The notes under the pieces are model-generated. The model was not told the DNA's origin. It ran no database searches and worked only from the letters and a program-made list of their open reading frames with translations. The position numbers and the translations under genes are program-made. From an uncultured Alteromonadaceae bacterium (GTDB taxonomy: Bacteria; Pseudomonadota; Gammaproteobacteria; Enterobacterales; Alteromonadaceae), in contig CATMRP010000025.1 in assembly GCA_950073835.1 (NCBI GenBank), forward strand, positions 1 through 38,744: DNA of 38,744 nucleotides. The letters run 5' to 3'. Below, piece by piece: positions 1-38,744 of this stretch (the stretch's first letter is position 1; each line of letters starts with the position of its first letter).

Positions 1-221
1 AATGCAAACATAATAAGCGCCTTTTGTGTTTGGTTAAAATAGTGGAATGAGGTTAACAATGCCTGGCGCCAGTACCAGATCTGACAAGCCTGTTTACTCT
101 GGTTAAATTGAATTTGCTGAAACTCCTCTTCGAGATCGCCAAGCAAGGGTTCTTTAAGGTCGACAGGAAGCACCCTCTCCAGCAAGGCCTCAGCGATACG
201 CGGTGGTGAGCATCTGTTCAC
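1..221 (-). CDS. Permease of the PadR-associated ABC/ADOP type, N-terminal fragment (cut by window edge)
   Basis: Reading the minus strand from a GTG at 221 gives 73 codons open to the window edge. The start overlaps the padR stop as GTGA, so the two genes are translationally coupled. The visible part contains LLERVLPVDLKEPLLGDLEEEF and then a WYWRQAL segment. This resembles the short prefix domain (LLGDLEEEF...WYWRQ) that precedes the MacB/FtsX-like permease in PadR-linked transporters of the ADOP kind. That family link comes from memory of the motif; the permease body is outside the window. The likely role is an inner-membrane efflux or lipoprotein-type ABC permease controlled by the adjacent PadR protein. 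It could instead be another PadR-linked membrane protein. Confidence 0.7.
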   Translation of the reverse strand, partial: MNRCSPPRIAEALLERVLPVDLKEPLLGDLEEEFQQIQFNQSKQACQIWYWRQALLTSFHYFNQTQKALIMFA

Positions 222-556
222 TGCTTTACCCCAACAAAACTGAGTTTTACATCGCGCCACATGGCATCGAGCGATTGCCGGGTTGCCTGCAACGCCTGTT
301 TTCCTTCTGCGGTTATCTCAAAGTATTTTTTTGCGCGCCCGCCTCGTTCTGCTGTGGCTTCACCCTTCGCCGAACGAATAAGACCTTTATCCTCAAGCCG
401 GGTGAGGGTGGTATACAGTGCGCCGATACTGACATCCCGCTGAATGACATCGAGCAGTATCTGACGAATGGTCGTGCCATAAGCCTGTTCTCCCAGACGC
501 AGAATGGCGAGTAACACCAATTGTTCAAACTCACCTAAAAATCGAGATTTACCCAT
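218..556 (-). CDS. PadR-family winged-helix transcriptional repressor
   Basis: A 112-residue protein containing one PadR N-terminal winged-helix domain: FEQLVLLAILRL helix 1, YGTTIRQIL, then the hallmark VSIGALYTTLTRLEDKGLI recognition region and a wing with AERGGRAKKYFEIT. The length fits the short PadR subfamily, which lacks the C-terminal Vir domain. ATG at 556 is preceded by AGGGAG at good spacing. The gene overlaps the downstream permease gene by GTGA. PadR proteins of this class usually repress their own operon in response to small lipophilic ligands or envelope stress, so this one probably represses itself and the permease. The ligand cannot be read from the sequence. The identification as PadR is firm. 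Confidence 0.93.
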   Translation of the reverse strand: MGKSRFLGEFEQLVLLAILRLGEQAYGTTIRQILLDVIQRDVSIGALYTTLTRLEDKGLIRSAKGEATAERGGRAKKYFEITAEGKQALQATRQSLDAMWRDVKLSFVGVKQ

Positions 557-577
557 ACTGCTCCCTGATATAATTTA

Positions 578-631
578 TACTACAAAGTAAAAGAAACTTG
601 GCGCATTGTAGTTTATTACTACAAAGTAAAA
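578..631 (-). promoter_or_regulatory. Probable PadR operator: inverted repeat plus duplicated 15-bp box
   Basis: The 15-mer TACTACAAAGTAAAA occurs exactly at 578-592 and again at 617-631, 39 bp apart. The second copy forms the right half of a perfect 7-bp inverted repeat with 5-nt spacer, TTGTAGTttattACTACAA (606-624). Each box also contains TACT-4-AGTA dyad symmetry. The array lies 22-75 bp upstream of the padR start, where its promoter should be. Autoregulation is inferred from the location and from PadR family habits. Confidence 0.7.
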
Positions 632-884
632 CTAATTAAATTTGATACTGGCGTATCAGGAATCATGCAGTTCGCCGGGAATTTGGCTTAAACGGGTTAG
701 ATTTGACCTTTTGAAAGTAAAATTGCCACTTGAAAATACTTGGGAATTCTAAAAAATATCAGCAAACTACAGCAAATTGTCTTATCCTAAGTGTATCCCT
801 GAAATGTATTTTCTTTGGCCATGTTCGCTACCCCTATGAGGTGGCGTATCAAGGGTTAAATGACTCCGTTTTTATAGGATCGCT
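632..884. other. Intergenic region between padR and the GGDEF-EAL gene
   Basis: Together with 557-631 this is a 328-bp gene-free divergent region. Apart from the operator array and the AGGA ribosome-binding site at 876-879 (5 nt before the TTG start at 885), I see no convincing gene, terminator or further repeat. It presumably carries the promoter of the cyclic-di-GMP gene, but I could not assign a -35/-10 pair with confidence. Confidence 0.5.
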
Positions 885-3782
885 TTGCGTAGTCAACCAA
901 GCTCTCAACAAAAATATCGCACCGTCTGGCTATTTTTCGCCGCATTTATCGTGGTCGTTTCTGTTACCCTGGTGGCAGATTTTCTGGCCAGTAAGTGGCA
1001 ACGGGAAGAACAAGTAAACCAGGTCACCCAAAAGCTGGGGATGCTGCGCTCCAATTTGGAATTTGAACTCTACACCAATATTGAACTCATCCGCGGAGCC
1101 GCGGCCTATATCTCACTAAACCCGGATATCAACCAGACCGGGTTTAGCCGTTACATGAGCCGCTTGTTAGAGCAGCGTAACAATATCGTAAATATCGCCG
1201 GGGCCCGCGATTTCGTGGTCAACCTGATTTATCCTGTCGCTGGTAACGAAAAAGCAATAGGTTTGGATTACCGGGTTAATAAGGAGCAGCGGGAGTCGGT
1301 TTTTACCGCAGCTGACACCGGGACGCCGGTTTTAGCTGGTCCGGTGAACCTGGTTCAGGGCGGTGTGGGTTTTATCGCTCGTTTACCGGTGATAAACGAA
1401 AACGGCGTATGGGGTATCATTTCGGTAGTGCTCGATTATCGTGGGGTGCTAAGCGACGCCGGCTATATCGGTAATAATGACCTTGATCTGCTTATCACGG
1501 GGCGCAATGAAGTTGGCAGCCTGGTAGATATTTACCGCAATCATGATGACAAACCATTGGTCAATCCGGTGCAACTGGCAATCCAGTTACCCTATGGTGA
1601 GTGGCAACTCACGGCACAGCCTGATGAAGGCTGGGTAGCATTTCATTTTCATCCGCTATTCTGGGTTCTCGCCTTTATTATCAATGCTATTGCGTTCTAC
1701 ATCATCCAGCTTAGGTACAACAACCGGCTGTTGGAACATGAAAAAATCCACGCGTTGACCACGTCAGAAGAAAAGTTCCGGCAGTTTTTTTCTGCTCACG
1801 CAGTGGTAATGCTGATAGTGGATGATAGCGGTAATATCGTCGACGCTAACGATGCCGCGTTAAAATATTATGGGTACAGTGCTCAGCAGTTTTCCAGCAT
1901 GACTGTGTTTGATTTACAGGCGCCGGAACAAAAGTCGCTGATGTCGAGAGTGAAACAGGCATTGCTGCAACGGTCGACTACTTTTAATGTTAAGCATCGC
2001 CTGGCATCAGGAGAAGTCCGCAATGTGGAAGTCTTTAATACGCCGGTAGACAGCGCCGGTCAGCGATTGCTGTACTCGCTGGTCATCGATATCACTGAGC
2101 AACTGGAATACCAAAAACGCTGGGAACTGAGTCAGCAGGTTTTTAATCATAGCCTGGAAGGCATAGTAGTCACCGACAACGAACACAAAATAGTATCGGT
2201 TAACCCGGCGTTTTCTGAAATCACTGGTTATTCATTGTCTGAAGTAATCGGTCGCTCGCCTGTATTTCTTGGTAATGGTTTACTGGAGGATGACTTTGTT
2301 AAAACCATGATGGATACACTGGCCGAAACCGGTATTTGGCGGGGCGAAGTCCTTAACCGACGTAAAGACGGTTCGGTGTTCCCGGAGTTACTCAGCGTTT
2401 CAGTGGTTAAAAACGAACAGGGCGAAGTGACTAATTACCTTGGCGTGTTCTCTGACATTACAAATTTAAAACAGTCTGAAGAAAAACTGGAACATCTCGC
2501 GCATTACGACTCTTTAACTGGCTTACCCAACCGGGTTCAGTTTCAGTTACATCTTCAGCATGCAGTGTCACGCAGTGAACGCTCTAACCAACGCTGCGCC
2601 TTGCTCTACCTCGACCTCGATCGATTCAAGGTCGTGAATGATAGCCTCGGCCATGTTGCCGGCGATGAATTGCTAAAAATGGTTACAGAGCGGTTGCTTT
2701 CGCGGTTACGGGCATCTGATATTCTGGCGCGTATGGGCGGTGATGAATTTGTCCTGCTGGTTGAGGAATTTCAGCAGCGTGAAGAACTCGAAATTCTGGC
2801 CGGTAAACTTATTGCTGAAATGAATCAGCCATTTTATCTGGCAGGTGAGCAGGAAGTAAACGTAGGCGGGTCAGTGGGCATTGCCTGTTTCCCGGATGAC
2901 GCGAGCAGTAGCGAAGATTTATTAGTGCGTGCCGATGCGGCAATGTACAAAGCCAAACAATCCGGCGGCGCCTCACTGGCTTTCTTTACTCAGGATATTC
3001 TGGTCGAGGCCAGCTCCCGGTTAACCATTGCCGCCGAGCTTAAGCGGGCGATAGTCGATAATGAACTTGAGTTATACCTGCAACCGCAGCTCAACAGCGC
3101 CAGTGGCGAGGTGGTTGGCGCTGAGGCGCTATTGCGCTGGAATCATCCGGTTAAAGGTTTTCTGACACCGGCGGCATTTATTGATGTTGCTGAACAAACC
3201 CGGGCCATCCGGTTGGTTACCGGCTGGCTGGTAAAAGAGTCTTTCGGGATTCTTAAACGCTGGGAGCAGACAGGCCGGGATTTATTCCTGTCTTTCAATA
3301 TTTCCGCGCTGGATTTGGCCGATAACGAATTATTACTGAAAATGACCGAAGAGCTGCAGCGCCAGCAGATCAAACCATCGAACATAGAGCTCGAAATCGT
3401 CGAAAGTGCGATCATCGAAAATTTTCAGTCGGCCAGTGCTATTTTGTCGAAACTGCGTGAACTGGGTTTTCACGTGGCCATAGATGACTTTGGCACCGGG
3501 TATTCTTCCCTGGCATATCTTGACAAACTGCCCGTGGATAAACTCAAAATCGACCGTGAATTTACCGCTAAACTTGAGCAGGGCGAGGGAGCCGGGATTG
3601 TAAAATCGATTGTCGATCTGGCGTCAAACTTCGACCTGCGGGTGCTGGCTGAAGGGGTGGAAACCCTCGAGCAAGAGCAGTTACTCAAACAGCTCGGTTG
3701 TCACCGGGTACAAGGCTTCTATTACAGCAAACCCATACCGCTGGCGGAGTTTGAGCAAAAGTATCTGTTACCTCAGGCGTAA
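885..3782 (+). CDS. Membrane CHASE-PAS-PAS-GGDEF-EAL cyclic-di-GMP turnover protein
   Basis: A 965-residue sensor. A TM helix at about 13-32 (WLFFAAFIVVVSVTL...) is followed by a periplasmic CHASE-type domain (about 60-235), a second TM (about 255-277), two PAS domains (about 295-405 and 420-535), then GGDEF and EAL. The GGDEF active-site motif is intact (GGDEF at 618-622), and an RxxD product-inhibition site (RASD, 609-612) lies five residues before it. The EAL motif is intact (E747-A-L), as are DDFGTGYSS and QGFYYSKP, so both cyclase and phosphodiesterase chemistry look possible. The start is TTG: AGGA sits 5 nt upstream, and starting later would lose the first TM. The family makes or degrades cyclic-di-GMP in response to an extracytoplasmic ligand; the ligand and net activity are unknown. 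The gene is monocistronic, and its 3' end overlaps the convergent small gene by 10 bp. Confidence 0.93.
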   Translation: MRSQPSSQQKYRTVWLFFAAFIVVVSVTLVADFLASKWQREEQVNQVTQKLGMLRSNLEFELYTNIELIRGAAAYISLNPDINQTGFSRYMSRLLEQRNNIVNIAGARDFVVNLIYPVAGNEKAIGLDYRVNKEQRESVFTAADTGTPVLAGPVNLVQGGVGFIARLPVINENGVWGIISVVLDYRGVLSDAGYIGNNDLDLLITGRNEVGSLVDIYRNHDDKPLVNPVQLAIQLPYGEWQLTAQPDEGWVAFHFHPLFWVLAFIINAIAFYIIQLRYNNRLLEHEKIHALTTSEEKFRQFFSAHAVVMLIVDDSGNIVDANDAALKYYGYSAQQFSSMTVFDLQAPEQKSLMSRVKQALLQRSTTFNVKHRLASGEVRNVEVFNTPVDSAGQRLLYSLVIDITEQLEYQKRWELSQQVFNHSLEGIVVTDNEHKIVSVNPAFSEITGYSLSEVIGRSPVFLGNGLLEDDFVKTMMDTLAETGIWRGEVLNRRKDGSVFPELLSVSVVKNEQGEVTNYLGVFSDITNLKQSEEKLEHLAHYDSLTGLPNRVQFQLHLQHAVSRSERSNQRCALLYLDLDRFKVVNDSLGHVAGDELLKMVTERLLSRLRASDILARMGGDEFVLLVEEFQQREELEILAGKLIAEMNQPFYLAGEQEVNVGGSVGIACFPDDASSSEDLLVRADAAMYKAKQSGGASLAFFTQDILVEASSRLTIAAELKRAIVDNELELYLQPQLNSASGEVVGAEALLRWNHPVKGFLTPAAFIDVAEQTRAIRLVTGWLVKESFGILKRWEQTGRDLFLSFNISALDLADNELLLKMTEELQRQQIKPSNIELEIVESAIIENFQSASAILSKLRELGFHVAIDDFGTGYSSLAYLDKLPVDKLKIDREFTAKLEQGEGAGIVKSIVDLASNFDLRVLAEGVETLEQEQLLKQLGCHRVQGFYYSKPIPLAEFEQKYLLPQA

Positions 3783-3967
3783 GTATCGACGTTTCGACCC
3801 ACCGAGCCGGTGGTGGCCGTAGGCTGAGAGCTCGCTTGCGTGGTCGGCGCCGGTGCGTCACTCTGGTTGCTTTCAAGGCGTTCCTGGCGCGGCGCCTCGT
3901 TACGTTCTGCTGGCGTTGGCGTCGGTCGCGAGTACGCACTGTCTATGGGTGACTGTCCAATTTCCAT
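3773..3967 (-). CDS. Small Ser/Thr/Pro/Gln-rich hypothetical protein (64 aa)
   Basis: The function is not recognised. The 64-residue product starts MEIGQSPIDSAYSRPTPTP and is rich in Pro, Ser, Thr, Ala and Gln with no hydrophobic stretch, so it is probably disordered and cytoplasmic. It is judged real because a strong AAGGGGGA ribosome-binding site lies 5-6 nt before the ATG at 3967, and because it fills the otherwise empty gap between two well-defined genes. Its last codons overlap the 3' end of the GGDEF-EAL gene by 10 bp on the opposite strand. The opposite-strand reading frame here (3840-4022) has no such ribosome-binding site and is taken as a shadow. Confidence 0.6.
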   Translation of the reverse strand: MEIGQSPIDSAYSRPTPTPAERNEAPRQERLESNQSDAPAPTTQASSQPTATTGSVGRNVDTYA

Positions 3968-4033
3968 CGTTTCCCCCTTAAAATGTCAACTCAGTTCAAT
4001 ACCTGATTATAGGATCAATTGACAAAAATGCGA

Positions 4034-4777
4034 CTATTCGCCCGCTTCAGAAAAAATGAAAGGTGAGAGTTGCTGATACATAAAGTCGGCGATTAGCGGC
4101 TGGCCGTCAGCATTCGGGTGAATACCGTCGCGCTGCATCAGTGATTCATTCAGAGCAATATCTCGCAAAAAGAACGGGATCAGCGGAATAGCCTCGGCAT
4201 CTGCTACCTGTTCAAAGGTATTGCTGAACATCTCATTATAACGCCGGCCATAGTTAGTCGGAATTTCCATATCCTGCAGATACACCTGTGCTCCATAGTC
4301 TTTTACCAGTTGCACCATTTGCGTCAGGTTATGGTGCAATTTACTTACGTTATGGCCCTGCAAGCCATCGTTGCCACCAAGCTCTATTAATACGTGGGTT
4401 GGCTGATGCTGCTCAAGCAAACGGGGGAGCCTGGCCAGTCCGCCATCGGTGGTTTCGCCGCTAATCGCAGCATTTATCACATCAATCCCGCGCTGCTCGT
4501 CCTGCCAGATATTTTGTAACAAACTAACCCAACTTTGTGCTTGCAATAGTCCATAGCCGGCACTTAGGCTATCACCAAGGATAAGCAAACGGGTATCTGA
4601 TGCCGCAGAGCTGCTTTGCTGACTAACCGGTTGGGAAACAGCCGGTTGGGCCAGAAGGTGATCTGAAAACAGCGTAAAAGGTATTAATAATACCAGTGTT
4701 TTTATCCACTTAAGGGTGGGTCCACGACGGAATAAAGAATGACAAATCAAAACGACAATAGCTCCCATATGATTCAA
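4034..4777 (-). CDS. tesA: Periplasmic SGNH esterase / acyl-CoA thioesterase I / lysophospholipase L1
   Basis: An SGNH hydrolase with block I ILGDSLSAGYG (nucleophile Ser), the block II Gly/Asn region ISGETTDGG, block III LGGNDGLQG and block V DGIHPN (catalytic Asp and His). NYGRRYNEMF is typical of E. coli TesA. The N-terminus has basic residues, the hydrophobic stretch TLVLLIPFTLF and a likely cleavage after LLA, so the enzyme is periplasmic. It hydrolyses acyl thioesters and lysophospholipids. The start is uncertain: ATG 4777, ATG 4768 and TTG 4750 are in frame, none has a strong ribosome-binding site, and all overlap the 5' end of divergent ybbA. The tesA/ybbA-ybbP arrangement matches E. 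coli and supports the call. A 25-residue Ser/Gln-rich linker follows the signal peptide, longer than in E. coli. Confidence 0.93.
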   Translation of the reverse strand: MNHMGAIVVLICHSLFRRGPTLKWIKTLVLLIPFTLFSDHLLAQPAVSQPVSQQSSSAASDTRLLILGDSLSAGYGLLQAQSWVSLLQNIWQDEQRGIDVINAAISGETTDGGLARLPRLLEQHQPTHVLIELGGNDGLQGHNVSKLHHNLTQMVQLVKDYGAQVYLQDMEIPTNYGRRYNEMFSNTFEQVADAEAIPLIPFFLRDIALNESLMQRDGIHPNADGQPLIADFMYQQLSPFIFSEAGE

Positions 4778-5479
4778 ACCAAAGACATCACTAAGACAGT
4801 CACTACGAGTGAAGGTTCGCTTCAGATCCTTCAGCCTATTTCCTTTGAAGTCAAGGCCGGTGAGTCTATCGCTATTGTCGGCGCGTCGGGTTCCGGAAAA
4901 TCCACCCTGCTTAGCTTGCTGGCCGGACTGGATGAAGTCAGCAGCGGCGAGATTTTCCTCGACGCGGCACCGCTACACACCATGGATGAAGAGCAGCGAG
5001 CCCGCCTGCGTGGCGAAAAAGTGGGCTTTATCTTCCAGAGTTTTATGCTGGTACAAAGTCTCACAGCGATCGAAAACGTGATGTTGCCCGCTGAGATAGC
5101 AGGGCTGCCGGATCCTCATAAACGCGCCCAGGCCATCCTGGAACAGGTAGGGTTAAGCCACCGTGCCCATCATTATCCCAACCAGTTGTCCGGCGGTGAA
5201 CAGCAGCGGGTGGCCATTGCCCGGGCCTTTATCGGCCAGCCAAAAATTCTGTTTGCCGATGAGCCAACGGGTAATCTGGATGCCGCCAACAGTGTAAGAG
5301 TGGAGGATTTACTGTTTAATCTCAACCGCGAAATCGGCACCACGTTGGTGCTGGTGACCCACGATAATGAGCTGGCCAAAAAATGTGAACGACAATTACA
5401 GATGCAAGCTGGCGAACTGACCGAAATCACCGTATCACCGGCAGCCACTGAGCAAAAGGATCTCGCATATGGTAGCTAA
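4739..5479 (+). CDS. ybbA: ABC transporter ATP-binding protein YbbA
   Basis: A 246-residue ATPase of the LolD/MacB type. Walker A is GASGSGKS (48-55), the Q-loop is in FQSFML, the signature is LSGGEQQ (150-156), Walker B is ILFADE (170-175), followed by PTGNLD and the switch histidine in LVTHD. SLLAGLDEVSSGEI and MDEEQRARLR closely follow E. coli YbbA. It pairs with YbbP, whose start lies inside the ybbA 3' end (11-bp overlap). The 5' end overlaps divergent tesA, and the shared neighbourhood has suggested a role in exporting or extracting hydrophobic compounds at the envelope. The true substrate is not settled for the family. The ATG at 4739 is preferred over M11 because GGA lies 9-11 nt upstream. 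Confidence 0.94.
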   Translation: MTNQNDNSSHMIQTKDITKTVTTSEGSLQILQPISFEVKAGESIAIVGASGSGKSTLLSLLAGLDEVSSGEIFLDAAPLHTMDEEQRARLRGEKVGFIFQSFMLVQSLTAIENVMLPAEIAGLPDPHKRAQAILEQVGLSHRAHHYPNQLSGGEQQRVAIARAFIGQPKILFADEPTGNLDAANSVRVEDLLFNLNREIGTTLVLVTHDNELAKKCERQLQMQAGELTEITVSPAATEQKDLAYGS

Positions 5480-8006
5480 TCTTGCCTGGCGGTTATTTAA
5501 GCATGAGGCCCGGCGCGGCGAGCTAACTATCATCCTGTTTGCCATTATACTGTCGGTCGCGGCTGTACTTTCTTTGTCGTTATTTAGTGAGCGGCTTCAG
5601 GGCGCGTTGGTAGAGCGCTCTTCACAGTTTATTGCTGCAGACAGCCAACTGCGCTCACGTAAACCCATAAGTGATGAGTGGAAGCGTCAGGCTGAGGCTG
5701 AAGGGTTGGCCACCGCCGAACAGGTCAGCACCCGCTCGATGGCTTTCGGTGAACAGAAAATGTCACTGGTGGACTTACGGGCCGTGAGTCCACAGTACCC
5801 ACTAAAAGGCGAGATTCAGCTCGCTGACAAACCTTTTGGCACAACCACCGCTACCGACAAATCGCCCGCTGCGGGCGAAATCTGGATTGATTCAAGACTG
5901 TTTCAACTGCTCGACGTGGAGATTGGGGATACGGTTTATATCGGCGACGGTGAATTTACCGTAGGGCAGGTGCTGTCCGAAATCCCCGATCAGGGATTCA
6001 GTATATTTAATACCGACCCCATGGTGCTTATTGCGCTTGAGGACCTGGCGCGAACCAACATTACCGGTCCCGGCAGTCGGGTTACCTACAAAACCTATTT
6101 CACCGGTGAAGATTCGCTGATTGAAGCATATTACGACTGGCTAAGACCGAACCTTGACGATGAATTACACCGCTGGCAACGGGTCGGTGATGATGAGTCG
6201 GCCATAGGCCGTTCCATTGCCCGTGCAGAACGTTACTTTTTGCTGGCCAGCCTGTTAGCTATCGTGTTGGCGGCGGTGGCCATTGCTGTTGCCGCCCAGC
6301 GTTACAGTCAGCGCCATTTCGATCCGGTAGCTATTTTTAAGACCCTCGGCGCCAGTAAACAAATGATCCGTCGGGTGTACGTACTGCAAATTCTGTTTAT
6401 CACGGTACTGGGTATCATCATTGGCATTATCGCTGGCGTGATTATTCAGCAACTGGTGGTTACCGCCCTGGCCGGACAGGTAGATGTGTCGCTGGATGTG
6501 TGGCACTGGCGGCCGGTATTTATAGCAGTACTAACCGGGTCTATCTGTGCCATATTGTTTTCACTGTATCCACTGCTGCGCTTGTTTTCGGTGCCGCCTC
6601 TGCGGGTACTGCGACGGGATATGGACGCCGGGTTAAGCTCTCGCGGACTACAGTTTGGCGCCTCAGGCGGCGCAATATTCCTGCTAATGTGGGTGTACAG
6701 TCGGGATCTGGAAATCAGCGCGATATTGTTTGGCTCCGGCGTTCTGTTGGTAGTTGCCCTGTTGGGTGTGACCTTTGGCCTGATTGCCATTGGCCGGCGG
6801 CTGGGACAAGGCGCAATGGGCGCCTGGCAATTAGCCTGGGCGCGAATTCGCCGGCGCGCCATGGACAACAGCGTACAACTGATAAGCTTCTCGGTCACCA
6901 TTATGTTGTTGCTGGTGGTACTGGTAATGCGCAACGATATGATAGCCCAGTGGCGGGCGCAGTTACCGGTGGATACGCCTAACTATTTCATGGCCAATAT
7001 TACCGAGGCGCAAAAAGCACCGCTGGAGGACCACTTCGCCGAAAATCAGGTCAGCGTAGACGAGTTCTATCCGGTGGTGCGCGGCCGTTTTGTGGCAGTC
7101 AACGAAGAGCGGGTTAATACCGAAGTTACCAAGGAAGAGGATCCGGAGCAAAGTGAGGGACGCCGAGGCCTGGGACGCGAAGCTAACCTGAGCTGGAGCG
7201 ACAGGTTACAGCGCGAAAATACCGTTGTTCAAGGCCAGTGGCATGAAACCTGGCAGCCTGCGGGTAACGATCTCACCGCTGAAGGGCAGCAGGTTTATCC
7301 GGTATCAGTAGAAGAGGGCGTTGCCCAACGGCTTAACATCGCACTGGATGATTTGCTTACGTTCAACGTCGGCAGTGAGATTGTGGTCACCCGGGTAACC
7401 AGTATTCGCGAAGTCAACTGGCAGACCATGCAGCCTAACTTTTTCTTTGTGTTGCACCCGGCCGCAATGCAGGAGTTTAGCGCCACCTACATTACCAGTT
7501 TCCACTTAGATGGCGCGCGTAAGGCGGATATAACCGCGTTAATGCAGCCTTTCAGTTCGGTAACCTTATTTGATGTGGATGCCAGAATTAATCAGGTCAG
7601 GGAAATTATCGATCAGGTATCACTGGCGGTGGAGTTTATCCTGGTACTGGTATTAATTGCCGGCTCACTGGTGCTATTTGCCCAGGTGCAGGCCAGCATG
7701 GATGAGCGTCAGCAGGAACTGGCTATTCTGCGTACACTCGGCGCCAGAGGCAGTCTGATCCGCTTCAGCGTGATCAATGAGTTTCTGATTATTGGCACAG
7801 TAGCCGGACTTATGGCGGCATTGGCCAATGAAGTCAGTTTGTATTTATTACAAAGTCGGATTTTCGATATGCAGGGCTCCATGCATTTTGAATACTGGGC
7901 GATTGCGCCATTGGTTGGCGCGCTGGTTGTGGGCGTATTAGGCGGCATAGGTTGTTATCGCCTGTTACGGCTCAATACCGGGCAACTATTGCGCAAGATG
8001 GTGTAA
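5469..8006 (+). CDS. ybbP: FtsX-like ABC permease YbbP
   Basis: An 845-residue inner-membrane permease with two FtsX-like core regions. It has an N-terminal TM (about 15-38) followed by a periplasmic domain, a TM cluster around 255-385 with VAIFKTLGASKQMIRRVY, further TMs to about 490, a second periplasmic segment (about 500-710), and a C-terminal set with ELAILRTLGARGSLIRFSV. The duplicated FKTLGA/LRTLGA coupling motifs are characteristic. AAGGA stands 9 nt before the ATG, and the gene overlaps ybbA by 11 bp, so both are translated together. It is somewhat longer than the roughly 800 residues I recall for E. coli YbbP. Part of the extra length appears to be a charged insertion near 557-574 (KEEDPEQSEGRRG) just before the conserved NLSWSD element. 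The substrate is unknown. Confidence 0.93.
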   Translation: MVANLAWRLFKHEARRGELTIILFAIILSVAAVLSLSLFSERLQGALVERSSQFIAADSQLRSRKPISDEWKRQAEAEGLATAEQVSTRSMAFGEQKMSLVDLRAVSPQYPLKGEIQLADKPFGTTTATDKSPAAGEIWIDSRLFQLLDVEIGDTVYIGDGEFTVGQVLSEIPDQGFSIFNTDPMVLIALEDLARTNITGPGSRVTYKTYFTGEDSLIEAYYDWLRPNLDDELHRWQRVGDDESAIGRSIARAERYFLLASLLAIVLAAVAIAVAAQRYSQRHFDPVAIFKTLGASKQMIRRVYVLQILFITVLGIIIGIIAGVIIQQLVVTALAGQVDVSLDVWHWRPVFIAVLTGSICAILFSLYPLLRLFSVPPLRVLRRDMDAGLSSRGLQFGASGGAIFLLMWVYSRDLEISAILFGSGVLLVVALLGVTFGLIAIGRRLGQGAMGAWQLAWARIRRRAMDNSVQLISFSVTIMLLLVVLVMRNDMIAQWRAQLPVDTPNYFMANITEAQKAPLEDHFAENQVSVDEFYPVVRGRFVAVNEERVNTEVTKEEDPEQSEGRRGLGREANLSWSDRLQRENTVVQGQWHETWQPAGNDLTAEGQQVYPVSVEEGVAQRLNIALDDLLTFNVGSEIVVTRVTSIREVNWQTMQPNFFFVLHPAAMQEFSATYITSFHLDGARKADITALMQPFSSVTLFDVDARINQVREIIDQVSLAVEFILVLVLIAGSLVLFAQVQASMDERQQELAILRTLGARGSLIRFSVINEFLIIGTVAGLMAALANEVSLYLLQSRIFDMQGSMHFEYWAIAPLVGALVVGVLGGIGCYRLLRLNTGQLLRKMV

Positions 8007-8016
8007 CACAGGATTA

Positions 8017-8038
8017 GCCCGGAGCCACGGCTTCGGGC
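8017..8038 (+). other. Intergenic RNA hairpin between ybbP and the second ABC gene
   Basis: GCCCGGAGC (8017-8025) and GCTTCGGGC (8030-8038) form a 9-bp stem with one G-U pair and loop CCACG-like tetranucleotide (8026-8029). No T tract follows, so it is not a standard intrinsic terminator. It could be a 3' stability element for ybbA-ybbP mRNA or a partial attenuator before the downstream pair. Confidence 0.5.
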
Positions 8039-8058
8039 AATTGAAAAGGAATCGTTGG

Positions 8059-8682
8059 TTGTTAAGTTTTACCCAGGTCAGCCACCACTTTGGTACCAGA
8101 ACCTTATTCCGGGAGCTAACCCTTTCACTGCCAGAATCCCGTGTGGTGCTCACCGGCGCGAATGGCTCCGGCAAAACCACGCTGTTGTTGATTGCCGCTG
8201 GCATCCTGCCCCCCAGTCAGGGCGTAGTGAGTTTTAATCAGCTAAATGTTGCAGACATTTCCCTGCGCCGCCAGATTGGCATCAGCGCCAGCAAAGTAAA
8301 CTTGCCGGGCTTTTTTACGGTAACTGACATGCTTGCCTTTCACGGACGTCAGTTTAACTGCGTGCCTGATTGTCTCTGGGCGGACTACCGTTGGGTGAAT
8401 GCTTTTGGTTTAACCCCATTTCTCAACACCAGGGTGGAAGACCTTTCCCTTGGCAATTACAAAAAGCTCAGCCTGATCCTGGCGCTGATGCACTCGCCAG
8501 AGTTGCTGTTACTGGATGAGCCTACTAACGGGCTCGACGACAAAACCCGCAGTGCACTTGAAGAGTGTTTCGAAACCTATGCCGGGCAGTTAATCATTGC
8601 CAGCCATGAGCCGCAGGTATTTGCCAGTAATTGTAGTGTTCGCCATTTGCATCTGGATGCCAGCGGAGTGCATGACAGGTGA
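8059..8682 (+). CDS. ABC transporter ATP-binding protein (CcmA-like, compact)
   Basis: A roughly 207-residue ATPase. Walker A is GANGSGKT (33-40), the signature is LSLGNYKK (about 129-136, a divergent form), Walker B is LLLLDE (149-154) followed by PTNGLD, and the switch His lies in ASHEP. The short length and LSLGNYKKLSL pattern recall CcmA/ABC-2-type ATPases rather than LolD. TTG at 8059 is chosen because AAAAGGA (8044-8050) stands 8 nt upstream; the in-frame TTG at 8041 lacks a ribosome-binding site. It is followed by a polytopic protein with a 4-bp GTGA overlap, so the two should form one transporter. It may be cotranscribed with ybbA-ybbP across a 52-bp gap holding a hairpin. The substrate is not known. 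Confidence 0.85.
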   Translation: MLSFTQVSHHFGTRTLFRELTLSLPESRVVLTGANGSGKTTLLLIAAGILPPSQGVVSFNQLNVADISLRRQIGISASKVNLPGFFTVTDMLAFHGRQFNCVPDCLWADYRWVNAFGLTPFLNTRVEDLSLGNYKKLSLILALMHSPELLLLDEPTNGLDDKTRSALEECFETYAGQLIIASHEPQVFASNCSVRHLHLDASGVHDR

Positions 8683-9815
8683 ATTACTGGCAGTTTCGAC
8701 GCCAGCTCTACCAGCACGCCCTGAAGCAGTGGCTGGAAAGTCTGACCCAGGTAAGTACGGGGATTGTCGCACTGTTTCCTATGGCGCTGTATGCCTTGTT
8801 ACTTTTACCTTTACTTGCTTTGGGCGTGCTGGCGGATAAAGACTCCCAGGGAGAGAGTTTCTTTTATACCTTGTGGGGGTATCTGTTACTGGCTTATTGC
8901 TGGATCGCTATGCAGAAAGAGGCTCTGCAAGCGGCAGATTATGCCCTGTATGACCGTTCGCTACCTGTGCCAGTATGGCAGCGAGGTGCTACTGAGCTGG
9001 GATTACTGCTTTATGCCGCTAACGTATTTGTTATCGGACCCGCCGCAGTACTGTTGGCCATGGTCTATGGTCATTTTACCGAGTTAGTCAGTGGCGAGCT
9101 ACGGGTGTCGGTAACGCAGCTTTATCCGGTGTGTGGCTTACTGGTGCTAACGCTTTACTATTGCCAGAGTGCCAAGGGAAAGGTAAAACCCTGGCTGAGC
9201 CTCGGCTTGGTGCCATTGATTGCTATGCCCTGGGCAGCCTGGCTGCATGCTCCCTGGCTTTGTTTGCTGGGCCTGGCGATGGCCATATTGGTTGAACGCA
9301 CGGTCCGCTTACCGGCACCATCCTTTGCTGGATTGCCGCAAGGGTTCTGGCGCCTGTTTTTACAGCAGGACATTATCCATACCAAACCCACTTTACTTCG
9401 AGCCGTGGTGGTGTTGCTTGTTCTGGTAATCGGCGCCACTTTTGTAAGGCAAATAGATATTAGCGCGAAAGCGCCAGCCAGTTTATTACTGGCCTTTGTA
9501 CTGGGAGTGGTTGCAGCGACAAAACTATTGGAACTGCAGTCTGTGCGGCGCCATTATCACTATTATCTGCATTCACTACCAATCAGCCCTCGTGATTGCA
9601 CTGTTCAGGCACTCGGTTACTGTCTGGTATATTGTTTGCCCGGCCTGTTATTGATAGTTAAATTTGGCCTCTTATCTCTGAGTCAATGGGGGTTCTTCCT
9701 GTTAACCTATGCCGCTACGCAGGCAGGTATCCTGCTACGTCCGGGCTACTATCTGATATTCCCGTTAGTGGCTGCGCTGATGTATCTTGGGAGTGTTTAC
9801 CTGGTTAACCGGTAA
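8679..9815 (+). CDS. Polytopic membrane protein, presumed permease partner of the preceding ATPase
   Basis: A 378-residue protein starting at a GTG that overlaps the upstream stop (GTGA). It is very hydrophobic, with about eight to ten TM segments (for example IVALFPMALYALLLLPLLALG, GLVPLIAMPWAAWL, AVVVLLVLVIGATF, ALGYCLVYCLPGLLLIV, YYLIFPLVAALMYLGSVYL). I do not recognise a named family. The size, tight coupling to the ATPase and TM pattern fit an ABC-2-like permease. It ends 13 bp before the convergent halogenase-like gene, with no clear terminator between them. Confidence 0.75.
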   Translation: MNYWQFRRQLYQHALKQWLESLTQVSTGIVALFPMALYALLLLPLLALGVLADKDSQGESFFYTLWGYLLLAYCWIAMQKEALQAADYALYDRSLPVPVWQRGATELGLLLYAANVFVIGPAAVLLAMVYGHFTELVSGELRVSVTQLYPVCGLLVLTLYYCQSAKGKVKPWLSLGLVPLIAMPWAAWLHAPWLCLLGLAMAILVERTVRLPAPSFAGLPQGFWRLFLQQDIIHTKPTLLRAVVVLLVLVIGATFVRQIDISAKAPASLLLAFVLGVVAATKLLELQSVRRHYHYYLHSLPISPRDCTVQALGYCLVYCLPGLLLIVKFGLLSLSQWGFFLLTYAATQAGILLRPGYYLIFPLVAALMYLGSVYLVNR

Positions 9816-9828
9816 AGCACCTTTTTCA

Positions 9829-11556
9829 TTATTGCTCGGTATTTAAGTGAATAATTTCACCTTCCTGTGGCGTGGAAAGCTTTAGTTTAGGTTTGCGTTG
9901 GTCAAATTTACCGGTTACCCAACCTTCCACGACCATCACTTCCAATGCCTGCAGAGTATGGTGTAAACCCAGTTGAGGGTTAGCAACGGTTTTACTCCGG
10001 CTAAAATACTGCAGTACTTTATTGACGAAGTCAGCGATGTTCGGCGTGGTTTTTAGTATCTCGATGGCCAGTGCATAAACACCATCTACAATTAATAAAT
10101 GGTTTTTGCGCTTATAGCAGCGGACCTTTTTGATACGGCCGTCAGCAAAGGTTGGTACAAAATCCTGCTCGGTATCCTTTACGTTTAATTTAAAACGATT
10201 GAATTTAGATACCTCCCAGCTAACTTCGCCTGCCGTAAACATTTGTGTGACCTGTTTAACGCCGGCTAAGTCCAGTCCACCAATACCGGCCTGGCCCTGT
10301 ACGTCATTGGTAAAACCACCGGTGCCTAACCACTGAAAGGCTTTTTGCGGCGAGAGGTTGAGTCCTGCATCCCGGGCAATTTGAGACGTGTATTCCTGTA
10401 GATCGGCAAACTGACCATTGGCGGAATACCAGAAATCGGCAAAGCGGATATGCTGATTAATGCGCTTTTGCTGAGTTTCCTGGTAACTTTTTTTGAGCCA
10501 GTCAGGATCATGCTCGCCGCGGTCGAGTTCAAGGATCGTATAGGCAAGTTCGCGGGCACTGGAATGGGCCAGAGTCATGCCTGCTGCCAGAATAGGATCG
10601 GCGAAACCGGCAGACTCACCGGCTAAAAACCAATTGTCGCCAACCATTCGCTGGGCTAAAAACGACCAGTCTTTGGTAACCTTCAAATCGCCCGCTCTGG
10701 TGGCATTTTGGGTCAGCGCTGCAATTCGTGGTTCCTGTCTGATCGCGTTTAAATAGAGTTGTTCCGGTGATTCTTTCTGTGCTTTGCGGTAACTGGCCGG
10801 GCAGATAAAGCCTATGCTGGTTTTGGTGGGCGAGAGCGGAATAAACCATAACCACCCGGTACCAATACTCATTACCTGCACCCTGGTGCCTCCCACACCA
10901 ATTTCCACCGCCCACTCGGCGTTTTCCCAGTAGTCGTAAATGGCGATGTTTTGCAGCGAGGTAGGGCTCGAAACCGGCACATCCATCGCTTTGCGAAGAA
11001 TCCCATTGCTGCCGGATGCATCGACAAAATACCGCGCATGGAAAATATCGCCATCACTGGTTTCCACGCAACTGACAACATCGTCGCTGGATTCGATCCT
11101 GGCTACCCGGGTTTGTTGCTTAACCACACAACCCATCGTTTCAGCATGATCGAGGAGTATTTCATCATAGACAGCTCTTTCTACCTGAAACGCGGTTTGT
11201 AGCCTTTGCCCCTGGTATTTGGCCGGACGCGGTTCATCTTCAAACTGACGGACGGGTAAAAACTCGAAATCCCAGAGTTTTGGTGATGAACCCCAGCGAT
11301 ACGTAGCGCCAATTTTTATCGGAAAGTTGGCGGCCTCGACTTTATCCCAGCACCCCATTTCATCGAGAATTTTGCTAATCGGCGGTAACTGGCTCTCACC
11401 CACATGCTCGCGGGGAAACTGTTCTTTTTCCAGAATCAACACGTTTAGGGCAGGGTTATACTTACGCAATAGCGTGCCAAGGGTAGAGCCGGCCGGTCCA
11501 CCGCCTATCACAATAACATCAAAGTGCTGGTTGCCGGGTGCCGATGAGATCTTCAT
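9829..11556 (-). CDS. Flavin-dependent halogenase-like FAD oxidoreductase
   Basis: About 575 residues. The N-terminal dinucleotide-binding motif is VIVIGGGPAGS (GxGxxG at 18-23), followed by HVGESQLPPISKILDEMG, the conserved lysine region FPIKIGATYRWG (K81) and the halogenase fingerprint WxWxIP as WLWFIP (235-240). The FAD-binding GESAGFADPILAAGMTLA segment follows, then a long C-terminal region. The WxWxIP motif and the lysine that carries or orients HOCl in known flavin-dependent halogenases distinguish it from ordinary monooxygenases. HVGESQLP with FPxKxGAxYxWG resembles the phenol/pyrrole halogenase branch rather than tryptophan halogenases. The substrate is unknown, and no biosynthetic cluster or flavin reductase is visible. 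ATG 11556 is preferred; an in-frame TTG at 11574 exists. It lies 48 bp beyond a strong terminator, so its promoter must be very short or it depends on read-through. Confidence 0.85.
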   Translation of the reverse strand: MKISSAPGNQHFDVIVIGGGPAGSTLGTLLRKYNPALNVLILEKEQFPREHVGESQLPPISKILDEMGCWDKVEAANFPIKIGATYRWGSSPKLWDFEFLPVRQFEDEPRPAKYQGQRLQTAFQVERAVYDEILLDHAETMGCVVKQQTRVARIESSDDVVSCVETSDGDIFHARYFVDASGSNGILRKAMDVPVSSPTSLQNIAIYDYWENAEWAVEIGVGGTRVQVMSIGTGWLWFIPLSPTKTSIGFICPASYRKAQKESPEQLYLNAIRQEPRIAALTQNATRAGDLKVTKDWSFLAQRMVGDNWFLAGESAGFADPILAAGMTLAHSSARELAYTILELDRGEHDPDWLKKSYQETQQKRINQHIRFADFWYSANGQFADLQEYTSQIARDAGLNLSPQKAFQWLGTGGFTNDVQGQAGIGGLDLAGVKQVTQMFTAGEVSWEVSKFNRFKLNVKDTEQDFVPTFADGRIKKVRCYKRKNHLLIVDGVYALAIEILKTTPNIADFVNKVLQYFSRSKTVANPQLGLHHTLQALEVMVVEGWVTGKFDQRKPKLKLSTPQEGEIIHLNTEQ

Positions 11557-11603
11557 AAATGGGGCATCTTTCAATGGAGTAGATCACAGGATAAACTGCA
11601 ACG

Positions 11604-11631
11604 AAAAAAAAGGCCACGAACAGGTGGCCTT
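11604..11631 (-). terminator. Intrinsic terminator of the P-domain protein gene
   Basis: On the minus strand an 8-bp stem AAGGCCAC/GTGGCCTT (11610-11617 and 11624-11631) with a 6-nt loop is followed by seven to eight T residues (plus-strand A run 11603-11610). It begins 17 bp after the stop of the upstream secreted-protein gene. Confidence 0.88.
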
Positions 11632-11648
11632 ATCAGATAGTCAAAAAA

Positions 11649-12317
11649 TCAGTCTTTTCTTTTTCTACGGCTCAGGCCAATGCCCGCCAGGCCAAGGCCA
11701 AGTAATGATGCGGTGAGTGGCGCTGAAGCATCGACTGTATCGTCAGGGATGCCATTGTCAGCGGTGTAATCAATACTTAATGACCAGTAATCCAGAGAGC
11801 CCACGTCGGCTTCTGCGGAATCGCCTATATAAAGGGTCCAGGTGCCGGTCATTGATTGGCCGGTAAAAGTCGACAGGAAATCATTTGGTATGTAAGTTCC
11901 GCCGCCACTGCCTGCATTTTCTGCCGCGGTCAGCGCCGTATCATCGAAAATAACCGGTGAATAGTTAAAGTCTAAACTTGTGCCACAACAACCAGAACCA
12001 TCGTCAGCAGGCTCAGACATGCCAGGTCGCGACATCAGGGTAATCACATCGCCTTGTGCAGACTCAAGCTTCATGACCAGATCGCCTATCCATGTGTGTT
12101 CCATAGACACTTCCACAGTCAGGCTGTTGATATCACCAGCGTCTGCGACATCGATAGTGCTGGCTGTCATAGAGGCCAGTGAGCCATCGTATCCATCATC
12201 TGTAATGGCTAATCCCAAACCTGGGCCAGCTGTGTATTCAATGAGGGCGGCTGATGCGGACATGGTGGACATTAATGCTGTAAAACCAACAGCGGCGGTA
12301 AACTTGTTGAGTCTCAT
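11649..12317 (-). CDS. Secreted P-domain (proprotein convertase P) protein with PEP-CTERM-like tail
   Basis: A 222-residue protein. The signal peptide is 1-23 (ends STMSASA-A). It has a jelly-roll P/Homo-B type domain (about 55-190) with the typical LTVEVSMEHTWIGDLVMKLESAQGD, DFLSTFTGQSMTGTWTLYIGDSAEADVGSLDYWSL elements. A C-terminal tripartite tail follows: DASAPLTASLLGLGLAGIGLS then RRKRKD. This looks like an exosortase-type sorting signal in which the PEP core is replaced by SAPL. The P domain normally accompanies subtilases, but here it stands alone. A CC pair (GSGCCGTS) may form a metal- or disulfide-related site. AAGGATGT precedes the ATG at 12317, and a strong terminator follows. No exosortase is in the window. 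Confidence 0.82.
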   Translation of the reverse strand: MRLNKFTAAVGFTALMSTMSASAALIEYTAGPGLGLAITDDGYDGSLASMTASTIDVADAGDINSLTVEVSMEHTWIGDLVMKLESAQGDVITLMSRPGMSEPADDGSGCCGTSLDFNYSPVIFDDTALTAAENAGSGGGTYIPNDFLSTFTGQSMTGTWTLYIGDSAEADVGSLDYWSLSIDYTADNGIPDDTVDASAPLTASLLGLGLAGIGLSRRKRKD

Positions 12318-12353
12318 TTTTACATCCTTACTACTAAAATGAAGATTACGGCG

Positions 12354-12371
12354 TTGTAATATTTTTGTAAT
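12354..12371 (-). promoter_or_regulatory. 11-bp-spaced direct repeat upstream of the P-domain gene
   Basis: TTGTAAT occurs at 12354-12360 and again at 12365-12371 (ATTACAA twice on the gene's strand), one helical turn apart, 37-54 bp upstream of the start. This spacing is typical of tandem binding by OmpR/PhoB-class regulators. The rest of 12318-12595 is AT-rich with no gene seen. Confidence 0.35.
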
Positions 12372-12595
12372 GTATTATTACTTTAGCAATATGAAGGCCG
12401 TTTTTTATTTTTATAAATAATTCAATATATTAGCGTGAGGCGTTGTGGAGAGATTAAACTCTGGTGTAAAAAAAACCGACGCTTTTTTATGCTATCTTGC
12501 TGATCGGGCTGGTGCTTAAAACACTGTAGGTAATCGCTCAAAGCCAGCTTCGCAAGAGACAGTGTGTAATAAATAAACTTCTCTGCAGGTTAACA

Positions 12596-13489
12596 TTAAC
12601 TCTCTGTCGCCGCGAATGCTTTATCGATACTGTCGAATTCAAATTCAAAGCCTGCATCGAGTAGCTTTTGCGGAATAACCCGTTGCCCGGTGAGTAGCAT
12701 ATCTGCTGCTTCACCCATTATTACTTTTAAAGCAAACCCTGGCAAAGGCATAAACGCCGGACGGTTCAGAGCGTTGGCAAAAGCGCTGACAAATGCCTTG
12801 TTGGTGACTGGCTGGGGCGCGGTTAAATTAAACGGACCGCTGCACCGGGAATGAGTCATTAAAAAACAAATGCCCGCCACCATGTCGTCGAGGTGGATCC
12901 ACGACATATATTGCTCACCGCTGCCAATCGGTCCGCCAAGGCCAAGCTTAAAAGGCAGCCGCATCTTTTCCAGCGCGCCGCCCTCTGCAGCGAGTACCAC
13001 ACCGGTGCGCAGCAGGCATACCCGGCAATGCTGTTTAACTGTTTCAGCTATCTGCTCCCAGCGCTGGCAGACTTCATGGGTAAATTCCGGATGAGGTTTT
13101 GTATTGTTTTCGGTTACTGGTTTATCGCCCTGCCGTCCATAATAGCCAATTGCCGAGCCTGAAATAAACGTATGCGGTGGGGTAGCCGATGCATTGATTT
13201 TGGTGACCAGCGCGGTAGTAAGTTGCCAACGGCTTTGGCAAATCTGATGCTTTTGCTGACTGGTCCAGCGCTTATCAGCAATGGGCTCACCAACAAGGTT
13301 AATAATTACATCAAAGTCATCAAAGTTTGTTATAGCATCCAGGTTCTCTGTAACTGATACCGCAGCAGGCAGCGTAGCACGCGCTTTTGATTCTGAGCGG
13401 CTAAGTACCGTAATGTGATGCTCAGGAGCCAGTCTGGTTATCAGGCGCTGGCCGATTAGTCCTGTGCCGCCGGTAATAAAAATTTGCAT
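12596..13489 (-). CDS. yfcH: NAD-binding SDR-type epimerase family protein YfcH (TIGR01777/DUF1731)
   Basis: A 297-residue protein with a Rossmann motif at the extreme N-terminus (FITGGTGLIGQRL), VIINLVGEPIADKRWT, SGSAIGYYG carrying the catalytic-type Tyr, RTGVVLAAEGGALEKM, WIHLDDMVAGI and the C-terminal DUF1731 region (LPGFALKVIMGEAADMLLTGQRVIPQKLL). This is the standard YfcH/SulA-associated epimerase architecture and length. The substrate of the family is not established. GGAG lies 6-7 nt before the ATG. It is divergent from the AI-2E-type permease gene about 100 bp away and appears monocistronic. Confidence 0.93.
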   Translation of the reverse strand: MQIFITGGTGLIGQRLITRLAPEHHITVLSRSESKARATLPAAVSVTENLDAITNFDDFDVIINLVGEPIADKRWTSQQKHQICQSRWQLTTALVTKINASATPPHTFISGSAIGYYGRQGDKPVTENNTKPHPEFTHEVCQRWEQIAETVKQHCRVCLLRTGVVLAAEGGALEKMRLPFKLGLGGPIGSGEQYMSWIHLDDMVAGICFLMTHSRCSGPFNLTAPQPVTNKAFVSAFANALNRPAFMPLPGFALKVIMGEAADMLLTGQRVIPQKLLDAGFEFEFDSIDKAFAATES

Positions 13490-13591
13490 ACACGCTCCGT
13501 TACACTAATTACACCTGGCCTCTGCGCTCAGGGCTACCTAATTCGGGTTAAATCTGGTAGCGTGACATTTTGCCAGCGAAACCAGTATTTT

Positions 13592-14665
13592 ATGTCAACT
13601 CTGTCACCAACCGCTAAAGCCTTGTTGATTTTTGCCAGCCTGATAGTCATTCTGGCCGGGATCAAAGCCGCCAGTACCATTATGGTGCCGTTCTTTTTGT
13701 CCGGCTTTATCGCTATTGCCTGTGGCCCTTTGATTCTGTGGATGTCGAAATACCGCATCCCGCGTTGGCTGTCTATTACTCTGGTTATACTGTTAATTGT
13801 GGTATTTGGTTTTATGCTGGCGGGGTTAGTGGGGCAATCACTGGCAGAATTCCGCGAAAATATGCCCCAGTACCGTGAGAAGCTCTCCGGCGAATTCACC
13901 TGGGTGGTCAATCAGCTCGCTCGCTTTAATATCCACGTGGACAAAGATTTGATTGTGTCATATCTCGATCCCGGGATGGCCATGTCGATGGTGACCAACT
14001 TTTTAAGCGGCATGGGCGGCGTGCTGTCTAATTTGTTTTTAATTTTGTTAACCGTAATTTTCATGCTGTTTGAGGCTGAGGGCATCCCAAGACGCTTGCA
14101 CATAGCGCTTTCCGATCCGCAAATGAAAATGCACCATATCGACCGTTTTATTCAGTCGGTTAACAGCTATCTGGCAATTAAAACCGTGGTGAGCCTGGTT
14201 ACGGGTCTTCTTGCCGGTACCTGGTTGTATATTCTGGGCGTTGATCATTTCCTGCTCTGGGGTGTACTGGCTTTCCTGTTTAACTATATTCCCAATATCG
14301 GTTCTATTATTGCTGCAGTGCCTGCAGTATTAATGGCGCTGGTGCAGTACGGCGGCGGAGAAGCCGGGCTGGTGGCGCTAGGTTTCGTTGTCATTAACAC
14401 CGTAATGGGCAATGTGGTGGAACCGCGTTTTATGGGCCGTGGCTTAGGGCTTTCAACATTGGTGGTGTTTCTGTCGTTAATTTTCTGGGGCTGGTTGCTG
14501 GGCAGTGTAGGCATGCTGCTTTCTGTGCCGCTCACCATGATTGTAAAGATTGCTCTGGAGTCACGGGAAGAAAGTCGCTGGCTGGCTATTTTACTCTCCA
14601 GCGACGGCGAAGCAGTCCTCGACGAGGCAAATGGTCAATCTGCTAGCGAGGGGCCGGCAAAGTAA
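13592..14665 (+). CDS. AI-2E/PerM-family transporter (UPF0118)
   Basis: A 357-residue inner-membrane protein with about eight TM segments: LLIFASLIVILAGI, IMVPFFLSGFIAIACGPLIL, WLSITLVILLIVVFGFMLAGLVG, NLFLILLTVIFMLFEAEGI, TVVSLVTGLLAGTWLYILG, LLWGVLAFLFNYIPNIGSIIAAVPAVLMAL, and a C-terminal pair ending LLSVPLTMIVKIALES. FNYIPNIGSII and NVVEPRFMGRGLGLS are family signatures. Members have been linked to AI-2 export, Na+/H+ exchange or other transport, so the substrate is open. The open frame extends upstream to a TTG at 13484 overlapping yfcH, but ATG 13592 gives the normal family N-terminus. The 3' end overlaps the convergent histidine kinase gene by 23 bp. Confidence 0.9.
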   Translation: MSTLSPTAKALLIFASLIVILAGIKAASTIMVPFFLSGFIAIACGPLILWMSKYRIPRWLSITLVILLIVVFGFMLAGLVGQSLAEFRENMPQYREKLSGEFTWVVNQLARFNIHVDKDLIVSYLDPGMAMSMVTNFLSGMGGVLSNLFLILLTVIFMLFEAEGIPRRLHIALSDPQMKMHHIDRFIQSVNSYLAIKTVVSLVTGLLAGTWLYILGVDHFLLWGVLAFLFNYIPNIGSIIAAVPAVLMALVQYGGGEAGLVALGFVVINTVMGNVVEPRFMGRGLGLSTLVVFLSLIFWGWLLGSVGMLLSVPLTMIVKIALESREESRWLAILLSSDGEAVLDEANGQSASEGPAK

Positions 14666-15968
14666 TCTTAATGCTGGCACCGCCGAGCGTAGCACGGTTA
14701 ATAGTCAGCTTGCCTTCATAGGCGGTTAGTAAGTCGGTCACTACGGCCATCCCAATGCCCTGGCCATCGGTGTAAGCATCGAGTCGTTGCCCGCGGTTAA
14801 GCAGTCGGTCTACTTGCTCTGCAGGGATCCCCGGGCCGTCATCATCGATGTGGAGTTCTGTCTGGCGGGATAGTTGCCTTACAGACACCACCACCTCGCT
14901 GCGAGCTGCTTTACAGGCGTTATCCATCAGGTTACCAAGAATTTCCATCAAGTCGGTTTTATCACCAAAAAACAGTCCGTCATCGCCACTGGCGCTGAGC
15001 TTTAAGTGTTTGTCTCGATAGACCTTGTTCAGTGCGGCGATTAACTGCTGTATCACCGGCATAACCGGCTCGCCCTGGCTCCAGGCAGAAGCTCCGGCAG
15101 ACGCTCGTTTTAGCTGGCGCTTAATTAATGTGTCAATTTGCTGCAGCGGTTCTCTGGCAGAGTCGGGCAGGGCCGCTGTACCAAGTGCTACCGCCAGGGG
15201 CGTTTTCAGGCTGTGGGCCAAATCGCCCAGACTGTTCTTATAACGCTCCCGTTGTTCAGCTTCGCCGGCCAGTAACTGGTTAATACTCTGCTTGAGCGGG
15301 GTGAACTCCGGTGGGTAATCTTCGGTTAGTCGGGTCTGATTGCCGCCACTGGCCTGTTGTATTTCACCAATGAGTAAGCGTACCGGCTTGAGCAAGGTGT
15401 TCATGCCAATGATTAGTACCACAAGCAGGCCAGCGCCCAGCGCGCCAAGGTATTGCCAGACCGAACGCAGAAAGGCATCACGTTCGTGCAGAAAATCGCG
15501 CCGGTCGTTAAACACGTAAAAACTGACCGGGATGTACTGGTCGCCATTATCGAACTCGGCGGTAAAGGCATAGGCGAAATACTCACTGCCTGAGTCGTCC
15601 AGGGGATACTGAGGAATAAAAACCTCGTCGCCGATAGCCGGTGTGGCCATCAGCGAGTCAAAAACGGTATAAACGCTGGAAGCGGATTGCCATACCAGTT
15701 GGTTATTAACGCTAATAGCACCCACATAACCGGAGTCGGGCAGATTCAATTGCTCATCGTAGAGCATTTGTGGCATCTGGCTCTCACCGTCCTCAAACTC
15801 AAACACCGATATCATTGCCAGATTCATCAGCTTCAGTTCGTTATATTTAGCCTGCAATAAACTGGAGGTATATGCTTTTGAGAGCGTTAAAACGGTAACG
15901 GGTATAAAAATGCCCAGGGCGAGTATGGCTATGAGCAAACTGCGCAGCCGCAGCGACAGATTAGGCAT
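14643..15968 (-). CDS. PhoQ-like sensor histidine kinase
   Basis: A 441-residue kinase with TM1 (about 10-30), a periplasmic sensor domain (about 35-170), TM2 (about 172-191), a HAMP-like linker, the H-box LGDLAHSLKTPLAV (phospho-His H252), the N-box EILGNLMDNACKA, DDDGPGIP (D/G1) and GQGIGMAV (G2). HSLKTPL is the form found in PhoQ-type kinases. The periplasmic domain has acidic patches (EFEDGE, LDDSGSE) that could bind divalent cations or cationic peptides, as in PhoQ; this is an inference. The start lies 3 bp after the response regulator stop. Convergent overlap with the AI-2E-type gene is 23 bp. Confidence 0.92.
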   Translation of the reverse strand: MPNLSLRLRSLLIAILALGIFIPVTVLTLSKAYTSSLLQAKYNELKLMNLAMISVFEFEDGESQMPQMLYDEQLNLPDSGYVGAISVNNQLVWQSASSVYTVFDSLMATPAIGDEVFIPQYPLDDSGSEYFAYAFTAEFDNGDQYIPVSFYVFNDRRDFLHERDAFLRSVWQYLGALGAGLLVVLIIGMNTLLKPVRLLIGEIQQASGGNQTRLTEDYPPEFTPLKQSINQLLAGEAEQRERYKNSLGDLAHSLKTPLAVALGTAALPDSAREPLQQIDTLIKRQLKRASAGASAWSQGEPVMPVIQQLIAALNKVYRDKHLKLSASGDDGLFFGDKTDLMEILGNLMDNACKAARSEVVVSVRQLSRQTELHIDDDGPGIPAEQVDRLLNRGQRLDAYTDGQGIGMAVVTDLLTAYEGKLTINRATLGGASIKITLPAPR

Positions 15969-15971
15969 CGA

Positions 15972-16667
15972 TTAGCTGCCGCTGGCATCCTGGGCAAGTT
16001 CGCGGCTGATTCGGTAGCCTCTGCCTCTGAGCGTTTCGATAGGCTTCAGTGTGCCTTCGGGGTCGAGTTTGCGTCGTAAGCGACCGACAAACACTTCTAT
16101 CACATTACTGTCGAGATCAAAGTCCTGATCGTAAATATGCTCGGTGAGTTCGGTTTTAGAAATCACTTTCTGAGGATGGAGCATAAGGTACTCCATTACT
16201 TTGTATTCATAGGCAGTAAGATCCAGAGCACGGGCGTTCACCCGGATCTCTTTGGCCTGCATATCCAGTACCACCGGACCAAATTCAATGGTCGAGCTGG
16301 CCTGGCCGGAAGCTCTGCGGATAAGCGCTTTGACCCGGGCGAGCAATTCTTCATTATGGAAGGGCTTGGTCAGGTAATCGTCGGCACCGGCATCCAGGCC
16401 TTCTACCTTTTCCTGCCAGCGGTCGCGGGCGGTAAGGATCAGCACCGGGGTGCTGACATCGCTGCCCCGAGCCTGACGAATAACGTCGAATCCGTCGAGT
16501 TTAGGCAGGCCAATATCAATAACGGCCAGGTCGTAATTGACTTCTTTTAGCTGGAATAGCGCTTTTTCACCATCGTCGGCCAAATCAACGCTAAACCCTT
16601 GTTGCTGGAACAAACTATCTAACTGCATCAGCAGACGGCTATCGTCTTCTGCGACTAATATTCGCAC
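15972..16667 (-). CDS. PhoP-like OmpR-family response regulator
   Basis: A 231-residue regulator. The receiver domain (1-115) has acidic pocket EDD (7-9), phospho-acceptor D51 (AVIDIGLPKLDG), T79 (LILTARD) and K101 (YLTKPF). The winged-helix DNA-binding domain (about 130-223) has LTAYEYKVMEYLMLHP, SNVIEVFVGRLRRKLD and IETLRGRGYRI. The sequence is of PhoP type. The start is GTG, sharing a base with the upstream stop (TAGTG), with AAGGA 9 nt before it, so it is coupled to the PepSY-like gene and followed 3 bp later by its kinase. Confidence 0.93.
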   Translation of the reverse strand: MRILVAEDDSRLLMQLDSLFQQQGFSVDLADDGEKALFQLKEVNYDLAVIDIGLPKLDGFDVIRQARGSDVSTPVLILTARDRWQEKVEGLDAGADDYLTKPFHNEELLARVKALIRRASGQASSTIEFGPVVLDMQAKEIRVNARALDLTAYEYKVMEYLMLHPQKVISKTELTEHIYDQDFDLDSNVIEVFVGRLRRKLDPEGTLKPIETLRGRGYRISRELAQDASGS

Positions 16668-16942
16668 TAATTATCATCCTTGCGCTTGCTGGGTTTAACC
16701 TTACCAGAGCGTTTATCTACATCAAGAGACACCACCCGGCCCGACTTTTTAAGCATTTTCACCCGGTAGGAGCTTTTTTGAGGATCGACTTTTAACACCC
16801 GCCCCTCAACATGACGTTTGGCCTGTTGTGCCGCCTGAGTTGAATTTTTAACGGGTTTTTGCTTGTCTTGCTGGGCCATTGCGCCAGGAGCACAGAGGAT
16901 CAGCATCACAAGCAATACACCGGTAACAACGCTTTTGAACAT
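16667..16942 (-). CDS. Small periplasmic PepSY-like protein upstream of the PhoP/PhoQ-like pair
   Basis: A 91-residue exported protein: signal peptide 1-22 (MFKSVVTGVLLVMLILCAPGAMA), a basic linker, then HVEGRVLKVDPQKSSYRVKMLKKSGRVVSLDVDKRSGKV, which fits the second half of a PepSY domain. ATG 16942 is chosen because GGAG lies 4 nt upstream and the signal peptide then begins at residue 1; longer in-frame starts add a non-coding-like leader. PepSY proteins often accompany two-component systems and may modulate the sensor. The stop overlaps the regulator start (TAGTG), making a three-gene operon. Confidence 0.82.
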   Translation of the reverse strand: MFKSVVTGVLLVMLILCAPGAMAQQDKQKPVKNSTQAAQQAKRHVEGRVLKVDPQKSSYRVKMLKKSGRVVSLDVDKRSGKVKPSKRKDDN

Positions 16943-17101
16943 GTCACTCCACTCGTTGGGTACTACCCAATCACTAATTATTATCAGCAGGATAACCCGG
17001 TCAGGCTGAATATTGTCTGAATTGTGCTGCGGCTCATCCCGAGCGCCAGGGCACAACTTAAGGTCGGGCTACGGTAATTATAGTACCACCGGGGGAGAAG
17101 A

Positions 17102-17127
17102 GCGCAAAGCCTGTGCTTGCTTTGCGC
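17102..17127 (-). terminator. Hairpin at the end of the trp operon
   Basis: GCGCAAAGC (17102-17110) and GCTTTGCGC (17119-17127) form a perfect 9-bp stem with 8-nt loop, 15 bp after the yciI stop on the minus strand. The following TCTTCTCCC is only weakly U-rich, so termination may be factor-assisted. Confidence 0.6.
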
Positions 17128-17141
17128 AACGGCGAGGAGAA

Positions 17142-17441
17142 TTAAGGTAATACTTTCTTGTAAGGTTTAACGATGACGTCCTGATAAACACCCGCATCGA
17201 TATACGGGTCGGCATCCGCCCAGGCCTGAGCATCTTCCAGGCTGGCAAATTCGGCAACTACCAGTGAGCCGGTGAAGCCGGCACTGCCAGGATCTTCGCT
17301 GTCGATGGCCGGGAAAGGACCGGCTATCAGCAGACGACCGTTATCTTTTAATTCATTCAGGCGAGCCAGATGCGCCGGGCGAGCGGCTAAGCGCTCGGCC
17401 AGGGTATCCGGCTTATCGGTGGCACAAATCATATAGTACAT
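17142..17441 (-). CDS. yciI: YciI-family protein
   Basis: A 99-residue ferredoxin-like-fold protein ([28 protein letters not shown]..., [36 protein letters not shown]). It has the usual YciI length with the conserved His (H24-type) and Asp (DADPY) proposed as an active-site dyad. The biochemical role of YciI is poorly defined. It starts 3 bp after trpA and precedes the operon's hairpin, so it is the last gene of the trp transcript here. In E. coli, yciI is also in the trp neighbourhood. Confidence 0.93.
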
Positions 17442-17444
17442 GGC

Positions 17445-18251
17445 TTATTTTCCTGTGGCGGCTTTCATTGCTGTTACAAACTGACCGAGTGCAGCCAGCA
17501 TGGCCGGCACGTCTTCGAGGTTTTGCGCAATGATGTTAACAGTTGCGGAGCCTGAAATTGCGCCGGCCGCACCGCTTTCAATGGCGTGTTTTACCTGTTC
17601 GGGGTTTGAGATCCCGAAACCGAGCAGGGGCGGCGCAGCATTAACGCTGGTCAGACGCTCTATTAGTGATGCAGCGGGCATTGTAGCCGCGGTTTCTGCC
17701 CCGGTAACACCAGCCCGGCCCAGCAAGTAGGTATAGCCAGCTGATAAGTCACCAATAGCCTTAAAGGTGGCGTCGGTGGCGTTTGGTGGTGCGATAAGAA
17801 TTTGCTTGATGCCGTTGGCGTTTGCCGTATCGATAAACCGTTTGGCTTCACGAATAGGCACATCAGCAATCAGAATCGAGTCCACACCGGCATCGGCGGC
17901 TTGTGCATAAAAGCCGTCCACGCCTTTGGCCAGTACCAGGTTACTGTAGAGCAATAAACCAATGGGAACATCCGGATATTTAGCCCGAATGCGCTTGAGT
18001 AATTCAAAACACGCAGTGGGTGTAACGCCGTTTTCCAGCGCTCGAATACTGGCCTTTTGAATGGTCGGGCCGTCGGCTACCGGATCAGAAAACGGGATCC
18101 CCAGCTCCAATGCATCGGCGCCGCTTTCAATCAGTTGGGTGATGATTTGTTCTGAGGTTTCAAGGTCCGGATCGCCGACCATCACAAATGGCACAAACGC
18201 CCCGGCGTTCTGCTCGTTTAAACGGTCGAACATGGCTGCATATCTATCCAT
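17445..18251 (-). CDS. trpA: Tryptophan synthase alpha chain
   Basis: A 268-residue TIM barrel that cleaves indole-3-glycerol phosphate to indole, which is channelled to TrpB. The catalytic Glu and Asp sit in [19 protein letters not shown]. The loop [12 protein letters not shown] and phosphate-binding GFGISNPEQ and GAISGSA are present. The length is normal. The start lies within the trpB stop region (8-bp overlap), supporting translational coupling. Confidence 0.96.
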
Positions 18252-19431
18252 TGACCTGATCTCCTAAAATACTGATTACGTGACCGAGGTCTTTATCGCC
18301 CCGGCCAGACAGGTTCACCACAATGACGGTTTCTTCTTCGGCTTCATCAGCCATGTTTAAGGCGTAGGCCAGTGCATGAGAGGACTCCAGAGCCGGGATA
18401 ATACCTTCTTTACGGGCCAGTAACTGGAAGGCGTTGAGCGCTTCTTCATCGGTGACCGACACATATTCAGCGCGGCCGATATCAGAGAGGTACGCATGCT
18501 GTGGGCCTACCGCCGGATAGTCCAGACCGGCCGATACCGAGTAGCTTTCTTCAATCTGGCCATCCGGGTTTTGCATAATATAGGTGTAGGCGCCATGCAG
18601 TATACCTTTAGTGCCTTTGCCAATAGCGGCGCCATGCTCTTTGGTATGAACGCCTTTACCGGCCGGTTCTACACCGACTAAGCGAACAGATGGCTCATCG
18701 ATAAAATCAGCAAACATGCCAATGGCATTAGAGCCGCCGCCTACACACGCCACGACGGCGTCTGGCAGACGACCTTCTTTCTCGAGGATCTGCGCACGGG
18801 TTTCTTCACCAATCATACGGTGGTACTCGCGTACTATGGTTGGGAACGGGTGAGGGCCCGCAGCCGTGCCGAGCAGGTAATGGGCTTTGTCGTAATTGGC
18901 AGACCAGTCACGCAGCGCTTCGTTTACCGCATCTTTTAAGGTGCCTGAACCAGAATCCACCGGGATCACCTCAGCCCCCATTAAACGCATTCTGAACACG
19001 TTAGGCGACTGTCGCTCAACGTCTTTCGCGCCCATGTAAATACGCGCTTTAAGGCCTAATAACGCGCACGCCAGAGCGGTTGCCACGCCGTGCTGGCCAG
19101 CACCGGTTTCGGCGATAACTTCGGTTTTACCCATACGTTTTGTGAGTAGCGCCTGACCCAATACCTGATTGGTTTTATGCGCGCCGCCGTGAAGTAAATC
19201 TTCACGCTTTAAATACAGTTTAACGTTAGGGTTAGACACCAGATTTCGGGTCAGGAACATGGACGTTGGACGCCCTGCGTAATCCTTTAAGAGTGACATA
19301 AACTCCGCATTAAATGCCGGATCGTCTTTCGCCTCCAGGAACGCTTGTTCAAGCTGATCCAGCGCTGGGATAAGCAGCTCAGGCACATACATGCCGCCGT
19401 ATTCCCCAAATTTTGTATCTAGTTGATTCAT
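18244..19431 (-). CDS. trpB: Tryptophan synthase beta chain
   Basis: A 395-residue PLP enzyme condensing indole with serine. The PLP lysine is in [14 protein letters not shown], the phosphate-binding loop is [10 protein letters not shown], and the catalytic Glu region is [18 protein letters not shown] at the N-terminus is typical. AGGA stands 6 nt before the ATG, 28 bp after trpCF. It overlaps trpA by 8 bp. Confidence 0.97.
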
Positions 19432-19459
19432 GAAATGTCCTGTTGAATATATCGGCCGC

Positions 19460-20857
19460 TTAATACTGGCGACAAATAGTAAAAAGTTCGCTGACCTGTT
19501 GTGCAGATTTGTTGCCCGGGCTGTCTTCTACCCCCGAGTTTACATCAACAATGGCAACGCCGGTTGCCTGTGCAGCAGCGATATTCTGTGGATTGATACC
19601 ACCTGCTATAACGAGTTTTTCGAGTTCGAGCTCATTGTGGATCACTGACCAGTCAAATTGCTGACCGGTACCACCGGTTTGTTTGCCAACCTGACAGTCC
19701 AGCAGCACTTTATCCAGTGTTTCGTCATCCAGCAACGCATGAGTCAGGTAAGGTAACTCACCGGCAACGCCAATGGCCTGCCAGATTTCGCAGCCCTTGG
19801 GCAGGTTTGCCCGTAAATGCTGGCGGTACATGGTGTCTTCATCACCATGCAGCTGCACGGCTTTGAGGCCTAACTCGTTAGCGATTTCCAGCACCATCTC
19901 AAGGGGCTGATTGACAAACACACCCACGTAGCTCCCAGGCGTGGCAGCGACGATATCACGTGCCTGGTCTGGCGACACGCAGCGTTTTGAGTGCGCGGCA
20001 AAAATTAATCCGCAATAGCTGGCACCGCTTTTAAAGGCATGACGTACCTGTTCCGGTTGGGTCATGCCGCAGACTTTAACCGTACCGTAAACCAGCTGTT
20101 TGACGGCCTGTGGCAAGTCCTGTTGTGCCATTAAGGCACTGCCTACTAAGAAACCCTGACACAGCGGTGCCAGACGCAGCACGTCCTGATGGGTGTAAAT
20201 GCCGGACTCGCTGATCACCACATGTTCATGGGTTGCTTGCTTTAACATCGGGACCAGTTTTTCAGTGGTCGCCAAATCGGTAGACAGGTCACGCAGATCG
20301 CGGTTGTTAATACCAATAATTTTGGCTTTTAACGCGATTGCACGATGCATCTCTTCTTCGTTGCTGACTTCGGTAAGAATATCCAGACCCAGCGAGTCGG
20401 CCACCGCCGCGAGCTGTTGGTAGGTTTCATCATCAAGTACCGACAGCATTAATAATATGGCGTCGGCATTATAATAACGGGCCAGATACACCTGATACTC
20501 AAAAACAAAGAAGTCTTTGTTGAGCACCGGCTGGCTTACGCGTTCGGTCACATAGGCTAAGTATTCAAACTTGCCCTGAAAGTATTTCTCGTCTGTTAAT
20601 ACCGAAATGCCTGCCGCAAAGGGGGTGTAGGCCGCGAGGATTTCATCCAGATCGAATTGTTCGCGGATCAGCCCTTTTGAGGGGGAGGCTTTTTTACACT
20701 CTAAAATATACCCGGCGTTCGGGGCATTCAGGGCATCAAACAGGCTCTTGGTTGACGGCGTTAACCCTTGCTTTATTTGCTCAAGAGGCGTCTCGGCCAT
20801 GCGTGCTTCAATTTCGACACGTTTGTCTTCAACTATTTTCTCGAGGACGTTGCTCAT
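19460..20857 (-). CDS. trpCF: Bifunctional indole-3-glycerol-phosphate synthase / phosphoribosylanthranilate isomerase
   Basis: A 465-residue fusion as in enterics. The N-terminal IGPS barrel (1-255) has [35 protein letters not shown] and VISESGI. The C-terminal PRAI barrel (about 258-465) has VKVCGMT (catalytic Cys), [20 protein letters not shown] and the Asp in [12 protein letters not shown]. It catalyses the two consecutive steps converting phosphoribosylanthranilate to indole-3-glycerol phosphate. The ATG overlaps the trpD stop (ATGA). Confidence 0.96.
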
Positions 20858-21882
20858 GCATTTTCTTCCAGTTGGCTGTGTTCAGCGACTTGTCTGATTA
20901 AATTGATGGGTGCAGCGCTCGCCATGGCATTGAGCGCCTGCTCCGCACCATCTTTAAAAGTATTGGCGTGCCCGCTGATTTTAAGTAGTGCACCGGCATT
21001 CATTGCGATAGCTTCACGGTGAGCCTGTTCACCTTCACCGCGTAAGGCGGCCTCAATCAACTGACGGTTTTCAACGGGCTCACCGCCGGCAATAGCGCTG
21101 ATCGGCGCATGGTTCAGGCCAAAGTCGGTAGCCGTAACCGTGTAGTGGGTAGTGCTGCCATGATCAATTTCTATTACCTGAGTGGGTCCGTGTAATGATA
21201 GCTCATCCAGTCCGTCACCGTGGACAATTAACGCTTTGCGTTGACCCATCAGTGTTAGGGTTTGCGCATAGATATCCAGTAGCTCAGGAGTATACACGCC
21301 GTACACGCCAAACGTCGGACCGGCGGGGTTGGCCAGCGGCCCAAGGATGTTAAACAATGTGCGGGTTTTCATTTCAGCACGCACCGGTGCAGCAAAGCGC
21401 ATACCGGCATGATACACCGGCGCAAACAGGAAGCAGAAATTCACTTCATCCAGGCACTTGCGTGCGACTTCGGGGGTAATATCAAGTTTGATACCGCATT
21501 CACGGAAGAAGTCAGCCGAGCCAGACTTGCTGGATACGCTGCGGTTACCATGCTTGGCGACCTTAACGCCACAACTGGCGGCTACCAGCGCCGCGGCGCT
21601 GGAAATATTGATGGTATGATGGCCGTCACCACCGGTGCCGACGATATCACCAAATGCATAATCCGGTGTTGGAAAAGGGCGTGCATTAGACACCATGGCA
21701 CTGGCCGCCCCGGCAATTTCATTGGGGGACTCGCCGTTAATTTTAAGTGCGGTCAGTAAAGTGGCGAGCTTTACTTCGGAAAGTTCACCGTGCATCACCT
21801 GATTAAACACCGAAAACGATTCGGCCTGGGTCAGGTTTTGACCGTCGAAGAGTTTTTCAATTACCTTGCTGTAGTCAGCCAT
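20854..21882 (-). CDS. trpD: Anthranilate phosphoribosyltransferase
   Basis: A 342-residue transferase. The PRPP-binding motif is DIVGTGGDGHHTINISSA, followed by KHGNRSVSSKSGSAD, and NILGPLANPAGP is present. It transfers phosphoribose to anthranilate. Unlike E. coli, where TrpG is fused to TrpD, it is a separate polypeptide starting 3 bp after trpG; GAGGA for its start lies inside the trpG 3' end. It overlaps trpCF by 4 bp. Confidence 0.96.
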   Translation of the reverse strand: MADYSKVIEKLFDGQNLTQAESFSVFNQVMHGELSEVKLATLLTALKINGESPNEIAGAASAMVSNARPFPTPDYAFGDIVGTGGDGHHTINISSAAALVAASCGVKVAKHGNRSVSSKSGSADFFRECGIKLDITPEVARKCLDEVNFCFLFAPVYHAGMRFAAPVRAEMKTRTLFNILGPLANPAGPTFGVYGVYTPELLDIYAQTLTLMGQRKALIVHGDGLDELSLHGPTQVIEIDHGSTTHYTVTATDFGLNHAPISAIAGGEPVENRQLIEAALRGEGEQAHREAIAMNAGALLKISGHANTFKDGAEQALNAMASAAPINLIRQVAEHSQLEENA

Positions 21883-21885
21883 GAG

Positions 21886-22488
21886 TTAATCCTCTTTGGT
21901 CAGGTAATGAATGCTTTGTAGCAGCAGACGACTGCCTTCTGCCGTTAAAATGGACTCCGGATGAAACTGGAATCCAAGCATTTTATCGTCGGACTGGTAG
22001 ACCGCCATAACCGTAGTACCCACTTTGGCCAGTGGTGTTAAGCCTTCCGGCAACTCCAGCGCCATTAGTGAGTGATAGCGAGCTACATGAAGCGGCTGCG
22101 GCATACCCGCAAACATGGCTTCACCGGTATGGGTAATGGCTGATGACTTACCATGCATAACATCTTCAGCGCGGCCGACGGTGCCGCCATAATGGGCGAC
22201 TATGGCCTGATGGCCAAGACAAATCCCGAGTACCGGAAAATGGCCCTGGACCATGCTCAACAGCTCAGGCATACAACCGGCTTCATGCGGTGCACCCGGC
22301 CCCGGGGATAATAACAATAAAACCGGCCCGCTTTCAGCCTGCAATTGCATTTTTTCGAATAACATTCTGGCATCAACATTATTGCGGTACACCACAATGT
22401 TTAATTCCATGGTGCGCAGCTCATCTACCAGGTTGTAGGTAAAGGAGTCGACGTTGTCTAACAGAAAAACCGTGATAGGCTGGCTCAT
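21886..22488 (-). CDS. trpG: Anthranilate synthase component II (glutamine amidotransferase)
   Basis: A 200-residue class I amidotransferase: oxyanion motif LSPGPGAP, nucleophile Cys in VLGICLGHQAI, and the His/Glu pair in FQFHPESILT. It supplies ammonia to TrpE. It begins within the trpE stop (TAATG) and stands alone rather than being fused to trpD. A role in folate synthesis as PabA is possible for such proteins but less likely here given its place in the operon. Confidence 0.95.
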   Translation of the reverse strand: MSQPITVFLLDNVDSFTYNLVDELRTMELNIVVYRNNVDARMLFEKMQLQAESGPVLLLLSPGPGAPHEAGCMPELLSMVQGHFPVLGICLGHQAIVAHYGGTVGRAEDVMHGKSSAITHTGEAMFAGMPQPLHVARYHSLMALELPEGLTPLAKVGTTVMAVYQSDDKMLGFQFHPESILTAEGSRLLLQSIHYLTKED

Positions 22489-24083
22489 TATACTTCTCCC
22501 TGCACACTAACTGAGGATTTCACTGCGTTGATGACGGCCTGCGCCTTGTTACGGGTTTCATCTGCTTCTGCCTGCGGGTCGGAATCATATACAACGCCAG
22601 CCCCGGCCTGTATGTATGCGCGGCCGTTTTTAACGAACGCTGAACGGATGACAATACAGGTGTCCATATCGCCATCGTTATTCAGATAGCCCACGGCGCC
22701 ACCGTAGCTACCACGACGTTTGTGCTCGACCTTGCGAATTAACGAAGCCGCACTCACTTTAGGCGCGCCTACCAGGGTGCCCATGTTCATGCAGGCCTGA
22801 TAGGCATGCAGCGCGTCCAGATCGTGGCGTAACTGGCCGACCACGCGTGAAACCAGGTGCATAACGTGGGAATAGCGGTCCACTTTCAGTAAGTCTTTTA
22901 CGTAACGGGTGCCAGGTTCAGACACTTTGGCTACATCATTACGGGCCAGGTCTACCAGCATCAGGTGTTCTGCTTTTTCTTTCTGATCTTCGCGCAGATT
23001 AAGCTCAATGCGGCTGTCCATATCATGGTCTATCTCGCCATTAGCACGCTTGCCGCGGGGGCGGGTGCCGGCAATAGGATAGATTTCCACTACATTGCTT
23101 TGGGCTGTGTATTTAAGGGCTGACTCCGGCGATGCACCAAAAATCGTAAACTCAGCATCCTGCATGTAAAACATATAAGGGCTGGGATTTTGTTTTTTCA
23201 GAGCGGCGTAGGCGGTAAGTGGTGCAGGGCAGGGCAGAGAAAACGTTCGGGACGGCACCACCTGAAAAATATCGCCAGCCAGAATATGTTCTTTTAAGGT
23301 CAGCACGTCGTTACAATACGCTTCGTCCGATTTATCCACTTGTAAAGCGGTGGGTTCACTAACGGCAACCGGCGATAAATCAAGTGGCGCAAGGCTTTGC
23401 AACTCGGCGCACAGGGCTTCGAGGCGCTGGGCAATGGCGAAATAACTGGTGGCCACTTCACTGCCGCTGAATACGCTGCCAAGCAACCGTGCCTGACGGG
23501 TTTGATGGTCAAAAGTGATCAGAGTTTCTGCCAGATAAAACACATAGTCGGCGCAGTCATTATCGCCTTCTTCCACCTCAGGCAGTTCTTCAAAGGTCGC
23601 CAGTAAATCATACGCAAATACCCCACCTAAGAATACGGCATGTTGGTGGTCACGCAGCGGCGTGATTTGTCTAACCACCATCCGCAGTACGTCGAATACG
23701 CTGGTGGATTTTAAGCGACTGTCTTCGTCGAGGTTGGCCGTTTGGGAATGGCATTGCAGGGTAATTTCAGTCTCGCTGACGATCTGACATTTCAGGTCTG
23801 CCGGACAGCTTTCCATAAACAGTGGTAACAGTCCTTTACCGTTAGCACTCAACGCTTGAATAGCGACCTCCTGCCCGCGGCATTCAAAGCGCAGAGCACC
23901 ATCCACCATCAGCAGACTTTGCAGGTTATCCTTACTGTCTATCTCGGCTGATTCGAGCAGTAAAGCATGGGGCTTTTCGCCACACAGCTGGGCAAATGCC
24001 GCCAAGGGATCATTGACGTAGGTTGCTGTTCTCTCAATGGTTTCCACTTTTCCCGGGACCATGCCTAATTCGGCCAAACTCAT
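22488..24083 (-). CDS. trpE: Anthranilate synthase component I
   Basis: A 531-residue chorismate-utilising enzyme. The N-terminal Trp feedback element LLLESAEID (about 41-49) is conserved, indicating allosteric inhibition. The catalytic C-terminal domain contains FGASPESALK, PIAGTRPRGK, LMLVDLARNDVAKV, MHLVSRVVG, GTLVGAPKVSA and IQAGAGVVYDSDP. The frame stays open to 24194, but ATG 24083 has GGAG 8 nt upstream and follows directly on the attenuator; the upstream extension reads through the terminator hairpin. Expression is controlled by the trpL attenuator. Confidence 0.97.
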   Translation of the reverse strand: MSLAELGMVPGKVETIERTATYVNDPLAAFAQLCGEKPHALLLESAEIDSKDNLQSLLMVDGALRFECRGQEVAIQALSANGKGLLPLFMESCPADLKCQIVSETEITLQCHSQTANLDEDSRLKSTSVFDVLRMVVRQITPLRDHQHAVFLGGVFAYDLLATFEELPEVEEGDNDCADYVFYLAETLITFDHQTRQARLLGSVFSGSEVATSYFAIAQRLEALCAELQSLAPLDLSPVAVSEPTALQVDKSDEAYCNDVLTLKEHILAGDIFQVVPSRTFSLPCPAPLTAYAALKKQNPSPYMFYMQDAEFTIFGASPESALKYTAQSNVVEIYPIAGTRPRGKRANGEIDHDMDSRIELNLREDQKEKAEHLMLVDLARNDVAKVSEPGTRYVKDLLKVDRYSHVMHLVSRVVGQLRHDLDALHAYQACMNMGTLVGAPKVSAASLIRKVEHKRRGSYGGAVGYLNNDGDMDTCIVIRSAFVKNGRAYIQAGAGVVYDSDPQAEADETRNKAQAVINAVKSSVSVQGEV

Positions 24084-24105
24084 CTTTTTTCTCCGGTTAA
24101 AAATT

Positions 24106-24133
24106 AAAAAAAAGGCCCGTAACATTACGGGCC
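24106..24133 (-). terminator. trp attenuator terminator (segments 3:4)
   Basis: GGCCCGTA-atgt-TACGGGCC followed by eight T residues on the minus strand (plus-strand A run 24106-24113) and preceded by an A tract. It lies 22 nt upstream of the trpE start and downstream of trpL, in the position of a transcription attenuator. Confidence 0.95.
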
Positions 24134-24173
24134 TTTTTTGTTTGTTCTGCGCACTAACGCTCACACCGCCCGT
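24126..24173 (-). promoter_or_regulatory. trp antiterminator pairing (segments 2:3)
   Basis: ACGGGC on the transcript, overlapping the trpL stop codon (24168-24173), can pair with GCCCGT of the terminator's first arm (about 24127-24132), which would block the terminator. Upstream, GCACT within the leader ORF can pair with AGTGC after it, giving a competing 1:2 pairing. This matches the enteric trp attenuation logic, with segment 2 exposed when ribosomes stall at the Trp codons. Confidence 0.7.
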
Positions 24174-24238
24174 TATCGAAGGGAGTGCCACCACCAGATA
24201 GTTGCCATTACGGCGCTGTGTTGTGGTTGTTTAAGCAT
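24173..24238 (-). CDS. trpL: trp operon leader peptide
   Basis: A 21-residue ORF, MLKQPQHSAVMATIWWWHSLR, with three consecutive Trp codons (TGG at 24188-24196) seven to five codons before the stop. It is followed by overlapping alternative hairpins and a terminator before trpE. Scarcity of charged tRNA-Trp would stall ribosomes at these codons and favour antitermination. The ribosome-binding site is modest (AGAGA about 6 nt before ATG). The ORF is too short for standard gene calling. Confidence 0.94.
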   Translation of the reverse strand: MLKQPQHSAVMATIWWWHSLR

Positions 24239-24270
24239 TAGTTCTCTGTCTCGTTGTTTTAATTTAATAA

Positions 24271-24288
24271 CTTCGATAGGCATCGAAG
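24271..24288. promoter_or_regulatory. Perfect palindrome in the trp/rnm divergent promoter region
   Basis: CTTCGAT-AGGC-ATCGAAG is a perfect 7-bp inverted repeat with 4-nt spacer, between trpL and the divergent rnm gene. On the minus strand a TTGAAT (24290-24295) flanks it where a -35 could be, so the palindrome would lie in the trp promoter core. It does not match the E. coli TrpR operator (CTAGTTAACTAG-like), so the binding factor is unknown. Confidence 0.5.
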
Positions 24289-24359
24289 CATTCAATCCGT
24301 ATACTGTGCTATAGAAGAAAACAAAAACCTATTTGTGTCAACCATAAATTTGAAATTAC

Positions 24360-25226
24360 ATGAAAATTGACTTGCACAGTCACACCACTTTCTCGGATGG
24401 CCGTTTAACGCCAGCCGAACTTATTCAACGTGCGCAAACGATGCAGGTTGATGTACTGGCTATTACCGATCACGACAGTACTTATGGCCTGGCGGAAGCT
24501 CACGCTGCGGCTCAGGCGCATTATCCGGCACTTAAGATTATTGACGGCGTTGAAATCTCCACGCGCTGGCATAGTTTTGAAATCCACATTGTGGGTTTAA
24601 ATATCGATACAGGGCATCCGTCACTGCAGGCATTTTTGGCAGGCCAACAGCAGAAACGTGAAGAACGTGCGGCTAAAATTGCCGATAAGCTGGCAAAGTG
24701 CGGGTTTGAAGGCACGCTGGAAAGAGCGCGCCGTTATGCCGGAGTAGGCCAGATCACCCGGGCTCACTTTGCCCGTGTACTGGTGGATAATTTCCAGGTC
24801 GCGACCTTAGAAAAAGCCTTTAAACTGTATCTTGGCAAAGGAAAGCGTGCGGCGGTGAAGGCCGAGTGGCCGGATATCGCTGCGGCGGTAAAGGTGATCC
24901 AGCAGGCGGGAGGCCGCGCAGTACTGGCGCACCCCATCCATTACGATATGACCACCAAATGGCTGCGTCGGCTCATTGCAGAATTTGCTGAGGCGGGTGG
25001 CGATGCGGCAGAAGTGGTGTTTCCCGGTATGAGTGCCGAGAAGCAGGCTCTGTTGCAGTCTATTGTGGTTGAACATGAATTGCTGGCTTCGGCTGGCTCT
25101 GATTTTCATTTTCCCGGACGCTGGACTGAGCTGGGGCGTTGTCAGTTAAAGTCAGACACACTCAAACCGGTTTGGCATGACTGGAATTTAGCTGTGAGTC
25201 AATCCTCACTAAAGGACCCTGTATGA
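24360..25226 (+). CDS. rnm: PHP-domain phosphoesterase, RNase AM (YciV/TrpH)
   Basis: A 288-residue PHP protein with metal-binding motifs DLHSHTTFSDG (His6, His8), ITDHDST, GVEISTRW, VLAHPIHYD and AGSDFHFPG. In E. coli the orthologue trims 5' ends of rRNA precursors and degrades 3',5'-bisphosphonucleotides and short RNAs 5' to 3'. It is divergent from trp, as in E. coli (hence TrpH). It overlaps yciO by ATGA and is the first gene of a five-gene operon. The ribosome-binding site is weak. TATACT at 24300-24305 could be its -10. Confidence 0.92.
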   Translation: MKIDLHSHTTFSDGRLTPAELIQRAQTMQVDVLAITDHDSTYGLAEAHAAAQAHYPALKIIDGVEISTRWHSFEIHIVGLNIDTGHPSLQAFLAGQQQKREERAAKIADKLAKCGFEGTLERARRYAGVGQITRAHFARVLVDNFQVATLEKAFKLYLGKGKRAAVKAEWPDIAAAVKVIQQAGGRAVLAHPIHYDMTTKWLRRLIAEFAEAGGDAAEVVFPGMSAEKQALLQSIVVEHELLASAGSDFHFPGRWTELGRCQLKSDTLKPVWHDWNLAVSQSSLKDPV

Positions 25227-25843
25227 GTCAGTTTTTTTACGTACACCCTGATAATCCGCAGCCACGCTTAATTAAACAGGCCGCTGAGCTCATTCGCCAG
25301 GGTGAGGTGGTGGTTTACCCTACTGACTCCGGTTACGCCATTGGTTGTCAGATGGACGACAAACGCGCGCTGGACCAGCTTTGTCGCATTCGGCAGATAG
25401 CTAATGAACACAATTTTTCGCTTATGTGCCGGGATATGTCTGAGTTATCGGTGTACGCCAAGGTCGATAATGTTGCCTTTCGGATGCTAAAAAATAACAC
25501 TCCCGGGCCTTATACCTTTGTATTGAAAGCGACCCGCGAAGTCCCTAAGCGGTTACAGAACCCCAAACGCCGTACTATCGGGATCCGGGTACCGGATAAC
25601 ATCATAGCTCTGGCATTACTTGAAGAGCTTAATGAGCCGCTCATGTCCACCTCATTAATTCTGCCCGGGCAATCGCTGGCAGAGTCAGATCCAGATGAAA
25701 TTCGCGACAAACTGGAAAAACAGGTTGGCCTGATTATTCATGGTGGCTATTTGGGTGAACAGCCCACGACAGTGATTGACTTAAGTGAAGGCGAACCGGT
25801 GGTAGTACGTGAAGGCAGCGGCGATGTGACGCCGTTTTTATAA
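25223..25843 (+). CDS. yciO: YciO, Sua5/YrdC/YciO-family threonylcarbamoyl-AMP synthase-like protein
   Basis: A 206-residue YrdC-fold protein with GEVVVYPTDSGYAIGCQ, KRALDQLCRIR, HNFSLMCRDMSEL, KNNTPGPYTFVLKAT and KRRTIGIRVPDN. The fold makes threonylcarbamoyl-AMP for tRNA t6A in Sua5/TsaC; YciO paralogues have weak or different activity. It overlaps rnm by 4 bp. Confidence 0.94.
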   Translation: MSQFFYVHPDNPQPRLIKQAAELIRQGEVVVYPTDSGYAIGCQMDDKRALDQLCRIRQIANEHNFSLMCRDMSELSVYAKVDNVAFRMLKNNTPGPYTFVLKATREVPKRLQNPKRRTIGIRVPDNIIALALLEELNEPLMSTSLILPGQSLAESDPDEIRDKLEKQVGLIIHGGYLGEQPTTVIDLSEGEPVVVREGSGDVTPFL

Positions 25844-25861
25844 CAGGATATAAGACCTGAA

Positions 25862-26698
25862 ATGAGCAATAGCGACGAGTCAGCCTCAACCCTCGCCACA
25901 CCGGTGCAGCAACCGCTGCCACTGGCCTTTGTGAATGGCGAAGCAGTGATTGAAAAGCCCGAGGATTTGTATATACCGCCGGAAGCGCTGGAGGTGATCC
26001 TGGAGTCTTTTGAAGGCCCGCTTGACCTATTGCTGTATTTAATACGCAAACAGAAATTTGATATTACCACTATGCCGGTGGCGGAAATTACCCGCCAGTA
26101 CATGGAATACGTAGAGGTAATGCAAACCCTCAAGCTTGAATTGGCGGCCGAATACCTGTTGATGGCTGCCATTCTGGCTGAGATTAAGTCACGGTTATTA
26201 CTGCCGAGTCGTAGTGATGAGGAAGACGACGAGGAAGACCCTAGAGCAGCATTGATAAGACGTTTGCAGGAATATGAGCTCATTAAGCAAGCCGCGGAAG
26301 ACCTCGACCTGCAGCCGCGGATGGAGCGCGATCTGTTCAGCGTCAGCGTGGAGCCATCTGCCGATATTCAGCCGGTGATAATTCAGCCGGATGTGACGCT
26401 ACAGGAACTGGTACTGGCCTTTTCGGCCGCTATGCAGCGTGCTGCCGCTTTTGAGCATCACCATATTGCCCCGGAAGCCCTCAGCACCCGGGAGCGTATG
26501 AGTAAAATTTTGCAGTTACTCAACGCCGAACAATACACCCCGATGGAAGCGCTGTTTACCGCCGAAGAGGGGCGGGCCGGTGCAGTGGTTACTTTTCTGG
26601 CCATTTTAGAACTGGTTAAAGGGCAGAGTATCAGTCTGGTACAGGCCGGGCCGTTCGCACGTATTCATGTGAAATTAGGTAGTTTTGAAGCACCATGA
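25862..26698 (+). CDS. scpA: Segregation and condensation protein A
   Basis: A 278-residue kleisin subunit of the Smc-ScpAB condensin. The N-terminal Smc-binding region has VILESFEGPLDLLLYLIRKQKFDITTMPVAEITRQY. A helical segment with AAEYLLMAAILAEIKSRLLLP and an acidic linker (EEDDEEDP) follows, and the C-terminal winged helix has MEALFTAEEGRAGAVVTFLAILELVK. A roughly 35-residue low-complexity N-terminal extension precedes the conserved part. It overlaps scpB by ATGA. Confidence 0.95.
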   Translation: MSNSDESASTLATPVQQPLPLAFVNGEAVIEKPEDLYIPPEALEVILESFEGPLDLLLYLIRKQKFDITTMPVAEITRQYMEYVEVMQTLKLELAAEYLLMAAILAEIKSRLLLPSRSDEEDDEEDPRAALIRRLQEYELIKQAAEDLDLQPRMERDLFSVSVEPSADIQPVIIQPDVTLQELVLAFSAAMQRAAAFEHHHIAPEALSTRERMSKILQLLNAEQYTPMEALFTAEEGRAGAVVTFLAILELVKGQSISLVQAGPFARIHVKLGSFEAP

Positions 26699-27324
26699 AA
26701 AAAATCAACAGTGAACAGCTTAAACAGCTTATTGAGGCAACTATTTTTGTCTCGGATCAACCGGTTTCCGTGGATAAATTAAAAAATACTGTACTGGCCG
26801 ATTTCACCGTCAGTGATAAAGCGATACAATCAGCGCTGAGCGCCCTGCAGTTGGATTATCGCCCGCGCGGTATACAACTGGTTGAGGTGGCCAGTGGTTA
26901 CCGGTTTCAGTCACTGGATAGCCTTAGCCCCTGGCTGAGTCGTCTGTGGCAGGAAACCAGCCCCAGATATTCCCGGGCGATGTTAGAAACGCTTGCACTG
27001 ATTGCCTATCGACAACCCATAACCCGGGGAGAGATAGAGCAGGTACGTGGTGTGGCGGTCAGCAGTAACATCATTAAAACGCTCACTGAGCGTGAGTGGA
27101 TAAAAGTGGTTGGCCATAAGGAAGTACCCGGTCGGCCAGCGCTGTATGCTACTACTAAACAATTTTTAGATTATTTTTCGCTGAAGTCACTCAGTGACTT
27201 ACCTAATGCCGAGGATTTTATGGCCTCGCTTGATGCAACACAAAACGTCACTCACGTGTTGCATGAAGAACAGGCGACTCAGGCACAAGGTGATAGCGAC
27301 AACCAAAAAGAGCCAATACACTAA
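26695..27324 (+). CDS. scpB: Segregation and condensation protein B
   Basis: A 209-residue protein with tandem winged helices: [21 protein letters not shown], then [67 protein letters not shown] and [25 protein letters not shown]. ScpB dimers bind the ScpA kleisin. It overlaps scpA by 4 bp and ends in TAATG with rluB. Confidence 0.95.
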
Positions 27325-28193
27325 TGACAGAGAAATTACAGAAGGTACTTGCCAATCATGGCATGGGTTCACGCCGTGAAATGGAGCGCTGGATTGAGCA
27401 GGGCCGTATATCGGTAAATGGCACCGTGGCAAAGCTGGGCGATCGGGTTGATGCAACAGCACAAATCCGCGTGGATGGCCATATTTTGTCGCGCAGTAAT
27501 GAAGAGCCAGTATGCCGGGTGCTGATGTATAACAAACCGGAAGGTGAGTTATGTACACGAATTGATCCTGAGGGCCGTAGCACTGTGTTCGACCGACTGC
27601 CGGCAATCAGTCAGGGACGCTGGATAGCGGTAGGTCGACTGGATATCAATACCAGCGGTTTATTACTGTTTACCAACGATGGTGAGATGGCCAACCGCCT
27701 GATGCATCCCCGTTGTAAAATTGAACGAGAGTACGCTGTGCGTATTTTCGGTGAGGTGCCGCCAAAAGCGCTGCAGGTGCTGAAAAAAGGTGTCAAACTT
27801 GAAGATGGAATGGCTAAGTTTAATACCATAAAACCCCGCCAGGCCACCGATGAAGAGAGCATGAACAACTGGTTTAATGTTACCCTGGAAGAGGGCCGTA
27901 ACCGTGAGGTTCGTCGTTTATGGGAGTCTCAGGATTGTCAGGTGAGCCGTTTGATCCGGGTTCGTTACGGGCCGGTAGAATTGCAAAAGCGCCTACCGCA
28001 GGGTGCTTGGGTGGAGCTGCCATTAAGTGATGTGAATGCGTTACGCCACATGGTACAGCTGCCGGCAGAAAACGAAAGTATGGTTGATGAACGCCAGACC
28101 AAGCTTGACCATGCCCGTCTGAGTCGCATGCGTCGTTCAGTTAAAAAGCACAAAATCCGCAAGGAACGGGTTCACCAGCGCCGTCAGTTTTAA
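27324..28193 (+). CDS. rluB: 23S rRNA pseudouridine(2605) synthase
   Basis: A 289-residue enzyme with an N-terminal S4 RNA-binding domain ([31 protein letters not shown]) and an RsuA-type catalytic domain with nucleophile D107 in [19 protein letters not shown]-terminal [10 protein letters not shown] and a very basic tail (about 255-289: [25 protein letters not shown] region) follow. It modifies U2605 of 23S rRNA. RluB is preferred over RluE/RluF by sequence pattern and neighbourhood. The start overlaps the scpB stop (TAATG). Confidence 0.93.
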
Positions 28194-28203
28194 TCCTCCG
28201 GCC

Positions 28204-28241
28204 AGGCTAACCCTGTTTGCAACACATGTAGCGGTTAGCCT
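28204..28241. terminator. Hairpin between convergent rluB and glutathione peroxidase genes
   Basis: AGGCTAACC (28204-28212) and GGTTAGCCT (28233-28241) form a perfect 9-bp stem with 20-nt loop, 11 bp after the rluB stop and ending at the peroxidase stop codon. It is placed to serve both strands, but the T tracts are weak (TTATT). Confidence 0.5.
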
Positions 28242-28726
28242 TATTGCGCCAGCAACTTTTCTATTTCCTGCTGCATGGATTCCGGGCTGGTTTGCGGGCC
28301 AAACCGCGTGATCGTGGCACGGTCTTTACTGATCAGAAACTTGGTAAAATTCCATTTGATAGCCTTTGTACCAAACAGGCCTGGTGCTTGGGCTTTAAGG
28401 TATTTATACAACGGACTGGCAGCGGAGCCATTCACCTCAATTTTCTTCATTACCGGAAAAGTAACGTTGTAATTGAGACTGCAAAAAGACTGAATGCTGG
28501 CATCATCGCCTGGCTCCTGCTGACCAAACTGGTTGCAGGGAAAACCAAGTACAACCAGCCCCTTATCTGCATACTGCTGATGTACCGCCTCCAGCCCTTC
28601 GTACTGAGGCGTAAAGCCGCATTTACTGGCTGTGTTGACGATAAGCAGTACTTTGTTGTCAAAGGCCTGCATGGCAATATCTTCGCCATGACTATTTTTA
28701 ACGATTAATTCTGAGAATGGTTGCAT
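28241..28726 (-). CDS. Glutathione peroxidase (BtuE-type, Cys-dependent)
   Basis: A 161-residue peroxidase of the monomeric Cys-GPx type: peroxidatic C36 in NTASKCGFTPQY, the Gln region FPCNQFGQQEPG (62-73) and the Trp in IKWNFTKFL. Such enzymes reduce hydroperoxides, usually with thioredoxin. A resolving Cys may be C82/C83-type in SFCSLNYNVTFPV. There is no signal peptide, so it is cytoplasmic. The ATG shares a base with the stop of the upstream lipoprotein gene (TAATG), indicating coupling. Confidence 0.93.
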   Translation of the reverse strand: MQPFSELIVKNSHGEDIAMQAFDNKVLLIVNTASKCGFTPQYEGLEAVHQQYADKGLVVLGFPCNQFGQQEPGDDASIQSFCSLNYNVTFPVMKKIEVNGSAASPLYKYLKAQAPGLFGTKAIKWNFTKFLISKDRATITRFGPQTSPESMQQEIEKLLAQ

Positions 28727-29397
28727 TACATTGCTGAGCTCTTGTAGCGGACTTTTGAAGTCATAGTATCCGGAATTTCAAGCTTAACGTCACGTTCTAA
28801 AATAATCTCGCCGGTTAGTTTTACGTTACTATCGATAAACAACGTTGGGGTCGAATGGTTATCATTATTTTCCGGATCGTTGTATCTGATATCGCCTTCG
28901 ATAACACTATTGCCGCGAATACTGATATCGCCGTTTACCGTTTCAATGCTGTCAGTGAGAGTGAGGTCGGCGGCTTCAATGTCGCCATTTACGGTAATCA
29001 GACTGCCGTCAACTTTAGCCCCGGAACCCAGGATGATATCACCATTAACCGACTCGATACCGTCACCTGAAACCAGTTGCTGACCGGCTTCAATATCACC
29101 ATTCACCACGGTAATCCCGTCAATTTCACAAAAATCGCCAACGGTAACCCCACCATTAACGGTGGTAAGTTCATCCGCTTTTACGTTATCGCTAAGGGTA
29201 ATGCCACCATTTACCGTAGTCAGCGAACCTACCTGTCGATGCTCTGACACACTAATGCTGCCGAACACCCGGTTCACATTGCCATCATAATCGGAAGAGT
29301 TGTGACCGCCGACGTTGATAACACAACCAGAGAGTGCCGTACCAATCACAAAGCATAAGGGAGCCAGGCGGAGTGTGTTTGTTAAACGTTTTTTCAT
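28726..29397 (-). CDS. Putative lipoprotein with six VNG beta-helix repeats
   Basis: A 223-residue protein starting MKKRLTNTLRLAPL with lipobox LSGC (C25). The mature part has VNG at residues 62, 80, 98, 117, 136 and 154, so a regular 18-19 residue repeat of the form (T/S)VNG(G/D)I.. alternating with short hydrophobic strands, and a degenerate copy near 44. This predicts a right-handed beta-helix, reminiscent of bactofilin-like or adhesin-like solenoids. A hydrophilic loop (NDPENNDNHS) precedes a final strand region. No specific family is recognised. The frame stays open to ATG 29442, but 29397 gives the signal peptide at residue 1. It is coupled to the peroxidase gene by TAATG. Confidence 0.75.
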   Translation of the reverse strand: MKKRLTNTLRLAPLCFVIGTALSGCVINVGGHNSSDYDGNVNRVFGSISVSEHRQVGSLTTVNGGITLSDNVKADELTTVNGGVTVGDFCEIDGITVVNGDIEAGQQLVSGDGIESVNGDIILGSGAKVDGSLITVNGDIEAADLTLTDSIETVNGDISIRGNSVIEGDIRYNDPENNDNHSTPTLFIDSNVKLTGEIILERDVKLEIPDTMTSKVRYKSSAM

Positions 29398-29602
29398 AAG
29401 ACATTTGTTCAGAATAAATGAAAGACCGGGCAACCTTAGCATGGGGGATGTAAAGGGCGTACTTTAAAATTTTTTCAAAATATGTCTGATCAGGTAAACG
29501 GAGGACTAAGTCTAAACGGAAATGGTGCTCAAATAATCGGCTGGCGGGGGAGGGCTTGCTTAGTGATCCGATTAAAACAAGCCGTACTCATTGAACTTAG
29601 AA

Positions 29603-29959
29603 TTATTGCTCCAGCGGCGTGTTGAAATCTTCAGACAGCTCAAAGTCGCTCTCTACTGAATCTACACGGTCGTTGATAAAGGTAATAACCAGGTTTTTCT
29701 CAAAGTCTTCACCGCGTTTTTCCATACCACGCTTCATTTCATAGTAATAATACCAGGTGTCTTTATCGAAGGCGTCTTTGAGGATCGGGCGACCCAGAAC
29801 AAACTCAACCTGTTCTTTTGTCATTCCAATGCGCAGTTTTTTTACATCCTGCTCGTCTAAAAAGTTACCTTGAGGAATATCTATCCGGTAAATCCAGTTA
29901 GAACATGCAGTTGATAAAAAAGTAAGTGAAAGCACAACAATCAGGTGAGACAGCTTCAT
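29603..29959 (-). CDS. bamE: Outer membrane protein assembly factor BamE (SmpA/OmlA)
   Basis: A 118-residue lipoprotein with lipobox LSTAC (C19) and the SmpA/OmlA fold: YRIDIPQGNFLDEQDVKKLRIGMTKEQVEFVLGRPILKDAFDKDTWYYYYEMKRG. The conserved GNFL...GMTKEQV and DxWYY elements identify BamE, a subunit of the BAM complex at the outer membrane. ATG 29959 is chosen for the signal peptide; the frame extends to 30067. It lies 156 bp downstream of recN on the same strand, the E. coli neighbourhood. Confidence 0.95.
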   Translation of the reverse strand: MKLSHLIVVLSLTFLSTACSNWIYRIDIPQGNFLDEQDVKKLRIGMTKEQVEFVLGRPILKDAFDKDTWYYYYEMKRGMEKRGEDFEKNLVITFINDRVDSVESDFELSEDFNTPLEQ

Positions 29960-30115
29960 TAACAGATAAATCCAATTATTACAGTAAGTATTCGTTATTA
30001 TTTGGTCTGCAAACCAGGCTGACAGGCGCGTTGGACAGTCATTGCAGACGCTATCGGTGCCGAGCATGCTAATCGCTCAACACCGGCACGTCAACTTTGA
30101 CCGATGAATTGCAAT

Positions 30116-31801
30116 TTAGTTCGCCACAGCATTATCAAGTAATTCTTTGGCATTAGCCAGCGCCTTGGGAGTAATTTTATCACCCGCCAGTAAACGTGCC
30201 AGTTCGTCAATTCTGGCTTGTTCGGTAAGTGCTAAAATATGCGTTTGGGTTTCGTTGTGCTCGGTTGTTTTGGTGACAAACAGCTGATTATGCGCCTGCG
30301 CCGCTACCTGGGGTAAATGGGTAACACACATGACCTGATTTTCTTTACCTAAACGGCGCAATAACTGGCCAACTATCGAGGCCGTGGGACCGCTGATACC
30401 GGTATCCACTTCGTCAAAAATCATCGTGGGGGTCAGGCTGGTATCACGGCTGATCACCTGTAAAGCCAGGCCAATTCTGGATAACTCCCCGCCTGATACC
30501 ACTTTATCCAACCGATCCTGTGGTTGCCCCGGGTTAGTTGCCACTTTCATGACTACCGTATCCATACCCATTGCAGAAGGCCTTGCCTGTTCGCCGTAGG
30601 TCACGTCTATGTAGAATTCTGCATGGGGCATATTCAAGGTGCGGATCTGTGTCTGAACCATCCCGGCTAACTTTGCAGCGGCATTAAAGCGGCTTTGTGA
30701 GAGCTTTTCGCTGGCGGCAATATACTCATCATGGCTGCATTCCAGTTCTGTCTGCAGGGCTGTTAGTCTTTCCGTATCGGCACTCAAGCCAGCCAGTTCT
30801 TCAGCCAGTTGCTGGTGATGCTCGTACAGAGCTTCAGGCATTACCTGATGCTTTCGGGCCAGTTCCATAGCCTGAGCAAAACGCTTTTCAACCTGCTGCA
30901 AACGCATTGGATCGATTTCCAGATGATCGCAATAACTGCGTAGCTCGTTTGCCGATTCTTCCACCTGAATGGCGGCTTCATTTAGCATGGCTACTATAGG
31001 GGTTAATGCCGGGTCGTGATCTTCCAGGTTACTGAGTTTATCAATACTGGTCTGGATAGCCGACAACGCATTAAATTCGTCGGCCTCGTATAAATGATAA
31101 AAGCTTTTTTGCGCTTCTTCGAGCAGGGTCTGGCCATTACTCAGGCGTTTATGTTCGGCTTCGAGTTCACCGAACTCGCCCTCTGCTAAGGCAAATTCGT
31201 CCAGTTCTGCTACCTGATAGCTTAACAACTGCTCTCTGTCGGCACGTTGTTGAGCAGCCTGTTCCAGGGTGCTTAACTCTTTTGCCAATTGTTGCCAATG
31301 TCTGTAGGCCGATGCCGTCGTAGAAAGTAACGGACCGTGTTCAGCAAAATCATCCAGCAGTTTGCGTTGTACGTCGTCTTTTAATAACTGCAGGTGGGTA
31401 TTCTGGCCGTGGATGGCCAGTAAAAACTGCCCTAACTGCTTAAGCTGCTGAAGCGCAACCGGCACGCCATTAATGAAAGCCTTTGAGCGGCCTTCTTTCG
31501 AGATCAGTCGCCGAATAAAACAGGTGTTGGGATCGTCATCCAGTACAACGTCGTTTTCATCCAGCCAGGCTCTTGCCAGAGGCGCGTCAAGCAGCGAAAA
31601 ATAAGCAATGATCTCTGCCTTATCAGCACCTTTTCTTACTGCCGATGCATCGGCACGCTCACCAAGACATAAGCTGAGTGCGTCGATAGCAATGGATTTA
31701 CCTGCGCCGGTTTCACCGGTCATCGCTGTCATGCCGGTCTCAAAGGCAATGTTGATTTCTTTCACTACAGCGAAGTTTTTAACCGATAAATGCGATAACA
31801 T
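30116..31801 (-). CDS. recN: DNA repair protein RecN
   Basis: A 561-residue SMC-like ATPase for double-strand break repair. Walker A is GETGAGKS (29-36). Long coiled coils run from about 150 to 365. The signature is SGGELSRIGLALQVI and Walker B is TMIFDEVDTGISG, followed by VTHLPQVAAQAHN. The length is normal. GAGG lies 6 nt before the ATG, and two LexA-like boxes lie just upstream, so SOS induction is expected as in E. coli. Confidence 0.96.
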   Translation of the reverse strand: MLSHLSVKNFAVVKEINIAFETGMTAMTGETGAGKSIAIDALSLCLGERADASAVRKGADKAEIIAYFSLLDAPLARAWLDENDVVLDDDPNTCFIRRLISKEGRSKAFINGVPVALQQLKQLGQFLLAIHGQNTHLQLLKDDVQRKLLDDFAEHGPLLSTTASAYRHWQQLAKELSTLEQAAQQRADREQLLSYQVAELDEFALAEGEFGELEAEHKRLSNGQTLLEEAQKSFYHLYEADEFNALSAIQTSIDKLSNLEDHDPALTPIVAMLNEAAIQVEESANELRSYCDHLEIDPMRLQQVEKRFAQAMELARKHQVMPEALYEHHQQLAEELAGLSADTERLTALQTELECSHDEYIAASEKLSQSRFNAAAKLAGMVQTQIRTLNMPHAEFYIDVTYGEQARPSAMGMDTVVMKVATNPGQPQDRLDKVVSGGELSRIGLALQVISRDTSLTPTMIFDEVDTGISGPTASIVGQLLRRLGKENQVMCVTHLPQVAAQAHNQLFVTKTTEHNETQTHILALTEQARIDELARLLAGDKITPKALANAKELLDNAVAN

Positions 31802-31817
31802 AAATGCCTCACAGACT

Positions 31818-31856
31818 AACTAGATGAATATACAGTATGTGTAAATATATACAGTA
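31818..31856 (-). promoter_or_regulatory. Tandem LexA (SOS) boxes upstream of recN
   Basis: On the minus strand TACTGTATATATTTACACAT (31837-31856) matches 16 of 20 positions of the E. coli consensus TACTGTATATATATACAGTA. TACTGTATATTCATCTAGTT (31818-31837) matches 15 of 20. Both keep the TACTGTATAT left half and are 19 bp apart, 17-55 bp before the recN start. The right halves are imperfect (ACAC and CTAG instead of ACAG). Confidence 0.82.
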
Positions 31857-32166
31857 TTTAAGGTGAGATAAATGCCGCTTAGCGTAATTTCGGTGCTTAA
31901 TCAGGCAAAGGGCTGATAATGCTACAAAAAAAGTTTTACCAGAAGCGGTAGAAGGGTAGCATTTCTGGTATGGTTAAATAAACCCGGCTATAACAATGCC
32001 TATTTATACCTTTTGTCACCGGGCAATTCTCAGGTACCTGAAAATACACGGCTTAATATATTTCACGTATACAAATTTAAACGTTTTTAAAGAATCGTAC
32101 ATAGCAACCTGGTAAATCTGGCGTATAGTTTAATTTTTACCCTAATCACGTTGTCGAATGTAGATT
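31857..32166 (+). other. Leader region of the PAS/coiled-coil gene with interlocking inverted repeats
   Basis: This is most of a 365-bp gene-free divergent region. It holds two interlocking inverted repeats: ATGCTAC (31919-31925) with GTAGCAT (31956-31962), and TACCAGAA (31937-31944) with TTCTGGTA (31963-31970). Their order a-b-a'-b' fits a pseudoknot or two mutually exclusive hairpins. The remaining 31971-32166 is AT-rich and presumably holds the plus-strand promoter; no gene is seen. Confidence 0.45.
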
Positions 32167-35100
32167 ATGAGCGCTTGTTGCCAGAGAAATTATCTTCAGA
32201 ACAAGGGATTGTTACTGCTCAGTGCTGTGGCACCCAATGTTTATGCTTTCCCGTCTTCCCTGCAGGCATTATCGCCGGACCAGTTTAACCTGCTGACCTA
32301 TGCCGCTATTGCCTGCATAGGCTTGTTGTTACTGGTGATTTTTTTTGGCGCTTTCAAGCGAAGCCGACTTAACCAGAAGCTGAATAAAGCCAACTCACTG
32401 CTCACGGTGCAGCAGGAGCGCTTAAATGCAGTGAGTGTAGGGGTTATTCTGGTTGATGAAGCATTGACGGTGACTTATGCCAACCGCACGGGGGCATACT
32501 TACTTGGCCAGAACGCCGATACCGTGAAAGGGAAAGTGCTGGCAGACTTGCTGCCGGTCGAAGCACAACAATTAATTAGTCAGGCCAGCGGTGCCAGCCG
32601 GGAGCTGGCTATTCAGTGTGTGCTTAGTCAGCGGGAGAGGGCATATCGGTTGCGTATCAACCCGGCGCTCAGTCAGGCGGCAGAAGCACATATGATGATC
32701 ATTATTGAGGATGTGCAGGATTACCAACAGCGTCTGGATAATTCAGTCGCCATGCTTGACCATGTTAGCGGATTATTCGATGGCCAGCAGCTGGGCCTGG
32801 CGAAAATTGAGCTGACCGCGCAACAGCTTGCCGTCAACGAAAGTTTAGCCGGCTGGCTCGGTATCGAGCCCGGCGAGTTGCCCATGGAAGAGTTTATGCA
32901 GCGGGTAGACGCACGCGATCAGCAAATGCTCAGTGGCGCGCTGGAGCGTTTGGCGAGCGGCGAATTGCTCGAGGTCAGTACGTCTTTGATGGCAAAATAT
33001 GACAGTCTTATACCCGTTACGTTATGTGGTGCTTTGGCAGAGCATACTGGTGAGTCTGATTCACCGATCGCGCATATGTCGGTAGCAGACTGCCGACAGA
33101 TAACCCGCGCCAAAACAGAGCGAGACGAAGCAATACAGCGTTTTAATACACTGTTATCCACTGCGACACAGCCGGTTTATTTACTCGATGCCGAGCGCAA
33201 ATTTGTCGACGTTAACCGGGCCTTTCTTAGCTTGTTTAAAACCGACTTAATGTACATCAAGGGTAAACCGGTTAGCGAACTCAAACAGTTTGATGAAGCC
33301 TTTAAGGCCCTGCATCAAACCCGCGATAAAATGACGACCAGGCGTCAGGCGATTACCATTGAAAGGGATGACGGGCAACGCCTGTCGCTGCAAGTAGTGT
33401 TGCAAGCGCTGGCAGGAGAGTCAGGTGCTGCTTTGGGGATTATCGAGGATCAAACCGAAGTGGAAGCCCTGACCCATGAAGTGGCCGAAGCCAAAGACCG
33501 GTTAAGTATGTTTACCGACCATTCACCAATGGGGATCGCGGTGTTTAATCGCGAAGGCGATATTAAAGAAGTTAACCAAACCCTCTGCCGTCAGCTGGAC
33601 ATGAACAGCCAGCAATTGCTGTCACAGTCATTTTATCAGTTGTTCACGGACAAAGCGGAAACCGATAAGTTAACCCAGCGGCTGGATAGGCACGATCAGG
33701 CTCGGGAGTTTCCGGCCCGCTTAAACTGCGGTAGCAACAAAACCTTTTCGACAACCCTGCACGCCAACAAAATCAGTGAGATCCCTGAAGAATATGTGTG
33801 CTGGATTGGTAGCCGTGAAGAGCAGGATTACCTCATCAGTCGCTTTGAGCGCCTGGTGAAGTATGCCAGTGTGCCGGTAGCACTGCTAACCAATGAGTGC
33901 TTTACACAGTTTAATTCTGCTGCCTGTGCTTTCTTCGGTATTCAGGATGAAGAAGAAATGCTGGGCCTGCAGTTAACTGCCCCTGAGCTACATGGCGCAA
34001 CAACCAATACAGAAACTCTCGCGCACAAGCTGGAAACCGTTGGAAGCCGCGGTCAGGTGGTTACCCTGAGCTGGCAACATCAGTATCAGCAGCGCGTGTT
34101 ACCTTGCGAACTTACGCTCATTCCCATTCTGAGAGATGCTAAATTACAGGGCATCATATGTATCTGGATCGACTTGCGGGCCATTGAACAAGCTAAAGCG
34201 GCTCGTGCTGAAGCGGTTAAATTACGCCAAGCGGCAGAGCTGGAAGTTGAGGCTAAACAACAGCTGCTGGCCAGTAGCCAGCATCAATTGGCGCAACAGC
34301 AGGAAGCCCTGGCAGAAACGGAGCAAACGCTGGCGCAGGCCGAACTTAAATTACAGGATGCCGAAGTTACGCTGTCGGAAAAAATTGAAACCATTTCAGA
34401 GCTGCAGCAGGCCCACAAAGATATCAGTGAGCATCTGGCCAGTCTGAAGTCTGATTACACCCAAAACCGTGAAATGCTGGAACAAAGTCAGCAGGCTAAT
34501 GCAGCGCTTGAGGCGCAGCTCGAACGCTCCAGTATGAAAGTGGGCAGTCTGGAAAAACAGCGTAACCAGATAGCCGACGCGCTGCAATACAGCGAGCGTA
34601 AATATCGCGAGGCACAACAGCAACTGGAGCAGAGTCAGCAGGAAACATTGCGCCTTGAGCAACAGCAGGCCGAGCAACAAAACGCGGTTGATAATTATGT
34701 GGCAGAAATCGCCGGTTTACAGGCTTCCATCGAAGATAAAGACAAGCAGATTGGTGATGTCAGCGGGCAGATAGCCGCCTTACAATCACAGCTAACTAGT
34801 TCCGGTGAGGCATCGGAAAAATTGCGCGAGCAACTGGCCAACCAGCGCAAAGCCAGTGAGCAGGCAGAGCAGGAACGCCGGGAACTGGCGATGGCCTACC
34901 AGAAAATGCAGGCTGAAGCCGAGGGTAAAGCCCGTCATATCGACCACTTGCAGCACGAGATGCATATGCTCGAGGCGATGTCATCCCAGCAGAAAGGCGA
35001 TATGCAGGCCCATGCTGAACAACTGGCAAAAGAGCTCGATGCCAAACAGTCTCAGCTGCAATCAACACAAACGGCACTGGCTGAAATCAAGCAGCAGGCC

Positions 35101-36666
35101 GAACAGGATAAACAGGAAAAAGCCGCCCAGCAGGAACGCCTGGCGCAGCTGCAGAATGAACTGGCTGATATTGAGAGCCGTTCGGCAGAGCAGCAGTCGA
35201 AGGTGGCTGAAGCTGATGCCCGGCGTAAGGCGGAACATGCAGCATTGCAGCAGGCGCTGCAGGCCAAGCAGGCGGAGTTACAGCAGACTGAGCAGATCCT
35301 GTCAGATGCCAAACAACAAACCGAGGCAGAAAAACAGGAAAAAGCCCGTCAGCAGGCAATCTTTGCCAAGTTGCAGGAAGAGCTCAGTGAAATGCAGCAA
35401 AAATCCACTCAGCAACAGCAGGCTATCCAGCAAAGCGAGCAAAAATGGCACGCAGAGCAGCAAACGCTGGCTAACGAACTGGCTGCCAAGCAGGCTAAGC
35501 TGGCAGCGGCAGAAGCGGAGCTGGATAACCGTCAGAAACAGATGGAAGCCGAAAAACTTGAGCGCGAATCGCAGCAAAACAAGCTGGAGCAGTTGAAATC
35601 GGAAATGGCTGATGTCGCCCAACGCGCGGCTAAGCAAAAAGAAATGATGCTGGGTAGTGACGAGCAGTGGCGTAAGCATCACGAAGAAATCGAAGCGCAG
35701 AAACAACAGTTACAGCAAGCTCTTGAAGAAGCGCAGAGTCAAAACTCCGCGATGCAAAACAAGCTGCAGTCGAGCATGAATGAACTGGCAGACGCCGAAG
35801 AAAAAGTTTCTTTAACCCAAAGCGAAGAACAGAAACTTCACGAGGAGCTGAACCGCTCCAAAGAGCAGGCTCAGGCATTAGAAGCAAAACTAGCCCAGCA
35901 GGAAGAGCAGGAAGCAAAACTTCAGGCACAGGTGCAGGAGCAGCAGTCAGCCCTGAAAATGAGCCAAGGCAGCATCGAGCAGCTTGAGCAGCAGCAACAA
36001 ATGCTTACCGAGCAACTGGAAACGGTTCAGCGCGAATACGCGGCGTCACAGCAATCGTTAACCCAGCAGAATTCGTCTCAGTCAGATTTACATGCACAGC
36101 TTAGTTCGCTGGAAGGTGAACTCAGTGAGCGTAAATCACAGCTGGAGAGCCGCGAAAAAGCGTTACAACAGGCTCAGGCGAAATTCAAAGACAGCGAGTC
36201 CAGACTGGCGGAGCAGGAAAAAGCACTGGTAGAAGCACAAAAAGTAGAGTTGCAGCAGGCCCATGAAGCCGCGGTGCAGGTACGTGAAAAACCCGACTTT
36301 GCCGTCCTGGCCATGCCGCCGGATCCCAATACCTGGTTTGATTTGCTCAGTTACCTGCAAAGTAGTCATCAGGTGAGCTCAATGGCGACATCATTAACCA
36401 GTCTGATGGATAAGCTGGCAGAGGCCACGCGGATTATGGATGACGCGGTGATGGCCGACGACCACCGGGCCATACTCATGGGATCCCGACGCTTAATCAG
36501 TGTGATCAGCACCGTTAATTCGGCGCCTTTAAAAGACATGGAGTCGCGATTAAGTGCAGACTGTAACCATGACAATATTGATAATATTTCTATTTACTGG
36601 CCTATGGCTAAACAAAATCTGCAGCGTACCCTTAGAGTGATTTATTCTCACCTGTATGAGGATTAA
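32167..36666 (+). CDS. Giant membrane-anchored PAS5-coiled-coil protein with pseudo-Hpt C-terminus
   Basis: A 1499-residue protein with no named family recognised. A signal-like hydrophobic stretch (about 13-27) and a TM helix at about 41-64 (LLTYAAIACIGLLLLVIFFGAF) are followed by five PAS-like units at about 83-180, 195-300, 322-435, 445-555 and 559-668. A Gln/Glu/Ala-rich coiled coil runs from about 674 to 1370. The C-terminal helical domain (about 1376-1499) is Hpt-like, but where HxLKG is expected it reads AILMGS (about 1435-1440). There is no H-box, no HATPase, no GGDEF/EAL and no methyl-accepting module. It is likely a cytoplasmic-facing sensory scaffold derived from a hybrid kinase. 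It is monocistronic, with a weak ribosome-binding site. Alternatives are a polar organiser or a chemoreceptor-like rod. The coding call is firm; the function is unknown. Confidence 0.9.
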   Translation: MSACCQRNYLQNKGLLLLSAVAPNVYAFPSSLQALSPDQFNLLTYAAIACIGLLLLVIFFGAFKRSRLNQKLNKANSLLTVQQERLNAVSVGVILVDEALTVTYANRTGAYLLGQNADTVKGKVLADLLPVEAQQLISQASGASRELAIQCVLSQRERAYRLRINPALSQAAEAHMMIIIEDVQDYQQRLDNSVAMLDHVSGLFDGQQLGLAKIELTAQQLAVNESLAGWLGIEPGELPMEEFMQRVDARDQQMLSGALERLASGELLEVSTSLMAKYDSLIPVTLCGALAEHTGESDSPIAHMSVADCRQITRAKTERDEAIQRFNTLLSTATQPVYLLDAERKFVDVNRAFLSLFKTDLMYIKGKPVSELKQFDEAFKALHQTRDKMTTRRQAITIERDDGQRLSLQVVLQALAGESGAALGIIEDQTEVEALTHEVAEAKDRLSMFTDHSPMGIAVFNREGDIKEVNQTLCRQLDMNSQQLLSQSFYQLFTDKAETDKLTQRLDRHDQAREFPARLNCGSNKTFSTTLHANKISEIPEEYVCWIGSREEQDYLISRFERLVKYASVPVALLTNECFTQFNSAACAFFGIQDEEEMLGLQLTAPELHGATTNTETLAHKLETVGSRGQVVTLSWQHQYQQRVLPCELTLIPILRDAKLQGIICIWIDLRAIEQAKAARAEAVKLRQAAELEVEAKQQLLASSQHQLAQQQEALAETEQTLAQAELKLQDAEVTLSEKIETISELQQAHKDISEHLASLKSDYTQNREMLEQSQQANAALEAQLERSSMKVGSLEKQRNQIADALQYSERKYREAQQQLEQSQQETLRLEQQQAEQQNAVDNYVAEIAGLQASIEDKDKQIGDVSGQIAALQSQLTSSGEASEKLREQLANQRKASEQAEQERRELAMAYQKMQAEAEGKARHIDHLQHEMHMLEAMSSQQKGDMQAHAEQLAKELDAKQSQLQSTQTALAEIKQQAEQDKQEKAAQQERLAQLQNELADIESRSAEQQSKVAEADARRKAEHAALQQALQAKQAELQQTEQILSDAKQQTEAEKQEKARQQAIFAKLQEELSEMQQKSTQQQQAIQQSEQKWHAEQQTLANELAAKQAKLAAAEAELDNRQKQMEAEKLERESQQNKLEQLKSEMADVAQRAAKQKEMMLGSDEQWRKHHEEIEAQKQQLQQALEEAQSQNSAMQNKLQSSMNELADAEEKVSLTQSEEQKLHEELNRSKEQAQALEAKLAQQEEQEAKLQAQVQEQQSALKMSQGSIEQLEQQQQMLTEQLETVQREYAASQQSLTQQNSSQSDLHAQLSSLEGELSERKSQLESREKALQQAQAKFKDSESRLAEQEKALVEAQKVELQQAHEAAVQVREKPDFAVLAMPPDPNTWFDLLSYLQSSHQVSSMATSLTSLMDKLAEATRIMDDAVMADDHRAILMGSRRLISVISTVNSAPLKDMESRLSADCNHDNIDNISIYWPMAKQNLQRTLRVIYSHLYED
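35023..35688 (+). repeat. Three tandem 74-codon (222-bp) repeats inside the coiled coil
   Basis: Residues 953-1026, 1027-1100 and 1101-1174 align without gaps: they begin LAKELDAKQSQL, LQQALQAKQAEL and LANELAAKQAKL, share a central EAEKQEKARQQ-like segment and a LQxELxDI/LQEELSEM/LKSEMADV segment. 74 equals nine heptads plus one hendecad, which preserves coiled-coil phase. The DNA copies are clearly diverged. Confidence 0.85.
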
Positions 36667-36676
36667 TAGTGGGCCG

Positions 36677-36719
36677 GGCAGTTACGGCTTAGGAATTTAG
36701 GAATACTGCCGTAACTGCC
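36677..36719. repeat. 12-bp perfect inverted repeat after the PAS/coiled-coil gene
   Basis: GGCAGTTACGGC (36677-36688) and GCCGTAACTGCC (36708-36719) are perfect complements around a 19-nt loop that itself contains TTAGGAAT twice. It starts 10 bp after the stop at 36666. No T tract follows, so it is not a classical terminator; it may be a mRNA-stability hairpin or a dispersed palindromic element. Confidence 0.65.
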
Positions 36720-36990
36720 ATTGCTACAGCGGATTGTAGAAGAGGGCTCAGCGACTGACTAAAATAATAAAAATAAACCGCTTTACTTGCCTGCGGGATT
36801 AGCGTACCTTGTCCATGCTTTAGAAAGTTAAAGCTTTATCCCTTACTGCATTATGCGTCTCTTTTTCTGCTTTTATTCAATTAAGTCGAACTTGTATTTA
36901 CATTTGCTTTACTGGTAAATGTTTTCTTCGTATCTATAGCTTCACCGATGGCACGCCATCGCACTTAATATTTAATAAAAGGTTTCAATT
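36720..36990 (+). promoter_or_regulatory. Long structured 5' leader/promoter region of the cold-shock gene
   Basis: With the preceding palindrome this forms a 324-bp gene-free stretch. It contains ACATTT/AAATGT (36900-36905 and 36917-36922) and CGATGGC-AC-GCCATCG (36946-36961), then AAGG 8-10 nt before the ATG at 36991. Cold-shock mRNAs typically have long structured leaders that act as temperature-dependent switches; that role is an inference here. I could not assign the promoter elements. Confidence 0.5.
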
Positions 36991-37203
36991 ATGTCTGATC
37001 CTGTAAACGGCGTAGTAAAGTGGTTCAATGACGATAAAGGCTTTGGTTTTTTAACACCTAATGACGGCGGCAAAGACGTTTTCGTTCATTTCCGTTCTAT
37101 CGCTTCTGAAGGCTTCAAGTCACTGGCAGAAGGCCAGCAAGTTCAATTTATTATTGAACAGGGCCAGAAAGGCCCACAAGCTTCTAATGTGATTGCATTA
37201 TAA
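36991..37203 (+). CDS. CspA-family cold shock protein
   Basis: A 70-residue single cold-shock domain: [27 protein letters not shown] with RNP1 (KGFGFL) and RNP2 (VFVHF), followed by [30 protein letters not shown]. It binds single-stranded RNA/DNA as an RNA chaperone. The length and motif spacing are standard; which Csp paralogue it is cannot be told. A terminator follows 15 bp after the stop. Confidence 0.95.
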
Positions 37204-37217
37204 AGCTAACGATTTTG

Positions 37218-37242
37218 AAGGCTGGTAATAATCAGCCTTTTT
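37218..37242 (+). terminator. Intrinsic terminator of the cold-shock gene
   Basis: AAGGCTG (37218-37224), loop of 8 nt, CAGCCTT (37233-37239) and a run of T to 37242. It is 15 bp after the cold-shock stop codon. Confidence 0.85.
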
Positions 37243-37323
37243 ACTTCACTAACTCCTTTTTTCTGTTCGACCACCCGCCATTCAGATCTGCTTTTTCCAA
37301 TAATTAAAAAAATAAGACACGCT

Positions 37324-37491
37324 ATGATTCAAACAATTAATGGTTTACGCATTAGTGTAAAACCACCTATATCCAATATTTCCGTGAACAAATTCAACGT
37401 AGCCTTTGAAGACCGCCACAATAAAAAATACGTGCCGCTGCAAAGCGCTATGGAAACCAGGAAGTTTGTTGCCTGGTTGCAGACGATTTAG
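37324..37491 (+). CDS. Small hypothetical protein (55 aa)
   Basis: An ORF of 56 codons from ATG 37324 to TAG 37491. The product (MIQTINGLRISVKPPISNIS... followed by FNVAFEDRHNKKYVPL and ending FVAWLQTI) looks protein-like, with balanced composition and amphipathic segments, but I recognise no family. The ribosome-binding site is weak (AAGA about 8 nt upstream). The stop overlaps the stop of the convergent porin gene by 3-4 bp, which is consistent with a real gene end. It lies beyond the cold-shock terminator, so it would need its own promoter. Confidence 0.5.
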   Translation: MIQTINGLRISVKPPISNISVNKFNVAFEDRHNKKYVPLQSAMETRKFVAWLQTI

Positions 37492-38546
37492 TTAAAGCTC
37501 CAGCTTAAACGTAAACCTAAAACGACGGCGTCATCCGCTTCACGAGCGGCTCCCGGTGAGCCAATCCATTGCAAACTGGGCTGAACAGTCATGCCGTTAT
37601 TAAACGTTGCAGCATAGGTGAGTTCCAGCGCGGTTTCATCGCTACCATATTCCGGCGATCTTGCGTCTGAGGTTCGGGCGTGAGCAATGGCAAGGCCGAA
37701 TTGCTCGTCTCCAAAGCCCCACAATTCACCGCTGACCTGCAGACCAACAGAGTAAAACTCATCGAAAAAGTTAAACTTGCTGGCACCAACGCCGGCCCGA
37801 CCAAACACGGTGATCTGGTAGTCTGACGGTGATGGTTCAAAGCGGTGTTCGGTGCGCAAATAAAAACCGTTGTTTTTGCCCCGGCTGGCGCCGGCATTTT
37901 GCAGCACAACGGAGTCATCATTATAGCCCCACCATCCGGCCAGCCATTTACTTTGTGCTGACTCGTAAGCGTATTCCGCTACTACCAGAAGATTGATGCG
38001 TTTTTCTTCCTGAGCGGCAGTGTGATAATAGAAAATAGGATCGCCGGGCTCGCCATCGGCGATAGCAAATTGCACCGAATGCTTACCACGCTGATAGCCA
38101 AGTTTTGCGGTTAAACCGGGTTGAGGATAAGTGCTCGGGCCATTGGGACCGCTGATACCGAATACGGAGCCCATGCCAAAAGCACTGTGTACAAACAGGT
38201 TGGCACTATCGAGCACGTCAAAGTAGTAATTTATGTCGTATACGCCAATTAACCACGACCAGGACCGGGTATGGTAGCCTGCGGCCAACATGCCAATGTG
38301 AAGGCCGGCCTCGCTGGCCTCAATGTTACTTACTCCTTGTTCGTCGCCAACGATGTCGGAGATCGACTGGTTGTCAGTTAACCACAATTCGCTATGCAAG
38401 GAAAAACCGAATTGAGTTTCATAACGGATGCCAAAGTTGGCAAAGTACAGCAGGGCTTCTGAGCGTTGTCTGCCACCATGAATGTTGGCAAACGAATCAA
38501 CAATCACTTCGGTGTATATATCAGGTGGGCTATCCGACAAATCCAT
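37488..38546 (-). CDS. OprB-family carbohydrate-selective porin, lacking a visible signal peptide
   Basis: A 352-residue beta-barrel protein with alternating aromatic/hydrophobic strands and a C-terminal Phe-Asn after LGLRLSWSF. Core OprB signatures are present: VGDEQGVSNIEA, WLIGVYDINYYFDVLDSANLFVHSAFGMGS, GPNGPSTYPQPGLTAKLGYQ. Homologues mediate diffusion of sugars across the outer membrane. The first ATG in frame (38546) has no ribosome-binding site and is followed directly by mature-like sequence (MDLSDSPPDIYTEVIVDSFANI). An in-frame TAA lies six codons upstream. No signal peptide is found in the other frames either. This gene may therefore be 5'-truncated or frameshifted, or may start in an unusual way. 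Confidence 0.8.
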   Translation of the reverse strand: MDLSDSPPDIYTEVIVDSFANIHGGRQRSEALLYFANFGIRYETQFGFSLHSELWLTDNQSISDIVGDEQGVSNIEASEAGLHIGMLAAGYHTRSWSWLIGVYDINYYFDVLDSANLFVHSAFGMGSVFGISGPNGPSTYPQPGLTAKLGYQRGKHSVQFAIADGEPGDPIFYYHTAAQEEKRINLLVVAEYAYESAQSKWLAGWWGYNDDSVVLQNAGASRGKNNGFYLRTEHRFEPSPSDYQITVFGRAGVGASKFNFFDEFYSVGLQVSGELWGFGDEQFGLAIAHARTSDARSPEYGSDETALELTYAATFNNGMTVQPSLQWIGSPGAAREADDAVVLGLRLSWSFN

Positions 38547-38667
38547 ACAGTTTGAGTAGTTTGGTTACATTAAAAGTCAGCGGTACAAAAATACACCACA
38601 TATTGTCAGGTTAGCGTAAATACAACCATACTGTACAGATACACTTTGGACTAATATACGTAAGGTA

Positions 38668-38744
38668 TTAAAACAGTTTGCTGCCCCAACCAAGCTTTTT
38701 CCGCAGTACATTAAAATAGCTGTAACCGGCAGGGTGCACCAACG
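38668..38744 (-). CDS. nadK: NAD kinase, C-terminal fragment (cut by window edge)
   Basis: The last 24 codons plus stop on the minus strand read LVHPAGYSYFNVLRKKLGWG then SKLF. This matches the conserved end of gammaproteobacterial NAD kinase (HPxxYSYFxxLRxKLxWxxKL). The enzyme phosphorylates NAD to NADP. Only this end lies in the window. Its nearness to recN and bamE is as in E. coli, except for the intervening block 31802-38667. Confidence 0.88.
   Translation of the reverse strand, partial: LVHPAGYSYFNVLRKKLGWGSKLF

Follow-up and report, generated by a model that had tools for sequence, protein, structure and literature searches.

A predicted membrane-anchored protein of the Alteromonadaceae in which five PAS domains are joined to a histidine-less, Hpt-homologous tip by a coiled-coil rod that varies mainly in steps of 74 residues

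The stretch of DNA analysed here, referred to as the window (38,744 nucleotides of contig CATMRP010000025.1 from an uncultured Alteromonadaceae bacterium), raises the question of what a protein might do with an array of PAS domains at one end, an Hpt-like domain at the other and no catalytic module between them. The open reading frame in question (32167..36666, + strand, as are all features described below) encodes 1499 amino acids and is supported by three orthologues, free of internal stops, which match nearly all of it with identities of 40, 41 and 52%. A first-pass annotation made from the sequence alone had viewed the product as a former hybrid phosphorelay sensor whose kinase was replaced by a rod, and which perhaps acts as a sensory scaffold or decoy for receiver domains. 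As read from sequence and profile comparisons, the product is a very long membrane-anchored protein composed of five PAS domains, a rod of ~700 residues and a tip which is homologous to Hpt and lacks the histidine.

The N-terminus, as judged by eye in the window protein and in an alignment of 10 proteins, is made up of a signal-peptide-like start (residues 1-27; 32167..32247), a short stub, one hydrophobic helix (about residues 41-64; 32287..32358) and basic residues; this reading agrees with the transmembrane anchor described previously. The five PAS units described at the same time were subjected to a profile search unit by unit, and four of them in isolation exceeded a Pfam cut-off, namely PAS1 (residues 92-182; 32440..32712; PAS_4, 2.5e-9), PAS3 (residues 337-428; 33175..33450; PAS_9, 1e-6), PAS4 (residues 456-548; 33532..33810; PAS, 2.8e-6) and PAS5 (residues 571-669; 33877..34173; PAS_9, 1.9e-6). 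PAS2 (residues 209-308; 32791..33090) alone had no Pfam match at E<=0.1 and is predicted from an AlphaFold2 model of residues 61-695, in which all five PAS-like strand/helix patterns can be seen at moderate confidence (pLDDT 76.5, pTM 0.33).

No kinase, receiver, cyclase, phosphodiesterase or MCP domain was found in the window protein using Pfam and NCBIfam (E<=1); the matches at this threshold were to PAS models, coiled-coil models and whole-kinase models, the last lying over the PAS region only and far under their cut-offs. Pfam scans of 30 of the approximately 50 full-length relatives found PAS in 30/30 and a kinase or receiver domain in 0/30, and the absence of a catalytic module claimed by the first-pass annotation therefore holds for the window protein and for these relatives. 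The domains of a hybrid sensor histidine kinase (HisKA, HATPase and receiver) are all missing from the window protein and the 30 relatives, and a DivL-type pseudokinase core (DHp/CA with the His replaced) is missing likewise, there being no HisKA or HATPase in either. As no kinase-bearing relative was seen, the idea that a rod took the place of a kinase is conjectural. Neither Pfam nor NCBIfam has a model which spans the full layout, as had been suspected, and searches of an open-access library listed no paper on a bacterial protein combining a PAS array, a rod and a pseudo-Hpt domain.

The tip (residues 1387-1499; 36325..36663) had been described as an Hpt-like bundle, a description which fared well when the domain was modelled and compared with Hpt structures. 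The model has four main helices (residues 1406-1429, 1433-1447, 1453-1467 and 1471-1497) with a pLDDT of 92, and the first four Foldseek ranks were all Hpt domains, three chains of 3myf and one of 7c1i, at a probability of 1.00; the best 3myf match had TM scores of 0.72/0.78. The E-values of these four ranks (0.027-0.24) are weak, the best being 0.027 and none reaching 0.001, and from rank 5 downwards Hpt domains are mixed with other bundles. As modelled, the tip is nonetheless a four-helix bundle of the Hpt fold.

Sequence homology to Hpt (PF01627) is apparent through the family and not through the window domain alone. Neither the window protein nor its isolated domain has a Pfam match to Hpt, the isolated tip giving a single weak match to MTS_N (E 0.036), and Hpt was absent at E<=1e-3 from all 30 full-length Pfam scans, including those of the relatives L134 and L137, although the isolated tips of these two exceed the Pfam Hpt cut-off. 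Among 54 tips Hpt was the commonest Pfam family at E<=1 (18/54), and a profile of the 54 matched 3myf at E 0.0069 in a search of PDB sequences, ranked under two de novo helical proteins. When the same profile was run against 369 genomes of the class (E<=1e-3), 18 genomes were matched, of which two belong to the home family; the other 16 gave 18 matches, all of them Hpt by Pfam, or 21/21 if three from earlier searches are included. The tip profile aligned with those 21 Hpt domains in hhalign at a probability of 98.1 over 94 columns, which is not independent evidence as the set was chosen by that very profile. A narrower profile, A1, also gave weak matches to proteins other than Hpt, and its mixed set may be set against the 18/18 obtained outside the family at class level with the broader profile A4. 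Outside the family 3/7 of the weak A1 matches are Hpt (L080, L083 and L085; L081, L082, L084 and L086 are not, as judged partly by eye), whilst within the family L147 is Hpt, L146 is Hpt-like with Gln, and L088 and L148 are not Hpt, the weak matches in G597, G681, G661, G541, G579 and G585 having been left out of this inspection. L146 (8334-11954) is a 1207-residue family protein with Gln in the His column of its Hpt-like stretch. That the tip is an unrelated four-helix fold was considered and rejected, notwithstanding the weak Foldseek E-values, the mixture of folds from rank 5 downwards and the two de novo helical proteins placed ahead of 3myf.

The first-pass annotation was right that the window tip has no phospho-histidine and placed the loss in the wrong register. 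It took AILMGS for the replaced HxLKG motif; AILMGS lies just upstream, and it is RRLIS which corresponds to HxLKG, with R1441 (36487..36489) on the His in the alignment to 3myf, in the profile-profile alignment and against 17/18 distant Hpt matches, where the R1441 column holds His in 17 and Tyr in one (L167). The alignments which set this register all rest on the A4 profile and do not count as independent evidence. Across 64 distinct C-termini (four truncated ones having been dropped) the residue at this site is R in 49, K in 5, H in 4, Q in 3, A in 2 and E in 1, and is thus basic in 54/64. The absence of His is, from these alignments, the rule among relatives and not an absolute, and the proposition that it was lost in all of them fails with the four that keep it. 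As the tip is without His, and the window protein has no phosphorylatable His in an HxLKG motif, canonical phosphotransfer by this protein is not expected. Where the motif has K and G, mostly V/I and mixed residues are found across the 64, so that the usual docking geometry may be gone. The rows with His are scattered and imply a minimum of four changes when placed on a quick tree (128 columns, the phospho-site column left out, 24/61 inner branches open). L134, in which the motif reads HKLKN and the tip passes Pfam Hpt at 1.5e-7, groups with two Arg-bearing sisters (SH-aLRT 99) and its His therefore looks regained; the tip of L137 also has His and passes.

Between the PAS array and the tip lies the rod (residues 671-1372; 34177..36282). 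There is no Pro in its 702 residues, and its hydrophobic residues recur most strongly with a period of 3.51 residues (power 6.4; <=1.4 in 500 shuffles), in keeping with the ~700-residue coiled coil proposed previously. The Crescentin rod domain (PF19220) was matched at 17.2 bits, short of its cut-off of 100. A coiled coil rises by 0.15 nm per residue, at which the rod would measure about 100 nm if fully extended. The rod repeats itself at an offset of 74 residues, with a score of 338, where 20 heptad-block shuffles gave <=172 over offsets 20-239; offset 14, which as an offset below 20 lies outside this test, scores 328, as short coil periods do. Three such units stand in a row, U1 (residues 933-1006; 34963..35184), U2 (residues 1007-1080; 35185..35406) and U3 (residues 1081-1154; 35407..35628), and within offsets 20-239 the best was 74 in 4/5 proteins tested, L132 favouring 72/144.

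The same length recurs in the spacing of landmarks, a feature which the first-pass annotation overlooked. Three conserved rod blocks were used, B1 (residues 735-830; 34369..34656), B2 (residues 872-945; 34780..35001) and B4 (residues 1145-1200; 35599..35766), in a set from which proteins of <1300 residues, hence L035 and the shorter paralogues described below, were left out. From PAS4 to the tip the spacings are nearly fixed across many genera, the main variation coming in 74-residue steps: PAS4-PAS5 is 206 residues in 40/47 proteins, PAS5-B1 95-99 in 34/47 (103-104, about one heptad longer, in 12/47, and 237 in L139), B1-B2 127 in 43/46 and 126 in 3/46, and B4 to the tip 217-225 in 47/47. By comparison PAS1-PAS3 and PAS3-PAS4 each occur in 14 distinct lengths (in 45 and 47 proteins). 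The B2-B4 spacing, for which L145 was dropped as the two blocks could not both be located, is 259-263 in 30/46 proteins and longer in 16/46, at 331, 337, 408-412 (12 proteins), 485 and 554, lengths which correspond to 263 plus 1, 1, 2, 3 and 4 steps of 74. All 46 thus fall within 6 residues of 263+74k, with k = 0-4 extra units, and the quick tree calls for a minimum of eight changes in unit number. None of 200,000 uniform-phase draws equalled the result for the seven length classes, a rough figure given that these were picked by hand. By arithmetic a step of 74 fits nine heptads and one hendecad, or 21 helical turns, and whole units could therefore be added without a break in phase. One exception lies outside these counts: the rod of L035 is 208 residues shorter than those of its near relatives, which is not a multiple of 74. 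L035 (4512-8384, from an Alteromonas oceani record) is a type A protein of 1291 residues.

Two types of protein can be distinguished in the family, the second of which, with a gene cluster of its own, had also been overlooked. Type A resembles the window protein and is mostly 1490-1800 residues long, whilst type B is a shorter paralogue of 890-1291 residues, found six times (L032, L033, L067, L068, L117 and L141), with about two PAS each in L032 and L117, the two for which Pfam detail is available. Profile A1 matched 18/59 Alteromonas genomes, 15 with type A and four with type B, one (G064) having both; 59/295 genomes of the Alteromonadaceae, 50 at <1e-30 and nine weakly only; and 18/394 genomes of the order, 11 strongly, all from the home family, and seven weakly and mixed. 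These searches score part of the candidates in each genome, so that copies can be missed. In two records the type A gene is split into two ORFs (L038, 3888-8384; L133, 7239-12252), by sequencing error or decay.

Conservation is unevenly distributed along the protein. Mean pairwise identity among eight Alteromonas proteins is highest in the rod blocks, the tip and PAS5 (B4 0.74, B2 0.69, the segment leading into the tip 0.67, B1 0.66, tip 0.60, PAS5 0.57), followed by PAS4 (0.48) and PAS1 (0.41), with 0.46-0.56 for the remainder of the rod; PAS1-3 diverge fast, and PAS3 (0.31), PAS2 (0.27) and the N-terminus with its transmembrane helix (0.24) are the least conserved. The rod blocks are no less conserved than the tip and could be the actual binding sites.

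The surroundings of type A genes point to no one partner. Receiver genes, detected with a home-made profile from four seeds among mechanically called neighbouring ORFs, occupy 8/179 slots within two genes of type A and 7/349 farther off (Fisher p 0.16, or p 0.38 with one three-locus group counted once), which is not a significant enrichment and lends nothing to the receiver-binding decoy of the first-pass annotation. Over 51 loci there was no widely shared neighbour, the widest cluster besides the family itself reaching 5/51 loci in five groups, of which one is type B. Three loci of a single genus (L112, L113 and L116) have type A after a response regulator and a kinase, the L112 regulator matching TIGR03787, of a dedicated sortase system, at 4e-120, and type A is itself followed in L112 and L113 by a recJ-like gene (by eye). 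Five loci of another genus (L109, L110, L123, L124 and L132) have type A just downstream of a short FlhB-like gene and of a FliK-like gene, the latter clustered in four of them, with Pfam applied to L124 only, and at three further loci type A follows a recX-like gene (by eye). An association with any particular two-component pair was considered and is unproven, the neighbours differing by genus and the receiver enrichment not being significant. Type B is accompanied by a transmembrane coiled-coil protein at 6/6 loci and by a PstS-like protein and a porin at 5/6 each; the coiled-coil gene occurs in 4/59 Alteromonas genomes, the same four that hold type B, and gave only sub-threshold coil models in Pfam. 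In the window a recN-like gene (30116-31801; SMC_N match, named by eye) is divergent and 365 bases upstream, with no sigma-70-like promoter found between it and the ORF, and an OprB-family porin ORF (37488-38546) lies downstream on the opposite strand; promoter and terminator scans gave nothing usable.

The reading which we tentatively favour, at a little less than an even chance, is that the state of the PAS domains passes along a phase-locked rod to a pseudo-Hpt domain which docks a partner, perhaps a receiver domain. The protein would be anchored in the membrane, non-catalytic and arranged as two parallel copies; PAS1-3 would take species-specific inputs, PAS4-5 would hand a rotational or registry change to the rod, and the rod would carry it to the pseudo-Hpt, which would dock its partner without phosphotransfer, and so read, hold or position it, much as the DivL pseudokinase reads DivK~P. 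Whole 74-residue units could be inserted with the phase kept, and the mostly fixed-step lengthening of the rod in relatives suggests that part of a relay has been reused as a non-catalytic reader or adaptor. The Hpt homology, the basic site in 54/64, the fixed spacings and the conservation of the rod blocks, tip and PAS5 count in favour of this reading, for which DivL, FimL and AHP6 serve as precedents; the weak Foldseek E-values, the lack of a Pfam Hpt match in the window domain, the remodelled HxLKG, the receiver genes at p 0.16, the want of a shared neighbour for type A and the non-74 loss in L035 count against it.

Several of these points serve another explanation, that of a scaffold or polar organiser in which the rod blocks bind proteins, the PAS domains localise or oligomerise, and the pseudo-Hpt lacks a receiver partner and is just a folded cap or a module for dimerisation. 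Rod blocks whose conservation (0.66-0.74) equals or exceeds that of the tip (0.60), the remodelled motif and the lack of significant receiver enrichment are all as it would predict. However, the tip has stayed Hpt-like with a basic residue at the old His site in 54/64, and the fixed spacing from PAS4 into the rod suggests transmission over passive scaffolding; we consider a scaffold a serious contender, if not a probable one. The decoy, in which a receiver withheld by the tip would leave a phosphorelay damped and the rod would be no more than a spacer, draws on Hpt homology without His and on the precedent of AHP6, as given in the accessible text of PMC11903765, yet nearly fixed spacings and stepwise growth exceed the needs of a spacer and its partner protein is hypothetical; we regard it as doubtful. 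Least likely by far is a phosphorelay member still transferring phosphate in some species, with the Arg forms as derived variants, for the His of 4/64 relatives, including the Pfam-passing L134 (HKLKN) and L137, is scattered over at least four changes, L134 sits with two Arg-bearing sisters, and the window protein itself has Arg.

Returning to a PAS array that signals through the rod to a docking pseudo-Hpt, a bolder form can be imagined, a 'sensor on a stick' in which the array presents a pseudo-Hpt that reads receivers, at a distance fixed by the phase-locked rod: about 100 nm for an extended rod, adjustable by about 11 nm per 74-residue unit. The rod would then be both ruler and allosteric cable, and the basic residue would dock in the acidic or phosphorylated pocket of the receiver. 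We think this improbable; if true, a phosphotransfer module would have turned phospho-reader in a kinase-free protein. Whichever reading holds, these proteins occur across a fair share of one marine bacterial family with no Pfam or NCBIfam model for their full layout, and an Hpt domain has been kept after loss of the phospho-histidine although scans of the proteins found no kinase domain, which makes receiver binding without phosphotransfer cleanly testable. The stepwise rod, with its natural set of lengths (263+74k), lends itself to the question of whether a long coiled coil transmits signals by phase or sets distances.

Pseudo-Hpt domains are a known kind already, as are multi-PAS pseudokinases; what is new, as far as literature searches reach, is the combination of parts, the kinase-free setting and the stepwise rod. 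The tip shares its fold, sequence profile and the register of the phospho-site helix with Hpt (PF01627; 3myf of a Shewanella hybrid kinase, HptB 7c1i), and differs in having neither a phosphorylatable His nor HxLKG, in conserved segments at both ends, and in being carried on a rod and not a hybrid kinase. To our knowledge, FimL of Pseudomonas has no PAS, transmembrane helix or rod, unlike the window protein, and AHP6 of Arabidopsis stands alone without sensor or rod. FimL is described in the available part of PMC3019171 as carrying a pair of Hpt-like domains in which Gln occupies the sites, with phosphotransfer unlikely, as resembling the N-terminus of ChpA, and as a polar protein proposed to link Chp and CyaB. 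AHP6, according to the accessible text of PMC11903765, is a pseudo-phosphotransfer protein without a phosphorylatable His and acts as an inhibitor; it is a plant protein, whereas the window protein is bacterial. Some Hpt copies of multi-Hpt CheA/ChpA proteins also lack the conserved His, as reported in the part of PMC10782961 available, but these sit beside intact copies in CheA proteins, which the window tip does not. For the coiled coil of chemoreceptors, whose length changes by whole periods through symmetric heptad indels of a hairpin (PMC5907407, in part), the likeness is to the stepwise rod, the window protein having a 74-residue repeat and no MCP domain match. DivL of Caulobacter, on the evidence of the available part of PMC4211667, combines multiple PAS domains and a transmembrane anchor with a former catalytic module that has no His and reads a receiver; it keeps DHp and CA and has Tyr, whereas the window protein, with no kinase module, ends in an Hpt tip with a 700-residue rod between.
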